Assembly (NCBI GenBank): GCA_024998595.1
Contig: JACOEK010000001.1
Coordinates: 248,001 to 312,000 of the forward strand
From: Nitrospira sp.
GTDB lineage: Bacteria; Nitrospirota; Nitrospiria; Nitrospirales; Nitrospiraceae
Length of the DNA stretch: 64,000 nucleotides
Direction of reading: 5' to 3'
This document shows positions 1 to 64,000 of this stretch, in pieces. Each line of letters starts with the position of its first letter. The first letter of the stretch is position 1. Below the pieces are notes generated by a model. That model made no database searches, was not told the DNA's origin, and saw only the letters and a program-made list of their open reading frames with translations. Position numbers and translations under genes: made by a program.

Positions 1-1209
1 CCACGCGCGCCCGTAGCTCAATTGGATAGAGCATCGGACTTCGGATCCGAGGGTTGGGGGTTCAAGTCCCTCCGGGCGCACCATATAATCAATAGGTTGC
101 ATCGTTTCTCGCTCTTCCCCCTCCGGTTTGGTCACGGTTTTGGTCACGGTTCCAGCCAGACTCCCTCGATTCACTGCGTCCCGAAGATGTCCTGGAGCAA
201 GGTGGGCATACCGGAGGGTCGTTTCAATATCGCGGTGTCCGAGAATCTCCTTCACCGACACGAGATCGACCCCTGCCATGACACGGCGGCTGGCTGCGGT
301 ATGCCGAAGTGAGTGCCAGCACGCCCCAGTGATCCCCGCTCGGCGCAGGCTAGGCTCAAACGCACGCCTAAGGAACGCCCGGCTGTCCATCGGGTGAGTC
401 ACGTCCTTTAAGCCTGGGAACACCCAAGCCGATCGAAGGAACGAGTCAAATGACCTCAGAATGGTCTTGGCTCCTTCGCTCAAGGGCACATGCCGGGTTT
501 TGCCGCCCTTCGGCATGGGGAGGGTCAGGACCTCGTTCTCCAAATCGACCTGGTTCCACCGGAGCGAAAACTGTTCTCCTCGTCTCAAGCCTGTCTCGAC
601 GGCGAAGGCCACCAATTTCCAGTCGTCCGGGGTCATCACGCCCCTCAATCGATCAAGTTCCTCACTGGTCAGGAATCGCGTCCGGTTGGCTTCCGGGAAG
701 AACTTGAGGCTGGACACCGGGTTCTTAGTGAGCTTGTCGTCTTTAACGGCTAACATGAGCACATGACGAAGGAAGGCAAAATGTCGGTTGATCGTGGCAT
801 CCGCCCACAGTCGTTGCGGGTCCTTCTTACTCACCTTCAGTTTGGCTCGCATTCTGGCTTGAATGCGCCGGAGATCGTCGACCGTAATCTGGGTGAGCAC
901 GCGATTCCCGATGAGCAGCGACCAGCGTCGCCCATAGAGCACTTCACCTGGCTTATTGCGGTTAACAGACCCTTCGAGGTAGCGATTGATCCAGGCCCGA
1001 AGCGTCACGTCCTTTCGAGGGGCGAATTTCTCGGGGAAAAATGTCCCTTCCCGAATGTCGGCCCGCAATCTGCCATACAGCGCTTTGGCCTGTGATTTTG
1101 TATCACACCGAAACCAGCGCTCCCGACCGTGGACATAGAGCCTCACCCACCAGCCTTCGCGGTTTTTGCGCTGGGTGATCCCCCTATCCTTTCCCGCTTT
1201 TCGTGCCAC
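1..1209 (-). CDS. int: Tyrosine-type integrase, frame open at the window edge
   Basis: This is a site-specific recombinase that would integrate and excise the element at tRNA-Arg. It starts at GTG 1209 with AGGAG seven bases upstream, overlapping the end of the preceding gene. The 403 codons seen include an N-terminal arm-binding region, a core-binding domain (about 67-160) and a catalytic domain (about 175-345). The catalytic set is present: R209 (GLRRGE), a hairpin Lys near 237, H299-x-x-R302, H325 and Y334. After residue 345 comes a Thr/Lys-rich tail (TVTKTVTK). From residue 376 the frame reads antisense through the whole tRNA gene and leaves the window without a stop. The true C-terminus is therefore unknown. 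Confidence 0.93.
   Translation of the reverse strand, partial: MARKAGKDRGITQRKNREGWWVRLYVHGRERWFRCDTKSQAKALYGRLRADIREGTFFPEKFAPRKDVTLRAWINRYLEGSVNRNKPGEVLYGRRWSLLIGNRVLTQITVDDLRRIQARMRAKLKVSKKDPQRLWADATINRHFAFLRHVLMLAVKDDKLTKNPVSSLKFFPEANRTRFLTSEELDRLRGVMTPDDWKLVAFAVETGLRRGEQFSLRWNQVDLENEVLTLPMPKGGKTRHVPLSEGAKTILRSFDSFLRSAWVFPGLKDVTHPMDSRAFLRRAFEPSLRRAGITGACWHSLRHTAASRRVMAGVDLVSVKEILGHRDIETTLRYAHLAPGHLRDAVNRGSLAGTVTKTVTKPEGEERETMQPIDYMVRPEGLEPPTLGSEVRCSIQLSYGRAW
7..83 (+). tRNA. tRNA-Arg (anticodon UCG)
   Basis: A full cloverleaf can be folded. The 7-bp acceptor stem pairs 7-13 with 73-79, and the discriminator A is at 80 with an encoded CCA at 81-83. The anticodon stem is 34-38 with 46-50, the loop is CTTCGGA, and the anticodon TCG is at 41-43. 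The T arm has the loop TTCAAGT. The 3' 45 bp are repeated at 9172-9216, which shows that this gene is the integration site of the adjacent element. The element end restores an intact tRNA here. Confidence 0.96.
39..83 (+). repeat. attL: 45-bp direct repeat, tRNA 3' end
   Basis: This is the exact 45-bp match to 9172-9216. It runs from the first base of the anticodon loop to the CCA end. The flanking bases differ (A38 versus C9171, T84 versus C9217), so 45 bp is the full identity. It lies inside the intact tRNA gene next to the integrase. Confidence 0.95.
130..151. repeat. Left-end decamer repeats (2 units)
   Basis: GGTCACGGTT occurs at 130-139 and 142-151, a 12-bp period, 47 bp inside attL. 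The same decamer recurs in the same orientation near the right end (9007-9051). On the minus strand the units encode the TVTKTVTK stretch of the integrase tail. They could be integrase arm-type binding sites, or simply coding repeats. Confidence 0.6.
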
Positions 1210-1849
1210 GGCGACGCTCCTTTTGTTGGTCGGCTTTGTGGCTCTCTCGCCATTTGCGAGTCGCGACTCGCGTCTGACAACGAGGCCCACAGTATCTTTG
1301 ATCGAAACGAATGGCCAAGTAAATCCGTTGGCACTCGGGGCAGCGACGGATGCGCCCGGCATAGTCCACCAACAGATGGGCAAACCGATATTCAAATTCT
1401 TTCACTTTCCGCTTCGTGGCGACAAACACACTCCCTTTGCGTTCGTCTTCGAGGGGTAACGTCACGATGATCGTGAATTGCGGGAACGTAAAGGCGGTGA
1501 CGGCGGTCTCCCAGAGCGTTTCAAGGCTGCCCAGGACCATCGCCTGGATCTCTTTGGCCTCTCCACGACTTGGCAGTGTGCCGCGAGCTCCCTCTCCTGG
1601 AATCGATCGGACGCTCCAGCCGGCCTCTGTCGCGATGTCCGCCCCACGGCGGTTGGCGACGTCATCGACAAAGCTGGCGATCTCAAACGCCAAGACCATC
1701 CATTCACTGGCCGTGAGGGTGTCCAGGTCAGTCTGAATAAACTTCAGGAGCCATCCCACCTCGCCATCTGCCGTGGCGAGAATCCTCTCTCTCGCCTTCT
1801 TCATCTCTCCGTGAAACTGGTCGTAGATTGCGGCTCGATCACCCGGCAT
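1184..1849 (-). CDS. Zinc-ribbon (CGNR-like) protein, 221 aa
   Basis: The function is unknown. The start ATG at 1849 is chosen because AAGGAG lies just upstream; longer upstream starts have no such site and would cross the divergent promoter region. The N-terminal two thirds is largely helical. The C-terminus has a four-cysteine cluster (C170-x2-C173 and C187-x3-C191) followed by a basic tail. This resembles the zinc finger of CGNR-type putative DNA-binding proteins, although the exact CGNR sequence is absent. The 3' end overlaps the integrase GTG by 26 bases, so the two are translationally coupled. A role in controlling integration is an inference from position. Confidence 0.75.
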   Translation of the reverse strand: MPGDRAAIYDQFHGEMKKARERILATADGEVGWLLKFIQTDLDTLTASEWMVLAFEIASFVDDVANRRGADIATEAGWSVRSIPGEGARGTLPSRGEAKEIQAMVLGSLETLWETAVTAFTFPQFTIIVTLPLEDERKGSVFVATKRKVKEFEYRFAHLLVDYAGRIRRCPECQRIYLAIRFDQRYCGPRCQTRVATRKWRESHKADQQKERRRGTKSGKG

Positions 1850-1990
1850 TGGGGGCTCCTTCTCATGATGAGTGGATGAGAATCTCACTCCATCGCAGTA
1901 CAGACGAAAAAAGTTGGGACCAACGGTAGATGTTGCGTGGAAATCGCTTGAAGAGTGTACCTCGGTAGTGGTAATGCGTGTCAAGATAGG

Positions 1991-2034
1991 ATATGCCTTT
2001 ATATCACTAGGCATATCAGTGCATATAACGCATA
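1991..2034. promoter_or_regulatory. Candidate operator with inverted and direct repeats
   Basis: A perfect 8-bp inverted repeat, ATATGCCT (1991-1998) and AGGCATAT (2009-2016), has a 10-bp spacer. GCATA half sites then follow at 2011, 2021 and 2030, about one helical turn apart. The cluster lies between the divergent zinc-ribbon/integrase and excisionase/Rep units, just upstream of the RBS at 2041-2046. This layout suits a regulator-binding site, perhaps autoregulation by the small HTH protein. No protein-DNA match is known to me. Confidence 0.5.
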
Positions 2035-2052
2035 ACCACAAAGGAGGTTCCC

Positions 2053-2262
2053 ATGGTCCCCAGTACAAAATTGATCACCATTCGAGAGGCCGCCGAACGG
2101 CTCGGCCTGAAGGAGAGCACGATCAGGAAATACATCCTGAAACGTCAGATTGCCTATGTGAAGCCGTCGGTGCGAGCCGTGCGGATTCCCATTGAGGAAT
2201 TGGAACGGATTCTGGCTGCCGGCCTCAGGCCTGCCATTCCTCAAGCGGAGGGGGCCCGATGA
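2053..2262 (+). CDS. Excisionase-like HTH protein (AlpA/MerR-type fold), 69 aa
   Basis: This is a small DNA-binding protein of the helix-turn-helix_17/excisionase kind. Residues 7-35 (ITIREAAERLGLKESTIRKY) form the typical helix-turn-helix, followed by the wing-like RAVRIPIEELERIL. AAGGAGG stands six bases before the ATG. It is divergent from the integrase and overlaps the next gene by four bases (ATGA). By family and position it probably acts as recombination directionality factor and/or repressor; that role is inferred. Confidence 0.85.
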   Translation: MVPSTKLITIREAAERLGLKESTIRKYILKRQIAYVKPSVRAVRIPIEELERILAAGLRPAIPQAEGAR

Positions 2263-2972
2263 GCCGCTGGAAGGAGTTCCGGCGGGAACCCGTCGCCGGG
2301 GAATGGACCAGGAAACAGAAACGGGGCTATCACCGGGTACGGTCGCTGCTCTGGTTCTGGGAATGTCACCAATTCCAAGTCCTCTGGGTCACCCTGTCCA
2401 CGGCAGAAGGCGGGCATGCCGAGAAGCTGACCTATCACCACAAGCAACTGCGCCAACGGATCGAGCGCCACCTGGGGTTTCAGGGCTTGGAGTATTACCA
2501 GGTCCGGACAGAAGAAGGGCATGGCGTGCTCCACATCTTCTGGGCCTGGCGGGTGCCGGATGGGGAACGCCCTCGGCGGTTCTGGATCTCCCAGGAATGG
2601 CTCTCCTCCCAGTGGCAAGCCCTGCACGGAGCTCCGGTGGTCTGGATCAAGGCCTATCAGCCCAGTCATCGTTCCCGGAACCGTCTCAGCCGCTACGTCA
2701 TCAGCCAATATGTTCAGGATCAATGCGGCTACGTGAACATGTGCTGGTCCTGGAAACGCTCCCTCGGCTTTCCCATAAGCCGACTGTGGGAAAAGATGCG
2801 GCATCAATGGTCCACCAGGAATGCTTATCGCCGGATCAGAGGTGAGATCGAAATCCCTAGGATCGTCTTCCTCAAGACCTGGGAGGATCTGCTCTCGGGG
2901 CATCCCATTTGGTTTAGCGGCACCATTCTGCAACTGGTGTTGGGGAAGGGGCTTGTCTATCAGGAGGTCTGA
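2259..2972 (+). CDS. Putative rolling-circle Rep-like protein, 237 aa
   Basis: It may be a replication initiator of the element. Residues 30-60 hold a strand-like hydrophobic segment (VLWVTLST), and 86-96 read EEGHGVLHIFW, in the place where HUH nucleases carry their metal-binding His-U-His. Only one His of that pair is clear, so the motif is degenerate. Residues 144-152 (SRYVISQYV) resemble the YxxxY-type active-site helix of such proteins. The start overlaps the previous stop (ATGA), so it is co-translated with the HTH protein. The alternative is a plain unknown protein. A GC-rich hairpin zone lies about 450 bp downstream. Confidence 0.5.
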   Translation: MSRWKEFRREPVAGEWTRKQKRGYHRVRSLLWFWECHQFQVLWVTLSTAEGGHAEKLTYHHKQLRQRIERHLGFQGLEYYQVRTEEGHGVLHIFWAWRVPDGERPRRFWISQEWLSSQWQALHGAPVVWIKAYQPSHRSRNRLSRYVISQYVQDQCGYVNMCWSWKRSLGFPISRLWEKMRHQWSTRNAYRRIRGEIEIPRIVFLKTWEDLLSGHPIWFSGTILQLVLGKGLVYQEV

Positions 2973-2974
2973 GG

Positions 2975-3217
2975 ATGATCTGGCATCGATGTAGTCTTAA
3001 ACTGCCAAGCCTGTTTGGACCGGCCTGTTGCGGACGGGAAGCGACCACTTACGACCGGGCACGGAAAGCCTGGCTCTGTCCTGAACATGCCAAGGAACGG
3101 CTCTGTGAGTTCTGCCAATTCGAACGAGCGTGGGTGCGGTTTTGTTATCGGGAGTATGACGTCACGTGCGAAATCTGGCTCTGTGTCGAGTGTGCGGGGC
3201 TGACAGGGCGACGGTGA
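2975..3217 (+). CDS. Small cysteine-rich protein, 80 aa
   Basis: The function is not recognised. It begins two bases after the previous stop, with AGGAGG at 2962-2967, so it belongs to the HTH-Rep operon. It holds several Cys pairs (CC near 18-19, C-x-E-H near 35, C-x2-C near 44-47, and C-x2-C near the end) with many aromatic and basic residues, which suggests one or two zinc-binding knuckles. Homologues of this sort often accompany Rep-like genes in small integrated elements, but that is recall, not proof. Confidence 0.65.
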   Translation: MIWHRCSLKLPSLFGPACCGREATTYDRARKAWLCPEHAKERLCEFCQFERAWVRFCYREYDVTCEIWLCVECAGLTGRR

Positions 3218-3687
3218 AACGGTCTAATCATTTCTCCCTGTCACCCTTCCACTATCCTCTACGGGTGAGAGGGAACATGCTCCGTCCTTATATCAGGCGG
3301 CGATGCGTCAGCTTGGCCGCCGTTCTGGCTGAGTGTTGGTTACAAATGTAGAGAAGAGAACAGGGATACTGAAACCATGGGGAGATTAGGAACGCAAAGA
3401 CTCCGCCCAACGAGGCCGCCCGGCCGTTCCGGACCAATGGACCGGACGGCCGGGGGGATCGGGGGCGCAGCCCCCGCTTCACTTGATCTATATGGTCAAA
3501 GTAGGACCACACCTCTCCGTGGTTCTTCGGTCGGATAACTTGCCTAATGATCTCGGCTTAAGTTTAAAGATGTCGCCTGTTCCCTAAATCTATCGAAAGT
3601 TCTGATAAGAAAGTCTCGAAATTAGTGCATAAGAGCGATATAGTCCGTGTCCATCGTTTAGATGATTGAGGGAAATTTTTAAGATTG
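3218..3687. other. Non-coding zone with strong hairpins; possible origin
   Basis: No convincing gene was seen in 470 bp. Around 3421-3452 there is an inverted repeat: CGGCCG, bulged T, TCCGG, a 9-nt loop, then CCGGA and CGGCCG. At 3460-3476 a second hairpin has seven GC pairs and a GCA loop. It is not followed by a T run, so it is a poor terminator. Composition changes after about 3480 from GC-rich to AT-rich. Because this follows the Rep-like operon, a replication or nicking origin is possible but unproven. Confidence 0.45.
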
Positions 3688-4497
3688 ATGATATCGAATC
3701 TGGAACGCTATAGGACGGACCTAGACTCTTTGCTGGCAAGTGGACACACGCTTACCTCGTCTCTCAACTATTATTGCTTCAAGCAAGATTTCGAAACAGT
3801 AGTCAAAAGACAATTAGGAGAAAATGCAGGAGCGTATCTGTCCTCGCTTCCCCAATTTCAGAAAGCGTATCAACCTTAGTATTCAGAGGCAAAGGTATTG
3901 ATAAGGCAACTATTGCCTGACCGACTTGATGATTTCATCCGGCACTACGAAAAACCAAAGTCGAGAAAGGAGATTACATATGAATCTTATCGGATCGAAG
4001 ATTGCCTCCTAGGAATCTCTGTCACCCGTGGCAGTGGTGGTCAAACAATAGTCACCCTTGACGGCGCAGTCCCACACCTTGAACAACAGATAGCTATATT
4101 GGAATCCGTTAAGAGCCGCTTTGAAAGCTCACTATTCGATATAAGGCAACTGGTACAAGCCGACCTCTTCGATTCGGAATTAGACGCGGCCAAAGAGTTG
4201 CTCCGGCAGAAATTCACGCGTGCGGCCGGGGCTTTGGCAGGAGTTGTACTGGAGAGGCATTTGTTGCAAGTCTGTGAGAATCACACTGTCAAAATAGGGA
4301 AGAAGAATCCCGGCATCTCTGACTTGAATGACCTCTTGAAGGAAGATAGTGTTGTTGCTGTTCCCGAGTGGCGGTTCATACAGCACCTTGGCGATCTCCG
4401 CAACCTTTGTGATCACAGCAAAAAGATAGAGCCATCAACACAACAAGTAGAAGATTTGATTGCTGGAGTCATGAAGATCGCAAAGACGGTATTCTGA
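3688..4497 (+). pseudogene. Conserved unknown protein interrupted by an in-frame amber codon
   Basis: One reading frame runs from ATG 3688 (or TTG 3685) to TGA 4497 but is broken by TAG at 3877-3879, after residue 63. The downstream part continues in the same frame. It could restart at TTG 3898, which has no good RBS, giving 199 aa. The sequence around the break (..FQKAYQP, stop, YSEAKVLIRQLLPDRL..) is smooth, so a single G-to-A change of a TGG Trp codon is a simple explanation. The C-terminal half is helical (KFTRAAGALAGVVLERHL, DLRNLCDH), similar to HEPN/abortive-infection-like C-termini; this is a weak resemblance. Codon use is AT-rich. It lies seven bases upstream of the next gene. Confidence 0.65.
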
Positions 4498-4504
4498 GCT
4501 TCCA

Positions 4505-5650
4505 ATGCAGAACTACATCTCTCAAACACATGAATTTGGGGTTGGTTGTTTCCACTTCGGCTTAAAGGACGGTATAGAGCAAGGGGTAAATAGTTCTGAA
4601 TACCTCAGTGCCGTCCGGGAACTCTTGGGTTCTTTCCCAGAAGTCGAAGACCTTCGCTGCTCTTATGAAAGTAGCCAGACACCAAAGAGTTTCCCGAATA
4701 CGCCTCACTGCAGCATAGAAGAAGGCGGTAGTCCCTATCCGTATTTACTGCTTCCGTCGGGCATACAGTTTCGCCTAAGGCTCACCCAAGATCGGCAAGC
4801 TAAAATATTTCCAATGTTGTCCCGCAGTAGAACTGGATGTGGTGCAGAAGCTTATCTAGTCACAATAAATTCTCCTTTTTATTATCCCGTCGCCTTCGTG
4901 GAATCACTAAAAGCTCCCGCTGGATGGCGACCATCGGCTGGCGTTGGAATAGTGAGAAATTACCTAAGAGACGCAGTGAATAAGAATGAATCCTCAAAAA
5001 TTAGGTTTGAATGTCTCGGTCCGAGTCCTTTCCATGCTGACTTCTATATACGGACCAGTTCAGATGTGGAAGCTGGGGCAGTTGAGCACGAGCGAGAAGC
5101 AAAAAAAGGTTATGACAGGTTCGTCTTTACCGTAAATCCTGTCTCGGTTGTTGAAGACGCTTCAATGGTGGCCGAATTGGTCTATCGAAATATACAGGAT
5201 GAGCTTTCCCTTTATTATGCGTGCAAGGCATTACAGATCTCTGTTTCGAGGGAATGGAAACAAATTCAAAAACTGGTCGATGAGGCTATTGGACAATATA
5301 CTGAGATTGGCCTAAAGGGATATTTGCACCGGCTGGCTCGTGCCCATAAACCGGCGCAGAAGGCTATAGTGGCCATCGTGAAACTTAAAAGCAGTGAAAT
5401 AGAAGCACAGATGAAACGGGACAGGATGTACGAATCAGTTTACAAGGTAAAGGCTATTGATTATCCTTTCGAGGCAATAAATAAAGACCTAGTTAATAAC
5501 AACCCTATATTCCCCACCATTCACGCTTATGACCTCTTGAAGATGTTTGGCGAAAATAGGATGAAGCATTTAGAAATCCTCGCTGTGACACTCTCAGCAC
5601 TTTTGGGTGGCGTTGTGGGTGCGTTACTAACCAAGTTTTTCGGCAATTGA
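4505..5650 (+). CDS. Unknown protein with a C-terminal membrane anchor, 381 aa
   Basis: No family is recognised. The body is soluble-looking, with mixed strands in residues 1-200 and helices from about 220 to 330. It ends in one hydrophobic segment (about 354-377, EILAVTLSALLGGVVGALL) followed by KFFGN, so it is probably a tail-anchored inner-membrane protein. It starts seven bases after the interrupted gene, with a weak RBS, which suggests translational coupling. In defence islands such a membrane-tailed partner often acts as the effector or anchor; here that is only an inference from context. Base composition is AT-rich like its neighbours. Confidence 0.75.
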   Translation: MQNYISQTHEFGVGCFHFGLKDGIEQGVNSSEYLSAVRELLGSFPEVEDLRCSYESSQTPKSFPNTPHCSIEEGGSPYPYLLLPSGIQFRLRLTQDRQAKIFPMLSRSRTGCGAEAYLVTINSPFYYPVAFVESLKAPAGWRPSAGVGIVRNYLRDAVNKNESSKIRFECLGPSPFHADFYIRTSSDVEAGAVEHEREAKKGYDRFVFTVNPVSVVEDASMVAELVYRNIQDELSLYYACKALQISVSREWKQIQKLVDEAIGQYTEIGLKGYLHRLARAHKPAQKAIVAIVKLKSSEIEAQMKRDRMYESVYKVKAIDYPFEAINKDLVNNNPIFPTIHAYDLLKMFGENRMKHLEILAVTLSALLGGVVGALLTKFFGN

Positions 5651-5814
5651 AAAGTCCCACCGTAGATTCACCTCCGGCTAGTGTCTAAATAGTGCCTATC
5701 GCCCGCGTCATTCAAACATTTGCAGGGGTCGTATGTGAACCGTGGTCCGAATGAGATAGACGCCCGAGAGGTATAAATTCTGTTCGCAAAATCTGGAACT
5801 CCTAAGAATAGATA

Positions 5815-6891
5815 ATGCTCAACCGATCGCTTCTCGTTACCCTTGGATCGTTACGAAGACTCGACAAGAAGCTATTTGTCGCAGAGAATTTTCTTACAGC
5901 CGCCTTTGCATTCCTTCTTAAAAGCGATCGTGCTTTCCTCAAAGCCTACATAAAACGCTTAGGTTTTCGCCTACCCAAACTGCCTGAGGTCCAAGTACAA
6001 AAAAACTACATCGAATCGCCTCAAAATATTCCAGACATGGTGCTCTCCGATCATCACACATATATAGTTCAGGAAAATAAGATTGATTCTCCGTTAGGAC
6101 GTGATCAGCTTCGGAGGTATGCACTGCTAGTTAAGACTAGTGGAAAAAAATACAAATGTTTGGTTTACCTGAGAAGAAGGCACTCTAATTATTGGAAATC
6201 AAAACATTACATTGATGGTGTTCGGATCGTCCCGCTAACATGGGATTCTGTTGCGACTCTTATTAAAGTAACGGCAGCGGATCTATCACATGGTAAGTCG
6301 AAATGGCTGCGGCAAGAGGTTTGCGATTTCTTGGAGTTCTACGCGATGACCTACCCATCCCCATTGGATCTCGTGAAGCTAAGCCAGGCATGGAAAGATT
6401 TTGAATCCCAAGATGTCGCGCTTAGACGTGTGATCGAAGATGTACATCAAGCTCTTAAGAACAGTCTAAATGAGAAGCTCTACAGAGTACGCACTTCCCG
6501 TCCTGCGGAGTATCCTGGAATTTACATCTGCAAGAACCATGGACGACTAGGACAGACGATGAAATCTCAAGACTTGTGGGCATGGTGCGGGATCTATCCT
6601 TGGGAGGATGGAAAAGTATATGCCGGAATAGATATAGGCTGGGGACACAGATATGAGCAAAAAGTTCCTACATCATTTAGGAATCTTCTAGAAAGACGCC
6701 GGTTTGAGCACTATTCAGTTCCGGACGACCCTTCATTCCCATACGAAGGATATTCAATCGATAAGACTCTCAAATCGATAATCGGTCAATCAAAAATTTT
6801 TGAGGAACAATCTGCTAAAGCAATAGGCTGGTTTCTTCCTAAAGCCAAAGAGGTAGCTATGCTGTTAGATCACCTTGACCGAAAATGGTAA
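5815..6891 (+). CDS. PD-(D/E)XK nuclease family protein, 358 aa
   Basis: It is a likely metal-dependent nuclease. The N-terminal 120 residues hold the core: a helix with E24 (AENFLTAAFAFLL), then IPDMVL with D74, then IVQENKID with E87-x-K89, and then a QLRRYALLV helix, as in PDDEXK_4-type proteins. The remaining 230 residues are of unknown fold and include a Trp-rich stretch (WAWCGIYPWEDGKVYAGIDIGWG) that may sense a ligand or substrate. It stands alone, with 164 bp before and 181 bp after. No methylase is adjacent, so a classical restriction-modification role is unlikely. Confidence 0.75.
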   Translation: MLNRSLLVTLGSLRRLDKKLFVAENFLTAAFAFLLKSDRAFLKAYIKRLGFRLPKLPEVQVQKNYIESPQNIPDMVLSDHHTYIVQENKIDSPLGRDQLRRYALLVKTSGKKYKCLVYLRRRHSNYWKSKHYIDGVRIVPLTWDSVATLIKVTAADLSHGKSKWLRQEVCDFLEFYAMTYPSPLDLVKLSQAWKDFESQDVALRRVIEDVHQALKNSLNEKLYRVRTSRPAEYPGIYICKNHGRLGQTMKSQDLWAWCGIYPWEDGKVYAGIDIGWGHRYEQKVPTSFRNLLERRRFEHYSVPDDPSFPYEGYSIDKTLKSIIGQSKIFEEQSAKAIGWFLPKAKEVAMLLDHLDRKW

Positions 6892-7072
6892 CAATGTTGT
6901 TGGTCTGTCTATTGATGAGGCCTAGCCAAATTTCACTGGAATGATTTTCGTGGACTGGCGATACTTATTACATTCTGAGGGTCTCTCTAAGCCCAACTGT
7001 TTGAGACTGCTTGGTACCGGGCTAAAATTGCTTTGAATCCAGAAGCTGAAATGTCTGTAGGAGGAGACAGGA

Positions 7073-8107
7073 ATGCCGCAGTTCACTACGATCTCGCCCA
7101 CTCACGTCCCTGGGAAAAAAGAGTACGCATGGCAAAAGTTTCTTTCCGGAGGTTATGTAGCAATCGGGTGGCTCGGGGATAAGGATCTCACTGGTAAGAA
7201 AATAGAGGAAGTCGAAGAACTTATTCGGAAAGAGGAGTATGAGAACGAGGCAAGTGCAATACAATCATATCGAAAGTTTCTGTCTCTTAAGGTAGGAGAC
7301 TACGTTGCAGTTAACAATGTAGGTTACGGCCTGTTCGGGGTCGGTCAGATTACCTCACCATATAAGTTCCAATTGCACAAGCACGATTCAGGGTCGGAGG
7401 ATGTGGAGGAGTTTTACTCCCATTATCGTGAAATTAAATGGCTTGTAAAAGAGTATCTACCTCGGACCTCGTTGGTTGCAGGAGGAGAAACAGCCTGGGC
7501 TCCTTATGGCACTGTAGGTGGGCTTTACCCAGAACTTCCGCCTTATATCGTGCGGATCGTGCATCCCGAGGCAGCACTACAAACAGAGAAAATCAAATAT
7601 ATCCGCCCTGACTTCCTTGCATCCGTCATCAACGACATAGAAACACTGCGTCCAGATGTAAGGCACCAGGAGCGAGCTCACGAATCACTCGCGGAGGATT
7701 TTTTTGTCGCTCTAGGTTATCAGAAGCATAAGGATATAAAGTTCCGCCAAGGTCGGATAGACATTACTTTAGAGCATGCAGGTCAGCCGATAGCCGTTAT
7801 TGAGGTGAAACGAGATTGGGCTTTCAACATGAACGTTGTGAGACAACAAGCCTACGTCTATGCTCATAGCATCGGAGTTCGGTATGTCGTCTTAACTAAT
7901 GGGGAAACCTATATCCTCTACGACCGATTAAAAGGGCTCTCATGGGATTCAAATCTTCTCGGGGAATTTCGTCTAACCGCCCTGCAGGATGAGGACCTAA
8001 AACTTATCGACCGTTTGCGGCCAAAAGCTTTTGGTAATCCTGACCTTCATGAACTTTTTCGCCATTTATCAGAGATGTTTGCTCAACAACGTAGCGAATT
8101 AGTGTGA
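7073..8107 (+). CDS. Putative base-reader domain fused to a PD-(D/E)XK nuclease, 344 aa
   Basis: Two modules can be seen. Residues about 15-165 contain WQKFLSGGYVAIGW...DLTG...SYRKFLSLKVGDYVAVNNVGYGLFGVGQI. This is the pattern of EVE/PUA-like or Mrr_N-type modules, which read modified or flipped bases. Residues about 195-310 hold a nuclease core like the N-terminus of type I HsdR: a helix with ESLAEDFF, GRIDITLE with D230, and IAVIEVKR with E244-x-K246, then a QAYVYAHS helix. GTAGGAGG stands upstream of the ATG. Known fusions of this kind act as type IV, modification-dependent restriction enzymes; this role is inferred here. Confidence 0.7.
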   Translation: MPQFTTISPTHVPGKKEYAWQKFLSGGYVAIGWLGDKDLTGKKIEEVEELIRKEEYENEASAIQSYRKFLSLKVGDYVAVNNVGYGLFGVGQITSPYKFQLHKHDSGSEDVEEFYSHYREIKWLVKEYLPRTSLVAGGETAWAPYGTVGGLYPELPPYIVRIVHPEAALQTEKIKYIRPDFLASVINDIETLRPDVRHQERAHESLAEDFFVALGYQKHKDIKFRQGRIDITLEHAGQPIAVIEVKRDWAFNMNVVRQQAYVYAHSIGVRYVVLTNGETYILYDRLKGLSWDSNLLGEFRLTALQDEDLKLIDRLRPKAFGNPDLHELFRHLSEMFAQQRSELV

Positions 8108-8185
8108 AGCACGTCTAGATCTGAAATTATCACAACTCTGTTATAGCCAGAGAATCGGTTCCTTATGTAGGGCGTTGAAAAGAAA

Positions 8186-8824
8186 ATGAGCTGGCTGGAA
8201 TCGCAAATTAAGATCGATACCTGCCGTCGATGCGAAGAAGCCTCGGTCCCCTATGTGCAGGTGCCACCAAATAACAAGCGGCACCCAACATATTTTCCAC
8301 CCGTACCGACTCGGATCCTTTTCGTCAGCGTGGCTCCGCCCTGGGGCGGTGATTACTTTTGGGATGAGACTAAGCCTGATAGGGTGCGGGAAGGTCTCTT
8401 TGAGGCTTTGTTACGCGCGACTGGCAAAACACTTGATTCAGTGATGGCGTTTCATTCTGCCGGTTACTTTCTTGTGCCTGGCGTTAAATGTCCATCGCGG
8501 GTCGGGAATAAGGATCACCTTCCTCACGTGAAAGCGATTGCCAACTGTACACGTCATCTAGGATCTGAGATGCAAATCGCGCGGCCTAGGAGAATCCTAG
8601 CGTTGGGGATGCCAGCCATGAAGGCCGTTGCTCTAACTTGCGGTTTGAAGATCCCATCGAGGGTTGAGGAGATCTGTAGGAGTCTTTGGTGGACAAAGCT
8701 AGATGAATACTTGGTCCCGGTCCTTGGAACGTATTTCCCAGGGAACAAAAGGCATCAAGGGTTTGACAGAATTCCTGAATCAATCAATGCGCTTCTCGCG
8801 CTAGAGCCCAAGCAATTTGAATAA
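8186..8824 (+). CDS. Uracil-DNA-glycosylase-superfamily protein with FeS-type cysteines, 212 aa
   Basis: The layout is that of family-4/5 UDGs. Cysteines are at 13 and 16 (CRRC), 102 and 121, a spacing suited to a [4Fe-4S] cluster. RILFVSVAPPWGG at 43-55 occupies the place of the GxAPG active-site loop. ARPRRILALGMPAMKAV is the typical central strand and helix, and GTYFPGNKRH (about 180-190) sits where the HP[S/A] loop occurs. Both active-site loops differ from canonical uracil excision enzymes, so the substrate may be another base, or the protein may only bind. It is the last cargo gene before attR. Confidence 0.65.
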   Translation: MSWLESQIKIDTCRRCEEASVPYVQVPPNNKRHPTYFPPVPTRILFVSVAPPWGGDYFWDETKPDRVREGLFEALLRATGKTLDSVMAFHSAGYFLVPGVKCPSRVGNKDHLPHVKAIANCTRHLGSEMQIARPRRILALGMPAMKAVALTCGLKIPSRVEEICRSLWWTKLDEYLVPVLGTYFPGNKRHQGFDRIPESINALLALEPKQFE

Positions 8825-9171
8825 AGTTTGTTCCTGATGATCGTCAACTTTGCTGGCATTTTATACGACGATCTCAGAGGGGGAAGAGTTTGAGGAAGTA
8901 GCCTCTCTACCGAGTTTCAGAGCAAACTGAGCGTCAAACAGATATAGACCGGAGAACCTTAGCGTTTTTCAACCCCAAAACTGTCTCGCGTTCTTGAGAA
9001 CATTTTGGTCCCGGTTTTGGTCACGGTTCGGTCACGGTTTTGGCCACGATTGCAGGTATGTCTCCATCGCCACTCATCCCCATCCATTGATGGTGAAGTC
9101 ATTGTTCTACAAAGAAAAAATATCCATCTGTCCTCCTTGATCGCTGTCAATCTCTATGTCACTTTGTGAGC
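8825..9171. other. Right end of the element, no gene seen
   Basis: There are 347 bp between the last cargo gene and attR. Apart from the decamer repeats at 9007-9051 I see no feature. A 63-codon minus-strand frame (8959-9150) exists but includes the repeats. Its DRTVTKTGTK stretch mimics the integrase tail, so it may be a relic of an older integrase 3' end. Confidence 0.5.
9007..9051. repeat. Right-end decamer repeats (4 units)
   Basis: There are four direct units, GGTCCCGGTT (9007), GGTCACGGTT (9019), GGTCACGGTT (9030) and GGCCACGATT (9042), with an 11-12 bp period. The middle two match the left-end decamer exactly and have the same orientation. The array lies about 120 bp inside attR. Confidence 0.65.
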
Positions 9172-9216
9172 CTTCGGATCCGAGGGTTGGGGGTTCAAGT
9201 CCCTCCGGGCGCACCA
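9172..9216 (+). repeat. attR: truncated tRNA-Arg 3' copy
   Basis: This is the second copy of the 45-bp repeat. It contains only the anticodon loop, 3' anticodon strand, variable and T arms, and acceptor 3' strand with CCA. No D arm or 5' acceptor strand precedes it, so it is not a functional tRNA. It marks the distal end of the integrated element. Confidence 0.95.
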
Positions 9217-9550
9217 CTCAGTTAAAGAGCCATGTAAGTTTCACGCTCCGTCACTATCACCGCCCGGCCATTTTCATCACAACGTGGAGTTCCCATAGTC
9301 TCCAACTGACTTCACTTCATCTCCTGGTCCTCGTCGCCTTGGCCTTGCTCGGCCGTTTGCCGCTCGGAATGCCTGAAAACTGGCGATTTCTTTTAGCTCT
9401 CCTAAGAACGTGTCGCCCAACGCTCAGCGTATAACTGCTCGAAATGACGGTGGTTTCTGACGCGCTCCTGCGGAATCCTGAGGAATTCGATGCCGGTGCT
9501 ATATTTGTTACGTACAGCACAGGTTACACCCCCTCCAAGGAGCAAGGTTC
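9217..9550. other. Intergenic, chromosomal side of attR
   Basis: These 334 bp separate attR from the Pal gene. No gene was seen in either strand. It presumably holds the promoter of the lipoprotein gene; the only clear signal is AAGGAG at 9538-9543. Confidence 0.5.
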
Positions 9551-10276
9551 ATGAAGTACCGTGGCGCGTCGCAGCTGATGTTGGGCGGAATGGCAATGGT
9601 CTTGTTAACGGCACCGGGCTGCAGCAATATGAAGTGGTTCCAGTCCGGCGCTGATGAGGCCTCCAACTCGGGGTCTTCCTCGTCGGCGTCGTCCGGCGCG
9701 TCGGGTGGGTACGGAAGCGGCGAGGCTGGGCGTGACGGACAGTATCCTTCGCTGGGTCGGCAGCAGGACATGGCCGAGGCGGAAGGCGGACGGTTGCGCG
9801 GCTTTTCCCCGCTGGTCAACGGCCAGATTGCGGGAGAGGAACGATTGAGCCGGAGTCCGATCGGCAGCATGTTGACGTCGAATGAACGGGACGAGAAGTG
9901 GGCGGCAGAAATCCGACGTGAAGAGGCGGCGGCTCTGGAAGCCGGCTTGAAGGATGTGTTCTACGGGTATGACCGGTATAGCGTGTCTGAAAACGACGGC
10001 GTGGCATCGCTGACGACCAATGCCGCCTGGCTCAAGGATAACCCGAAAGCCCTGCTCAAGATCTCCGGGCACTGCGATGAACGCGGGACCCATGATTACA
10101 ATCTCGTGTTGGGTGAAAAACGTGCCAAGGCGGCCAAAGCGTTCCTGGTCGACATGGGCGTGAGCTCAAAGCAGGTGGCGATCATCTCCTACGGTAAGGA
10201 TCGCCCTTTCTGCGCCGAACATGACGAAGCTTGCCATCAACAGAACCGGCGCGGCCACATGTTGCTGCGCAAATAG
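9551..10276 (+). CDS. pal: Peptidoglycan-associated lipoprotein (OmpA/Pal family), 241 aa
   Basis: It anchors the outer membrane to peptidoglycan. It has a signal peptide with a lipobox ending at C24 (LTAPGC), then a Ser/Gly-rich linker (35-60). The OmpA-like peptidoglycan-binding domain lies at about 130-241, with SGHCDERGTHDYNLVLGEKRA and a typical Pal end (CHQQNRRGH). AAGGAG precedes the ATG by eight bases. No tol genes are next to it in this window. The C-terminal domain is clear; the linker is longer than in the E. coli protein. Confidence 0.93.
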   Translation: MKYRGASQLMLGGMAMVLLTAPGCSNMKWFQSGADEASNSGSSSSASSGASGGYGSGEAGRDGQYPSLGRQQDMAEAEGGRLRGFSPLVNGQIAGEERLSRSPIGSMLTSNERDEKWAAEIRREEAAALEAGLKDVFYGYDRYSVSENDGVASLTTNAAWLKDNPKALLKISGHCDERGTHDYNLVLGEKRAKAAKAFLVDMGVSSKQVAIISYGKDRPFCAEHDEACHQQNRRGHMLLRK

Positions 10277-10286
10277 ACGAGAGTCT

Positions 10287-10311
10287 CCGGCGCCTGCTCG
10301 TGGGGCGCCGG
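10287..10311. terminator. GC-rich hairpin after pal
   Basis: CCGGCGCC (10287-10294) pairs with GGCGCCGG (10304-10311) around a 9-nt loop, ten bases after the pal stop. No T tract follows, so it may stabilise mRNA or be a weak terminator. The rest of 10312-10596 shows nothing further. Confidence 0.4.
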
Positions 10312-10596
10312 GGCCAGGTTCCGGCAAGGCCGCTCCTTCCTTTTTCATCAATTCCTCATAGCATCTCACCTCACATCCTTTCCATCCTGCAGAGAAGGCC
10401 CCTCGCTTCTGACAGGCTGCTGGTGGAGCCTGCCCGCTAAACCACCTCTCTGGTTTTCCGACAGTCGCCCAGGCTGACGGCCTACATGCCTTTTTCCTAT
10501 CCTGTGACAGAGGGTGACAATACGCGGGAGCTTATGGTATTGAGCCACAGCAGGCGACAGACTTTCTGCCGCCTATTTCGCCGAAGGAGTACGATT

Positions 10597-10761
10597 GTGA
10601 ACCAGCGCTTTGGGATTACCGTGAAGTTTTTGATTTCAGCCGACTCTCCCGAGGAGGCCGAAGAGATTATCGAATCCGGCTGTGAAAAGATGGCCTCATC
10701 CATTCACGAAGGGGATGTCAGCTACGAAGGCATCGAGGATATCGAAGAGGAAGACGAGTAA
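10597..10761 (+). CDS. Small acidic conserved-type protein, 54 aa
   Basis: The function is unknown. The GTG at 10597 is chosen because GAAGGAG stands eight bases upstream and the sequence becomes protein-like only from here (VNQRFGITVKFLISADSPEEAEEII). It has a likely ferredoxin-like strand-helix-strand start and ends in an acidic run (GIEDIEEEDE). A longer upstream reading is possible but has no RBS. Confidence 0.65.
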   Translation: MNQRFGITVKFLISADSPEEAEEIIESGCEKMASSIHEGDVSYEGIEDIEEEDE

Positions 10762-10881
10762 TGACGAAGTCCGTCCCTTGTGCCTCTGCTCCATGTGTCC
10801 GATGCCGCTCTCGTCGCGTACGATCGGCGTGGAGGGGGGCGGCTGCATCCTGCAGCAGGTTCAGTTGGAGACAGGGGTGAT

Positions 10882-12273
10882 ATGACGGACACGGTCGAGT
10901 CTGCCGGAACGCATTCCCGCCCACCGGGATTTCTAAACCGGATCCACCAATCCAATAAACAGTACCTCCCGCAGTGGCTCGGGGTGCCGGCGCACATTCA
11001 CCATGTCGCCTACCGGATGGCGAATCCGCCCGTAGAACGGCCCAATAGCCGCCGAGAGTTTCAGCATTTGCTTCAGGCCCTGGATATTTCGGAAGGCGCC
11101 ATCGAGGAGCGGTTCGGCTATGGGTTCAAGACCGCTGCCAACGGGGATCGTCTCGTCGTCGTGTGGGAGGCGCACACGGAGTACTACAGTTATCAGGTCT
11201 GGCACGTGGTGGGTGATTCGAACACTCCGCTCGATTTCGGACCGATCACGTTTCCCGGCTATCAGATGCCTCTCTGCCCCCTCGGCCTTCGGGTGAATGC
11301 GCTTGATCTGCTATTCCTGCCGCAAGAGCTACCCCTTGAGCGCGAACTCCCGGCGAGGCTTCCCGGCGCCATGGTGTATGGGAGCCGTATTCTGGGCGAC
11401 GAGATCGTGGCGGTCACGAGTTTTACGCCCGATGAGTTCGATCGGGAACGGTACCTGATCTGCTCAACCTCCGAGCAGGCGCTGCGGCAACAGGTGGCGA
11501 AGATTGTCGATACGATCGTCGCCATCGAAAATTACTACCATCTGGTCATGTTGCCGATGAAGGCCTTCTCCCGGGCCGTCGATCAAATCCATGACTATGA
11601 GCAGCGGCACCTCTATCAACGGGCTGTGCTGATCGAGCAATTGGGCGGCACGACTCCACCGACTATGCAGAAATGGCTGACGGTGCTCACGCAGGACCTG
11701 TTGCAGGTGAGTCGGCTGGCGGAGTCGATGCGATACCGGCTCTCCGCTTCCGTGCCATACGACCGCATCGTGCAGAGCAACTTGGTCGCCCTACAGGAAC
11801 GGTCCTACCCACCGCTGCGCCAAATTTCAGAATATGTCAGTTGGAAAATCACCGGGGTTACCGACGGCTATCAGCAGTTGCTTCGCCGGATCGATGCCAT
11901 GGAGAAGGATTTTGAAGCGACCGTGGCGGTGCTGCGGACGCATATCGAGTTGCGGCTGCAGGAGCAGAATATCCAATCGCAGGATCAGAATATGAAGCTG
12001 CTGGCCAGCGTGGATTCGACCACGAGGGCGCAGGCGATTCTGCAGCGCACGGTGGAAAGTCTGTCCGTGATCGTCATCACGTACTATCTCACGGGGCTGG
12101 GTAGCTATGTGCTGAAGGCCTGTTACGAGTTGGGGTGGGTGAAGAATGCCAACGTGGCCACGGCGATTTTTGTGCCGATCGCCTTCGCGATTTCCTTTAC
12201 CCTCATGACTGTAGGCAGAAAAATCATCGTCAAGCGGATGGCGAATGCCGCCGGGGATCCTGCCGGGCACTAA
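10882..12273 (+). CDS. DUF3422 family membrane-anchored protein, 463 aa
   Basis: It matches the DUF3422 family in length and layout. The N-terminal part is a long soluble region (HHVAYRM, R-E-H-F-like segments), the middle is helical and coiled-coil (about 230-390), and there are two C-terminal membrane segments (about 395-420 and 430-450). The biochemical role of the family is unknown to me. ATG 10882 is chosen for family length and a GGGGTGAT upstream; an in-frame start at 10780 is possible. Confidence 0.8.
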   Translation: MTDTVESAGTHSRPPGFLNRIHQSNKQYLPQWLGVPAHIHHVAYRMANPPVERPNSRREFQHLLQALDISEGAIEERFGYGFKTAANGDRLVVVWEAHTEYYSYQVWHVVGDSNTPLDFGPITFPGYQMPLCPLGLRVNALDLLFLPQELPLERELPARLPGAMVYGSRILGDEIVAVTSFTPDEFDRERYLICSTSEQALRQQVAKIVDTIVAIENYYHLVMLPMKAFSRAVDQIHDYEQRHLYQRAVLIEQLGGTTPPTMQKWLTVLTQDLLQVSRLAESMRYRLSASVPYDRIVQSNLVALQERSYPPLRQISEYVSWKITGVTDGYQQLLRRIDAMEKDFEATVAVLRTHIELRLQEQNIQSQDQNMKLLASVDSTTRAQAILQRTVESLSVIVITYYLTGLGSYVLKACYELGWVKNANVATAIFVPIAFAISFTLMTVGRKIIVKRMANAAGDPAGH

Positions 12274-12368
12274 CCTTCGACCTGTACCTTCCGAACTACA
12301 CCAAGTATCGTTGCCACGTTTGCGAGAGACGCTTCCGGCGGCAAATTCTGGCCTGCAGACCGGGCCGA

Positions 12369-12731
12369 TTACGCAGCCGTCAGTTCCTGCCTGTCTCCAT
12401 TGTGTCCGACGGTAGACTCTTCGAGGACCTGGCCGATCAAGCGTTGAAGCCGGCTCTGTTCGTCCCGACGCACCCGAATGAACTCGACGCCCGCCTTCTG
12501 TTCAGTGGCCCAGCGAACCTTCGCCAGCCCCACGGTGAGCGGCCGGGCTTGGTCGGGAGCCATGACGTGCAATTCGAGGTAATCGCCGGGCCGGACGGGC
12601 AGCGTCGTTTCAATGGCGCAGCCGGGGGCGGAGAGGTTGACGACCGTGCCTTGGCCGATCATCGAGTCGCCGGAAAGGCGGACGGGATAGGTCACAGTGA
12701 CGCGAGTAGATGAACGAAGATCCGTGTTCAT
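12369..12731 (-). CDS. PilZ-domain protein, 120 aa
   Basis: It is a single PilZ domain (RSSTRVTVTYPVRLSGDSM, then VVNLSAPGCAIET, VRPGDYLELHV, KVRWATEQKAGVEF). The motif is R-x4-R near the start and a degenerate NLSAPGC in place of D/NxSxxG. It is likely a cyclic-di-GMP sensor that acts on a partner, but partners are not adjacent. ATG 12731 has AAGGAGG nine bases upstream; the longer frame upstream has no support. It is divergent from another PilZ gene at 13080. Confidence 0.85.
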   Translation of the reverse strand: MNTDLRSSTRVTVTYPVRLSGDSMIGQGTVVNLSAPGCAIETTLPVRPGDYLELHVMAPDQARPLTVGLAKVRWATEQKAGVEFIRVRRDEQSRLQRLIGQVLEESTVGHNGDRQELTAA

Positions 12732-13079
12732 GTGAAGGCCTCCTTGCCTTGGCCCTCTATTCCTGAGGGCGTACAGACCTTTTCGGTAGGGTATTTCCCG
12801 AACTTTAGCCTGAAAGGCCGGAAAATCGATCGATTCCGGCCAGTCGAGAACCTTTTGGGCGCGCCTGTAGAGGAAGGGCCTGGCCGAGTGATATCGGGGG
12901 TAGCCTGGAGGGCTTCTCGGCCTGAACGCCAGGCCATGGCCTGGCGAGACGCGGGTGAACGAATGCCCCGAGCCGACCGCTCGTGACGAAAGGCGGTTGA
13001 TTTCATGCACGGAAGAGCGTATCCATCTCCGGACGTTTCTAGGATCGACCACCGTGCCATCATCCGATGAAAGGTTCAT
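12732..13079. other. Intergenic between divergent PilZ genes
   Basis: These 348 bp hold no convincing gene. They contain the 20-bp palindrome at 12927-12946 and probably both divergent promoters. Confidence 0.6.
12927..12946. promoter_or_regulatory. Perfect 20-bp palindrome, candidate operator
   Basis: CGCCAGGCCATGGCCTGGCG is an exact inverted repeat with no spacer, lying between two divergently transcribed PilZ genes. Such symmetry fits a dimeric repressor or activator site shared by both promoters. No regulator is identified. Confidence 0.5.
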
Positions 13080-13400
13080 GTGGAGCGACGCGATACTCCT
13101 CGGTATGAAATACAAGTGCCAATGACGTTCTCCGGTCATGCGATCGACGGAAGCGGCCTGATCACCAGTCTTTCCAAGGATGGTTGCCATGTCACGAGCG
13201 AAGAGTCGCTCCCCATGCGCGCCAACTTGTCGCTGCATGTTCAGTTCCCCGCGCCCTATGAACCGCTGACCGTCGAAGTAGCGGAAGTGCGGTGGACGAA
13301 TGCCACAGGCTTTGGCCTGGCGTTTGTGCATGTACACGACGAAGAGCATGTTCGGTTGCAGCGGTTTATCGACTGGTTGAAACGGACTCACAATAACTAA
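13080..13400 (+). CDS. PilZ-domain protein, 106 aa
   Basis: It starts at GTG 13080 with GAAAGG upstream. It has ERRDTPRYEIQVPMTFSG (RxxxR-type motif), ITSLSKDGCHV (D/NxSxxG-like) and AEVRWTNATGFGLAFVHV, the usual PilZ barrel. It is a probable c-di-GMP binding protein and a divergent paralogue of the gene at 12369-12731. It has no fused output domain. Confidence 0.85.
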   Translation: MERRDTPRYEIQVPMTFSGHAIDGSGLITSLSKDGCHVTSEESLPMRANLSLHVQFPAPYEPLTVEVAEVRWTNATGFGLAFVHVHDEEHVRLQRFIDWLKRTHNN

Positions 13401-13540
13401 CGTCGCCGTTGTTTCCGGTCCTGATCCTTTGTCATCGACCCAATCCTGCAGCGATTCCCGGTAAGCGTCCTTCTTCGTCGATTTATCTCTCTAGCAACTC
13501 GCCATCCACGTATTCCGGCGTAGTCACCGTGAAGATACGA

Positions 13541-13574
13541 TGCCGCACGAGCGGATCCGCACGATCGTGCGGCA
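13541..13574. promoter_or_regulatory. Nested palindromes upstream of zwf
   Basis: TGCCGCACGA (13541) and TCGTGCGGCA (13565) form a 10-bp inverted repeat. Between them is the palindrome GCGGATCCGC (13551-13560). A third overlapping perfect palindrome spans 13557-13572 (CCGCACGATCGTGCGG). The hairpins are mutually exclusive. The site is about 100 bp before the zwf start and 140 bp after the PilZ stop. Confidence 0.45.
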
Positions 13575-13670
13575 GATTGCACGACGTCATCGCAAAAAAG
13601 CTTCGATGAGCTGGTGCGATGGTTGCGGTTGGGGGAGGGATCAGGCAGGATACCGTATGTCTTTGCAACG

Positions 13671-15209
13671 ATGTCGGCAATGAACCTGGAACCTGCCATG
13701 GACCTTCCTCAACTGCGCACACCCTGTGTCATGGTTATTTTTGGCATCGATGGTGACCTTGCAAAACGGAAGTTGCTTCCCGCGCTCTACAACCTGATGG
13801 CAGGGCATTTCCTTCCCGACGGCTTCGCCATTGTGGGATTGGACCGCTCGGAGACGACGACCGAAGAATTTCGCGCCAAGTTAAACCGGGTCATGCCCGA
13901 GTATCTGCCGGAGAAGGCCGATCAATCCGTGTGGCAGGCCTTGTCGCAGCGGGTGCATTACATGGCCGGTGACTTCCAGGAGGGAGCGACCTACCGACGG
14001 CTGAATGACCTTCTTCAACAGGTCGATGCCTCCGCCGGTACCCAAGGCAATTATATTTTTTACATGGCCACGATACCCGGCTTGTTTGGAGAGATTGTGA
14101 CGCATCTGGGAGAGTACGGCCTGACGGTTGAGCGGGACGGCATCTGGCGTCGCGTCATCATCGAGAAACCCTTCGGGCATGACCTGGACTCGGCGCGGGC
14201 GCTCAACCATGAACTGCAGCGAGTGCTGCAGGAACGACAGATCTACCGGATCGATCACTATCTCGGCAAGGAAACGGTTCAGAACATCCTGGTATTCCGG
14301 TTTGCCAATGGCATCTTTGAGCCGATGTGGAACCGGCGGTATATCGATCACGTGCAAATCACGGTGGCGGAGAGCCTCGGGGTCGAACATCGGGGCCGTT
14401 ACTACGAGCAGGCCGGAGCGTTGCGGGATATGGTGCCGAATCACCTCCTGCAGTTGCTTTGCTTTTTAGCGATGGAGCCTCCGAACTCCTTTGCCGCCGA
14501 TGCCGTGCGCGACGAAAAAGCGAAGGTGTTGCGCGGCGTCGTGCCGCTCAGTTCACTCGACGTGTTGCGGTTTGTCGCGTTCGGCCAATATGGCCAGGGT
14601 TCGATCGACGGGAAGTCTGCGGATGGGTATCGGGCGGAGCCGCACGTCGGCGAGGAGTCGATGACGGAGACCTTCGTGGCGATGAAACTGTTCATCGACA
14701 ACTGGCGCTGGGCCGGAGTGCCGTTTTACCTGCGGACGGGGAAACGGATGACCCGACGCTTGACCGAAATTGTGGTCCAATTCAAATGCGCGCCGTTTAT
14801 GTTGTTTCGAAAAACCCAAGTCGATAAGTTGGCGCCGAATGTGCTCGTCATCCGCATCCAGCCAGACGAGGGTATTTCCCTGCGATTCGATGCCAAAGTC
14901 CCGGGACCGACGGTACGGATCGGGACGGTGGATATGGATTTTCAGTATGCCGACTATTTCGGGAATGCCCCGCATACCGGATACGAAACGCTGCTTCACG
15001 ATGCCATGGCCGGCGACGCGACGCTGTTTCAGCGGGCGGACAATATTGAATTGGGGTGGTCGGTCGTGCAGATGATTCTGGATGTGTGGAAGTCTCTTCC
15101 CGGGCCGGCGGCCTTCCCAAATTATCCAAGCGGAAGCTGGGGCCCACCGGAAGCAGACGCGCTCTTGCGGCGCGAGGGCCGTGAGTGGTGGAATGGCGGG
15201 CAGGCGTAA
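13671..15209 (+). CDS. zwf: Glucose-6-phosphate 1-dehydrogenase, 512 aa
   Basis: It oxidises glucose-6-phosphate to 6-phosphogluconolactone with NAD(P)+ at the entry of the oxidative pentose phosphate pathway. It shows the active-site segment RIDHYLGKETVQN and the full-length family fold. The nucleotide-binding loop reads FGIDGDLAKRKL where GASGDL is usual. The start among ATG 13671, 13680 and 13698 is uncertain because no clear RBS is seen; 13671 is a compromise. The transaldolase at 33974 serves the same pathway. Confidence 0.93.
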   Translation: MSAMNLEPAMDLPQLRTPCVMVIFGIDGDLAKRKLLPALYNLMAGHFLPDGFAIVGLDRSETTTEEFRAKLNRVMPEYLPEKADQSVWQALSQRVHYMAGDFQEGATYRRLNDLLQQVDASAGTQGNYIFYMATIPGLFGEIVTHLGEYGLTVERDGIWRRVIIEKPFGHDLDSARALNHELQRVLQERQIYRIDHYLGKETVQNILVFRFANGIFEPMWNRRYIDHVQITVAESLGVEHRGRYYEQAGALRDMVPNHLLQLLCFLAMEPPNSFAADAVRDEKAKVLRGVVPLSSLDVLRFVAFGQYGQGSIDGKSADGYRAEPHVGEESMTETFVAMKLFIDNWRWAGVPFYLRTGKRMTRRLTEIVVQFKCAPFMLFRKTQVDKLAPNVLVIRIQPDEGISLRFDAKVPGPTVRIGTVDMDFQYADYFGNAPHTGYETLLHDAMAGDATLFQRADNIELGWSVVQMILDVWKSLPGPAAFPNYPSGSWGPPEADALLRREGREWWNGGQA

Positions 15210-15241
15210 TCGGCGGCCCGGAGTCGAAAGCGAGGTGGGTG

Positions 15242-15787
15242 ATGACGCAGGCGGGGACTGAGATTGCCACTCTGGCCGGGGGCTGCTTCTGGTGTCTGGA
15301 AGCGGTCTATGACCAGGTCAAGGGCGTGCAATCAGTTGAATCCGGCTATATCGGCGGTCAGGTGGATGCGCCGACTTATGAACAGGTCTGTGGCGGACGA
15401 ACGGGGCATGCCGAAGCGGTACGAGTGACATTCGATCCTGCCGTGGTCAGTTTTCGTGACCTCCTCGAGGTGTTTTTCGTGATTCACGATCCGACGACAC
15501 GGAATCGGCAAGGGAACGACGTCGGCACGCAGTATCGATCGGCGATCTTTTACCACACGCCGGAGCAGCAGCAGGTGGCGCAGGATGTGATCGCCGCCGT
15601 GACTCAAGAACGCCTGTATCCCAATCCAGTGGTCACCGAGGTGGTGCCGGCGAGCCAGTGGTTTGAGGCCGAGGCCTATCATCAGGAATACTTTGCCCGC
15701 CATCCCCTCGAAGGCTACTGCACCTATGTGGTCGGGCCGAAAGTCGCGAAATTCCGCCAACGGTTTTTGGCCATGCGTAAGGCCTGA
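15242..15787 (+). CDS. msrA: Peptide methionine sulfoxide reductase MsrA, 181 aa
   Basis: It repairs methionine-S-sulfoxide in proteins. It has the GGCFWC active-site motif at residues 13-18 and the conserved ESGYIGG, YHQEY and GYCTYVV segments. ATG 15242 gives the usual family length; an in-frame start 57 bases upstream would overlap zwf. It follows zwf by 32 bases, so the two may share a transcript. Confidence 0.95.
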   Translation: MTQAGTEIATLAGGCFWCLEAVYDQVKGVQSVESGYIGGQVDAPTYEQVCGGRTGHAEAVRVTFDPAVVSFRDLLEVFFVIHDPTTRNRQGNDVGTQYRSAIFYHTPEQQQVAQDVIAAVTQERLYPNPVVTEVVPASQWFEAEAYHQEYFARHPLEGYCTYVVGPKVAKFRQRFLAMRKA

Positions 15788-15809
15788 ACTTCTACGGCAC
15801 AGCATCCCG

Positions 15810-16247
15810 CTATGAGGATTTGAGTAGCCTCATGAGTCCGTCCCGCACGTCTTTGAGCAGGCTAGGTTGCTGCGTAACCTGGTGGGGTTTGACGAGTAGC
15901 TCTGCTTGTGGGGGGCAAAACGGCCACTCGATCGTGTTTTTGCCTTGAACCTGCGCGACGATGTCCTCTTCATCCGATCCCTCGACCGGAGTATGGAGAA
16001 CAATCATCGGATCCTTCGGATCGAGCATGCAGGTGGAGGCATAACCGGCCTGGCGGTGCTGGTCCGGCTTGAAGAGTGGCACCTTATGGGCCCCGGTAGA
16101 GAATACCGTATCGCCATCGCGAATCGGTCCGTCCGGTGCGAGCGAAAAGAGCAGCATCGGCGTCAACAGAATGACCGCTGCTGAGGCCGCAATGGACCAC
16201 AGCGGGGGCTCGGCCCCCTGCCGAGAGGACGGTGCGACCCGGTTCAT
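15810..16247 (-). CDS. Unknown membrane-anchored protein, 145 aa
   Basis: It is not recognised. Residues 17-38 form one hydrophobic helix (LWSIAASAAVILLTPMLLF). The rest is probably periplasmic, with two Cys (STCMLD, WPFCPP) that could form a disulfide. It is convergent with msrA and has no clear partner. Confidence 0.6.
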   Translation of the reverse strand: MNRVAPSSRQGAEPPLWSIAASAAVILLTPMLLFSLAPDGPIRDGDTVFSTGAHKVPLFKPDQHRQAGYASTCMLDPKDPMIVLHTPVEGSDEEDIVAQVQGKNTIEWPFCPPQAELLVKPHQVTQQPSLLKDVRDGLMRLLKSS

Positions 16248-16371
16248 GCCCGCCGACTGGCCTTCATGCGATAGGACTTGCGTCTAGGAAGAAACTGTTT
16301 CACACTCACGCCCCCGCACTGGCGTCATCTTACCCCGGTGCGAGAGAGAAAGGCGCGTGACGACAGTCTCC

Positions 16372-16515
16372 ATGGTGTATTGTCCAATGTGCTCAGGTAG
16401 CGCCAAGCGGGTGACCCGTCACGGCTGGCGTGATTTCGTGATGCGTGTGATCGGGTTCTATCCGTTTCGATGCACCCTCTGCCTGTATCGCTTCCGCTTG
16501 CGCCGCCGAACCTGA
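16372..16515 (+). CDS. Zinc-ribbon microprotein A, 47 aa
   Basis: The frame MVYCPMCSG...RCTLCLYRF carries C4-x2-C7 and C34-x2-C37, a small zinc ribbon with an aromatic/hydrophobic centre (FVMRVIGFYPF) and a basic tail (RFRLRRRT). It is 23/47 identical, without gaps, to microprotein B at 16693. That duplication is good evidence that both are real. The RBS is weak. The function is unknown. Confidence 0.7.
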   Translation: MVYCPMCSGSAKRVTRHGWRDFVMRVIGFYPFRCTLCLYRFRLRRRT

Positions 16516-16692
16516 TGCCGACTGGCACACTCGATCTGTTCTAAACGGGTACAGTCTTGTGGCGATCTGGGACAGGCGTCCAGAAAATGACAGCTGCGCT
16601 GTCGTGAAAAACGTGACTTGCAACGCCCTAGGGTGTTTCAGTAGGATTCTTCCTTAACGTCGCGCATGGCTTCTGCCGAATGAGTGGGTGAT

Positions 16693-16836
16693 ATGTCGTA
16701 CTGCGGAAAGTGCTCCGGTTATACCAAACGTTCACGCCGTCAAGGGCTCCTGGATTTTTTCTTTTTCCTGATCGGCTACTATCCGTACCGCTGTCTGCGA
16801 TGTGGTCGGCGAACCCATCTGCGGCAGCGCGCCTGA
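16693..16836 (+). CDS. Zinc-ribbon microprotein B, 47 aa
   Basis: The frame MSYCGKCSG...RCLRCGRR has the same C4/C7/C34/C37 layout as microprotein A, with a more hydrophobic centre (LLDFFFFLIGYYPY). It could dip into the membrane. GAGTGGGTGAT precedes the ATG. The tandem gene pair is separated by 177 bp. Confidence 0.7.
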   Translation: MSYCGKCSGYTKRSRRQGLLDFFFFLIGYYPYRCLRCGRRTHLRQRA

Positions 16837-16956
16837 TCTCTTCCTCTTTTTCTGTCTTTCCCTGAAAGTTCTCGCGATGGTCGTGCGGCCTGCTATGAAG
16901 CGGGAGCGGGTTGCTGTTGTTCACGAGCTCGACCTCAGCCGCGCCTCAATCATCTG

Positions 16957-17832
16957 CTACAGTAGATCCTCCTCGGCGTCGCTCACAGCGGGTTCAGTCG
17001 AGATGGCGTCAGCCTTCAGGTCTGAGAAGTTGAAGAGCGAACGATCCAGGAGCAGCGACGGAGCGATGTTGCCGAGTGCGGCGAACATGCTGTCGTTGGA
17101 GCCGGGAAACCGCTGATTCCACTCTTGCAGCATCTGCTTGACCTGTTTTCGTTTCAAGTCCTCCTGGGAACCGCAGAGGTCGCAGGGGATAATCGGAAAC
17201 TGAAGCAGGGTTGCATAACGAGCCAGGTCGGCCTCCTTCACATAGGCCAGCGGACGAATCACCACATGGCGGCCGCTCTTGGATCGCAACTTCGGCGGCA
17301 TCGCCTTCATCTTCCCGGTGAAGAAGAGATTCAACAGCAGGGTCTCCAGAATGTCGTCGCGATGATGCCCCAGCGCCATTTTGGTCGTGCCCAGTTCCGT
17401 GGCGAGGCGATAGAGGTGGCCGCGGCGGAGACGGGAACAGAGCGAGCAGGTGGTCTGGCCTTCCGGAATCAATCGTTTGACCACGGAGTAGGTATCGCGC
17501 GTTTCAATGTGAAAGGGCACGCCGCGCCGAGTCAGGTATTCGGGGAGCACATCAGCCGGGAATCCGGGCTGCTTTTGATCCAGATTGACGGCAATGATGT
17601 CGAAGTGAATCGGCGCCCGGCTGCGGAGCGACAACAGGATTTCCAACAGCCCGTAACTGTCTTTCCCTCCCGACAGACACACCATGACCTTGTCGCCGTC
17701 CTCGATCATGCGGTAATCGGCAATGGCTTGCCCCACGAGACGGCAGAGTCGAGTCTCCAGGCGTTCAATCTCTTCGGATTGTGCGGGCGGACGTGCAGGG
17801 GACGGAATGGGTCTAATAGTCGTGGGTTGCAT
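16957..17832 (-). CDS. ttcA: tRNA 2-thiocytidine synthetase TtcA, 291 aa
   Basis: It is an ATP-dependent enzyme that thiolates C32 of some tRNAs. It has the PP-loop [12 protein letters not shown] (about 50-60), [12 protein letters not shown] with C-x2-C, and a third-Cys region CDLCGS, the FeS/sulfur sites of the family. ATG 17832 is chosen because the residues before it look random and the family starts near here. It is convergent with the microprotein genes. Confidence 0.93.
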
Positions 17833-18117
17833 GGCCAGGCATTCTATCCCAAGAAGGGGCGCGAATGGGATAGGCCGAGGCCCCCGCCACATCCGATTTC
17901 TGACCCAGCTGAGAGTATTCCTACGGGCGATTCCCCATTCACAGCGTCGGCGTATGTGACATCCCACCATCGACCCTCACCGGGGTTCATGCTGCCCGAG
18001 GGTTTTCCCTGATCATCGAGGAGGATCGTCGTATGATGCTCAAGCACAATTTTTGCGAGCTGCTATAGTTGAAACAGCACAAAACGGCGCCGGACGGGGC
18101 TTTTTGGTGGTTGGACG

Positions 18118-19179
18118 ATGGGGCGGACACAGAGTCATCGACGACAGAGGCCTGCGGTGGGCGATGGCGCACCCCTGTGGGCAGAGTGGACTGACGAACA
18201 GCTGCTTGATCTTCGCATGTGTGATCTGGACCTGCGTCTCGACGGCACCTTCTATCAGCAGCCGATCGAACAATTGTATCGTGAATTGGAGGGGCGGCGT
18301 CTGGTATTCAGGCCCCACTTCTGGCTCTCGGATGAGTGGTTTACCCCGGACGGGGTGCCGGGAATTGCCGTTCCGTTTTATCTCGCGCATCCGCGGTTGG
18401 CGAAGTTGGAAGCCAGCCAAATGTTGGAAGTGGAGGGGGGCACCCACGACTGGTGCATGCGCATCCTCCGGCATGAGGCCGGGCACGCGATTGAAAACGC
18501 CTTCTTGCTGCGGCGCCGCCGACGTCGGCAGAAGCTCTTCGGGCGCTCTTCTCAACCCTATCCCGAGTATTACACCCCGCGGCCCTATAGCCGGAGTTTC
18601 GTGCGCCACTTGGATGTCTGGTACGCCCAGAGCCATCCCGATGAGGACTTCGCCGAAACGTTTGCCGTGTGGCTGGATTCGGGGTCGCTGTGGAAAGAAC
18701 GCTACCGTGGGTGGCCGGTGATGAAGAAGTTGGATTTCATGGAACGGCTCATGGGTGAGCTCGCCGGCGTACCGCCGATGGTCACCGGGCGGCAACAATT
18801 GGATCCCTTGTCCCGCATTTACAAGACGCTACGTGATCACTATGAGGAGAAGCGGAAGCACTACGGAATCGGCCGGGCCCCATCCTACGACACGGACTTG
18901 AATAAGTTATTCTCGGCCGGGCCCGCGTATGCCAAAAATCCCAGCGCAGCCGAGTTCCTTCGTCGAACGAGGAAGGAGATTCGCCGCCGGGTCGCCGAGT
19001 GGACGGGTGAGTATCAATACACGATCGATCAGGTCATGGAAGGCATGATCGAACGGTGCCATGCGTCGAAGTTGCACCTGACCCAGCAGAAGGAGCAGGC
19101 CAAACTCGACTTTGCAATACTTCTGACTGTGCAGACCATGAACTATCTGCACAGCGGGAGACATAAGGTGGCGTTATGA
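18118..19179 (+). CDS. Putative zinc metallopeptidase (HExxH), 353 aa
   Basis: The motif H119-E-A-G-H123 within ILRHEAGHAIENAF, and E180 in DEDFAETFAVWL, give the gluzincin-like ligand set of a putative zinc-binding metallopeptidase family. No signal peptide is seen, so it is probably cytoplasmic. It overlaps the next gene, an ATP-grasp ligase, by four bases (ATGA), which ties the two functions together. The substrate is unknown. The start is uncertain because the RBS is weak. Confidence 0.8.
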   Translation: MGRTQSHRRQRPAVGDGAPLWAEWTDEQLLDLRMCDLDLRLDGTFYQQPIEQLYRELEGRRLVFRPHFWLSDEWFTPDGVPGIAVPFYLAHPRLAKLEASQMLEVEGGTHDWCMRILRHEAGHAIENAFLLRRRRRRQKLFGRSSQPYPEYYTPRPYSRSFVRHLDVWYAQSHPDEDFAETFAVWLDSGSLWKERYRGWPVMKKLDFMERLMGELAGVPPMVTGRQQLDPLSRIYKTLRDHYEEKRKHYGIGRAPSYDTDLNKLFSAGPAYAKNPSAAEFLRRTRKEIRRRVAEWTGEYQYTIDQVMEGMIERCHASKLHLTQQKEQAKLDFAILLTVQTMNYLHSGRHKVAL

Positions 19180-20198
19180 GGCGAATGCGAGTGCTCGTGC
19201 TCATGCATAAAGATCTGGTCCCACCTGAACAGCTCAACGGCCAGGACTTGGAGACCGCCGCGTGGAAAACCGAGTATGACGTGGTCTCGACATTACGTAA
19301 GCTCGGTCATGAGGTGCAGGCGCTCGGCGTCAAAAGTGACTTGGAAGTCATTCGCGCCGCGGTGGAGGATTGGAAGCCGCACATCGCCTTCAATCTGTTA
19401 GAAGAGTTCGACGGCATGGCGGTGTACGACCAGAATGTCGTGTCCTATCTTGAATTGATGCGGATACCGTACACCGGCTGCAATCCGCGTGGACTCATGT
19501 TGGCGAGGGACAAGGCTTTGGCCAAGCAGGTGATGTCGTACCACCGGATTCCCTATCCGGAGTTTATGGTGGTCCCGATTCACCGCATGGTGCGTCGGCC
19601 CAAGTATCTGCCCTTCCCCTTGATCGTGAAGTCGATTACCGAGGAAGCCTCGTTGGGAATTTCGCAGGCCTCCATCGTCGATGACGACGAAAAGCTGCGT
19701 GAACGTGTGGCGTTCATTCATGACAATGTCGGAACCGGAGCGCTCGTCGAACGGTATATCGAAGGACGGGAGCTGTATGTCGGCGTGATGGGAAACGCGC
19801 ATTTGCAAGTCTTCCCGGTTTGGGAATTGGTCATGGATAAGATGCCGGACGAGGCGCGGCGCATCGCAACTCAACGGGTGAAATGGAGCCGCAAGTACCA
19901 GGACAAATACGGCATCCGTTCATGCGAAGCGAGGAATTTGCCGGATGGAGTCGTTGATCATATTCAGCACCTCGCCAAGCGCGTCTATCGCGCCTTGGGA
20001 CTGAGTGGTTATGCGCGAATCGACATGCGGATGGATGCTGAGGGAACGGTCTATGTGATTGAAGCGAACCCCAATCCTCAGATCGCCAGCGGTGAAGACT
20101 TCGCCGACTCGGCCGAAAAAGCCGACCTCGCCTACAAAGACCTGCTGCAGGAATTGTTGCATGTGGGGCTTAGATGGCGCCCTGCCCAAGCCGCGTAG
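19176..20198 (+). CDS. D-Ala-D-Ala-ligase-like ATP-grasp enzyme, 340 aa
   Basis: It is an ATP-dependent carboxylate-amine ligase. The N-terminal domain has VLVLMHKDLVPPE and FNLLEEFDG. The ATP-grasp core has PFPLIVKSITEEASLGIS, ALVERYIEGRELYVGV and the metal-binding end IDMRMDAEGTVYVIEANPNPQ. It resembles Ddl but lacks its usual start and stands with a metallopeptidase, not with mur genes. It may make or tag a peptide that the peptidase handles. The stop codon lies at the edge of the 123-bp repeat. Confidence 0.83.
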   Translation: MRRMRVLVLMHKDLVPPEQLNGQDLETAAWKTEYDVVSTLRKLGHEVQALGVKSDLEVIRAAVEDWKPHIAFNLLEEFDGMAVYDQNVVSYLELMRIPYTGCNPRGLMLARDKALAKQVMSYHRIPYPEFMVVPIHRMVRRPKYLPFPLIVKSITEEASLGISQASIVDDDEKLRERVAFIHDNVGTGALVERYIEGRELYVGVMGNAHLQVFPVWELVMDKMPDEARRIATQRVKWSRKYQDKYGIRSCEARNLPDGVVDHIQHLAKRVYRALGLSGYARIDMRMDAEGTVYVIEANPNPQIASGEDFADSAEKADLAYKDLLQELLHVGLRWRPAQAA

Positions 20199-20320
20199 CG
20201 GATGTTGAAACGGGCTTACGGCTGCGGTCTCGCGTCGCTCAGACCCTCAACGTACTGCTGCAGTACGCCTCGGGCCCTCACTTGCTGCAGCCTTGCCGCA
20301 AGACCCGTTTGAACATCCGC
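20198..20320. repeat. 123-bp near-palindrome, unit 1
   Basis: The outer arms (GCGGATGTTGAAACGGG and its near-complement at 20304-20320) frame a core whose exact centre, 20259, is the middle of GTACTGC-T-GCAGTAC (20252-20266). The whole unit can fold as one long cruciform or hairpin. It starts at the last base of the ATP-grasp stop codon. Confidence 0.8.
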
Positions 20321-20324
20321 TAGC

Positions 20325-20447
20325 GCAGCTGCTCAAACAGTCCCCCAGCTTCGTTCTCGCTTCTCTTCAGCCCTCGACGTACTTAACGCAGTACGCCTCG
20401 GCCTGTCGTTCGCTGCGGCCTTGCTGGAAGACCGTTTGAGCGGCTGC
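20325..20447. repeat. 123-bp near-palindrome, unit 2
   Basis: It has the same length and plan as unit 1, four bases downstream, with arms GCAGCTGCTCAAACAGTC and GACCGTTTGAGCGGCTGC and a core GTACT..AGTAC at 20379-20394. Core phrases such as CAGTACGCCTCGG are shared with unit 1. The remaining 20448-20526 shows nothing. Confidence 0.8.
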
Positions 20448-20526
20448 AAAAAATTCTATCGCCACGTCTGAGCGTCGTTCAGAACGAACGTACAGCATGC
20501 ACAGTGCAATACCCGTGCGATGAGGC

Positions 20527-21078
20527 CTACGGCCCCCAGCGAATGCCGAAGAGCAACGCGACGCTGGTGTTGTCGTTTGGGACGGGCGGCGAGAGGGTGA
20601 TGTGATGCAGATTCACCATGAGGGTCGTTGAGAACGCGATCTTCGGTCCGACTTGATATTCCAACGACATGCCCAGCGGAATGAAATGACTGGTGTCGTT
20701 GCGATCGACTTTCGTGGGGCCGCTGCCGCGATTGAGATCGGCATGCAGGATGCCCACTCCGGCAAAGGGCACGAGATTAAATCCACTGTTCAGACGCAGA
20801 TGGTATTTGGCGACACCGGCCACGCCGATTTGCGTCAGGTCACCCACCGGGGTGAAGAGGGCCATCCCGCCGAACGAAAAATTCTGGTCCATGTAGTAGT
20901 CGAGACCAAATCCGAGCGCGAACGTCGTATTGTTGGTCGTGCCGGTCCAGAGGCCGAGATCGGTAGTAAAGCCCCAATGCGGATCCTGCGGATCGGCGGA
21001 GTGTGCAGCGCAGGGCCACAGGAGTGCGATGAAGGCAAGGTTGACGAGGAAGCGCCGGATCCGTCGTGTGTACGTCAT
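20527..21078 (-). CDS. Outer-membrane beta-barrel protein, 183 aa
   Basis: A signal peptide (about 1-28, ending AAHSAD) is followed by alternating strands typical of a small 8-stranded barrel (WGFTTDLGLWTG, FALGFGLDYYM, FNLVPFAGVGIL, IPLGMSLEYQVG, VALLFGIRWGP). It ends with an aromatic-containing strand. The role is unknown; it resembles OmpW/OmpX-like or 'outer membrane beta-barrel' domain proteins. Confidence 0.8.
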   Translation of the reverse strand: MTYTRRIRRFLVNLAFIALLWPCAAHSADPQDPHWGFTTDLGLWTGTTNNTTFALGFGLDYYMDQNFSFGGMALFTPVGDLTQIGVAGVAKYHLRLNSGFNLVPFAGVGILHADLNRGSGPTKVDRNDTSHFIPLGMSLEYQVGPKIAFSTTLMVNLHHITLSPPVPNDNTSVALLFGIRWGP

Positions 21079-21218
21079 AGTCCCCGGGTCTCAGGGTGAT
21101 GGCTCTATGTAGCATAGGCCTTTCCCGCGGACAAGCGAACGTCCTTGCCTATCGCAGCTCAGAGTTGTCAATGCGCGCGAGGCTCCAGTATGCTTGCCCC
21201 TCCTGAAGGAGGAACGGT

Positions 21219-21713
21219 ATGAAAAAAGAATCCATGACGCCGGCTGAGGCCGCGGATGCCTTGTACAAACTGATTCCGCGCCGGATCACTGTGGAAATGT
21301 TGAGTGAGTATGGCATCGAGGGTGAGGAAGCGCAGGAGGATGCCCTGACGCGGGAAGTGTTGTCCTTCACGCTCTACTGGGTCCTGGCCGCCATCAATGC
21401 GCACATTCCACGCAAGTATCGCGACCTGGTGTTTCGCCGGGTGATGGACCTGATTCACGCGGATTGGGAGACCGAGTATAAACTCGGGACGGTGCAATGG
21501 GAGGCGTACCTCGATGAAGTCGAAGAGCGTCGCGCACGGTATGCGCCGGTGGGAGATTATGAGGGCGGCGCTATGGCGGCATCCGAAGAAATCTCAGATC
21601 TGCTCGAAACCGAGGGATTGATCCAAGCGGAAGACCGGCCGAAGTTGCTGGTCTTACTCCCGGATCTGGTGCCGCTGGACAAGTATCAGGAACTCCTGAG
21701 CCAATGCGTGTAG
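21219..21713 (+). CDS. Conserved hypothetical protein, 164 aa
   Basis: It is not recognised. It is an all-helical, acidic soluble protein without Cys clusters, signal peptide or membrane segment. GAAGGAGGAA precedes the ATG, a strong RBS, so expression is likely. It is convergent with gpmA. Confidence 0.7.
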   Translation: MKKESMTPAEAADALYKLIPRRITVEMLSEYGIEGEEAQEDALTREVLSFTLYWVLAAINAHIPRKYRDLVFRRVMDLIHADWETEYKLGTVQWEAYLDEVEERRARYAPVGDYEGGAMAASEEISDLLETEGLIQAEDRPKLLVLLPDLVPLDKYQELLSQCV

Positions 21714-21763
21714 GCGGGACGTCCGTCACGCATTCCGGCTCACTGTAGCGCAGGTCTGCTCGA

Positions 21764-22369
21764 TCAGAGATAACGGTGCGACAGCACCTTCCCGTTGTTG
21801 TCGAGTTCGTACAGCAAGGGCGCGCCGGTCGGAATATTGAGCTCCAGCACCTGTTCGCGGGTCAGTTGTTCGAGTTGCATCACCAGCGCCCGCAGGCTGT
21901 TGCCGTGGGCGGCGATCAGGATGGTTTCTCCCTTGAGCACATGCGGTTTGATGCGACTCTCGTAGTAGGGCAGGACCCGCTCCGCCGTATCCTTCAGGCT
22001 TTCCCCTCCGGGGGGGCGCACGTCGTAACTGCGCCGCCAGATCTTCACCTGCTCATCGCCGAATTTCTTGGCCGTCTCGGCCTTATTGAGTCCCTGCAGT
22101 TCTCCGTACATGCGCTCGTTCAGCGCCTTGTCTTTTTCAATGGGAATGGCCGTTTGCCCAATCGCTTCGAGGATGAAGCGTAGGGTTTCGTTCGCGCGGG
22201 CCAGGACGGAGGAGAAGGCGCGATCGAAGGTGAAGCCTGCCAGTTTTTTGCCCGCGGCTTTCGCCTCTTCGATGCCCTTTGGCGAGAGCGGGACATCCAC
22301 CCAGCCCGTGAAACGGTTTTCCAGATTCCACTGCGACTCGCCATGACGAATGAGAACCAGTTTACTCAT
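21764..22369 (-). CDS. gpmA: 2,3-bisphosphoglycerate-dependent phosphoglycerate mutase, 201 aa
   Basis: It interconverts 3- and 2-phosphoglycerate in glycolysis and gluconeogenesis. It has [23 protein letters not shown] at the N-terminus, the catalytic His in [29 protein letters not shown] and [10 protein letters not shown]. It is the shorter bacterial form, compared with about 250 aa in E. coli. Confidence 0.94.
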
Positions 22370-22558
22370 CGTGCTTCGTCTCCTTGTCCGAGGGGATACG
22401 GCCTTGTCGCGACAGGTTATGCGATTTCCCCTTCACCCTGTCAAGGTCTCTTGTTTTGCATGGAGGTAATTGGGAGCTGCCTCGGTTGCAATCAGAAGTG
22501 GCAGTCAGTACCATGCCGCCGGTTTCTTCTGTGTTTTTCTCACCCGTGGAACGTACCG

Positions 22559-23392
22559 ATGCCGGATGTCTCCCTCTCGGACTGGTCTTCCTTGCAACAG
22601 TGGTGGCAGGCGATGGGGCGTCGTCTGCAGGTCGAGGATCGTGTAGAGGCGTTTTTCCGTCGCGCGATGGGGGTGAGCCAGGCCCTTGCAGGGGTGGTGC
22701 AGGCCGGTGCAGAGGTCGAATACATCCTCTTTGTCCTTGTTCGCTATTGGATTCCTGTCGTGCTTCCGCCGCCGGGACGGGAGCGGGCCTCCAAGGGCGA
22801 TCCGGACTACTGGCTGGAATCAGAGCAGATTTTGAAGGCTGCGGCGGTCCGCTTACGGGAGCTCAAGCCGCTGATCGAACTGCTGACGGCGACTAATCCA
22901 TTAAGTGCCGGGACGGCGGAGCCCCAGTCTGCCAGGCCGCCGATTGTGGAGGTCGAATTGGCGAATATGCTGCAGGGGATTGCGGAATCCGCCGGGAGTT
23001 ACGGGGGGCCGGATTACACGTCGGTGATCAAGACCTTCGACCCGGTACCCTTGCGCCAGACCCAGCCCTTTAAGCACAACAAGAAAAACAGCGCCGAATT
23101 GTGGGTCGTGTTTCTGTTGCGCGAGCATTTCCGGAACCTTGGGCTCGGGAAGGATCGCTACTGGCCCTTGGTGGCCGGTCTCTGCGCGGCGGCGGGGATT
23201 GCCAACCCGAACGGACAGCCGTACGGGCCGGACGAGCTGAAGTCATGGTGGCAAAAGAACTGGCCTCGCACCTATACGCAATTAGAACAGACGCAGGCGG
23301 CGACCGACCTCAGCGGCGCGGCCTACCAACAGGATTTCGACTGGTTTGTGTCCTGGATCGAGTGGCAGCGGCAGCGGATCTCGCAGGCCTGA
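22559..23392 (+). CDS. Conserved hypothetical protein, 277 aa
   Basis: The family is unknown. ATG 22559 is where protein-like sequence begins (MPDVSLSDWSSLQQWWQAM). It is largely helical and Trp-rich, soluble, with a possible membrane-facing segment (VEYILFVLVRYWIPVVL). No catalytic motif was seen. The frame stays open to 22343 upstream but overlaps gpmA there, so the longer start is unlikely. Confidence 0.65.
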   Translation: MPDVSLSDWSSLQQWWQAMGRRLQVEDRVEAFFRRAMGVSQALAGVVQAGAEVEYILFVLVRYWIPVVLPPPGRERASKGDPDYWLESEQILKAAAVRLRELKPLIELLTATNPLSAGTAEPQSARPPIVEVELANMLQGIAESAGSYGGPDYTSVIKTFDPVPLRQTQPFKHNKKNSAELWVVFLLREHFRNLGLGKDRYWPLVAGLCAAAGIANPNGQPYGPDELKSWWQKNWPRTYTQLEQTQAATDLSGAAYQQDFDWFVSWIEWQRQRISQA

Positions 23393-23414
23393 CGCCTCGA
23401 GTCGCGGTGGCGAT

Positions 23415-24056
23415 TTATACCTGCGTCAGGCTGGCGGGGTGTGGTTTTGCAGGCGGGACTTTCGTCCCATCCGCTGCACCGTCTTTGAACATCGCTACGA
23501 CCAGCCCGATTTTGAGGACGAGCAACCCGACGCCGACCCAGACGACATAGGGCTGCACCCCGCCCAGTTCTCCCAACATCTTCTGGCGGGCTTCCCCGCT
23601 CGTGCCGCGTTCGCTCTTGATTTTGGCGAGCTGTTCCTTGGCATGCCAGAAGTAAATGTAGTTGGCGCTGCCCCCCGCAATGACCCGCCAGACGATGTCG
23701 GCAGACAGGTCTTGGGTAATATAAAAGGCCATGGCCGGCCCGATGGCATAAATGAGGGCGTAGACGTACATTTTTCGGTACAGAAACCAGAGAAACGGCT
23801 CGAATACGAAGGCCGGCCAGTGCCATGTCAGCGCGAATTGCGGTCCGCCCGGGCCTGAGAATTTCTTGAACGTCTCCAGGTACCGGTCGGCATTGGGGCC
23901 GATGAAGGCTTTCCAGAGTTCCGTATCCGTCTGCGGAGCGACCTGGTCCGGCTCAATAGTGGCCGCGCTGGCTTCGAGGGCAAACGCCCCCCCGCACTGG
24001 TGACAAAACCGGGCATCGTCCCGGTTATCTTGCTGGCATTGCGTACAGGATTTCAT
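23415..24056 (-). CDS. Zinc-ribbon DUF2628-type membrane protein, 213 aa
   Basis: C4-x2-C7 and C18-x2-C21 form an N-terminal zinc ribbon. A linker leads to a region (about 70-145) with FEPFLWFLYRKMYVYALIYAIG, matching DUF2628-like proteins, and a last membrane helix (about 170-190, VVWVGVGLLVLKIGLVVAMF). The function of the family is unknown to me. It is probably in the inner membrane with the ribbon inside. Confidence 0.78.
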   Translation of the reverse strand: MKSCTQCQQDNRDDARFCHQCGGAFALEASAATIEPDQVAPQTDTELWKAFIGPNADRYLETFKKFSGPGGPQFALTWHWPAFVFEPFLWFLYRKMYVYALIYAIGPAMAFYITQDLSADIVWRVIAGGSANYIYFWHAKEQLAKIKSERGTSGEARQKMLGELGGVQPYVVWVGVGLLVLKIGLVVAMFKDGAADGTKVPPAKPHPASLTQV

Positions 24057-24226
24057 ACCGTCACCTTATCCCATCCGCAATCTCTCCCCGTCAAGGGAGG
24101 CTCCTGCTGTAAGCCCGGTTCGACCTCTTCATCTGCCGCGCTGGGAGCCGCGAATGGGCGCTGGTTCGGTTGCTTTCACCTGTGCCCTATGATAGCTTCG
24201 CCGACTCACGATAGGAGAGGTGTGTC

Positions 24227-25432
24227 ATGCCGACGGGTGAGTTGCGTCTCAATGCCGAGCAGTACCTGATGAATACGTACCAGCGTCAGCCGCTTTCAAT
24301 CGTGCGGGGGCGTGGCTCGAAGGTGTATGACCTGGAAGGCCGGGAGTACATCGATTTTGTGGCCGGCATTGCGGTGAATGTGCTCGGGCATGGACATCCG
24401 GATCTGGTGCTGGCCATTCAAAAGCAGGCGCAGCACCTGCTCCACACGTCGAATCTCTATTACACCGAACCGCAAGTGCGCTTGGCCCAAACCTTGGTTG
24501 AACATTCGTTCGCGCAAAAAGTGTTTTTCTGCAACAGCGGCGCGGAAGCGAATGAAGCGGCGATCAAGCTGGCCCGAAAATATTCGTATGACAAATACGG
24601 CGCCGATCGTTACGAGATCATCACCATGGCGAGCTCGTTTCACGGGCGCACCCTCGCGACGCTGACGGCCACCGGCCAAGAGAAAGTGCACAAGGGATTT
24701 GCTCCGCTGATGCCGGGATTTTCCTATGTGCCGTTTAATGACCTGTCGGCAGTCGAACGGGCGATCACCCCGAAAACCGCCGCGATCATGCTGGAGCCGA
24801 TTCAAGCCGAAGGCGGAGTGCATGTGGCTGAACGAGGATACCTGCAGGGGTTGAGAGAGTTGTGCCGGGAGCGTGACGTCCTGCTGATTTTTGATGAGGT
24901 GCAAACTGGCATTGGCCGGACGGGCACCCTCTTCTGTTATGAACAATTCGGGATGCAGCCGGACATCATGACCCTGGCAAAAGGTCTTGGCGGCGGGGTT
25001 CCGATCGGAGCCTGTCTCGCCACGGATAGCGTCGCCCGCGCCTTCGGTCCCGGCACTCATGCCTCGACGTTCGGCGGCAATCCATTGGCTTGTGCCTCCG
25101 CGTTGGCCGTGTTGCGCGTCTTGCTGGACGGCAAGATTTTGGACCAGGGTCGGCGAATGGGCGAGTGCCTGGCGAAAGGGCTCACGACCTTGAAAGAGCG
25201 GCATCGCTGCATCAAGGACGTGCGCGGTATGGGATTGTTGCAGGGCATGGAATTGGACTTCGATGGAAAGGCCGTGGTCGCCGATTGTCTGACGCGAGGG
25301 TTGTTGATCAACTGCGTGGGAGATCGGGTGCTGCGGTTTGTCCCCGCGCTCATCATCACGGAGCGCGAGATCGACCGTCTGCTGGCCTCGCTCTCACAGA
25401 TTTTTAGTCAACGAACCACCTCAACCCATTAA
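24227..25432 (+). CDS. argD: Acetylornithine aminotransferase, 401 aa
   Basis: It is a PLP enzyme that makes N-acetylornithine in arginine synthesis. It has FFCNSGAEANEAAIKLAR, SSFHGRTLATL, LIFDEVQTGIGRTG and the PLP lysine in TLAKGLGGGVPIGA. AGGAGAGGTGTGTC precedes the ATG. It opens the arg-lys gene run and lies 16 bases upstream of argF. ArgD enzymes often also serve as succinyl-DAP aminotransferase. Confidence 0.96.
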   Translation: MPTGELRLNAEQYLMNTYQRQPLSIVRGRGSKVYDLEGREYIDFVAGIAVNVLGHGHPDLVLAIQKQAQHLLHTSNLYYTEPQVRLAQTLVEHSFAQKVFFCNSGAEANEAAIKLARKYSYDKYGADRYEIITMASSFHGRTLATLTATGQEKVHKGFAPLMPGFSYVPFNDLSAVERAITPKTAAIMLEPIQAEGGVHVAERGYLQGLRELCRERDVLLIFDEVQTGIGRTGTLFCYEQFGMQPDIMTLAKGLGGGVPIGACLATDSVARAFGPGTHASTFGGNPLACASALAVLRVLLDGKILDQGRRMGECLAKGLTTLKERHRCIKDVRGMGLLQGMELDFDGKAVVADCLTRGLLINCVGDRVLRFVPALIITEREIDRLLASLSQIFSQRTTSTH

Positions 25433-25448
25433 TTGTGTAGTGGCGCGT

Positions 25449-26429
25449 ATGTTGCGGCGTCTTCGTCGGCCAACCCCCCGGACCGGCCTCGGGAAAGATT
25501 TTCTGGATTTGCTCTCGATTCCCATCGAAGAGCTGACCGGATTGTTGCGCCTCGCGGCCCAGTTGAAAGTGAAGCAGCGCCGAGGCCTGCCCCACCCCTT
25601 GCTGCAGGGCCGTATGTTGGGGCTGCTGTTCCAAAAGCCTTCCACCAGGACGCGCGTCTCGTTCGAGGCGGGGATGAATCAGCTTGGCGGCCAGGCGATG
25701 GTGTTGCCGATGGGCGACATCCAATTGTCACGAGGCGAGAGTATCGCCGATACGGCGCATGTGTTGTCGCGATACCTGGACGCGATTGTCTTGCGGACCT
25801 TTGACCATGCCATCGCGGAAGAGTGGGCGCGCGAAGCGAGCATCCCGATCATCAACGGACTCACCGATCTCAATCATCCCTGTCAGGCCTTATCCGATCT
25901 GCTGACCATTCAGGAAAAGAAGCGGCGGCTGAAAGGCATCAAGCTCGCCTATGTCGGCGACGGAAACAACGTGACGAACTCTCTCATCGAGGCTGCCGCC
26001 AAGATGGGCATGACGATCGCGGTGGGCTGTCCGCCCGGATACCAGCCGGACCGGCAAATTGTGGATTTGGCTTTGGCCGAGGCGCAGCGGACGGGGGCGG
26101 TGATTGAAATCGGCTCCGATCCATTTGTGGCTGTGAAGGATGCCGACGTGGTCTATACCGACGTCTGGATCAGCATGGGCCAGGAGAGGGAACAGGCCAA
26201 GCGTCTGAAAATTCTCGCCCCCTATCAGCTCAATGCACGATTGTTGAAATGCGCGAAACCGGATGCGCTGGTGATGCATTGCCTGCCCGCCCATCGCGGA
26301 GAAGAAATCAGCGCCGAGGTGCTGGATGGCCCGCAGTCCGTCGTGTTCGATCAGGCCGAGAACCGATTGCACATGCAGAAGGCGATTCTGGTCAGGCTCC
26401 TCGGAAAGAAAACCGCACGGAAGACGTAA
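25449..26429 (+). CDS. argF: Ornithine carbamoyltransferase, 326 aa
   Basis: It makes citrulline from ornithine and carbamoyl phosphate. It has FQKPSTRTRVSFE (carbamoyl phosphate site), DLNHPCQALSDLLT and VMHCLPAHRGEE (ornithine site). Two starts are close, GTG 25440 and ATG 25449; the ATG is used. The longer frame from 25338 lies inside argD and is rejected. Confidence 0.96.
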   Translation: MLRRLRRPTPRTGLGKDFLDLLSIPIEELTGLLRLAAQLKVKQRRGLPHPLLQGRMLGLLFQKPSTRTRVSFEAGMNQLGGQAMVLPMGDIQLSRGESIADTAHVLSRYLDAIVLRTFDHAIAEEWAREASIPIINGLTDLNHPCQALSDLLTIQEKKRRLKGIKLAYVGDGNNVTNSLIEAAAKMGMTIAVGCPPGYQPDRQIVDLALAEAQRTGAVIEIGSDPFVAVKDADVVYTDVWISMGQEREQAKRLKILAPYQLNARLLKCAKPDALVMHCLPAHRGEEISAEVLDGPQSVVFDQAENRLHMQKAILVRLLGKKTARKT

Positions 26430-26444
26430 GGGAAAAGGAGTCGT

Positions 26445-27662
26445 ATGAGTCAGTCATCGTACAAGAAAGTGGTGCTGGCCTATTCGGGCGGATTGGATAC
26501 TTCGGTCATTCTCAAATGGCTGGAAGAAGTCTATGGCTGCGAAGTGGTGGCGTTTTGTGCCGATCTTGGGCAAGGCGAGGACCTGAAGGCCATCAAAAAA
26601 AAGGCGCAGTCCCTGGGTGTGAAGAAGGTGTACGTCGAGGATTTGCGTGAGACCTTCGTCAAGGACCACGTGTTTCCCATGTTGCGCGGAAATGCGATCT
26701 ATGAAGGCAGCTATCTCCTCGGGACCTCGATTGCGCGTCCGCTCATCGCCAAACGGCAAATCGAGATTGCCGCCAAGGAAGGCGCCGAGGCGGTCTGCCA
26801 CGGTGCAACCGGCAAGGGCAACGATCAGGTCCGGTTTGAGTTGACCTATATGGCGCTGCATCCGCAGATCAAGATCATTGCCCCGTGGCGGGAATGGACC
26901 ATGCGCTCGCGGCGCGAGTTGATCGAATATGCGGAGAAGCACGGCATTCCGGTCACCGCGACTAAGGCGAAGCCATACAGCATGGACATGAATCTGTTCC
27001 ACACGAGTTATGAGGGGGGCATTCTGGAGGATCCATGGGAAGCCCCGCCGGAAGAAATCTTTGTCATGTCGATCTCCCCGGAACGGGCGCCAGCCAAGGC
27101 GCGAGAAGTCGAGATCGACTATGTCTCCGGTAATCCGGTGGCGGTGGACGGCAAGAAAATGAGCCCGGCGGCGTTATTGGATCACCTCAACAAATTGGGT
27201 GGCGCGTACGGGGTCGGTCGTGTCGATCTGGTGGAAAACCGCTATGTCGGCATGAAGTCACGCGGTGTCTATGAAACGCCCGGCGGCACCATTCTCCACG
27301 CGGCGCATCGGGGCCTGGAATCGCTGACCATGGATCGGGAAGTGCTGCATTTGCGCGATAGTCTGATTCCCCGGTATGCGGAGCTGATCTATTACGGATA
27401 TTGGTACGCTCCCGAGCGGGAAATGTTGCAGGTCGCGCTCGATGAAGCTCAGAAGGATGTCACGGGTACCGTTCGCGTAAAGCTCTACAAAGGGACCTGT
27501 ACGGTGGTGGGGCGGAAGTCTCCTCGCTCGCTGTATCGCTTGGACATGGCGACGTTCGAAGAAGACGACGTGTATCGGCAGAAGGATGCGGAGGGGTTCA
27601 TTCGTCTGAATGCGCTCCGGCTGGCCATTCGCTCACAACGCAAAAAGAGGTCGACTAGGTAA
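26445..27662 (+). CDS. argG: Argininosuccinate synthase, 405 aa
   Basis: It condenses citrulline and aspartate with ATP. It has the PP-loop [14 protein letters not shown] near the start and GNDQVRFEL, the typical [14 protein letters not shown] region and full family length. AAAAGGAG precedes the ATG. Its TAA overlaps the argH ATG by one base. Confidence 0.97.
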
Positions 27663-29116
27663 TGGCGAAATCCGTACCTGTCGGCACTCGTGGCCGTAAA
27701 TCGGCGCGTTCCCCTCAACGGGCCACTCGAGCCTTGCCCAAAGGAAAGGCCTGGGGTGGCCGGTTTGCCGAGCAGACCGACCGTTTGGTGGAGCAGTTCA
27801 CGTCGTCGTTAGCCTATGACCGGCGACTGTATCCCTACGACATTCAAGGCAGCATCGCGCACTGCAAAACACTTGAACGCGCAAAGGTCCTGACCGGCCG
27901 TGAGTCGGCCCAACTCGTGCGGGGCCTGCAATTCGTGAAGGTGGAATTGGATGGCGGGCGGTTTCCTTTCTCGCCGCAGGACGAGGACATTCACATGGCG
28001 ATCGAGCGCCGATTGACGGAGCTGATCGGCCCCGTGGGTGGCAAACTCCATACAGGCCGAAGCCGCAACGATCAGGTGGCGTTGGATCTGCGCTTGTTCT
28101 TGCGCGATGTGTTATCGACCTTGATGACACAGGTTCAGGAATTCCGGCTGGTGCTGGTGGGGCAGGCGCGGGCGCATGTCGATGTCGTGATGCCGGGCTA
28201 TACGCATTTGCAGCGGGCTCAACCGGTGTTGTTGGCCCATCATTTCCTGGCCTATGTCGAAATGCTCGATCGGGACAGAACGCGGCTTCACGATTGTCGG
28301 GAACGGCTCAATGTCATGCCGTTGGGATCCGGTGCTCTGGCGGGGTCGAACTATCCGGTGGACCGCCGGTATACCGCTGCGCTGCTGGAGTTTCCATCGG
28401 TCACGCAGAACAGTCTCGACGCCGTGTCGGATCGCGACGGTGTGGTGGAAGTGCTCAGCACGTTGTCCCTCATCATGATGCATCTCTCGCGGTTGAGCGA
28501 AGAATTGATTCTCTGGGCTTCGCAGGAATTTCGCTACGTGGACCTGCCCGATACCTTTTGTACTGGTAGCAGCATGATGCCGCAAAAAAAGAATCCTGAC
28601 GTGCCGGAGTTGGTGAGGGGCAAGACCGGGCGGGTCTATGGCCACTTGATGGGAACTCTGACCCTGCTGAAGGGTTTACCGCTGAGTTACAACCGGGACT
28701 TGCAGGAAGACAAGGAAGCGTTGTTCGATGCAGTGGATACGACCGGGCAATCGTTGGCGCTCTGCACGGAATTGGTGCGGCGGCTTGTCGTCAATCGAAA
28801 CGTCTTGGCCGAAGCGGCCGAAGGCGGCGGCATGTTGGCGACGGAACTCGCGGACTATCTGGTCACGACGGGGGTTCCGTTTCGGGAGGCCCATTCCATT
28901 ACCGGACAGATTGTGCGATTCTCATTAGAGAAAGGGCGGCCCCTTCAACGGCTGACGCTCAAAGAATTGCAGGAATTTTCAGCGCAATTTAAGGCGGATG
29001 TCCTGAGCTGTCTGACGGTGCGGGGTGCGATTGATCGAAAAGCCCAGATCGGCGGGACGGCGCGACGTCGTGTGGAAGCGAGGATCAAGGAGCTCGAAAA
29101 GGCGCTGAAGGGATGA
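27662..29116 (+). CDS. argH: Argininosuccinate lyase, 484 aa
   Basis: It splits argininosuccinate to arginine and fumarate. The first 30 residues are a basic extension before KAWGGRFAEQTDR. It has DEDIHMAIERRL, TGRSRNDQVALDLR and the superfamily signature GSSMMPQKKNPDVPELVRGK. It overlaps argG by one base and the next lipoprotein gene by four bases. Confidence 0.97.
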   Translation: MAKSVPVGTRGRKSARSPQRATRALPKGKAWGGRFAEQTDRLVEQFTSSLAYDRRLYPYDIQGSIAHCKTLERAKVLTGRESAQLVRGLQFVKVELDGGRFPFSPQDEDIHMAIERRLTELIGPVGGKLHTGRSRNDQVALDLRLFLRDVLSTLMTQVQEFRLVLVGQARAHVDVVMPGYTHLQRAQPVLLAHHFLAYVEMLDRDRTRLHDCRERLNVMPLGSGALAGSNYPVDRRYTAALLEFPSVTQNSLDAVSDRDGVVEVLSTLSLIMMHLSRLSEELILWASQEFRYVDLPDTFCTGSSMMPQKKNPDVPELVRGKTGRVYGHLMGTLTLLKGLPLSYNRDLQEDKEALFDAVDTTGQSLALCTELVRRLVVNRNVLAEAAEGGGMLATELADYLVTTGVPFREAHSITGQIVRFSLEKGRPLQRLTLKELQEFSAQFKADVLSCLTVRGAIDRKAQIGGTARRRVEARIKELEKALKG

Positions 29117-29415
29117 TGCCGGCCCGTGCGAGGTGCGTGGTGATCCCGCGACCTCTTTTGCTCGCGGCGATGTCATTCATACTTCTTGGGGGATGCGGAG
29201 TGCTGGGTGCGCCGATTCCACCGGAGGATGTCGGCGTGGCGCCGGTGATTGAACGGCAGTTGAGGCGGGAGGGGCTGTTAGCCGCCGGTGCGAGTGTCAC
29301 GGGGTCAGCGTCCCGGCCGAACGCTCCGAGCGGGCTGACCATCGAAGAAGCGCCGATTCCTCCCGATCCGGATCCGTTGCCGACTCCGCCGTGGAGATCG
29401 ATGGGGACCAGATAG
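29113..29415 (+). CDS. LptM-like small lipoprotein, 100 aa
   Basis: It has a signal peptide with lipobox LGGC (C28), then GVLGAPIPPEDVG, a variant of the C-G-x-x-G-x-x-x-P start of LptM-type proteins, and a disordered Pro-rich tail. The place between argH and lysA is a common home of LptM genes, whose products help assemble the LPS translocon. The mature part is degenerate, so the assignment is moderate. The start overlaps argH (ATGA). Confidence 0.65.
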   Translation: MMPARARCVVIPRPLLLAAMSFILLGGCGVLGAPIPPEDVGVAPVIERQLRREGLLAAGASVTGSASRPNAPSGLTIEEAPIPPDPDPLPTPPWRSMGTR

Positions 29416-29518
29416 GCGCAGGAGGGTCCAAAATCGATTCCGGCGGATCTCCTCCGCACCGGCGTTTGTCGAAACGCTTCATGGGACAGATAAGAATTTT
29501 TGATCGAGGATTATTATC

Positions 29519-30781
29519 ATGCATGATTTTCACTATCGGAACGGGGAATTGTACTGTGAAGACGTGCCGCTCTCGCGTATTGCGAAAGAGGTGGGCACGC
29601 CCTGTTATGTGTATAGCCATCACACATTGGTCCGGCATTTCCGCGTCTACGACGGGGCCTTTAAGAACATCCCGCACATTGTGGCCTTTGCGATGAAGTC
29701 CAATTCGAACCTGGCGGTTCTTCGACTCATGGCTAAAGAGGGGAGCGGTGTAGACATCGTTTCGGGCGGGGAACTGTTTCGCGCTCTGAAGGCGGGCGTG
29801 CCGGCCTCCAAGATCGTGTTTGCCGGGGTGGGGAAGAAGTCGGACGAAATTCGCGAAGCTTTGAAAGCCGACATCCTTATGTTTAACGTCGAATCCTCCG
29901 CGGAGTTGGACGCCATCAATGAGGTGGCGGCATCCATGGGAGTGAAGGCGAGGGTGGCGTTGCGGATCAATCCCGACATAGATCCCAAAACGCACCCGTA
30001 CATTTCGACCGGATTGAAAAAGAGCAAATTCGGCATTGCGGCCGATCGTGCGATTGAAGAATTCAAGAATGCCGCAGCATTCAGCCATATCAAAGTGGTG
30101 GGGTTGCACGCACACATCGGATCTCAATTGACGCAGGTGACCCCATTTGTCGAGTCGCTGAAGAAAGTGTTGACGCTGGTGCAGACGCTGGCAGAGCAAG
30201 GAATTCCTCTCCGGTACGTCAATATCGGCGGAGGGTTGGGCATTACCTATTCCGATGAGACCCCCCCGGAACCCAAGGATTTGGCTGAGGCGATTTCTCC
30301 GCTTGTGCGCGATCTGAAGTGTGTGCTGATCATGGAGCCAGGCCGCGTGATTGTCGGTAACGCCGGGGTAATGCTGACGAAAGTCTTGTACGCAAAAGAC
30401 GGTGAAGCCAAACGATTCCTGATCGTGGACGCGGCGATGAACGATTTGATCCGCCCCAGCCTCTATGATGCCTATCACGAAATCCGGCCGGTGTCTGAGA
30501 AGGTGACGCATGGGGAAAAGAAGACCGTCGACGTCGTTGGTCCAGTATGCGAATCCGGAGATTTTCTGGCCAAGGACAGGGTTATGCCTGAAATGGTCGC
30601 CGGTGATCTTATGGCAGTGATGAGCGCGGGTGCCTACGGATTTGTCATGTCCTCGAACTATAATTCGCGTCCTCGCGTCCCCGAGGTCTTGGTGCACGAG
30701 GGGCAGTATCATGTCATTCGTTCGCGCGAAAGTTACGAGGACTTGGTACGAGGCGAACAGGTGCCGGAGTTTCTTTCATAA
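29519..30781 (+). CDS. lysA: Diaminopimelate decarboxylase, 420 aa
   Basis: It makes lysine from meso-diaminopimelate. It is a PLP enzyme with the lysine in VAFAMKSNSN, SGGELFRAL, HAHIGSQ, YVNIGGGLGI, MEPGRVIVGNAG and VCESGDFLAKDR. GAGGATTATTATC precedes the ATG. It starts 103 bases after the lipoprotein gene. Confidence 0.96.
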   Translation: MHDFHYRNGELYCEDVPLSRIAKEVGTPCYVYSHHTLVRHFRVYDGAFKNIPHIVAFAMKSNSNLAVLRLMAKEGSGVDIVSGGELFRALKAGVPASKIVFAGVGKKSDEIREALKADILMFNVESSAELDAINEVAASMGVKARVALRINPDIDPKTHPYISTGLKKSKFGIAADRAIEEFKNAAAFSHIKVVGLHAHIGSQLTQVTPFVESLKKVLTLVQTLAEQGIPLRYVNIGGGLGITYSDETPPEPKDLAEAISPLVRDLKCVLIMEPGRVIVGNAGVMLTKVLYAKDGEAKRFLIVDAAMNDLIRPSLYDAYHEIRPVSEKVTHGEKKTVDVVGPVCESGDFLAKDRVMPEMVAGDLMAVMSAGAYGFVMSSNYNSRPRVPEVLVHEGQYHVIRSRESYEDLVRGEQVPEFLS

Positions 30782-30817
30782 GCCGGGTTTTTACTCTCTT
30801 CCTTGATGGAGCGCCCC

Positions 30818-31690
30818 ATGTTTACAGGGTCTTTGGTTGCCATTGTGACCCCGTTTAAAAACGGCAAGCTGGATGAGCGCGCCCTCGGTGACCTCATCGA
30901 GTGGCAAATTACCAGCGGTACGCACGGGATTGTCCCCTGCGGGACCACCGGCGAATCTGCCACACTGACACATGCCGAGCACGATCGCGTGGTGACCTTC
31001 ACCGTGGAAGTGGTCAGACGTCGTGTTCCGGTAGTTGCGGGGACAGGATCCAACAGCACAGAAGAGGCGATCGCGCTGACGAAGCACGCAAAAGCAGCCG
31101 GTGTGGACGGGGCTTTGTTGATTACGCCGTATTATAACAAGCCCACCCAGGAAGGTTTGTTTCTGCATTACAAGGCGGTGGCGGAAGCGGTGGACCTTCC
31201 GCTCGTTGTGTACAATATTCCCGGGCGAACCGGGGTGAATATGATGCCCGCCACCATCGCGCGCCTGACTATCTGCCCGACGGTGGTTGCGATTAAGGAA
31301 GGCAGCGGTTCAGTTCAGCAGGCATCCGAAATCATTCAACTCTGCGGGGACCGCTTGACTGTATTGGCTGGAGATGATGCCTTGACCTTGCCCATGATGG
31401 CGGTAGGTGGCAAAGGGGTCATTACGGTAACGGCAAATCTGCTTCCGGCGAAAATGGCTCAATTGGTCAACGCGTTTCGTGACGGGCGCCTTGAGGCCGC
31501 GCGGGCCATGCACTATGAGTTGTATCCTCTGTTTACGGCTTTGTTCTATGAGACCAACCCCATTCCTGTCAAAGAAGCATTACATTTGATGGGCAAGATC
31601 GCCCCTGAGATACGGTTGCCGCTCTGTCCCATGGGAAATGAAAATAAGGCAAAACTGCTGGCTGTACTGAAGGCCGCCGGCCTGGTGTAG
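30818..31690 (+). CDS. dapA: 4-hydroxy-tetrahydrodipicolinate synthase, 290 aa
   Basis: It condenses pyruvate and aspartate semialdehyde, the first step to DAP and lysine. It has FTGSLVAIVTPF, CGTTGESATL, LLITPYYNKPTQEG with the catalytic Tyr, and the Schiff-base Lys in VAIKEGSG. The start ATG 30818 fits the family; TTG 30803 and ATG 30806 are alternatives. Confidence 0.96.
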   Translation: MFTGSLVAIVTPFKNGKLDERALGDLIEWQITSGTHGIVPCGTTGESATLTHAEHDRVVTFTVEVVRRRVPVVAGTGSNSTEEAIALTKHAKAAGVDGALLITPYYNKPTQEGLFLHYKAVAEAVDLPLVVYNIPGRTGVNMMPATIARLTICPTVVAIKEGSGSVQQASEIIQLCGDRLTVLAGDDALTLPMMAVGGKGVITVTANLLPAKMAQLVNAFRDGRLEAARAMHYELYPLFTALFYETNPIPVKEALHLMGKIAPEIRLPLCPMGNENKAKLLAVLKAAGLV

Positions 31691-31719
31691 TTGGCCTGTC
31701 AGTTCTGAAGGATGGTGCC

Positions 31720-32523
31720 ATGATCAAGGTTGTTGTCACTGGGGCTGCTGGACGAATGGGCTCTCGTCTCGTGTCCTTGGTCAAAGATTCAGCATTTCTC
31801 ACGCTGGCGGGAGCTGTAGAGAGTAAGGGCCATCATGCGTTGGGTGAGGATTCGGGTGAAGTAGCTGGCTGTGGGCGTACGGGGGTGCCAATCGTCGAAG
31901 ATCTTTCAAGCCTGATGGAACGAGGAGAAGTGGTCGTTGATTTCACGACTCCTGCAGCGACGCTCGGTCATTTAAAAATCGTGGCTCAGCATCGCCGAGG
32001 GATTGTGATTGGGACGACTGGATTCTCCCCGTCTGAACTGGATGAGCTTAGAGGCGTGAGCAGGCAGATCCCCTGTGTGTTTTCGCCCAATATGAGCGTG
32101 GGGGTCAACGTCATCTATAAGGTGATCGCAGAAATGGCGAAGACGCTCGGCGAGGACTATGACATCGAAGTGATCGAAGCGCACCACCGACTCAAGAAAG
32201 ACGCCCCGAGTGGTACCGCTCTCAAGCTAGCGGAAGTCTTGGCTCGAGCCGTCAATAGGGACCTTGAGCAAGTCGGTGTCTATGGGCGCAAGGGACTTAT
32301 TGGTGAACGTAAAAAGGGAGAGATCGGTATCCAGACAATTCGGGCAGGTGACATTGTCGGAGACCATACGGTCATGTTTGGGACCATGGGCGAACGTATC
32401 GAGCTGACTCATCGCGCCAGCAGTCGGGATACATTTGCGCGAGGTGCGCTCCGGGCCGCGCGATGGGTAGTGAAGCAGCCACCGGGACTCTATGACATGT
32501 TGGATGTGCTGAGTCTCAAATAG
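31720..32523 (+). CDS. dapB: 4-hydroxy-tetrahydrodipicolinate reductase, 267 aa
   Basis: It reduces HTPA to tetrahydrodipicolinate with NAD(P)H. It has the nucleotide loop VTGAAGRMGSRL, GTTGFSPSEL and the signature IEAHHRLKKDAPSGTALKLAE. AAGGATGGTGCC precedes the ATG. A short hairpin (AGCTGT-TTTT-ACAGCT, 32522-32537) overlaps the stop codon. Confidence 0.96.
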   Translation: MIKVVVTGAAGRMGSRLVSLVKDSAFLTLAGAVESKGHHALGEDSGEVAGCGRTGVPIVEDLSSLMERGEVVVDFTTPAATLGHLKIVAQHRRGIVIGTTGFSPSELDELRGVSRQIPCVFSPNMSVGVNVIYKVIAEMAKTLGEDYDIEVIEAHHRLKKDAPSGTALKLAEVLARAVNRDLEQVGVYGRKGLIGERKKGEIGIQTIRAGDIVGDHTVMFGTMGERIELTHRASSRDTFARGALRAARWVVKQPPGLYDMLDVLSLK

Positions 32524-33193
32524 CTGTTTTTACAGCTAGTTCCGTCTCCGTGAAGCTGTATGGGTATTTCCCACGAAGAAACACGGGAAGTCCGTTCAGC
32601 GGTACCTTTCGGTCCAAATCAGCGTACAGCGAGGATTGTAGTTTGAGAGCGGGCGTAGCTGCCAGTTGGCTCTGTGCGTCGGCCGAAAAAGAGGGAGGGG
32701 AGGCTTATCGTGCAATGGGATTGTACGGAAGTCCAGATGAGGACGGTACTCTGTAGCGAGTGTGTTGCTGACACCCTCTACTCATCGCAAGTGAGCGCTC
32801 TAGGTCGATTTGTTACTGCAACGGGTCAATGTCGTGACGTAATCGGTCTCGGTTCTGCATCTGCTGCTTTTCGACGGCCACAGTTCAAGCAAGCAAGCAC
32901 TGTGATAGCCAATCCAGCATTCAGATCAACCGCCCGTTCCGGCAACATCGTTCCGCGGCATTTGTCACATTTATGCATGACTGGCTTATAACATTACGCT
33001 GTAGGATAAACCATCCATCTGAAGTACTGTGTGAGAAAGGGGAAAAGGCCCTCGTAGTTTGGTAAGTATCTGGGCCATTTGGTCCTAGTAATGCCCTTAT
33101 GGGATTGTTCCAGGCTAGTAAGTTGTCCAGGTGTAGCGGTGAGATGAAACCAGCAAACTGAACATTTCGTGGGTAAGGTAGGGAAGTACCACA
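32524..33193. other. 670-bp stretch without a convincing gene
   Basis: Short frames exist on both strands but none has an RBS plus protein-like sequence. The base composition is less GC-rich than the neighbours. It may hold a decayed gene or an unrecognised RNA; I see no specific structure. The 3' end contains the promoter of the YHS-type gene. Confidence 0.4.
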
Positions 33194-33454
33194 ATGTATA
33201 GATTATTTCTGATTGCAGTGCTGTTAGTGATCGTCTACTACTTGATCCGCCGGGCAATCAGAAAAATTGGGCCGGATGGCGCATTGGAAAAATCGAAAGG
33301 TGGCGGGGTGCCCGGAAATCACATGGTACAAGATCCGGTCTGTCGTGTCTTTGTTCCTCGCGAAAATGCCGTAGAAGAGCACATAGGCGGGCAAACATAC
33401 TTTTTTTGCAGCCGCGACTGTGCTACCGCATTTCAAAAACAACTTTCAGCCTAG
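33194..33454 (+). CDS. YHS-like metal-binding membrane protein, 86 aa
   Basis: One N-terminal membrane helix (about 3-18, LFLIAVLLVIVYYLI) precedes a domain DPVCRVFVPRENAV...GQTYFFCSRDCATAFQ, which is the YHS/TRASH-like metal site (Cys 50, then C-x3-C). It matches small 'PP0621-like' proteins. A copper or iron handling role is typical of the fold but unproven here. The end overlaps the convergent lipoprotein gene by four bases. Confidence 0.78.
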   Translation: MYRLFLIAVLLVIVYYLIRRAIRKIGPDGALEKSKGGGVPGNHMVQDPVCRVFVPRENAVEEHIGGQTYFFCSRDCATAFQKQLSA

Positions 33455-33753
33455 CAGCCTGAATAAGTGGAGTCCGAGACAGTGTCATCCTTATCAAAAA
33501 ACAAAATCATCTGACATTCGTTCGCCTTAAAGTTGAAGAGCGGCGGTCCTCCCTTCCCCCCGGCAATTCGATTGTAAGTCCACTTCTCTCCTCCGAAAAA
33601 GCGAGTGGTTTTGGCATCAGGAGCCCCTAATTCCTTTTCGATCCATGCCCTGTCTTTTCCTTGGTACCGTGTTAATGAATTCTCCAAGTAGGGATTGTGG
33701 CTGCAGGCTCCCGCGAGAAGTCCGACGGCTAGAAGCCAAACTGGTGCGCGCAT
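33451..33753 (-). CDS. Small lipoprotein, possibly BamE/SmpA-like, 100 aa
   Basis: ATG 33753 gives a signal peptide with lipobox LLAGAC (C17). The mature part has YLENSLTRYQGKDRAWIEKELGAPDAK, reminiscent of the SmpA/BamE helix plus turn, then WTYNR and a strand end with a C-terminal Cys. It could sit in the outer membrane. The longer upstream frame is unlikely. Confidence 0.65.
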   Translation of the reverse strand: MRAPVWLLAVGLLAGACSHNPYLENSLTRYQGKDRAWIEKELGAPDAKTTRFFGGEKWTYNRIAGGKGGPPLFNFKANECQMILFFDKDDTVSDSTYSGC

Positions 33754-33973
33754 ATCGCTTATCCTCCTGATTGGGTCCGCCTCAGTGCGGACGTACGGCG
33801 CGATGTAGAAAAAAATGCTAAGGAGCACTGGCCCGCCCTATCAAACGAGTCTATCATAGGTGCGTTGACGGAGCGTTGACCCGTTGCCTTGCCTTTGACT
33901 TACTTCTACAATAAAACCTTAAAACCTTGGTTCAAGCGCATGGAAAGTTAAGAGACAAGAAAGGGACCTTTGC

Positions 33974-34621
33974 ATGAAACTCTATCTCGATACGGCCAAT
34001 GTAAAAGAAATTCAAGAGGGAGCCAACCTTGGTCTCATTGACGGGGTAACCACAAATCCGTCTTTGGTGGCCAAAGAGGGGCGCAGTTTCAAAGAAATGT
34101 TGCTGGAAATCTGCAATATGGTTGATGGTCCGATTAGTGCCGAAGTCGTTGGCGTCGAATCCGAGGCCATGATCAAGGAAGGTCGGGATTTGGCCAAGGT
34201 TCACAAGAATATCGTCGTGAAAGTCCCGCTCATCCCTGAAGGGCTTCGAGCCACCAAGAAACTCTCCGCGGAAGGTATTCGTGTGAATGTGACCCTGTGT
34301 TTTTCCCCCACGCAGGCGCTGTTGGCAGCAAAGGCTGGCGCCTGGTGCGTGTCACCGTTTATCGGCCGGCTTGACGATGTCAGCTCGGATGGAATGGCGC
34401 TGATCCGTCAGATTGTCACGATTTATAAGAATTATGATTACAAGACCCAGGTCCTGGTCGCCAGTGTAAGGCATCCTCAACACGTGGTTGAAGCGGCGCT
34501 GGCAGGCGGGCACATTTGTACGATGCCCTATTCGGTGTTCCAGCAGTTGGCAAAACATCCGTTGACGGATATCGGTCTCAAGAAATTTCTGGCTGATTGG
34601 GATGCAATGGGAAAGAAATAA
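33974..34621 (+). CDS. tal: Transaldolase (small TalC/FSA type), 215 aa
   Basis: It transfers dihydroxyacetone units in the non-oxidative pentose phosphate pathway. It has [26 protein letters not shown], the Schiff-base Lys in [25 protein letters not shown] and [10 protein letters not shown]. The short single-domain length is that of TalC and fructose-6-phosphate aldolase; the two activities cannot be told apart with certainty. Confidence 0.94.
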
Positions 34622-34627
34622 TACCAG

Positions 34628-35332
34628 CTAAGCCGACGGGGACAAGCGACGATTCCCGAGCCGTCGTACAGCTTCGGAAAAGATACGGTGGAACATGGGT
34701 CTGGTCAGTTTGCCGGTAAACGTATTCTGCTGACTGGGATGATACGAGCCGATCAGGGAGACCCCCCAAGGTAACTCATACGTTACGCCATGACCGAATT
34801 TGGGAAGGGGCGTGGGGAGATCGCGCCCCATTTCACGACACGCTTTGAGATAGTGATCAAACGCAATCTTGCCCAAGACGACGACCACTTGCACCTTCTT
34901 CAGTAGGCGCAGTTCACCCAGCACAAACGGCCGACAAGCTGTGAACTCATCCGGCGTGGGTTTGTTCGCCGGCGGAGCGCATCGCACGGTTGCGCCGATA
35001 TAGCAGTCCATCAGAACGAGGCCGTCATCGACATTCGTAGACATGGCCTGGTTGGCAAACCCGAACCGATGCAAGGCCTCATACAGCCAATCTCCGCTAC
35101 GGTCTCCCGTAAACACTCTCCCCGTCCGGTTTCCTCCATGCGCGGCCGGCGCCAAGCCCAGGACGTACATCCGGGCTTGTGGATCGCCAAATCCCGGAAT
35201 CGGCTTTCCCCAGTAACGCCACTCTCGGTACTGCCGCCGTTTCGTGGCCGCAATGGACTCTCGGTAACTGACGAGTCGAGGGCACTGCGTGCAGGCAATG
35301 ATTTCATCGTTGAGTATCGACAGTGTCGCCAT
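34628..35332 (-). CDS. Uracil-DNA glycosylase, family 5 (UdgB) type, 234 aa
   Basis: It removes uracil and deaminated bases from DNA. It has ACTQCPRLVSYRE with the first FeS cysteine pair, VLGLAPAAHGGNRTGRVFTGDRSGDWL (the family-5 active-site loop with A instead of the Asp/Asn), CAPPANKPTPDE and GSYHPSQQNTFTGKL. The start is uncertain: ATG 35332 has no clear RBS and an in-frame start at 35392 exists. It is convergent with transaldolase and divergent from the transglycosylase gene. Confidence 0.9.
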   Translation of the reverse strand: MATLSILNDEIIACTQCPRLVSYRESIAATKRRQYREWRYWGKPIPGFGDPQARMYVLGLAPAAHGGNRTGRVFTGDRSGDWLYEALHRFGFANQAMSTNVDDGLVLMDCYIGATVRCAPPANKPTPDEFTACRPFVLGELRLLKKVQVVVVLGKIAFDHYLKACREMGRDLPTPLPKFGHGVTYELPWGVSLIGSYHPSQQNTFTGKLTRPMFHRIFSEAVRRLGNRRLSPSA

Positions 35333-35419
35333 AATCGTGGAGTGTATCAAACCGACGAGTTTCTTGTCCCGCAAGGAGCTTGTTGATAGCATGGGTCTTT
35401 AAGCGTGTGATGAAAGGAT

Positions 35420-36502
35420 ATGTGGGGCATGCTGACCAATGATTGGGGGCTTCGGGCGTTCGTAATCGGTGTCACCATGGTGCTTGGATTGGCACCCCTG
35501 TTTGCAGAAGTATCTCAGGACTCGAAAGCCTCAGCGCCCTCGTTCAGTTTGGGCGACGATCATCGCCCCCCCGTATCCGACCACGGACCGGGTTCCATGG
35601 CCGCCGAACCGGAGGGCGCGCCTGAGCTAGAAGATCGATTGGTGATTCTTCCTGAAATCAAGCGAGAGGGCGAGCGATTCTTTTTGAGTTCGTTCAAATT
35701 ACCCGACAAGTTGACCTTCGCAGGCCAGTCGATTCCATTAGATAATTGGCAGGTGCGGGAGCGGATCGAGTATGAGTTTTATCAATTTCTGGAAGACCAG
35801 GGAGAGAGCATCATCCTGGCAAAACGAACGGGGCGGTGCTTTGCGCCGGCTGAAAAACAGCTGGCCGACGCAGGGTTACCTGATGACCTGAAATACATGC
35901 TCTTGGTAGAAAGCAAATGCATAGCAGCCGCCTATTCTCGAGCCAAGGCGTCGGGTCCGTGGCAGTTCATTAATTCCACGGGAAAGCGTTACAAGCTGCA
36001 CAACGAACGCTGGCTTGACGAACGCCGCAACCTTGAAATGTCGACCGAAGCGGCCATCAAGTATCTCCGCTATCTTCGGGAACTACAGGGCGACTGGTTC
36101 CTCGCCATGGCCTCCTACAATGCGGGCGAAGATCGCGTGCGAAAACTCCTCAAGGAGCAGAACGTGACGGATTTCTGGCGCATGCATGGTCCGCGGGAAA
36201 CCATGCGCTATGTCGCGCGCATTATTGCAGCGAAGGAAATCTATTCCCAGCCGGAGAAATATCTTGGCTTGACCAAGAAAGATCTCTATCCGCCGCTTGA
36301 AACAGAGACGGTGACCGTGACCATCAAGGAATCCCAACGCCGGTTGACGTCTATCGCGGAAGAATATGGAACCTATTTTCTTGAACTGAAGATGCTCAAT
36401 CCGGAGTTCACCAAGGACTACTTGCCAAAGGGCAGTTATCAGGTTAAGGTGCCACGGCAAACCTGTCCGAACCGCTGTTTCAAGCAAGACAAGCTTCCCT
36501 AG
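35420..36502 (+). CDS. MltD-like lytic transglycosylase, 360 aa
   Basis: It cleaves peptidoglycan glycan strands in the periplasm. It has an N-terminal signal or anchor (about 8-30), then an SLT domain (about 130-260) with the catalytic Glu in MLLVESKC, SGPWQFINSTGKRYKL and MASYNAGEDRV. A C-terminal LysM-like segment (about 290-345) has LTSIAEEYGTYFLELKMLNPEF. ATG 35429 is an alternative start, since GAAAGG is very close to the first ATG. Confidence 0.88.
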   Translation: MWGMLTNDWGLRAFVIGVTMVLGLAPLFAEVSQDSKASAPSFSLGDDHRPPVSDHGPGSMAAEPEGAPELEDRLVILPEIKREGERFFLSSFKLPDKLTFAGQSIPLDNWQVRERIEYEFYQFLEDQGESIILAKRTGRCFAPAEKQLADAGLPDDLKYMLLVESKCIAAAYSRAKASGPWQFINSTGKRYKLHNERWLDERRNLEMSTEAAIKYLRYLRELQGDWFLAMASYNAGEDRVRKLLKEQNVTDFWRMHGPRETMRYVARIIAAKEIYSQPEKYLGLTKKDLYPPLETETVTVTIKESQRRLTSIAEEYGTYFLELKMLNPEFTKDYLPKGSYQVKVPRQTCPNRCFKQDKLP

Positions 36503-36507
36503 TTCGC

Positions 36508-37848
36508 ATGATAAAAATCGGCGTTCCGCAGCCTCGCACCAGAGCCCTTCTCGCAAGGCTGTTGCGGGCGGGACTGCAGGCAGTCGATCCCTACGAGGCG
36601 GTGCGACGTCAGGTCAGCGTCGGGCGAAAACATCTCACCATCGGCTCGCAGCAGTACCCTCTAGCTCGATTCAAGCGCATCGTCGTGGTCGGCGCAGGGA
36701 AGGCTTCGGCCCGCATGGCGCAGGCGCTGGAGCAGCAATTAGGGCTACGGATCGACACTGGTGTGGTCGTGGTGAAGTATGGCCACGGCGCGCCGACCAA
36801 AACCATTCGCATCGTAGAGGCCGGGCATCCCATCCCCGATGACGCCGGTCTTCAGGCCAGCCGCCTGATCATGGCGTTGGTGAAGACGTTAACGGCTGAT
36901 GATCTGCTAATCGTGCTTCTGTCTGGTGGTGCCTCAAGCCTTCTGCCTGCCCCCGTGTCCGGCATTGAACTCCAGGACAAGCAGCAGACGACCAAATTGC
37001 TGCTCCGGTCAGGGGCAACCATTCATGAGATCAACGCGGTACGCAAGCACCTCTCCTCAGTCAAAGGGGGGCAGCTCGCGGCTGCGACTCCGGCGCGCGT
37101 AGCCAGTGTGATTCTATCGGACGTCATCGGGAATGACCTTGGGACGATTGGGTCAGGGCCTACTGCGCCTGACCCTACAACATTTCGAGAGGCCTGGAAC
37201 ATTGTCGAGCGATACGGGGTCTTGAAAACCATTCCCGCGTCGGTGCGCAACCGCCTGAAGATGGGCATGGAGGACCGCGCGGCGGAGACGCCCAAACCAC
37301 GCGCCGCGTTGTTTCGTCGCGTCGACAACATCCTGATCGGAGACAATCAAGTGGCGGTTGATGCTGTCGCCAGGGCTGCAAAGCAACTGGGCCTACGCAC
37401 GCTGGTTCTTTCCACGACTCTTACAGGCGAGGCGAGGGAATTGGCAAAAATGGTCGGCGCTATGGCGCGGGAGATTGCGGTTCATGGACGTCCCGTTCAG
37501 CGGCCTTGCTGCATCATTGCAGGAGGAGAACCTACGGTCACCATTCGAGGCGAGGGAACGGGCGGACGGGCGCAAGAATTTGCCTTAGCTGCTGCTCTGG
37601 AGATTGCGGGATTGCCCAATATGTGGGTGGCCGGTTTTGCCACTGACGGAACTGATGGGCCGACTTCCGTAGCTGGTGCCGTTGTGGATGGCCAGACGGT
37701 GACGCGGGCGCGCCGAAAGCAGCTCAACCTGTCCCAAGCCCTGCAAGACAACGATGCCCATCCGTTCTTCAGGAAACTGCATGGCCATATCATCACCGGT
37801 CCAACCGGGACCAACGTTAACGATCTTTACCTCCTCCTCGCACTCTAG
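36508..37848 (+). CDS. Glycerate 2-kinase (MOFRL/GckA type), 446 aa
   Basis: It phosphorylates glycerate. The N-terminal DUF4147-type domain has VVVGAGKASARMAQALE and VLLSGGASSLLPAPV and VRKHLSSVKGGQLA. The C-terminal MOFRL domain has GGEPTVTIRGEGTGGRAQEFALAAA and GFATDGTDGPT. It starts five bases after the transglycosylase stop and ends 15 bases before the next gene. Confidence 0.92.
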   Translation: MIKIGVPQPRTRALLARLLRAGLQAVDPYEAVRRQVSVGRKHLTIGSQQYPLARFKRIVVVGAGKASARMAQALEQQLGLRIDTGVVVVKYGHGAPTKTIRIVEAGHPIPDDAGLQASRLIMALVKTLTADDLLIVLLSGGASSLLPAPVSGIELQDKQQTTKLLLRSGATIHEINAVRKHLSSVKGGQLAAATPARVASVILSDVIGNDLGTIGSGPTAPDPTTFREAWNIVERYGVLKTIPASVRNRLKMGMEDRAAETPKPRAALFRRVDNILIGDNQVAVDAVARAAKQLGLRTLVLSTTLTGEARELAKMVGAMAREIAVHGRPVQRPCCIIAGGEPTVTIRGEGTGGRAQEFALAAALEIAGLPNMWVAGFATDGTDGPTSVAGAVVDGQTVTRARRKQLNLSQALQDNDAHPFFRKLHGHIITGPTGTNVNDLYLLLAL

Positions 37849-37863
37849 TTACTATCCCCATCC

Positions 37864-40494
37864 ATGACCTCGCCACTGATTCTCACTTTGGAGGAGAGCC
37901 GCGATCCGAGCCTCGTCGGGGGGAAAGCCGCCGGCTTGAGCCGGTTGTTGGCGGCTGGCTTCGCTGTGCCCCGGGGCGCATGCGTCACAGCAGCTGTGTA
38001 CCGTCATGCCCTGTCCACGGCGGGAATCAGTGCCGAAGCTGTGTGGCGGAGGGTACTGCAGGCATCCCCGGAGGAGCGAAGCCGGGAGCTGTCGAAAATT
38101 CGAGAAAGTTTATTGAGACACGCCTGGCCTGCAGGATTTCAGACTGCATTGGAAGGGCGGCTTGCGGGGTTAGCTCACGATCCGGTGACCAGATGGGCGG
38201 TGCGGTCGTCAGCGACAAACGAAGATGCCGAGCAAGCCAGTGCGGCGGGACTCTATTGCACATCCCTCGGCCTGTCGTCTCCAGAGGTATTGGGAGGAAT
38301 CTTTGAATGTTGGCTGTCGTTGTGGACGGATGCTGCCGTTGAGTATGCCCTCCGGACGAGAGGCGACACGCCCTGCCCATCCATGGCGGTGGTGATCCAG
38401 CCATTGCTGCAGGCCGCCGTCGCAGGCGTGGCCTACTCAATCCATCCCGTCACGGGACGCACGTCTCAGGTCGTCATCAATGCGGTACCCGGTCTTGCCT
38501 CATCCCTGGTGAGTGGCGAGGTGACACCGGACCAGTATGTCGTTGAAGTGGCGGAGGACGATGGCCAGCCGGTCCGTATCCGGCGACGTGTACTGGTCAG
38601 GAAACAGCGGAAGTTCGTGTCCGCACCCGCCGGGGTACAAGCTGAGAGGATTTCTGATTCCGAGCAGGAGCAGTCATCATTGTCCGATGCGCAACTGTTC
38701 CAGTTGGCCCGATTGTCGAAGCAGATCGAAACGGCGTTTCGACACCCGGTAGACCTAGAATGGGTGTGGGACGCTGAAAGGCTGTGGGTTGTGCAGGCGC
38801 GACCCATCACCGCGGTGCGACCTGCTCCGGCGCTGACGAACGATGAATGCGAGTGGACGCGGGCGAATTTGAAAGAAACCATGCCGGAATTGCCGAGTCC
38901 CCTGGGTCTTTCGTTTCTTGAGCGGTTCATGGATGCCTATATCATCGCGCCCTATCGGCGCCTCGGCTGTACGGTTCCTGACGGACTGTCGTGCGTTCGG
39001 GTCTTGCATGGCCGCCCCTATCTCAATGTGACCTTGTTTTACACCCTGATTACGCAGCTCCACGGGAATCCGTCGTTCTTAACCGAGCAAATGGGCGGGG
39101 AGCCGCTGGGCTTTACGCCGTCGGTGCGCCCCCTGAGTGGTCGCGCACTTGTCCGAGCGGGTCTGTCTATGATGCGGGAATGGCGCAGGGTTGTGCGGGA
39201 GGGGCCTCTGAATTTTGCCGTCATGAAGGACATGGCGATGACCTATCAAGCCGGCCGTATCGGGAGCCTTTCCGCGAAGGAAGTCGCGGAAACCCTTGAG
39301 CGTCTGGGGCAATGGCTCGATGGGCATGAGGTGACGTTCGGGATTGCAGGAGGAGTCGCGCAGAGCCTTCAAGCGATGGGTACCTTTCTGCCCGGCTGGT
39401 TAGGAGAAGACTGGCGTGAATTGCTCAATGCCTCGTTACAAGGCCAGGGGAGCGTGATCAGCGCACAACACATCCTGCGCGTCGCTGAATTGGTCGAGGT
39501 CGCGAGGAATGAGGTTCTTGTCCAGCGGTGGTTTCTCTCAGAAGGATGGACGGCTGCCGGATTCCGTGAGGCCCTTGCAGATACAGAATTTCTGCGACGG
39601 TTCGAGGAGTATCTGGCGGACTACGGACATCGCGCGGTCGGGGAGTCGGATATCATGTCCCCGCGAATTGCGGATCAGCCGGATGCGGTCTTAGTCCTCT
39701 TGCAGACGCAGTTGCGTGTCGGGAAGGACGTTCTGCCGGGGGAGATCATTTCCCGGCAGGTGGAGCGGCGTCAGGATGCGCTCGCAGAGATACATCGGCG
39801 GTTCGGCTGGCGGCGTCACCGGGGAATAGTCTTTCGCTGGTGGTACCGTCGGCTGAGCCGTTTCTGCGCGTTGCGGGAAGCGAATCGCCACCATTTACTG
39901 TATTACTCCACGGCTGTTCGCCATCTCCTTCTTCAACTCGGGGAGCGAATGGTCGAGCAAGGGATCCTGACTCAGTGTGACGACGTATTCTATCTGACCA
40001 TGGACGAGCGATCGGCATTAACTGCAGGGGCACAACGCGATTGGCAACGGTTGGTCATAGAGCGCCGGGAGGAACTGGCGCGTGATACAGAGGTGCAGGT
40101 TCCGGACACCATTCGGGATTGGGAAGCGGTTCTTGAGCAGGGAAGTTCCATGACGAGTCAAGAAGCCGACGGTGTGCTGCGCGGCATTGCCGTGAGTGCC
40201 GGAACGGCAACCGGCCCGGTCCGCCTCGTCCGTTCCACAGATGATTGGAAACGAGTGCGGCCCGGCGACATTCTGGTTGTTCCGGTCATCGATCCGGGGA
40301 TGGCGCCCTTATTTGGCATTGCGGCCGGTCTCATTGCGGAAATGGGAGGTACGCTTTCGCATGGGGCCATTATCGCGCGGGAATACGGCCTTCCGGTCCT
40401 GGTCAATGTGCCCTATGCAAGTAGTGTATTGCGCGAAAATGAGCAGGTCCAAATTGTGAGTTCGACCAACACGGTCAGTCGATTGGTCCCTTGA
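37864..40494 (+). CDS. Rifampin-phosphotransferase-like PEP/ATP enzyme, 876 aa
   Basis: It has three domains in the order of rifampin phosphotransferase. The ATP-grasp domain (about 1-320) has GGKAAGLSRLLAAGFAVP, VRSSATNEDAEQASAAGLY and LEWVWDAERLWVVQARPIT. A helical substrate-type domain covers about 330-780. The C-terminal swivelling His domain has GGTLSHGAIIAREYGLP with phospho-His H833. PEP synthase instead has the His in the middle and a PEP barrel at the end, which is lacking here. The substrate may be rifamycin or another molecule; the middle domain decides and cannot be read from motifs. Confidence 0.82.
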   Translation: MTSPLILTLEESRDPSLVGGKAAGLSRLLAAGFAVPRGACVTAAVYRHALSTAGISAEAVWRRVLQASPEERSRELSKIRESLLRHAWPAGFQTALEGRLAGLAHDPVTRWAVRSSATNEDAEQASAAGLYCTSLGLSSPEVLGGIFECWLSLWTDAAVEYALRTRGDTPCPSMAVVIQPLLQAAVAGVAYSIHPVTGRTSQVVINAVPGLASSLVSGEVTPDQYVVEVAEDDGQPVRIRRRVLVRKQRKFVSAPAGVQAERISDSEQEQSSLSDAQLFQLARLSKQIETAFRHPVDLEWVWDAERLWVVQARPITAVRPAPALTNDECEWTRANLKETMPELPSPLGLSFLERFMDAYIIAPYRRLGCTVPDGLSCVRVLHGRPYLNVTLFYTLITQLHGNPSFLTEQMGGEPLGFTPSVRPLSGRALVRAGLSMMREWRRVVREGPLNFAVMKDMAMTYQAGRIGSLSAKEVAETLERLGQWLDGHEVTFGIAGGVAQSLQAMGTFLPGWLGEDWRELLNASLQGQGSVISAQHILRVAELVEVARNEVLVQRWFLSEGWTAAGFREALADTEFLRRFEEYLADYGHRAVGESDIMSPRIADQPDAVLVLLQTQLRVGKDVLPGEIISRQVERRQDALAEIHRRFGWRRHRGIVFRWWYRRLSRFCALREANRHHLLYYSTAVRHLLLQLGERMVEQGILTQCDDVFYLTMDERSALTAGAQRDWQRLVIERREELARDTEVQVPDTIRDWEAVLEQGSSMTSQEADGVLRGIAVSAGTATGPVRLVRSTDDWKRVRPGDILVVPVIDPGMAPLFGIAAGLIAEMGGTLSHGAIIAREYGLPVLVNVPYASSVLRENEQVQIVSSTNTVSRLVP

Positions 40495-40589
40495 CGTTTC
40501 AGCTGCTTTCTCGTACCCTCTACGCGATTTCCCTACAGCGCCCAGGTGAGAGGCATGCCGGCGATGCTCTGTACGTATAAGGTCGCATC

Positions 40590-41999
40590 ATGATTGATCT
40601 CACCTCCGCAACCTTTCTCGCGGGTGGAGTGGCCGGCCTCGGCGCCGGTGTCTTGCTCACCGGATGGTGGGTAACCGCTCGTACGCAATCGCGGGTGCAG
40701 GCACGGCTGCTCGAAAGCGGGGAGCGTGCGCAGCGGGCTGACGCCCTGGCTGGAGTGCTGCAGCAGCGGCTGGAGCATCAACAGTCTGAACTAGGGCAGT
40801 TGCGCCAGGCGCTTGCCGAGTCGCAAGAAAGCCGGACGAAAGCTGAAACGCGCATGGAAGTGATCAGCCGCAGTCTGGACGACCAGAAGACGATGCTCAG
40901 TCAGGCGAAACAGGAGTTGCACGAATCCTTCGAAGCTTTGTCGGGACAAGCGCTGAAGCAAAACAATGACGCGTTTCTGGACCTTGCCCGCGCCTCGTTT
41001 GAAACTTTGCAAGCGGAAGCCAAAGGGGAGTTATCTCAGCGCCACCAGGCTATCGGTGAACTGGTGAAGCCGCTGGAAGAATCGCTTCAACGCTACCGGG
41101 AGCAACTACAACAGGCTGAACAGATTCGCCAGCGTGAATACGGCGGGTTGGACCAGCAACTGAAGTTCATGGCCGAATCACACCAGCGGCTCCAACAGGA
41201 AACCAGCAATTTGGTAAAAGCTTTACGGGCCCCGGCGGTGCGCGGGCGGTGGGGGGAAATGACGCTCCGTCGTGTGGCTGAGCTTGCGGGCATGGTGGCA
41301 CATTGCGATTTTATGGAGCAGGATTCGGTTGACTCAATGGAAGGCCTGCTTCGTCCCGACATGGTCGTGTATTTGCCGGGGGGTCGGCAGATCGTCGTGG
41401 ATGCCAAGACTGTGTTGGCCGCCTATCTCGATGCGTACGAAGCCCAGGATGACCAGCAGCGGCAGGCGCACTTACGTCGCCATGCCACCCAGGTGCGAAC
41501 GAGGATGGATGCCCTCAGCCTGAAGGCCTACTGGACGCAGTTCGGGCAGACGCCGGAATTCGTCGTGTTGTTTCTTCCGGGAGAACAGTTTCTGGGCGCC
41601 GCACTGGAGCAAGACCCTACGCTGATCGAGGATGGCTTTGCGAAGGGGGTGGTTCTGGCCACGCCGACCACTTTGATGGCGCTCCTGCGCGCCGTCGCCT
41701 ATGGGTGGAGGCAGGAACAATTGACCGAACATGCCGAGCAGGCCGGTCGGCTGGGGAAAGACCTTTACGAGCGGATGGCGGTCCTCACCGATCACCTCAA
41801 TGAGATAGGTCAGGCGCTCGGGAAAAGTGTCGGTGCTTATAACAAGGCGGTGGGGTCCTTGGAGTCGAGGGTGTTGCCTGCCGCTAGAAAATTTAAAGAC
41901 CTCGGGATATCATCTGAGAAAGACATTGCGATGCTGGAAGCCTCCGGCATCGAGCCCAGGACCGGCTTTCCCTTTGCGGCTGAGGATATGAGGACGTGA
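40590..41999 (+). CDS. rmuC: DNA recombination protein RmuC, 469 aa
   Basis: It has an N-terminal membrane segment (about 6-28), a long coiled coil (about 35-210) and the RmuC nuclease-like domain (about 220-420) with [39 protein letters not shown] and [13 protein letters not shown] and [21 protein letters not shown]. The family limits DNA inversions and has a PD-(D/E)XK-like core. It overlaps the next gene by four bases (GTGA). Confidence 0.93.
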
Positions 42000-42430
42000 G
42001 AATGATGCAGCCCCAGGACATGGTGGCCGAATTTCACCGCAAGTTCGATATTTCGATCGGTGACAAACCGTCGATCCCTTCTGAGGCCACTCGGCAGTTG
42101 CGGGTGCGACTGATTCAGGAAGAGTTCGCCGAGCTTCAGGAAGCCATGGTTGCACAGGATCTCCCGGCCGTCGCGAAGGAACTGGCTGATCTGTTGTATG
42201 TGGTGTATGGCACGGCCGTGTCCTACGGGGTGGATATGGATCCGGTCTTCCGCGAAGTGCACCGGTCAAATTTGAGTAAAGTCGGCGGCTACAAGCGGGA
42301 GGATGGAAAGTGGGTGAAGCCCCCGACCTATTCTCCAGCCGACGTGAAACCATTGCTCGCAATACAGTTGTCTGGAAGCGTACACTCCGCCTCGCATGTG
42401 GAGACCGGGATGCAGGAGTCAGAAGAGTAA
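41996..42430 (+). CDS. MazG-like nucleotide pyrophosphohydrolase, 144 aa
   Basis: It is an all-alpha NTP-pyrophosphatase-like fold: [13 protein letters not shown] carries E-E-x2-E, and [23 protein letters not shown] carries the E-x3-D metal motif. The end ([20 protein letters not shown]) is typical of PRA-PH/MazG-like proteins. It starts at GTG 41996 overlapping rmuC, or at ATG 42002/42005. A house-cleaning role is likely. Confidence 0.85.
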
Positions 42431-42431
42431 C

Positions 42432-42941
42432 ATGAAAGAGTTGTATTGTCCGGCGTGCGGCACGCCCTGTGTCAGAGTGACATCCGGCGCAAGTCTGATA
42501 GAGAAGACATTGAATCGGTTCTCTATTTTTCAGGTTCGATGCCAGCTCTGCACGACTCGCTTTCAGGCTCGCAGGCCGGGGAACCGGCTGACCACGCAGG
42601 AATTCGATCGCCGCGAATATCGTCGTCTTTCTGCCAATTTTGCAGCAACTCTGATCCTGGATCACCCGGCGGCCGGAGGGGTCGTCACCGACATTTCCAT
42701 GGGCGGCTGTACATTGCAAGCAACCACGTCGCTTCCTCGTGGCACGTTTGTCAGGTTCGTGCTGCATGGCCCGTCCGGACAACCGGACATCAAGGTGGAT
42801 TCGGCGATGATTTGTTCGATTCAACCCCAGTCGATCGGGATGAAGTTTCTGGAATTTCAACCTCAAGACAAGCAGCGCATGGGGCAATTGATTCTTGAGC
42901 TCCTTGCGTACCAACAAGCGCCTCCCCGTATCTCCGTATAA
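42432..42941 (+). CDS. Zinc ribbon fused to PilZ domain, 169 aa
   Basis: Residues 1-50 hold C6-x2-C9 and QVRCQLCTTRF, a zinc ribbon. Residues 58-160 are a PilZ domain with DRREYRRLSANFAATL (RxxxR-type) and VTDISMGGCTLQAT (D/NxSxxG). It is the third PilZ gene of the window and a probable c-di-GMP sensor. The ATG follows the MazG-like stop by one base. Confidence 0.85.
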   Translation: MKELYCPACGTPCVRVTSGASLIEKTLNRFSIFQVRCQLCTTRFQARRPGNRLTTQEFDRREYRRLSANFAATLILDHPAAGGVVTDISMGGCTLQATTSLPRGTFVRFVLHGPSGQPDIKVDSAMICSIQPQSIGMKFLEFQPQDKQRMGQLILELLAYQQAPPRISV

Positions 42942-43023
42942 TCTCTAGACAGAGCCGAGCGGGTTGGACTGAGGAATGAGACTGTTCGACCACGAGGTCG
43001 GAGAAAGCCAATTACATCCCTGG

Positions 43024-43881
43024 TCAGGACTGAGGTCTGATCGTCACCGGCACATTGTCGAGGAGTCGGACGGCTCCGAGGCGAATGGCGCCGAGAAGAA
43101 TGGCGTGACGCTGAACTGTCTGCAAGGGCTGCAGGGTAGAAGGATCACAGACGGCGAGATACTCGGGAGTGACTGATCGCTCTGCCGTGACGGTCCGGGC
43201 CATCAGGCGTTGTATATGTAACCCCCGCCGTTCTCCGCCACGAATCGCGGCGGCGCCAGCCTGAAGTGCGCGATAAAGTACCGGTGCAGTCTTCCGTTCA
43301 TGAACGGACAGGTACACATTCCGTGAACTCAACGCCAACCCATCACTTTCCCGCACCGTCGGATGTACGACCAGTTTGCCCGGCAGATTGAGGTCCTGCG
43401 CAAGCTGTCGGACCACGGCTGCCTGCTGGAAATCCTTCTGCCCGAACCAAGCGATGTCCGGTTGGACTAAGGAGAGCAGTTTCGTCACCACGGTTGCAAC
43501 GCCCTGAAAGTGATGTGGGCGCGCCTCGCCTTCCCAGAGCCGCGCCAGATTTGGAACCGCGACAATCGTCTGAAACCCGGCCGGGTACATGGCCTCGGCG
43601 GTGGGGGCGAAGATGACGTCGACCCCTTCCTTCAGGCAAAGCGCACGATCGAGTCGAAGCTGGCGTGGATATTTCGCGAGGTCTTCCGTTGGTCCAAACT
43701 GTGTCGGATTGACGAAGATGCTGACGACCACGGCATCGCAAGCCAGGCGAGCGGCACGAATCAACGCGCGATGCCCCTCGTGCAAGGCCCCCATGGTCGG
43801 GACAAACCCGATCGTGACTCCTTCGCGATGCAGACGGCGGCTCCAGTCGGCCATGGCCGAGGTCGTGCGGATGGTCTTCAC
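43024..43881 (-). CDS. panC: Pantothenate synthetase, 285 aa
   Basis: It joins pantoate and beta-alanine with ATP. It has GFVPTMGALHEGHRALI, VSIFVNPTQFGPTEDLAKYPR, HHFQGVATVVTKLL, FGQKDFQQAAVV and ESDGLALSSRNVYLS. It overlaps folK by four bases, so pantothenate and folate synthesis genes form one operon here. Confidence 0.97.
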   Translation of the reverse strand: MKTIRTTSAMADWSRRLHREGVTIGFVPTMGALHEGHRALIRAARLACDAVVVSIFVNPTQFGPTEDLAKYPRQLRLDRALCLKEGVDVIFAPTAEAMYPAGFQTIVAVPNLARLWEGEARPHHFQGVATVVTKLLSLVQPDIAWFGQKDFQQAAVVRQLAQDLNLPGKLVVHPTVRESDGLALSSRNVYLSVHERKTAPVLYRALQAGAAAIRGGERRGLHIQRLMARTVTAERSVTPEYLAVCDPSTLQPLQTVQRHAILLGAIRLGAVRLLDNVPVTIRPQS

Positions 43882-44441
43882 GCGTGGGGACTCTGAGCGG
43901 GAGGTGGACTACAGGCAGGTTTCGACCCGTAACGTGGGTTCGGCTGCGGATCGAGCCGGCGGACCACGGATGGATCGGCAAGCGTCGCCAGCAGTTCACG
44001 GAGGCTCTGCCCGATCACCGGATGTCGGCGATCGGGATCGAGTTCGACCAAGGGTGCCAGGACGAATCGACGCTGATGGAGACGGGGATGGGGAACGATG
44101 AGGTCCCGCTCGCTCAACACACAATCGTCGTACAGCAGCACATCGAGATCGAGCGTACGCGGCCCCTTGCGGTTCGCCTGATCCCGCCCGAGTGCCCGTT
44201 CGATTTCACGGCAAATCTCCAGCAGGCTCTTGGGTGTAATATTCGTTTCGATTTGCACCGCGCCGTTCAGGAACCATGCGGGCCCTGGATCTGCTCCGTC
44301 ATCAATCGGTTCGGTTTCATACAATGACGAGACGGCGTCCAGCCGTGAATGCGGCAGGAGGCCGAGCAGGGTGACAGCCCGATCGCAGAAGTCGATCCGG
44401 TTCCCCAGGTTAGAGCCGAAGCCAATAAACGCTGTTGCCAT
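43878..44441 (-). CDS. folK: 6-hydroxymethyl-7,8-dihydropterin pyrophosphokinase, 187 aa
   Basis: It makes the pyrophosphorylated pterin for folate synthesis. It has FIGFGSNLGNR at the start, SSLYETEPID, FLNGAVQIET, the signature GPRTLDLDVLLYDD and VPHPRLHQRRFVLAPL. A Pro-rich tail of about 25 residues follows the domain. It is the first gene of folK-panC on the minus strand. Confidence 0.96.
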   Translation of the reverse strand: MATAFIGFGSNLGNRIDFCDRAVTLLGLLPHSRLDAVSSLYETEPIDDGADPGPAWFLNGAVQIETNITPKSLLEICREIERALGRDQANRKGPRTLDLDVLLYDDCVLSERDLIVPHPRLHQRRFVLAPLVELDPDRRHPVIGQSLRELLATLADPSVVRRLDPQPNPRYGSKPACSPPPAQSPHA

Positions 44442-44526
44442 CGTCTGAACCTGACTCAGCCTCCGGCGTGGAGAGTGCTGTGTTGTGCTTTCACACTCGG
44501 AGCCATCTCATTTGACAAGACTGACA

Positions 44527-45702
44527 CTAGAACCCTGCCTTGCGGATGCGCTCCACTGCTTCCGCCAGACGCTCTTTCGTCGTGCAGACGGTCATGCGGA
44601 CATACCCCTCGCCAGGTGCGCCGAAGCCGTTACCCGGCGTTGTGACAATGCCGGCCTTTTCCAAAAGATGGGCCGTGAACGAGGCAGACGTATATCCCTT
44701 CGGCACCGTGACCCAAATGTAAAAAGCTGCGGGAGGCGGATCGACTTCCAGCCCAAGCTGTTTCAAGCCTGGTACGAGGGTGTCACGCCGTTCTTGATAA
44801 ATCTTTCGTAACCCGTCCGTGACGGAGTCAGGAAGTCCGAGCGCGGTGATGCCGGCCGCTTGTACGGCTTCGAATACCCCAGAATCCAGCTGGCTTTTCA
44901 CCCGGCCGAGCCCGGCCAGGACCTCTTTGTTGCCGACGGCGAAGCCGATGCGCCAGCCGGTCATGTTGTACGTCTTCGAGAGGGAATGGAATTCGACCCC
45001 GACCTCTTTCGCGCCATCCACTTCAAGAAAGCTCGCAGGCCGCTTGCCGTCGTAGAAAATTTCCGAATAGGCCGCATCATGGCAGACGATGATCTGGTTC
45101 TCCTGCGCGAACTCCACAACTCGCTTGAAATAGTCCTTGCTCATAATGACGGACGTCGGATTGTTCGGGGAGTTGAGCCACATCAGTTTGGCCTTCTTTG
45201 CCACATCTTTCGGGATGGCATTGAGATCGGGCAGGAAGCCGTTGGCTTTTGTGAGGGGCATGATATGTGAAACGCCGCCGCAAAAACTGGTTCCGACCGG
45301 ATAAACCGGATAACCAGGGCTAGGCACCAGGACAATGTCGCCTGGATCGATAAAGGCGAGATGGACGTGCCCGATCCCTTCTTTGGAACCGATCAAGGTC
45401 AGTACTTCATGAGCCGGATCGAGGGTGACGTTGAACCGTCGTACGTACCAGTCAGCCACGGCTTTGCGGAACGAGAGCATGCCCTCGTAGGAGGGATATT
45501 GATGGTGTTTCGGGTTTTTCGCCGCTTGATACAGGCTCTCGATGATGGGCGCTGGAGTCGGCAGGTCAGGATCCCCGATGCCGAGGTTGATGATATCGAC
45601 CCCGCGCGCGAGTGCCTCTTGTTTCATCTTATCGATGGCGGCAAAGAGATAGGGAGGCAGCGTCTTAATGCGGGTTGCGACTTCAATCGGAAAACCGGCC
45701 AT
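44527..45702 (-). CDS. dapL: LL-diaminopimelate aminotransferase-like PLP enzyme, 391 aa
   Basis: It is a class I/II aminotransferase. It has IINLGIGDPDLPTP, KEGIGHVHLAFIDPGDIVL, LNSPNNPTSV, HDAAYSEIFYDGK, the PLP Lys in HSLSKTYNMTGWRIGF, and a C-terminal Arg region. The sequence is closest in style to DapL, which converts tetrahydrodipicolinate directly to LL-DAP; alanine or aspartate aminotransferase is the alternative. AGGAG lies upstream of ATG 45702; the longer frame is rejected. Confidence 0.82.
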   Translation of the reverse strand: MAGFPIEVATRIKTLPPYLFAAIDKMKQEALARGVDIINLGIGDPDLPTPAPIIESLYQAAKNPKHHQYPSYEGMLSFRKAVADWYVRRFNVTLDPAHEVLTLIGSKEGIGHVHLAFIDPGDIVLVPSPGYPVYPVGTSFCGGVSHIMPLTKANGFLPDLNAIPKDVAKKAKLMWLNSPNNPTSVIMSKDYFKRVVEFAQENQIIVCHDAAYSEIFYDGKRPASFLEVDGAKEVGVEFHSLSKTYNMTGWRIGFAVGNKEVLAGLGRVKSQLDSGVFEAVQAAGITALGLPDSVTDGLRKIYQERRDTLVPGLKQLGLEVDPPPAAFYIWVTVPKGYTSASFTAHLLEKAGIVTTPGNGFGAPGEGYVRMTVCTTKERLAEAVERIRKAGF

Positions 45703-45953
45703 GCGAGAGCACTCCTTTTGTTGGCCTGAGCGGGGGCGCTCAGCAGTGTACGAGAGGTGGCGGCTTGGAGCCGTCAACCGGGAATCGGAAGGAGCTAGGG
45801 TACCCCAGGACCACACTCGCAATCAACGGAGTGAGTGCCGAAAACCCGGTAGCACCCAGCAGGTCATGAGAAAGGGCGATTGTGGGTCACGACGAGCCGG
45901 CTTCGTTCTGAGAAAGGTTAGACAAATTTCCGCTCCTATGGTGTCGTGAGAGC

Positions 45954-47156
45954 ATGGATGCTACCAGCTTGTGGCCCGTAGCCGCAGTTGTGACTCTCGC
46001 GCTCGCCACTGCCATGTTACTCCCCCGCGCCAGCCTTGATCGGGCTTCCACGACACCTCGCTATACGTCTCTCGACGGGCTTCGAGGCTATCTGGCGCTG
46101 GCCGTGTTTCTCAGCCACTCCTCCATCTGGTACTTCTATCTGCGATCAGGCACCTGGCAGGTGCCTCCGTCCAACGTGTACACACAGCTGGGGCAAAGCA
46201 GCGTCACCCTCTTTTTCATGATCACAGGGTTTCTCTTCTGGTCGAAGCTTCTCGAGGGACGGCTGCAACCGATCGATTGGCTGCGGCTCTACCTGTCCCG
46301 GGCGCTCCGATTGGGACCGTTGTATCTCGTGGCCGTGACATGCGTGCTCCTCATGTCGTTCGGCCGCGCGGGTTTTCATCTGCGGGAAGCCCCGGCGATC
46401 ATTGCCGAACAGACGGCGCAATGGCTGCTGTTCACGATTCCAGGGATCTCGCCCATCAATGGATTTACGGAAACGGTCCCTCTGGCCGGAGCAGTGTGGT
46501 CGCTGCCGTATGAATGGTTGTTCTATGCCTGTTTGCCACTGGGAGCCTTCTGTCTTCGTGCAGACCCTCCAGTTCGCTGGGTGATCGTGAGTCTCGTAGC
46601 CGTGGTGATCATTGTGATGGTCATGCCGCAGGTTCGGTTCCCGGTAGTGTCTGCATTTGCGGGCGGGATTGCGGCGGCGGGCTTGGTGCGTGTCGCTGGC
46701 ATCCGGATGATGCTTGCCCGTGGCGTATGGGGGGCCATCGCGATACTCTGTCTCGCCACGACGATTGTGTTGTTTCCGACGGCCTATTCGGTGTCGGCCC
46801 TTCTGCTCCTGACAGGCGGCTTTCTCATTATTGCCTGCGGGAATTCTCTCTACGGCATGCTCGAATGGCCGGCGTCGATCGCTTTGGGTGAAATGGCCTA
46901 CAGTTTGTATCTGCTACATAGTGTGGTGTTGTTTGTGACCTACCGTCTGCTGCTTGCCGAATGGGCCGCGACGTTCTCTGCGGTCGAACATTGGGCCATT
47001 GTGCTGTGTCAGGTTCCTGCCCTCATTCTCATATGTTACGCGACCTTTCGCCTTGTCGAGAAGCCGGCCATGGACGCGGTGCCGCGTTGGCACGCATGGC
47101 TGGTCGCACGCCGGTCGAACAATGGTGCAGGCGCGGAGCCATCCGGCCGGCACTGA
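45954..47156 (+). CDS. Acyltransferase family 3 membrane protein, 400 aa
   Basis: It is of the OafA/YrhL-like type that O-acylates cell-surface sugars. It has about ten membrane segments. The motif SLDGLRGYLALAVFLSH near residue 39-55 carries the family His, and R-A-L-R-L-G-P (about 115-122) is the second family motif. The last segments end with FRLVEKPAM. It has no neighbouring glycosyltransferase. Confidence 0.88.
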   Translation: MDATSLWPVAAVVTLALATAMLLPRASLDRASTTPRYTSLDGLRGYLALAVFLSHSSIWYFYLRSGTWQVPPSNVYTQLGQSSVTLFFMITGFLFWSKLLEGRLQPIDWLRLYLSRALRLGPLYLVAVTCVLLMSFGRAGFHLREAPAIIAEQTAQWLLFTIPGISPINGFTETVPLAGAVWSLPYEWLFYACLPLGAFCLRADPPVRWVIVSLVAVVIIVMVMPQVRFPVVSAFAGGIAAAGLVRVAGIRMMLARGVWGAIAILCLATTIVLFPTAYSVSALLLLTGGFLIIACGNSLYGMLEWPASIALGEMAYSLYLLHSVVLFVTYRLLLAEWAATFSAVEHWAIVLCQVPALILICYATFRLVEKPAMDAVPRWHAWLVARRSNNGAGAEPSGRH

Positions 47157-47277
47157 TGCATGGCAGACGAGGTGAACGGTTGACAGAGGAGACGTGCCTC
47201 GTTAGAGTTCAGTGTACATTTGATCGTACGGCTTCCCTCCTGATACCTAATTCTGACGGACAGTTGATCGCGCTGCC

Positions 47278-47634
47278 ATGAAAGTACTCGCGCCTTGCCC
47301 ATCGAGTCCGAACTGCGTCTCGACGCAAACGACGGACCAGAGTCGCCAGATGGCGCCATATCGGTATCAACGAAGTCTAGCCGGCGCACAAGAGGCGCTA
47401 AAGACTCTGGTCAGCCACTTGCCGCGCACGACACTCGTCGAGGAGGCTGAAGGCTATCTGCATTATGAATTCACCAGCTTCTTGCTGCGATTTGTCGACG
47501 ACGTGGAATTTGTCTTTGATGAGGAGACCAAGTTGATTCAATTTCGGTCGGCCTCTAGGACCGGGTACAGTGACCTTGGCGTGAATCGACGGCGGATGGA
47601 GGAGATCCGCACCCTGGTTGAAGGCAAATTGTAG
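47278..47634 (+). CDS. DUF1499 family protein, 118 aa
   Basis: It starts MKVLAPCPSSPNCVST, the Cys-rich start of DUF1499, then YLHYEFTSFLLRFVDDVEFVFDEE and FRSASRTGYSDLGVNRRRMEEIR, the family's C-terminal signature. The function is unknown. No clear RBS was seen. Confidence 0.88.
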   Translation: MKVLAPCPSSPNCVSTQTTDQSRQMAPYRYQRSLAGAQEALKTLVSHLPRTTLVEEAEGYLHYEFTSFLLRFVDDVEFVFDEETKLIQFRSASRTGYSDLGVNRRRMEEIRTLVEGKL

Positions 47635-47778
47635 TGCGAAATGGGACAGGTTGGGCTGCCGGAGTGACGTGTTGACGTGGAGACGCTTGTCCTACGGATG
47701 ATTTGTGGTTGATTTGGTTGATCCGAGCCGTCAAGATAGGTGTGAAGGCGATATGAGCTGCACCGGCGGTCTTTATCA

Positions 47779-48324
47779 ATGAATAGACGAGGCTCTGCTG
47801 TGATCAGACAAGCCATTCATCTCTCGGCCCTGTTGTGTTTGGTCTTGTCTAGCGCCTGTGTCTCTGTGCAGGTTGATCCGTTGACCACCAAAGAATTTGA
47901 GCCGCGATCGGGAGCAGAGGGAGTGACGACGTTACAACGCGAACCGAACCATGGCCATGTGCAGATCGCCCGCATCGTCGCCACCAGTGAGTATGCCAGT
48001 GAAGATACCCTTCGGGACCGCATTCTGGAACGAGCGAAGGAATTGGGCGCAGATGCTGTCGTTCTCGGAGACGCGGATGTCCGTCGCTTGTCTGACAGAG
48101 GCCCCACGTTTCAATCGACGATGGGCACCGCCATACCGGGTGGCGTCTCGAGTAATTCTTACCGTGGCGGGTATTGGAATCCGTTCCGGATGGATGCGTG
48201 GAGTTTTACCCAAGGTGCCGGCGGCGGGCAAGGTTGGATGCTCCACATGTCTGGATTAGCGATTCGGTATGTTTCAGCAGAAGAAATGCGTGCTGCTCCA
48301 ACGCCTCCCCTCTCTACGCCATAA
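47779..48324 (+). CDS. Predicted lipoprotein, 181 aa
   Basis: It has a signal peptide with lipobox LSSAC (C27). The mature part contains QIARIVATSEYASEDTLRDRILERAKELGADAVVLGDADV, a fold-like segment seen in small envelope lipoproteins, then a Gly-rich end. The start could also be GTG 47800. Confidence 0.7.
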   Translation: MNRRGSAVIRQAIHLSALLCLVLSSACVSVQVDPLTTKEFEPRSGAEGVTTLQREPNHGHVQIARIVATSEYASEDTLRDRILERAKELGADAVVLGDADVRRLSDRGPTFQSTMGTAIPGGVSSNSYRGGYWNPFRMDAWSFTQGAGGGQGWMLHMSGLAIRYVSAEEMRAAPTPPLSTP

Positions 48325-48690
48325 CCGGCTCTCTGCCGGCTGAAGCGGTTGTTACGGTCCTTCGTCACTTCGTGCTGCATCGCTTGTCCTGTTAAGCCTG
48401 GAAGTCAACGAGCCTGTGGCTTCCGCGTTTCTCGCAGCAGGGGTCCGGTCGGTCCTTAGCCGAAGGATTGATAGGCGGAAGTGCAGCTAGGACAGGAATG
48501 TTGGCAACACTAAAATGGCTGGTCTCGAGCATCAAGCTTGACCAAGCGTCATAAGTTTGACATAACAGACCGTGAACTGTACGAGTTAGGATTAAATGCT
48601 GTTGGGCCGGAGGACCCGGCTCTTCATGGACGCATTCTACAGCTTCAATCGATTTATGTGCGTAGAGCCTAGAGGGATCACCCAAGCGAG
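48325..48690. promoter_or_regulatory. Intergenic with possible promoter for the exporter operon
   Basis: No gene was seen in 366 bp. A small hairpin (CCGGC-TCTCT-GCCGG, 48325-48339) follows the lipoprotein stop and has no T tract. TTGACA at 48557-48562 is a perfect -35 box, but the best -10 (TACGAG at 48580) is weak. The exporter genes begin 105 bp later. Confidence 0.35.
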
Positions 48691-49548
48691 ATGTCTGTCA
48701 TAAATATCGACCAGCGACACCCGGTGGTGTTGCCCCACGTTCGAATTCAGCCGGCTAAGGGCCTGCTGGACTTGGATTTGGCTAGCCTCTGGCAGTATCG
48801 CGAACTCATCCATATCCTCGTCTGGCGTGATGTGACCGTGCGCTACAAGCAGACACTTCTGGGCGTGGCCTGGGCCATGTTCCAGCCGGTGGCGACCATG
48901 TTGATTTTTACGGTCGTGTTCAGCGTGATGGGAAAGATTCCCTCGGATGGTTTTCCCTATCCCGTGTTTCTCTATGCCGGTCTGCTGCCGTGGTTTTATA
49001 TCTCTCAGGCCTTGAGCCGAGGTGGGACCAGTCTGGTGGGAGAAGCGCCGCTCATCAGCAAAGTGTATTTCCCGAGGCTCATTCTGCCCCTCTCAGCGAC
49101 GATCGCGCCGCTGGTCGATTTGTTCCTGGCGTTTATCGCGTTTCTCGGTCTCATGGCCTGGTTCGAGGTCGTGCCGACCTGGCGCATTCTCCTGTTGCCG
49201 GTCTTCGCCGGATTGGCGGCAATGATCACCTTGGCCGCCGGACTCTGGGTGTCCGCGCTCTACGTCAGGTACCGGGATGTCGGGCATATCCTTCCCATGT
49301 TCATTCAGCTGGGGATGTTTGTGTCCCCCATCCTGTACCCCGTCAGCAAGGTGCCGGAATCCTGGCGCGCCATCTACGCATTGAATCCGGTGGTAAGCGT
49401 CGTGGAAGGATTTCGATGGGCGCTGATTCCAGGATTTCAGGTAGACTTTTCAATGGTGCTTCCCAGTCTGGGCATTGTCGTTGTCGTCCTCATCGGCGGA
49501 TTGATCTATTTCCGTTCGATGGAGCGAACATTTGCGGACGTGATTTGA
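48691..49548 (+). CDS. ABC-2 polysaccharide exporter permease (Wzm-like), 285 aa
   Basis: It has six membrane segments after a cytoplasmic start with LVWRDVTVRYKQTLLGVAWAMFQP, the typical Wzm/TagG start. PVFLYAGLLPWFYISQAL and SPILYPVSKVP and ALNPVVSVVEGFRWAL are family segments. It exports lipid-linked O-antigen or other glycan together with the next gene, which follows without a gap. Confidence 0.93.
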   Translation: MSVINIDQRHPVVLPHVRIQPAKGLLDLDLASLWQYRELIHILVWRDVTVRYKQTLLGVAWAMFQPVATMLIFTVVFSVMGKIPSDGFPYPVFLYAGLLPWFYISQALSRGGTSLVGEAPLISKVYFPRLILPLSATIAPLVDLFLAFIAFLGLMAWFEVVPTWRILLLPVFAGLAAMITLAAGLWVSALYVRYRDVGHILPMFIQLGMFVSPILYPVSKVPESWRAIYALNPVVSVVEGFRWALIPGFQVDFSMVLPSLGIVVVVLIGGLIYFRSMERTFADVI

Positions 49549-50847
49549 ATGAGTACCGTAGCGATCCGAGCAGAAGGGCTGTCCAAACACTATCGACTGG
49601 GGGCAGCCGTTCAGCACAACACGCTCCGCGATCAGGTCATGCATCGCCTCAAGGCCCTCACGCAATGGGGCTCGGGCCGTTCTGAGCCCGATCCCTCATT
49701 CTGGGCGGTAAAGGACGTCTCATTCGAGGTCAATCAGGGAGAAGTGCTGGGCATCATCGGACACAACGGGGCCGGGAAAAGCACCCTCCTCAAGATCTTG
49801 TCCCGAATCACCCAGCCCACCAAAGGTACCGTGGATATTTACGGGCGCGTCAGCTCGTTGCTGGAAGTAGGCACGGGTTTTCACTCAGAGTTGACCGGGC
49901 GGGAGAATATTTTCTTGAACGCGGCGATGCTGGGCATGCGTCGCGACGAAGTCCGAAGAAAGTTTGATGAGATCGTCGCCTTCTCAGGCGTGGAAGATTT
50001 TATCGATACGCCGGTGAAGCGGTACTCAAGCGGGATGTATGTACGATTGGCGTTCGCCGTCGCCGCGCATCTCGAACCGGAAATTTTGATCGTGGATGAA
50101 GTTTTGGCGGTGGGCGATGCGAGTTTTCAGCAGAAGTGTCTGGGGAAAATGGAAGAGGTGAGCCGAAGCGGGCGCACAGTTCTTATCGTCAGCCACAATA
50201 TGGGCATCATCGAAGGGCTCTGCGAACGGGCCATTTTGTTGGAAAAGGGACGGGTCGCAAAAATCGGGAAGACGCAAACGGTGGTCGAGGGGTATGCCGA
50301 TGCGATTCGCAGCCAGGCGAGCATGCCGATCGGCGCGCGCCCCGACCGAGTCGGCCTCGGAGAGATCCTACTCACCGAGATTGATCTGTTGGACAAAGAC
50401 CGGCATTCGATAGCGGCTGCCATGACAGGCCGGGATGTGATCATCCGGATGCACTACCGCTGTGCGGACGGGAGAGAATTCCGCAACTGTCGTGTCAGTA
50501 TTTCTGTCAATGGGCGGAAGGGCCAGGACCTGTTCGTCTTGTCGACTGATATCGTGGATCCCGCGCCCTTGACCCTGCGTGGGACCGGGTATGTGGATTT
50601 CATTGTGCCAGACCTGCCCTTGACCGGCGGCGCGTACTTTTTGCAGTCCTATATTGAGTCCAACGGACATGCCCAGGACTGGATCAAAAATGTCGCGCCA
50701 TTTTCAGTGCTCGATGCCGACTACTATGGTACGGGTAACCTCTGCCCGCCCGGCTGGGAAGCCAATGGCGTGCTGGTTCGCTATCGCTGGGAATCCAGCG
50801 ACAACCTCCAAGGCAGGACCTTGCCCTTTCGTGCTCGCGAAAAATAA
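49549..50847 (+). CDS. ABC polysaccharide exporter ATPase (Wzt-like), 432 aa
   Basis: The ATPase domain (about 1-255) has GHNGAGKSTLLKIL (Walker A), YSSGMYVRLAFAVAAHLEPEILIVDE (signature and Walker B). A C-terminal beta-rich domain (about 285-420) fits the Wzt glycan-binding domain that selects modified chain ends. ATG directly follows the permease stop. No glycan synthesis genes are in this window beyond an acyltransferase upstream. Confidence 0.93.
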   Translation: MSTVAIRAEGLSKHYRLGAAVQHNTLRDQVMHRLKALTQWGSGRSEPDPSFWAVKDVSFEVNQGEVLGIIGHNGAGKSTLLKILSRITQPTKGTVDIYGRVSSLLEVGTGFHSELTGRENIFLNAAMLGMRRDEVRRKFDEIVAFSGVEDFIDTPVKRYSSGMYVRLAFAVAAHLEPEILIVDEVLAVGDASFQQKCLGKMEEVSRSGRTVLIVSHNMGIIEGLCERAILLEKGRVAKIGKTQTVVEGYADAIRSQASMPIGARPDRVGLGEILLTEIDLLDKDRHSIAAAMTGRDVIIRMHYRCADGREFRNCRVSISVNGRKGQDLFVLSTDIVDPAPLTLRGTGYVDFIVPDLPLTGGAYFLQSYIESNGHAQDWIKNVAPFSVLDADYYGTGNLCPPGWEANGVLVRYRWESSDNLQGRTLPFRAREK

Positions 50848-50999
50848 GCTGCACGGGAACTGTGCGTTCGTGCCACGCGACCTGCCCTCGCTTCCTCTGC
50901 GTAACCCTCGTCGATAAATCACTAAACGCTCCGCAACTGACCAAGAGTGCGCTACGATTTGCCCTATCACTCCGCACGGCGATCGACTGAGGCGTACGC

Positions 51000-51203
51000 A
51001 TGGGTTCCGGGTTTGAAGACGGGCAGCAGGCACAACTCGAACTGGCCGGTTTGAGACGCACGCTGAAATGGACAAATATTCAACGCGAACAATTGTTGGA
51101 TCGCCTCGACCTTCTTCGCCTCGACAATCAACGTCTCCTGGAACGTGTGGAGGAGTTAGAGCGTCAACTGGCAGAGGCCAAGCAGCAGCAAGTGCTGTTC
51201 TAG
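51000..51203 (+). CDS. Small coiled-coil protein, 67 aa
   Basis: It is almost wholly heptad-like (LLDRLDLLRLDNQRLLERVEELERQLAEA). GAGG precedes the ATG by about seven bases. It resembles ZapB or SlyX-type small coiled coils only in general. The function is unknown. Confidence 0.6.
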   Translation: MGSGFEDGQQAQLELAGLRRTLKWTNIQREQLLDRLDLLRLDNQRLLERVEELERQLAEAKQQQVLF

Positions 51204-51329
51204 TCTCCTGTCGCACAGCCCCCCTCTCCCTACAACAGGCATTTCGGCCTCATCTCTGCAGCGTCCGCGTGATACAGTGGTTTGGTAGGGTGTCGATACA
51301 CGGCATCCTGCTGAGGGCTTTCACGTCGC

Positions 51330-52112
51330 ATGACACATTCGATTAAGACGGCCGAGGAAGTTCGCTGGTTGCTGACGCACACGCAGGGGTTTCGTGGTGG
51401 TCGAGTGATGGATGTGCACCTCGCCAAACGTTGGATGTTCGACGAGGAATCAGGCCGCGACGTGACGGCAGGGAGCGTCGTGACGGTGGTGGTGCAGTAT
51501 CACCTGAAGGACATCCTGCGGATTGCCAAACTCACTCTGCAGGGGGTGTCCGACTTTTCCATCTTTGAACAGGACGGCGGAGACTGTTCTTCATTAGGCG
51601 TGATTCAGGTCGAAGTGCAGGAAGGCCAATTACGCTTCTGGTTCGATCCGCAGGGGAACCTGTACGTGGTCTGTGAAGAGGCACTTCTGGAGGAAGTGGC
51701 ATTGCCGCACAGCGATAAGGACATGAACACAGAAGTCGCCCAGTGGATCTTCCAAGCTGAATCCGGCGATGCTCCCACAGTGGCCTGGTTGCTGAACGAA
51801 CTTGATCAGGCAGGAGTGCCCTGTATCTGGAGATCGGCGGGGCGCCGGTCCGGTGCACCACGGGCCCTGTCATGGGAAGGAGAGTTGGTGGCGGCAGCCG
51901 ACCTGAATGCCGGCTCGAAGGCAGCGCTGACAGTGCGAGCGTATGAACCGATCGACGGGGCCGGGTTTGGAATCAGATTGTTGCCGCGGCTCTCCGCCGG
52001 CCGGATCAATGGCCGGTTACTGAGGGCGGTGACTGAAGTGGTGACACAGCGGTATGCAGGGACCTGCCTGGCCGGGATTTCAAGCGAGGAGTGGTCGGGG
52101 AGGAAATTCTAA
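51330..52112 (+). CDS. Conserved hypothetical protein, 260 aa
   Basis: It is not recognised. It is a soluble alpha/beta protein; the first 150 residues are strand-rich (VVTVVVQYHLKD, LRFWFDPQGNLYVVCEE). The last 100 have a possible second domain. There is no membrane segment, signal peptide or catalytic motif. It stands alone. Confidence 0.65.
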   Translation: MTHSIKTAEEVRWLLTHTQGFRGGRVMDVHLAKRWMFDEESGRDVTAGSVVTVVVQYHLKDILRIAKLTLQGVSDFSIFEQDGGDCSSLGVIQVEVQEGQLRFWFDPQGNLYVVCEEALLEEVALPHSDKDMNTEVAQWIFQAESGDAPTVAWLLNELDQAGVPCIWRSAGRRSGAPRALSWEGELVAAADLNAGSKAALTVRAYEPIDGAGFGIRLLPRLSAGRINGRLLRAVTEVVTQRYAGTCLAGISSEEWSGRKF

Positions 52113-52162
52113 AGATTCGGGCATAGTCCTGCGCCGAATCCCAAACTGTTGCGCGAGCGTTA

Positions 52163-52849
52163 CTAACTCAGGTGCCCGTGCCGACCGTTCCCATTTCCAT
52201 TCAGGTTTCCGTTCCCATTAAGGCTCTTCGAACCCTTCCGGTTGACACATTCCACCAGGTGCCAGAATTTCATCGGGTTGACTTTCTCTTTTCTGGCCAC
52301 GTGGAGGTCGGTACCTTCCAGCACGGTGTTCAATGAGAGATCGGTACGAAAACCGATGTGCTTGCAGAGTGGGGAAATGACTTTTTCCACGGCGGCGATC
52401 AGCTTATTTCCGTTGCTGAAGTGATTCAGCATGATGATGCGGCCGCCCGGCTTGCAGACGCGGATCATTTCATTGACGACTTTTCGATAGTCCGGCACCG
52501 CGGTGACGACGTACGCCGCCATGACCGTATCGAAGCTATCATCAGGGAATTCCATCTTCCCGGCGTCCATCAACATCAGGCGGACATGGTCCAAATGATA
52601 GTGGGACTGGCGTTGTCTGGCTTTGGCCAGCATGCCTGACGAAAGATCAATGCCCGTAATGTTGCAATTTTTCGGGTAATATTCGAGGGCGATCCCCGTT
52701 CCCACGCCGACTTCGAGGATGTTTTCTTCCGGCCGGATTCTGAGATTGCGCACGCAGGCTTCGCGCGATTCATGAAAGATTTTTCCGAAGATGTGATCGT
52801 AGACGCCGGAATAATTGGTATACACTCGCTCGACTTTGGCGATATCCAT
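52163..52849 (-). CDS. SAM-dependent methyltransferase, PmtA-like, 228 aa
   Basis: It has the class I fold with ILEVGVGTGIALEYYP (motif I, about 43-58), ITGIDLSSGMLAKAR, DDSFDTVMAAYVVTAVPD and KPGGRIIMLNHF. It resembles phospholipid (PE) N-methyltransferases and UbiE-type enzymes; the substrate is not certain. The C-terminus carries an Asn/Gly repeat tail (NGNGNLNGNGNGRHG). The N-terminus YSGVYDHIFGKIFHESR is typical for the PmtA group. Confidence 0.83.
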   Translation of the reverse strand: MDIAKVERVYTNYSGVYDHIFGKIFHESREACVRNLRIRPEENILEVGVGTGIALEYYPKNCNITGIDLSSGMLAKARQRQSHYHLDHVRLMLMDAGKMEFPDDSFDTVMAAYVVTAVPDYRKVVNEMIRVCKPGGRIIMLNHFSNGNKLIAAVEKVISPLCKHIGFRTDLSLNTVLEGTDLHVARKEKVNPMKFWHLVECVNRKGSKSLNGNGNLNGNGNGRHGHLS

Positions 52850-53105
52850 CGTCCCTCCGCAAAATCACGCCGCTTTGCCACGCACACTCTGCAGTGCAGA
52901 AGTGACGGCGATAAGAAGTGTGGCGTGGAAAAATCTATGAAAGGCGGGAACGCAATTCGGATGACTCGTCCTCACCCGCCGGATAAGAACGGGCTTAATG
53001 TAGCCAATGCACTGATGGCTAGTCAACAGGTTCCTCAGGATTTTGATTCTCGTCACCGTCTGTTCGGGCTTGATTCTCCGTAAAGCCCTGTGGGAAGTTT
53101 CGGCT

Positions 53106-53726
53106 ATGATGCTTGCCGGTGCGTTCGCCATCGTGTTGTGTATCGGATTGATCGTCGGCGATTGGATGTACTTTACCCGTCTCTCGTCCGATGCCACCCG
53201 TTACGGCTACGGAATCGGGCAGGTACAGGACCGGTTTGTCGCCCTGACTGTTCCGAAACTGCTTCGCGCATTCGACACGAATGGGTTTTTGAGTTTGCCG
53301 CACGGAGTCGCGCGGGTGTTCCCTGAAGCGAATCGGATGATCATCCGGCCTACCCATCGGTTGTTCTCCATGCGTTTTCGCACGGCCTGGCCGCTCAAGG
53401 GTTGCATTGAATTGGCATCGGAACCTGAAGGCCTCCGCATGGTGTGCACGAAACGAGTGCCGTGGTCATCCTCGATCCTGACGTTTCTCTGGTTCAGTCT
53501 CGTGGGGTTTGGGACGCTCGGGTTCCTCATAACTTACGTGCTGCAGGGAGGGCTCGATTCCTTAGGGAGTGTGCTGCTGGGAGTCGGCGTGACCGGTGTG
53601 GGATTGATCGTCGTCGCCTTCGGTCTGCTGACGGTCACGGTGGCCTATCGCATTGAAAACACCCGTCTGATGCTCGTATACACGGAACTCAGAGCCGTGG
53701 CGGTGGAAAAAGAAGGCGCAGCATAG
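53106..53726 (+). CDS. Unknown membrane protein, 206 aa
   Basis: It has one N-terminal membrane helix (about 2-20) and two more near 120-145 and 150-175. The middle (YGYGIGQVQDRF.., FSMRFRTAWPLKGCIEL) is soluble and strand-rich. ATG 53106 (or 53109) is preferred over an in-frame start at 53043. The function is unknown. Confidence 0.65.
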   Translation: MMLAGAFAIVLCIGLIVGDWMYFTRLSSDATRYGYGIGQVQDRFVALTVPKLLRAFDTNGFLSLPHGVARVFPEANRMIIRPTHRLFSMRFRTAWPLKGCIELASEPEGLRMVCTKRVPWSSSILTFLWFSLVGFGTLGFLITYVLQGGLDSLGSVLLGVGVTGVGLIVVAFGLLTVTVAYRIENTRLMLVYTELRAVAVEKEGAA

Positions 53727-53788
53727 GCGTCCATGAATCATCCTCAGGGAGCGCCGGGTGATCCAGCGCGCCTTGGTGAAGGTTCACG

Positions 53789-54145
53789 CTACGATCCGGT
53801 GCGATAGAGATCAAGCAGATGATTGAATTCTGGCGGCAGGTCCAATGATGCGCCGGATCGTGCCAGGCCTGCGATGATCCCGCGATGTTTCTGGCTCAGG
53901 CCCGATTGGACAAAGGCCTGCCGAAAATGGGCCCACCGTTGAGTGGTGTCTGCGCCCAGACGTTCAAGTTCATCCGGCGGCAAGCCTTTGAGTGTGACGG
54001 TGAGCACTCCCAAGGCCTTTTCGACACTGTCATAGGGGGCGGCCAGTTTGAGGCGGCTGTAAAACACCTCGAGATGTCCACGGAACTCGTCCCGGAGCGC
54101 TTCGATCGACCCCGTTCCACGTTGAGACGCCTTCTGCTCGCCCAT
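53789..54145 (-). CDS. Conserved hypothetical helical protein, 118 aa
   Basis: ATG 54145 has AAGGAG seven bases upstream. It is a helical soluble protein (SIEALRDEFRGHLEVFYSRLKLAAPYDSVEKALGVL) with no motif recognised. It is divergent from the lipoprotein gene at 54266. Confidence 0.68.
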   Translation of the reverse strand: MGEQKASQRGTGSIEALRDEFRGHLEVFYSRLKLAAPYDSVEKALGVLTVTLKGLPPDELERLGADTTQRWAHFRQAFVQSGLSQKHRGIIAGLARSGASLDLPPEFNHLLDLYRTGS

Positions 54146-54265
54146 GCCGGTACTCCTTGCCCTGTCTAGGTGTTCCGGCAAGCTTACGGGAGGAACGAGG
54201 TGCGCCGCAACGCGTTTTCATGCGAACCGGTCATTTTTTCATCATTTTTTTCAATGGAGGGTGTA

Positions 54266-54745
54266 ATGAGGTATCGATCCCTGTTTCTTCTTGTCGGAGT
54301 GCTGGTAACTGGGGTGGCCAGTTGTTCCCACCACCATGGAAGTTATGAGCATGCAAAGGGAGACTACTACTGGAGCAAAGCATCTCAGGACGTGAGCGGC
54401 CTGCTGGAAAAACATGTCAAGAATCCGGAAACCGTCAAGCAGGTGAATGTGGTGATGGGAGAGATGATCGCCGAGATTAAATCGGCCCGGGAACAACATC
54501 GTCAGTCTCATCGTACGCTCTATGAATTGAATGCGAACTATGCGGCTTCGCCCGAGGAGTTCACGAAAATTCTCGATGAATTGAATAATAACCGGATGCG
54601 CTCATCCGCAAGAATGTTGGGGCTTCGGTTCAAAATGAAAGCCTTGTTGACGGCCGAGGAATGGACCGCGCTGTCCGAAGAGCTGAAACGGTATGGCAGT
54701 CGCTACTATGGGAAAGGTTCGGAGGGAGCTTCCGCTCACCAGTAG
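54266..54745 (+). CDS. Spy/CpxP-like small lipoprotein, 159 aa
   Basis: It has a signal peptide with lipobox VASC (C20), then His-rich CSHHHGSYEHA, then long helices (SGLLEKHVKNPETVKQVNVVMGEM; KILDELNNNRMRSSARMLGLRFKMKALLTAEEWTAL) similar in plan to Spy/CpxP periplasmic chaperones with an LTxEQW-like end. GGAGGG precedes ATG 54266. The His patch could bind metal. Confidence 0.72.
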   Translation: MRYRSLFLLVGVLVTGVASCSHHHGSYEHAKGDYYWSKASQDVSGLLEKHVKNPETVKQVNVVMGEMIAEIKSAREQHRQSHRTLYELNANYAASPEEFTKILDELNNNRMRSSARMLGLRFKMKALLTAEEWTALSEELKRYGSRYYGKGSEGASAHQ

Positions 54746-54762
54746 AAGAGAGGTTTCCTCAT

Positions 54763-55371
54763 TCAGGCCAGGCGGTGTATGCCGGGCCGGTGGTTGAGGA
54801 ACAAGAGGTGAGTCCCGGCGTCGGTCACTTCCAGTCCGCTGACTCCGGCATGGTCGATACGCGCGTGACGTAGCGCGCTCAGGTCGAAGTGGAGATAATG
54901 CGCAAGCAGCGCTCGAATGACGTCGCCATGGGACACAAACACGTAGGGTGCCTCATGCGCGGCCTGGAGAGTCCGTTCGACCGCCCCCACGGCACGTTGC
55001 TGCACTTCACGGAGCGTTTCTCCGCCTGAAGGTCGAGCCCGGTCCGGGTGCAGATACCAGTCCCGCTTGGCCGGATCTTCTACTAGGTCCTTCCAGTACC
55101 GATTGAGCCAGTCACCCACGCCGATCTCGCTCAGCCCCCGAGCATGATGCACCGGGGCTGCATGCGTATGCCCCAGGATTTCGGCGGTTTGCACGGCTCG
55201 CAAGACAGGGCTGGTCACGATGCTTGCGATCGGAGTCTGCGCCAGCATGTCGGCGCAGGCGCGGGCTTGCTGTTCGCCGGTCTGGTTCAGAGGGATCGGC
55301 TGGTTTCCCATGACTTGCCCCGATCGATTCCAGTCGGTTTCTCCATGTCGAATAAGCAGCAGTGTTGGCAT
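54763..55371 (-). CDS. Histidine phosphatase family protein, 202 aa
   Basis: It is a phosphoglycerate-mutase-like phosphatase with LLIRHGETDWN at the N-terminus, TSPVLRAVQTAEIL, ARPSGGETLREVQQR and VFVSHGDVIRALLAH. It could be a cobalamin (CobC-like) or general sugar phosphatase. ATG 55371 is chosen at the start of the domain; the longer frame would overlap the next gene. Confidence 0.9.
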   Translation of the reverse strand: MPTLLLIRHGETDWNRSGQVMGNQPIPLNQTGEQQARACADMLAQTPIASIVTSPVLRAVQTAEILGHTHAAPVHHARGLSEIGVGDWLNRYWKDLVEDPAKRDWYLHPDRARPSGGETLREVQQRAVGAVERTLQAAHEAPYVFVSHGDVIRALLAHYLHFDLSALRHARIDHAGVSGLEVTDAGTHLLFLNHRPGIHRLA

Positions 55372-55391
55372 CGGTGATCCTGGGTGCCTCG

Positions 55392-56441
55392 TTATGGCGT
55401 AGAGACGGCCTGGCCTGGCCCGGAGAGAGGAATCGATGTCCAATGCTGGCCCCCGTCAGACGATCGGTATAACCCACTGCCGTTGGTGCCAAGATAGAGC
55501 AGCTGGGGATCACTCGGGCTGAGGCTGATCGTGCGGATATTCAAGGTCGTGAGTCCCTCATTGTGCGCCTGCCAGGTTTTTCCACCATCGATGGTTTTCC
55601 GCACGCCCTCCGGGCCGCCGATGTAGAGCATATTGGCATCCGTGGGATGCAGCGCCAACGTGCTGATGAATTGACTCGATAATCCCTGCCCGATCTGCTC
55701 CCAGTACTCGCCTCGATTGACGGATCGAAACAGTCCCTTCGTGGTGGCGGCATACACAATCTCGGAGTTTCGCGGATCGACAGCCAGCACATTGACGCCC
55801 AGCGCCATGGCGGCATTTAAGACCTCGTCGGGAATGAGCCCGTTATTCTTTTTCTGCCAGCTCGTGCCGCCGTCGTCACTGCGATAGGTGCCGCCGGTCG
55901 TTCCGGCATACAACACGCGGGGGTGCTGAGGATCCATGGTGATGCAGGTCACGATATGCACTTCTTTCATTCCTGCCATCCGTTCTTCCCATTCCCTCCC
56001 ACCGTTTTTGGAAATGAAGGCGCCGACCGTCGTGGCGAGGTAGATCAGTTCGGTATGCTCTGGATGGAAGATGATTTCATTGATGAACGACACATGCTCT
56101 TTGAGCCCGACGTTGTGGGGAAGCCAATGTTGGCCTCCGTCGGGACTCTTGTAAATGGCATCGCCCATGGTGCCGGCGTACACTGTGGCAGGAAGTTTCG
56201 GGTCTATGGCCAGGGTCGTGACGCGGCGAGCGGTGAAGGCGGGAAACTGCTCCCAGGTTGCGCCGCCGTCCCGGGTTTTATGGACGGCATCGTTCGTGGC
56301 CACATAGACAATGTTGGGGTTGGACGGATGGAGCGCGATCGAGACCACGGCCGATTCACGGCTGCCGCAAGCCAGGAGGACTAAGGCCATGAGGCAAACC
56401 GATAGCCGAAGCAGGGTCGCGATTCGAATTCGTAAGGGCAT
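55392..56441 (-). CDS. BNR/sortilin-type beta-propeller lipoprotein, 349 aa
   Basis: It has a signal peptide with lipobox VLLAC. The mature protein is made of seven or so repeats with the S-x-D-G-G-x-x-W Asp-box (KTRDGGATW, KSPDGGQHW, SKNGGREW, RSDDGGTSW, RKTIDGGKTW, RSSDGGQHW) and xxVYAGT strands, as in YCF48/BNR-like propellers. The role is likely envelope binding or assembly. The start may be GTG 56465. Confidence 0.85.
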   Translation of the reverse strand: MPLRIRIATLLRLSVCLMALVLLACGSRESAVVSIALHPSNPNIVYVATNDAVHKTRDGGATWEQFPAFTARRVTTLAIDPKLPATVYAGTMGDAIYKSPDGGQHWLPHNVGLKEHVSFINEIIFHPEHTELIYLATTVGAFISKNGGREWEERMAGMKEVHIVTCITMDPQHPRVLYAGTTGGTYRSDDGGTSWQKKNNGLIPDEVLNAAMALGVNVLAVDPRNSEIVYAATTKGLFRSVNRGEYWEQIGQGLSSQFISTLALHPTDANMLYIGGPEGVRKTIDGGKTWQAHNEGLTTLNIRTISLSPSDPQLLYLGTNGSGLYRSSDGGQHWTSIPLSGPGQAVSTP

Positions 56442-56522
56442 CACAATGGTCGCAGACCTAATCACAGCGTCGCGACTGAGTCAAGGTGAGACATTGTAGA
56501 GATCGTGTGGATGAGTGGAGAT

Positions 56523-57659
56523 TCAGAGTTTCGGGGTGAACCGTTCAGCATATCCGGTCATCTCGACATACCCTCGTCCCTTTACGGGCATGCCTCGCGC
56601 CTGGCCGGAGGCGGACACCGCTCCCTCCCAATAGGTGACACGAGTACTACGGGCCGTATCCAATTCCTGGTCCGCGAGGAGCGATTCGACAGTCAAATCT
56701 ATTCCTATCGCAGGGGCCCTGAGTCGCCACTGCTGCGGATACCGTCCCTTGGATCGTGGACTCGTCCAGTAGGCCAATGGTTCGATGGTGAGGTCATGAG
56801 CGTCGAGCGGCTGGGCGTGTCCGTCGGCCAGGACCAGGGTGCCGCTCGAGACCGGGTCGCTCGATCCGTCGGCGCGTCGCAAAGAGTACCACATCAGTTC
56901 CGTGGAGTCGCTCAACTGGAGGCTGAACCAATCCCATCCCACCACATCCTGTCCAAGGTCGGCTGAGCCGAATTCATGATCCATCCAACTGAGTCCGGTG
57001 ACGGCAAACGTCTCGGTGCCAACGCGAATCTGTCCTCCGGTCGCGAGACGAGTGAGTGAATAATAGTGCGAGGATTGCCCTGGAGCGGTGCCTTTACGGC
57101 TGATCCCATTCTGGCCATGCAAGACAGGCGGTTTCTCCTGAAGGGCATCGAGATTGATCGCAAACGCGTCGGTGGCGGCCTGAAGCTGATGGTGAGTCGT
57201 TCGATCATCCATCACCAGAGACCAGCGGTCCACCCACACACGTAATCGGCCCGTCTCTGCGCCGGCCTTCCCGAGTCCCTCGCGACTGACTTTGTCGGCG
57301 AAATAAAACCGGCCGGCATCCAGGTCGGTCAGAGCGAAATGGGCGAGATAGAGTTGCTGAATAGACCACGTGGACGGGAGTGTGTGAACCTGATCAGGAG
57401 GCATGCCCCGGCGAAAAAAGGTGAGTTCAAACCCGAACCGCCGGCCGTCGGCGGCGGTGAGCTGACCGGTGTAATACCACCATTCAGTCCGAAACCGTTC
57501 GTGTGCCCCATGGTCTGCGGGAAACCGGTACTGATACCCCGGCAGGGCCATGTCGAAGGCGTGAGAGGCCTCGTCCGTTGCAATGGCCTGCGCGGTGAAG
57601 GCGCGTAGACCTGCCAAGACCAGAAGGGAAATCAAGCCTGCGAGGCGTACTATCGTCAT
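56523..57659 (-). CDS. CrtC/AttH-like lipocalin-domain protein, 378 aa
   Basis: A signal peptide (about 1-27, TAQAIA) is followed by the family start with ERFRTEWWYYTGQLTAADGRRFGFELTFFR. It also has GLSWMDHEFGSADLGQDVVGWDWFSLQL and GRGYVEMTGYAERF, the conserved end. The family contains carotenoid hydratases and secreted lipocalin-like (AttH) proteins of unknown role. No carotenoid genes lie nearby, so the enzyme role is doubtful. Confidence 0.87.
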   Translation of the reverse strand: MTIVRLAGLISLLVLAGLRAFTAQAIATDEASHAFDMALPGYQYRFPADHGAHERFRTEWWYYTGQLTAADGRRFGFELTFFRRGMPPDQVHTLPSTWSIQQLYLAHFALTDLDAGRFYFADKVSREGLGKAGAETGRLRVWVDRWSLVMDDRTTHHQLQAATDAFAINLDALQEKPPVLHGQNGISRKGTAPGQSSHYYSLTRLATGGQIRVGTETFAVTGLSWMDHEFGSADLGQDVVGWDWFSLQLSDSTELMWYSLRRADGSSDPVSSGTLVLADGHAQPLDAHDLTIEPLAYWTSPRSKGRYPQQWRLRAPAIGIDLTVESLLADQELDTARSTRVTYWEGAVSASGQARGMPVKGRGYVEMTGYAERFTPKL

Positions 57660-57837
57660 CGTGAAATCAGCACCCGGTACCTCCGGCCATTCCGCATGGC
57701 CTCGTCTGGTCCCACTGTCTTTTTTGATAGGCAGGCAATAAAACGTCAGTATTCATGCATGTTTTGTGATGATTCTTCACATGCTGCGGCCCCGTTGCAG
57801 CGTTGACAATTTTGCAAAGCATCAGCTATCGTGAGCC

Positions 57838-58527
57838 ATGTTTCCTGAGCCTGAACGTGAGCCGTCGAGCCGGGAGTTGTCGGGAAAGGTCCAGCCATTT
57901 CCTGTTCCGGAACGCATTCCCTTATTTCCTCTTCCGAACGTCGTCTTCTTTCCCAAGACCTATCTCCCGCTCCATGTGTTCGAGCCGCGTTACCGCCAGA
58001 TGGTAGCGGATGCGGCGGCGGCAGGGCAATGCATCGGCATGGCATTGTTGAAGGAGGGCTGGGAGGAGCAGTACGAGGGTAATCCTCCGATCTTTTCCGT
58101 CGGCTGTGTCGGGCGACTGGCAAGCGTGCAAGTGCTCCCCGATGGTCGCTCCAATATCCTGCTCCAAGGCCTTGAACGCTACGAAATCCATGAAGAATTT
58201 TTTGAGAAAAGCTATCGCGAGGCCCGCATTACGTTGAAGCCCCGCGACGGGTCCTTGTCTCTGGACCAGGCCTTGCGTCGGTACCTGATGGGCGTGCTCG
58301 ATGAATATCTGAAAGCCGATGAGGAGGCCTCACCGCTGCACAGTTTGATCCGGCCCGATGTGAGCGACGAGGTGTTTGTGAATTCCCTCTCGACCTATCT
58401 CGATTGTACACCGCTGGAAAAACAATTCCTGCTGGAAGCGGAGCATGTGCCGCAGCAGGCTCGCCGCCTCAGCGACTTGATTCAGTTCAAGCTGGCGGAG
58501 CGGCGTGGCACCGGAGGATGGGGCTGA
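57838..58527 (+). CDS. Lon N-terminal-like (LON substrate-binding) protein, 229 aa
   Basis: It has IPLFPLPNVVFFPKTYLPLHVFEPRYRQMV and GRSNILLQGLERYEI, the Lon substrate-binding (PUA-like) domain, without protease or ATPase. It is a stand-alone family with unclear function. Its TGA overlaps the ATG of the ABC ATPase by one base. Confidence 0.9.
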   Translation: MFPEPEREPSSRELSGKVQPFPVPERIPLFPLPNVVFFPKTYLPLHVFEPRYRQMVADAAAAGQCIGMALLKEGWEEQYEGNPPIFSVGCVGRLASVQVLPDGRSNILLQGLERYEIHEEFFEKSYREARITLKPRDGSLSLDQALRRYLMGVLDEYLKADEEASPLHSLIRPDVSDEVFVNSLSTYLDCTPLEKQFLLEAEHVPQQARRLSDLIQFKLAERRGTGGWG

Positions 58528-59498
58528 TGTCGCGGCCGGTCGCTATTGACGTGTCCCACCTCGGGAAGACGTACGACAAGGTACGGGCCGTCGATGATCT
58601 CTCGTTTCAGGTCTACACCGGAGAAATTTTCGGTCTGCTCGGACCGAACGGCGCAGGCAAGAGCACCACGCTTCGCATTCTCATCACTCTCCTCAACCCC
58701 ACCTCCGGATCAGCCCGGATTTTCGGCCTGGATTCGGTGAAGGATGCGGACCGTGTCCGGCAAACCATCGGCTATGTACCGCAGGAGCGGGCCATCGATC
58801 GGTTCCTGACGGGCCGGGAACATTTGGAACTGCTTGCCGACCTCTACCATCTCTCGACGGAGGACGCGACCCGGCGCATTCCCCAACTGTTACAATTGGT
58901 TGAACTCGAGCAACAGGCGGATCGTCCCGCGAAGACCTATTCCGGCGGCATGAAGCGTAAGCTTGACATTGCCTGCGGATTACTGCCCGATCCAAAAGTC
59001 CTCTTTCTGGACGAGCCGACGCTCGGGCTGGACGTGCAAAGCCGGTTGCGCATCTGGGACCATGTGCGGGCGATGCGGGAGCGCGGCATCACCGTGGTGA
59101 TGACGACCAACTATCTGGATGAGGCCGATCAACTGTGTGACCGGATCGCCATCATCGACGGAGGACGGATCAAAGCGCTGGGCGCTCCCAACGAGTTGAA
59201 AGTCGGGTTGGGCGGAGATCTCGTGTCGCTGACGGTGCGCGAAGAGGATCGCGTCGAGAAGCTGGCAGCTGCGGTGAGGGATCTTCCGGCCATTCGTGCC
59301 GTTACCACCAAGCCGAACGGACTGGACATTCGTGTGGACTCTCCCGAAAAAGCCTTGCCGGCTATCCTCGAAGCGGCGAATCGCCTGACGTGCCAGCTGG
59401 AGTTTATCGATTATCATCGGCCACGGTTGGACGACGTGTTTATTGCCCATACCGGGCGATCCATTAAGGACGACCAGCCGAAGGCCGAGGACTCATAA
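58527..59498 (+). CDS. ABC transporter ATPase (DrrA-like), 323 aa
   Basis: It has GLLGPNGAGKSTTLRIL (Walker A), YSGGMKRKLDIACGLLPDPKVLFLDEPTLGLD (signature, Walker B) and a C-terminal extension (about 240-310) typical of DrrA-type drug exporters. ATG 58527 has GGAGG upstream. It works with the permease 30 bases downstream. Confidence 0.93.
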   Translation: MSRPVAIDVSHLGKTYDKVRAVDDLSFQVYTGEIFGLLGPNGAGKSTTLRILITLLNPTSGSARIFGLDSVKDADRVRQTIGYVPQERAIDRFLTGREHLELLADLYHLSTEDATRRIPQLLQLVELEQQADRPAKTYSGGMKRKLDIACGLLPDPKVLFLDEPTLGLDVQSRLRIWDHVRAMRERGITVVMTTNYLDEADQLCDRIAIIDGGRIKALGAPNELKVGLGGDLVSLTVREEDRVEKLAAAVRDLPAIRAVTTKPNGLDIRVDSPEKALPAILEAANRLTCQLEFIDYHRPRLDDVFIAHTGRSIKDDQPKAEDS

Positions 59499-59527
59499 CT
59501 GTCGTCGAGGAGCAGGCGGATCGGTTT

Positions 59528-60307
59528 ATGAAAGAATATTCCCAGGAAATTCGCGCATTGACGATGCGCTGGGTGCGACGGCTGAGCCGGGAAAAGTTCA
59601 GCATGCTATTTACGCTCGTGCAGCCGATGTTATTTTGGCTGATCTTCTTCGGCAACCTGTTTCAACGCGCGGCGGACATACAGGTGACCCAATCGTCGAG
59701 TTACATCAGTTTTTTGACCGCCGGGGTCGTGGTCATGACGGTGCTTAATAACGGATTGGCCGGCGGCGTCGATCTCCTCTTCGACAAGGAGAACGGTTTT
59801 CTGGAGCGGCTGATGTCCACGCCGATTCATCGAACCTCGGTCATCCTCAGCCGGTTCATCTTCGTGACCACCATCACCTCGCTGCAGGTCTTGGTCATCC
59901 TGGGTGTGGCCTGGCTCTTCGGCGTGCAGCCGGTCACAGGCCTGGCGGGGGTGGCGACAATTTTGCTCATCGGCATGATGTTCGGGGTAGGGCTCACGGC
60001 CATCTCGATGGCCATGGCCTTTTCCGTCAAAAGCCACGGCGATTTCTTTTCCGTGCTCGGTTTCCTTTCTCTGCCCATGATTTTCCTGAGCTCGGCATTA
60101 GTCCCTCTGGCGGCCATGCCTGGCTGGATGGGATTTCTGGCCCAGTTCAATCCCATGACCTGGGCCATTGATGCCGTCCGTCCGCTGATTCTCCAGGGAT
60201 GGGCGGAGGCGTTGCCTCATGTCGGCATGGTGATCGGCGTGATGGTGTTGTTCGATGCAATCTGTCTGTACGGTGGTGCGCGGGCCTTCCGGCGGGCGAT
60301 CGGGTGA
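59528..60307 (+). CDS. ABC-2 type exporter permease (DrrB-like), 259 aa
   Basis: It has six membrane segments with an N-terminal cytoplasmic stretch, ENGFLERLMSTPIHRTSVILSR (family loop), and LPMIFLSSALVPLAAMPGWMGFLAQFNPMTWAIDAVRPL, the ABC-2 signature end. It pairs with the ATPase just upstream as an exporter for a drug or lipid. The substrate is unknown. Confidence 0.92.
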   Translation: MKEYSQEIRALTMRWVRRLSREKFSMLFTLVQPMLFWLIFFGNLFQRAADIQVTQSSSYISFLTAGVVVMTVLNNGLAGGVDLLFDKENGFLERLMSTPIHRTSVILSRFIFVTTITSLQVLVILGVAWLFGVQPVTGLAGVATILLIGMMFGVGLTAISMAMAFSVKSHGDFFSVLGFLSLPMIFLSSALVPLAAMPGWMGFLAQFNPMTWAIDAVRPLILQGWAEALPHVGMVIGVMVLFDAICLYGGARAFRRAIG

Positions 60308-60333
60308 GCACGGTTACGCACCGAGGATCCTCC

Positions 60334-61194
60334 ATGTTCGTGAACGAAAGCCAAATTCGCGCCCTCATCCGGCTCCTCGGTGACGAGGATGAGCGGATCG
60401 TGAAAACGATCAGCGGAAAACTGATCGATTTCGGCGACTGCGCCGTCCCCCTGCTCCAGGAAGCCGAAATAGAGCAGCCGGAGATGGCTGATCGCATCGT
60501 GACCGTCTTAGAGGAAATCCGCGGGACGAGGCTGGAGGAAGAGCTGCGTGATCTGATCGCGTTTCCTGAGGATCAGGTGGATCTGGAAACCGGCGCGTTC
60601 ATTCTCGCGCGGTATGCCTATCCCACGCTGGATGTGCAGGCCTACCAGCGGCAATTGGACCGTATGGCGCAGGACGTCAGAGAGCAGATCGGGTCCCGTG
60701 TGTCCGGAGAGGAGACAGTCAAAGCGCTGAATCGCTACCTGTTCACGGAAGCCGGATTCAAAGGCAACACCAAGAACTACTATGAAGTCGAAAACAGTTA
60801 TCTGAATTGCGTGATCGACCGCCGGACGGGAATTCCCATCAGTCTCTCGACGGTCTATCTGCTGATCGGCCGACGATTGCAGTTGCCGGTGCATGGGATC
60901 GGCATGCCGGGTCACTTCCTCGTGAAGTTCGATTCAGAGAAATACAAAATCTTCATCGATTGTTTTAACGGCGGCGCCCTGCTGACAGAAAAGAATTGCG
61001 CGCGGTTCCTGACTGAAGCCGGTTACGGATTTGAAGACCGCTTCCTGCAGAAAAGCCCGACCAGGGCGATCCTCGCCCGCATGATCAAGAATCTGCTCGC
61101 CATCTACAATAAGCTCGACGAGCCGCTGAAAAAGACCCGCCTGCCGCGATTTATTGAGATCTTGGGCTGTGAACAACGCGAGGAAGGACTGTAG
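60334..61194 (+). CDS. SirB1/transglutaminase-like protein, 286 aa
   Basis: ATG 60334 fits the family start. The first 90 residues are helical repeats (LIRLLGDEDERIVKTIS). Residues 95-230 form the transglutaminase-like SirB1 domain with NYYEVENSYLNCVIDRRTGIPISLSTVYLLIGRRL and VHGIGMPGHFLVKF. The role is unknown. It follows the exporter permease by 26 bases and probably shares its transcript. Confidence 0.88.
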   Translation: MFVNESQIRALIRLLGDEDERIVKTISGKLIDFGDCAVPLLQEAEIEQPEMADRIVTVLEEIRGTRLEEELRDLIAFPEDQVDLETGAFILARYAYPTLDVQAYQRQLDRMAQDVREQIGSRVSGEETVKALNRYLFTEAGFKGNTKNYYEVENSYLNCVIDRRTGIPISLSTVYLLIGRRLQLPVHGIGMPGHFLVKFDSEKYKIFIDCFNGGALLTEKNCARFLTEAGYGFEDRFLQKSPTRAILARMIKNLLAIYNKLDEPLKKTRLPRFIEILGCEQREEGL

Positions 61195-61280
61195 CGCAGA
61201 CTGCTTGCCCGTAGCGTCCCTGCAGACTTCCTACGTCGGCCGATTTCATCGTCTAATTTTTGGGCCTCCCTGGAATCACG

Positions 61281-62039
61281 CTAGCTCCGCAATTTCAGCA
61301 GGTCCCGCGCCATTCTGACCTTTCCCGAAAAGTACCCTCTCGCCTGTGCGCGAACATCAAACCGTTCGGCAATGGGATAAAAATGAGACAGGATCAGCTG
61401 ATTGACCCCGGCTTCCTGCGCCACGCGGCCGCACAGGCCGGCGTGTAAATGCCCGGCTCCTGGCTGGTTCTCAGGAAACGAGCAGTCGAGAACGGCGAGA
61501 TCGGCTCCGCGGCAGAGGCGAACCAAACTTTCGCAATACAGAGAATCCCCCGAATAGGCCGCGACATGCCCTTGATAGTCGATCCGGTACCCCACGCAAT
61601 GCAGCTTGGGAGCATGGGTGACGGTGGCGGGCGTGATACGTGTGTCGCCGATCAGGAAGCTGCGATCCGACACCTCACGGATCGTGACTTTGAAGGGCGC
61701 ACGATCGAAACTCGGGAACGTCGTCATCATGGCCCGCATCAAGGTGGCGGTGCCATGCGGACCGATGAGCGTCAGCGGCGGCCTGGTCCCGCCCTGGTAT
61801 TTGCAGAAGATCACGGCATCAAAGAAGAACGGAATAAAATCCGCGAAATGGTCTGCGTGGAAATGGGAAAACAGAATGTGCGTGATCGTGTGGCGATCGA
61901 CTCCGCTCTTGATCAAATTGGAGAGCGTGCGCGGGCCGAAGTCCAACAGGAACGTCTGATCGGTCTGGATGAGGTACCCGGCGGCAGCGCGGGTGGGATG
62001 CACATTGGTTCCTGACCCCAGAACCGTGAGGCGGATCAT
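61281..62039 (-). CDS. MBL-fold hydrolase, RNase-Z/AHL-like, 252 aa
   Basis: It has the MBL motif ILFSHFHADHFADFIPF (HxHxDH), GYRIDYQGHVAAYSGDS with a later His/Asp ligand, and ILSHFYP near the end. It resembles ribonuclease Z in plan but is shorter. The substrate cannot be told from motifs. Its ATG overlaps the upstream MarR stop by four bases, so the regulator probably controls or senses its substrate. Confidence 0.87.
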   Translation of the reverse strand: MIRLTVLGSGTNVHPTRAAAGYLIQTDQTFLLDFGPRTLSNLIKSGVDRHTITHILFSHFHADHFADFIPFFFDAVIFCKYQGGTRPPLTLIGPHGTATLMRAMMTTFPSFDRAPFKVTIREVSDRSFLIGDTRITPATVTHAPKLHCVGYRIDYQGHVAAYSGDSLYCESLVRLCRGADLAVLDCSFPENQPGAGHLHAGLCGRVAQEAGVNQLILSHFYPIAERFDVRAQARGYFSGKVRMARDLLKLRS

Positions 62040-62494
62040 ACGCCCGGTTTCTCCTGAAAACTCTGATGGAGCCGCAGGAGCAGGTTGCGCAATTGATCGG
62101 CTTCTGCAGCCGAGAGCGCACGTTCGAAGAAGGGACGAAGGAATGCAATGTGCGCGGAGAAGGTAGTTTGGAACAACCGGTTGCCCTTGGCCGTCAGGCA
62201 GATGCGGGTACTGCGCCGATCGTCGGCGACTGGCGTTCGGCGAATCAGTCCCTTAGCCTCCAGACGGTCCAGCACGCCGGTGAGTGTGCCTTTCGTCACC
62301 AACGTGGCGGTCGAGAGTTCGGCGCAGGTCAATCCCTTGGTGTCACCGAGGGTGGCGATCACGTCGAATTGCGACGGGGTGAGCCGCAGCGAGCGCACAT
62401 GCCGGCTATCGGTGCGCCAAAATGCGAGATAGGTCTCGACCAGGGGACGGAGCACTTTGAGGTGGGGATCGTCTTTCAGGTCCGGAAGCTCCAT
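62036..62494 (-). CDS. MarR family transcriptional regulator, 152 aa
   Basis: It has a winged HTH (about 45-110) with LTPSQFDVIATLGDTKGLTCAELSTATLVTKGTLTGVLDRLEAKGLIRR and the wing DDRRSTRICLTAKG. Helices at both ends give the dimer. It is the first gene of a two-gene minus-strand unit with the MBL hydrolase. Confidence 0.92.
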   Translation of the reverse strand: MELPDLKDDPHLKVLRPLVETYLAFWRTDSRHVRSLRLTPSQFDVIATLGDTKGLTCAELSTATLVTKGTLTGVLDRLEAKGLIRRTPVADDRRSTRICLTAKGNRLFQTTFSAHIAFLRPFFERALSAAEADQLRNLLLRLHQSFQEKPGV

Positions 62495-62582
62495 CGCGGG
62501 CGAAGACTAGTCATCCGTGAGGCTAGCTGTCAAGAGTCGTTCGCGGGACTTGCGTTGACGCCGCACGGACCGCCCCCCTATC

Positions 62583-63227
62583 ATGTCGCCTGCCATGGCT
62601 CGTCACTTGCAATCCGGCCAAGCCAATCTCACGACCATCTTTCTCCTGCTGGGCCTTGTTGTGTCCGGGGTGTGGGTGTGGAAGCGCCTGTCGCCGGATA
62701 CGCAGGATGTGATCATCGATCAGGCCATTCCGCTGGCGGCACTGGTGATCGCCCTGCTGACCCTGGTATGGATACTGGCCGGAAAAATTCGCGCGCGCCA
62801 CAGACGAAACCAGGAACGGGCTCGGCTGATCAAGCTGTTCGAGGGCCAGGCCGCGGGCGACAAACGACTGCAGCTCGCATTCGCCGTGATTGAAGTGAAT
62901 GAGTACCGGCGCGCGGGCCTCGAGGCGATTGCGCCGCGCTTTCAAGAGTTGTTTCTCACGACACTCAAACGAGCGCTGGGTGACAAGCAACATCAGGTGC
63001 GAGGAATGGCGGCGAGCCACTTGGGCGTGATCGGGGATGACACGGTCGTGCCCCATCTTCTCGCCGCATTGGAAGACGACCATGCCTATGTGCGATCCAG
63101 TGCTGCCTTGGGCCTGGGGCGCCTGCGCGCCACTGCGGCCAAGGACAAGTTGGCCTATGTCAGTAAGGAAGATTGGGACCAAACGGTGCGGAGCCGGGCG
63201 CGGGAGGCGTTGGAGCGCATTCGCTGA
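62583..63227 (+). CDS. HEAT-repeat membrane protein, 214 aa
   Basis: It has two membrane segments (about 15-33 and 47-66) in the N-terminus and a basic KIRARHRRNQERAR. Then HEAT-like repeats (about 120-210) contain RGMAASHLGVIGDDTVVPHLLAALEDDHAYVRSSAALGLGRLRA, as in PBS-lyase/HEAT proteins. The start is ATG 62583 or 62595. It probably scaffolds proteins at the membrane. Confidence 0.82.
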   Translation: MSPAMARHLQSGQANLTTIFLLLGLVVSGVWVWKRLSPDTQDVIIDQAIPLAALVIALLTLVWILAGKIRARHRRNQERARLIKLFEGQAAGDKRLQLAFAVIEVNEYRRAGLEAIAPRFQELFLTTLKRALGDKQHQVRGMAASHLGVIGDDTVVPHLLAALEDDHAYVRSSAALGLGRLRATAAKDKLAYVSKEDWDQTVRSRAREALERIR

Positions 63228-63260
63228 GCAAGCGGAATGGATAACCCTTGTGTCGCAGGT

Positions 63261-64000
63261 TCAAGCGGCCCACTCAAGCAGCACGATTTCCGGTGTGCAG
63301 TTCAACCGCATGGGGAGGACCGACCAGCCAAGGCCGCGATTGACATACAGACGGTGGCCGCCTTTTTCATACATGCCATGAGTCCGCCCATGACAACCGG
63401 GCGGCAACCAGAATGTCGGGATACCGGGAATCCGCCATTGGCCGGCATGGCTATGGCCGCAGAGCGTGAGATCGGTGTGCTGCTCGGGTGTCAGTTGATC
63501 CAGGATATTCGGCGCGTGCGCCAGCACCAGCGTGAACCGTCCCGGTTGCGGCGAAGGAAGGCATCGAAGGTCCGCCCGATGGAGTGACGGGTCATCCAGC
63601 CCGACGATAGCGAGTTCGCCGGTGGCCACCCGAATGAAGGTGACCTGATTGAGCAGGAGTGTGACCTTGCGGCGATCGAATTGCTCGGCGAATTCATCGA
63701 CACTGATGCCGCTGTAGTGATCGTGGTTTCCGAGGGTGACGAAGACGGGAGCCAGTCGGCGCAGTTCAGTGAGAAAGCGCAACACATGCGGGAGGCCGTC
63801 CCGTACGTTGACCAGATCGCCGGTGATGAAGATCCAATCCGGCTTCAGGTCTGCCACGGTGCGAACCAGGGAGCGATGCCGGGGGCGGTAGCGGTCCAGA
63901 TGCAGATCGCTCAAATGCACCGCGCGTCGTCCAGCCAGCGGGGCGTGGGTGAGCGGCAGTCTAGTCATGGCCGTCGTAGACAGACCGATCTCCACTCCCG
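63261..64000 (-). CDS. Metallophosphoesterase (YkuE/YaeI-like), possibly 5'-truncated
   Basis: It is a two-metal phosphohydrolase with HLSDLHLDRYRP, FITGDLVN, TLGNHDHYSGIS and GHSHAGQWRIPG (the GDxHxH, GDxx, GNHD and GHxHxG boxes). GTG 63995 is the most upstream start in the window, and ATG 63968 is plausible. The frame stays open to the window edge, so the real start may lie outside. Membrane-anchored YaeI-like proteins handle UDP-sugars or lipid-linked phosphates. Confidence 0.88.
   Translation of the reverse strand, partial: GVEIGLSTTAMTRLPLTHAPLAGRRAVHLSDLHLDRYRPRHRSLVRTVADLKPDWIFITGDLVNVRDGLPHVLRFLTELRRLAPVFVTLGNHDHYSGISVDEFAEQFDRRKVTLLLNQVTFIRVATGELAIVGLDDPSLHRADLRCLPSPQPGRFTLVLAHAPNILDQLTPEQHTDLTLCGHSHAGQWRIPGIPTFWLPPGCHGRTHGMYEKGGHRLYVNRGLGWSVLPMRLNCTPEIVLLEWAA

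Follow-up and report, generated by a model that had tools for sequence, protein, structure and literature searches.

P0001, encoded in a 64,000-nucleotide stretch of Nitrospira DNA (hereafter the window), is a UDG-fold protein with altered loops. The likeness to UDGs is real and beyond chance, and its gene closes the cargo of a mobile element of 9,133 bp that is integrated in a tRNA-Arg gene. To judge from alignments, the pocket of P0001 has lost the three residues with which family-4 UDGs handle uracil, and the changed pocket is held under selection. We tentatively favour a role in defence, in which P0001 would act on a modified base.

Fold, cysteines and pocket residues of P0001

P0001 belongs to the UDG superfamily. 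It matches the Pfam UDG model PF03167 with 26.8 bits (cut-off 24.3; 6.3e-6), and its predicted fold matches UDG structures. The NCBIfam family-4 model reaches only 21.5 bits, its cut-off being 250. Profile–profile comparison of six close homologues with 15 family-4 UDGs of the phylum gave a probability of 97.2% (E 3.9e-11 for this single comparison). Sequence searches of the PDB returned family-4 and UdgX rows; rows for CENP-T, beta-arrestin, a halogenase and a transferase were set aside as chance matches.

An earlier note on this DNA had proposed superposing a structure model on family-4 and family-5 UDGs. The predicted fold of P0001, modelled from four sequences (pLDDT 75, pTM 0.80), matches the family-4 UDGs 4zbx and 4zby with Z 16.3 and 3.1–3.3 Å over 185–187 residues (3.1 Å over 185 residues for 4zbx), and UdgX structures with Z 14.9–15.9. 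Foldseek TM-scores of the model against 4zby are moderate (0.59/0.64). Values of pLDDT below 50 were obtained for residues 10–31, which include the CxxC, for residues 53–56 in the motif-A loop and for most of 103–110, so that the model does not establish the geometry of cluster and pocket. In the fold searches, a stretch of phage family-A DNA polymerases (phiLo 9qhs, SP-15 and others) also matched the UDG-fold model.

Cys-13, Cys-16, Cys-102 and Cys-121 had been said to fit the iron–sulphur pattern, and they do align with the four Fe–S cysteines of family 4. Going by these cysteines, the scaffold of P0001 is probably [4Fe-4S]-bearing.

The same note held that the loops at residues 50–55 and at about 180 differ from the canonical ones, and the joint alignment agrees. 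Residues 48–55 (motif A) read SVAPPWGG in P0001 and GEAPG in family 4; residues 181–191 read GTYFPGNKRHQ where family 4 has HPx. Val-49 replaces the motif-A Glu, and the motif-B His has become Phe-184 (TYFPGN). The third altered position is that of the Asn in TNAV, which is Pro-98 in P0001. Neither this Asn-to-Pro change nor the status of the gene as mobile-element cargo beside nuclease genes was mentioned earlier. Phe-58 is aligned with the aromatic residue of the family-4 PFVG segment, which stacks on the base. According to the accessible text of PMC10359453, the Glu of UdgX and family 4 activates the attacking His or water, while Asn and His hydrogen-bond the uracil.

The family-4 rows of the alignment were chosen for their GEAPG content, and their Glu therefore holds by construction. 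The other two positions were not selected for: Asn is found in 13 of the 15 family-4 rows (Asp in the remaining two), and the motif-B His in all 15. As to whether the loops might be normal for a known repair UDG clade, a check that the earlier note had suggested, the exact P0001 loops occur in none of the 17 aligned family-4, family-5 and UdgX rows and are conserved within their own clade. Position by position, the missing motif-B His is the one difference that P0001 shows from every one of the 17 rows.

Each of the six core homologues has Val-49, Pro-98 and Phe-184, with identities of 41–67% in all pairs. The invariant residues, 57 across the six proteins, further comprise GG-x-YFWDE (54–61), D65, R68, K101-C102-P103-S104, T182-Y183-F184 and R189. 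Such an invariant set suggests a working pocket rather than decay. For the window gene and the copy in genome G042, the one pair for which purifying selection was demonstrated, dN/dS is 0.195. Nine other homologue pairs were analysed; dS was saturated in eight, and the ninth (L026/L027) has a dS of 4.7 and a ratio of 0.07.

The genome contains six UDG-superfamily genes as found by a PF03167 search, among which P0001 is the weakest match. On our reading of the translations, motifs assign the other five to family 4 (GEAPG/HPAA), a UdgX-like protein (GEQPG, RRH loop), family 5, a MUG/TDG-like protein (GINPG) and Ung (GQDPY/HPSPLS). With these five further genes a sixth repair enzyme is unnecessary, and the earlier statement that ordinary uracil repair is covered can be kept. 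The chromosomal family-5 UDG on which that statement was based exists in the window, its ORF being placed at 34628–35332 in the earlier note and ending at 35392 in our analysis (Table 1). What had been overlooked is that this family-5 protein itself lacks the Glu and Asn: it has Leu at the motif-A Glu and Ala at the Asn position, and it retains the His.

The motifs that define family 4, family 5 and UdgX are all missing from P0001. With family 4, represented by 4zby from Sulfolobus tokodaii, it shares the fold over nearly the whole protein and four cysteines in the Fe–S columns; in contrast, the GEAPG Glu, the TNAV Asn and the motif-B His of family 4 are replaced by V49, P98 and F184, and APP followed by WGG stands in place of APG. 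For UdgX (family 7), motifs were compared with L064, the UdgX-like protein encoded in this genome. P0001 matches the fold of UdgX structures, but it has no KRRIH-type R-loop, no GEQPG and no motif-B His. The window family-5 protein resembles P0001 in the four cysteines, the acid-free motif A and the missing Asn at the TNAV position; it differs in the loop after motif A and in the retained motif-B His (SYHPS), which places P0001 outside family 5.

The clade and its occurrence

A maximum-likelihood tree of 31 rows has a split, supported at 100/98, with the core homologues and eight wider cousins on one side and families 4 and 5 and UdgX on the other. Support for the core group is 97/96. Long branches lead to G009, family 5, G091 and UdgX, and the joins among those are uncertain. 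Among the cousins, the residues at the three swapped positions vary. Three of them (G090, G076 and G149) have SEAPP, with Asn changed to Ser and His to Leu, and also lack two of the four cysteines.

Core homologues (E <1e-30) were found in nine of 235 genomes of the order, the window genome included. The reading frame is open in G000, G015, G042, G380 and G364 (the last two being loci L026 and L027), whereas it is split across two contigs in G083 and contains in-frame stops in three of the nine (G025, G020 and G402). One more core member, G107, lies outside the order; as assembled, this homologue lacks the N-terminal CxxC, and it is located near a contig end. Four homologues (L015, L016, L019 and L026) are found about 500 bp or less downstream of a chromosomal gene that we read as uvrA-like, and two of these copies, L016 and L019, are broken.

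We also searched plasmids, phages and further contigs. Nothing was returned by tblastn with P0001 against plasmids and phages (1e-3), with the L026 homologue against plasmids (0.1) or with two cousins against plasmids (0.01). Peptide-pattern scans, which need exact short peptides, found no match in viral contigs and, when based on P0001 alone, none in genome contigs. With alignment A2, the scan of genome contigs yielded four loci only, all from Nitrospira/Nitrospirae. The genome searches were centred in Nitrospirota, and statements on occurrence apply to those collections.

The tRNA-Arg element and its relatives

The position of the P0001 gene within its element is given in Table 1. An empty site was found in four of six relatives examined (G015, G012, G005 and G024), where the flanks and an intact tRNA-Arg gene adjoin and the element is absent. 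In G018, only the 45-bp copy precedes the right flank, and the stretch examined in G025 has no tRNA. Across 73% of its length, the Rep-like protein is 25.5% identical to the Rep of Thermotoga miniplasmids (1e-5). The 294-residue protein is common to 11 of the other element copies listed. The Mrr-like gene, encoded on the same strand, stops 78 bp ahead of P0001. Repeats of the GGTTTTGGTCACGGTT type, present near both ends of the window element, also occur in pairs in L095, L097 and L113; they are perhaps arm sites of the integrase.

Table 1. Features of the window in the region of the tRNA-Arg element, and the family-5 UDG gene.
Feature	Position	Strand	Remarks
Tyrosine integrase	1..1395	-	PHROG phrog_1 1.9e-64; overlaps the tRNA; open at the window edge
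tRNA-Arg (tcg), integration target	7..83	+	
Attachment-site copy in tRNA 3' half	39..83	+	45 bp
Inner repeat near left end, GGTTTTGGTCACGGTT type	124..155	+	matched at 9001-9055
294-aa protein	1184..2068	-	Cys-rich, zinc-ribbon-like stretch near C-terminus (by reading)
Rep-like protein, element backbone	2259..2972	+	237 aa
Backbone protein	2975..3217	+	80 aa; adjoins Rep
Cargo, 199-aa protein	3898..4497	+	
Cargo, 381-aa protein	4505..5650	+	
Cargo, PD-(D/E)XK nuclease-like	5815..6891	+	PDDEXK_4 5.9e-5; partial PADLOC PDC-S26
Cargo, C-terminal HSDR_N/Mrr-like nuclease domain	7073..8107	+	5.7e-7; partial PADLOC PDC-S02
P0001, UDG-fold protein	8186..8824	+	ATG start, 212 aa
Inner repeats near right end	9001..9055	+	
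Second attachment-site copy, right end of element	9172..9216	+	45 bp, no mismatch
Family-5 UDG	34628..35392	-	motifs GLAPA / SYHPS

Among 80 related genomes, 26 have a match to the Rep gene, that of the window included; identity is often about 97%, and up to six full-length copies occur in one genome (G015). We examined 20 Rep copies taken from the top-scoring matches. In 13 of these, the element is bounded by directly repeated tRNA 3' ends (Arg, Cys or Gln) and measures 8,437–10,682 bp; all 13 match both integrase and Rep. The other seven have no such tRNA-end repeat; among them, L097 and L113 have other direct repeats about 5.6–5.9 kb apart, so the size of the element is not strictly fixed. 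The cargo differs among the 13 bounded copies, save for two shared sets (L099/L105 and L100/L102/L107/L108), which have a kinase pair in common. Elements of this kind, with integrase and Rep, variable cargo and a fixed layout, are possibly plasmid- or satellite-like inhabitants of Nitrospira.

A copy of P0001 with 68% identity is found in another genus (G042, locus L014). Again it is the last gene before a repeat of a tRNA end, here 12 bp of tRNA-Asn, with the repeat copies 8.3 kb apart. The other cargo of this locus differs from that of the window, as does the gene upstream of the P0001 homologue, and no match to the window integrase was found in it. The 12-bp repeat is weak by its length, but it is favoured because it corresponds exactly to the tRNA 3' end. 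The G042 locus is thus probably a second mobile element. A shared Rep was rejected as proof that window and G042 carry one and the same element, since Rep is common in the genus.

PADLOC gave no match for P0001. For the sister copies, 20 larger ORFs (15 from copies with a found end, five from copies without) were searched at E 1e-5; nine of the cargo proteins matched and 11 did not. As four of ten chromosomal control proteins also matched, a uvrA-like one among them, only full-length matches were counted. These are a Upx candidate in the cargo of L106 (2.6e-151; Rep +1330 to +5049, oriented) and PDC-S06 in L098 (7.5e-63). Partial matches to an OLD/AriA-like ATPase (L104), an AbiLi-like protein (L099), a RelA/SpoT-domain protein (L095) and PDC-M41A (L112) are suggestive. 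One shared cargo gene encodes a histidine kinase, which is not a defence protein. At least some elements of the family carry defence genes, though defence is not their exclusive cargo; in view of the controls, the full-length matches that back a defence label for the surroundings are few. A strong GmrSD match in L113 was left out as cargo: this GmrSD-type restriction gene (Rep +3707 to +5590) lies just past the repeat which seems to end the element.

The Mrr-like neighbour of P0001 was matched in one of 29 genomes of the genus, that of the window, and no relatives were found in plasmids or viral contigs. We considered whether its N-terminus could be an EVE-like modified-base reader; the single-sequence model has a pLDDT of 34, and a search of the accessible text of the EVE paper found no mention of glycosylases or Mrr. 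Across the loci compared, no conserved partner gene for P0001 was seen.

Candidate functions of P0001

The earlier suggestion that P0001 has a new base target or acts as a sensor points in a fair direction as judged from the residues described above. A literature search covering titles and abstract openings returned no description of the P0001 clade, and three UDG-related phage-defence glycosylases, Brig1–3. According to the accessible parts of the published descriptions, Brig1 removes alpha-glucosyl-5hmC, Brig3 removes 5hmC, and Brig2 acts against phages with modified thymines. Brig1 and Brig3 are described there as UDG-superfamily enzymes from accessory defence loci with changed pockets, the residues reported being Y121 and E147 for Brig1 and N50, E55, W100, D127 and N225 for Brig3. 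The best structural match reported for Brig1 is the S. tokodaii family-4 UDG, as for P0001. UDG-domain proteins have already been named among predicted defence systems (PMC13092281, accessible part). We compared P0001 with the Brig proteins by these descriptions only: in the window it lies among mobile and nuclease genes, a type of location that is not shared by the four uvrA-linked loci. The literature search also listed the restriction glycosylases (PMC10273834), which are separate from the UDG-related Brig1–3.

The reading that we prefer, with chances slightly short of even, is that P0001 is a defence glycosylase working like Brig1–3 on a modified base. A family-4-like scaffold would have been rebuilt, the uracil set having gone from the pocket (Glu to Val-49, Asn to Pro-98, His to Phe-184). 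P0001 would rotate a modified base, probably one of phage DNA, out of the helix and cut it off; the abasic sites left behind would stop phage replication. Candidates for an acid replacing the motif-A Glu would be the conserved D60, E61 or D65. Its gene travels as the end cargo of the Rep/integrase element in the tRNA gene, and nuclease genes adjoin it.

Patchy presence (9/235 genomes), location as mobile cargo, the nuclease neighbours and the Brig precedents argue for this defence reading. So do the fold match to 4zbx and 4zby, the three swaps with the invariant residues that accompany them, the dN/dS of the G042 pair, the five further UDG-superfamily genes and the end position of the gene in the probable second element. 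Several points argue against it. P0001 may cleave nothing, and it has no PADLOC match. The Mrr-like neighbour is restricted to one of the 29 genus genomes, and four loci lie by the uvrA-like gene, outside elements. The G042 element is bounded by 12 bp only and lacks a match to the window integrase, and the G107 homologue is without the CxxC as assembled. Furthermore, the family-5 UDG is also without Glu and Asn; a repair enzyme can therefore accommodate two of the three swaps, which makes the defence reading slightly less and a repair function slightly more likely.

The main rival, which we regard as unlikely though serious, is a catalytically dead reader. Such a protein would bind tightly to an abasic site, to uracil or to a modified base; in doing so it would mark the DNA or block it, and it may assist the adjoining nuclease as a sensor. 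This would accord with the loss of all three family-4 catalytic and recognition residues, including the water-activating Glu, and with the Mrr-like nuclease gene so close upstream on the same strand. There are precedents in the accessible literature, as UdgX is a UDG scaffold turned covalent binder (PMC10359453) and inactive family-4 paralogues have been reported (PMC5295032). However, P0001 is without the UdgX R-loop, and the conserved D60, E61 and D65 could supply catalysis. A helper role is also at odds with the lack of a conserved partner: G042 has a different gene upstream, and no match to the Mrr-like gene was found in the 28 other genomes of the genus.

We give distinctly less credit to an ordinary repair glycosylase for another endogenous lesion, such as deaminated or oxidized bases, that came onto the element by chance. 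The uvrA-linked copies would then be the original chromosomal repair gene, and the four loci just downstream of the uvrA-like gene (L015, L016, L019 and L026) fit this explanation, but they fit defence equally well. The window family-5 protein, likewise without motif-A Glu and Asn, is a further point in its favour; according to PMC5295032, the substrates of family-5 UDGs include damaged bases besides uracil. A gene found in nine of 235 genomes and broken in three of the nine, two of them uvrA-linked, is nevertheless unlike a housekeeping repair gene, and the location on mobile elements (one sure, one probable) speaks against repair as well. A drifting leftover without function would agree with the three broken or frameshifted copies (G025, G020 and G402), but is highly improbable given the intact window ORF, the 57 invariant residues of the six homologues and the dN/dS of 0.195 for the G042 pair.

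Beyond P0001 itself, it is possible, although doubtful, that the clade represents a new ‘APP’ family of the UDG superfamily, confined to Nitrospirota in the collections searched. The family-4 uracil set would have been replaced and then frozen in this family, and sister clades would have changed the same positions otherwise, for example by retaining the Glu and taking up Ser for Asn and Leu for His. Its members would be base-specific defence glycosylases or readers directed against modified phage DNA, moved partly by tRNA-integrated Rep elements among nitrite oxidisers. With the cysteine scaffold of family 4 retained and every family-4 uracil contact swapped, such a clade would show how a repair fold can be retargeted. 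It could also hint at modified bases in phages of nitrite-oxidising bacteria, the DNA chemistry of which seems little studied.

Two observations concern the neighbours of glycosylase genes. Glycosylase-adjacent proteins of L026 (6529–7047) and L017 (301–1209) have an RFIF-[YL]-WIA-x-NA stretch in common, which looks HEPN-like by eye, without a Pfam match of this kind. The SEAPP-type cousin glycosylases have a common Sel1-repeat neighbour (L021, 17129–18118; L022, 7970–9049), which is 63% identical between the loci.
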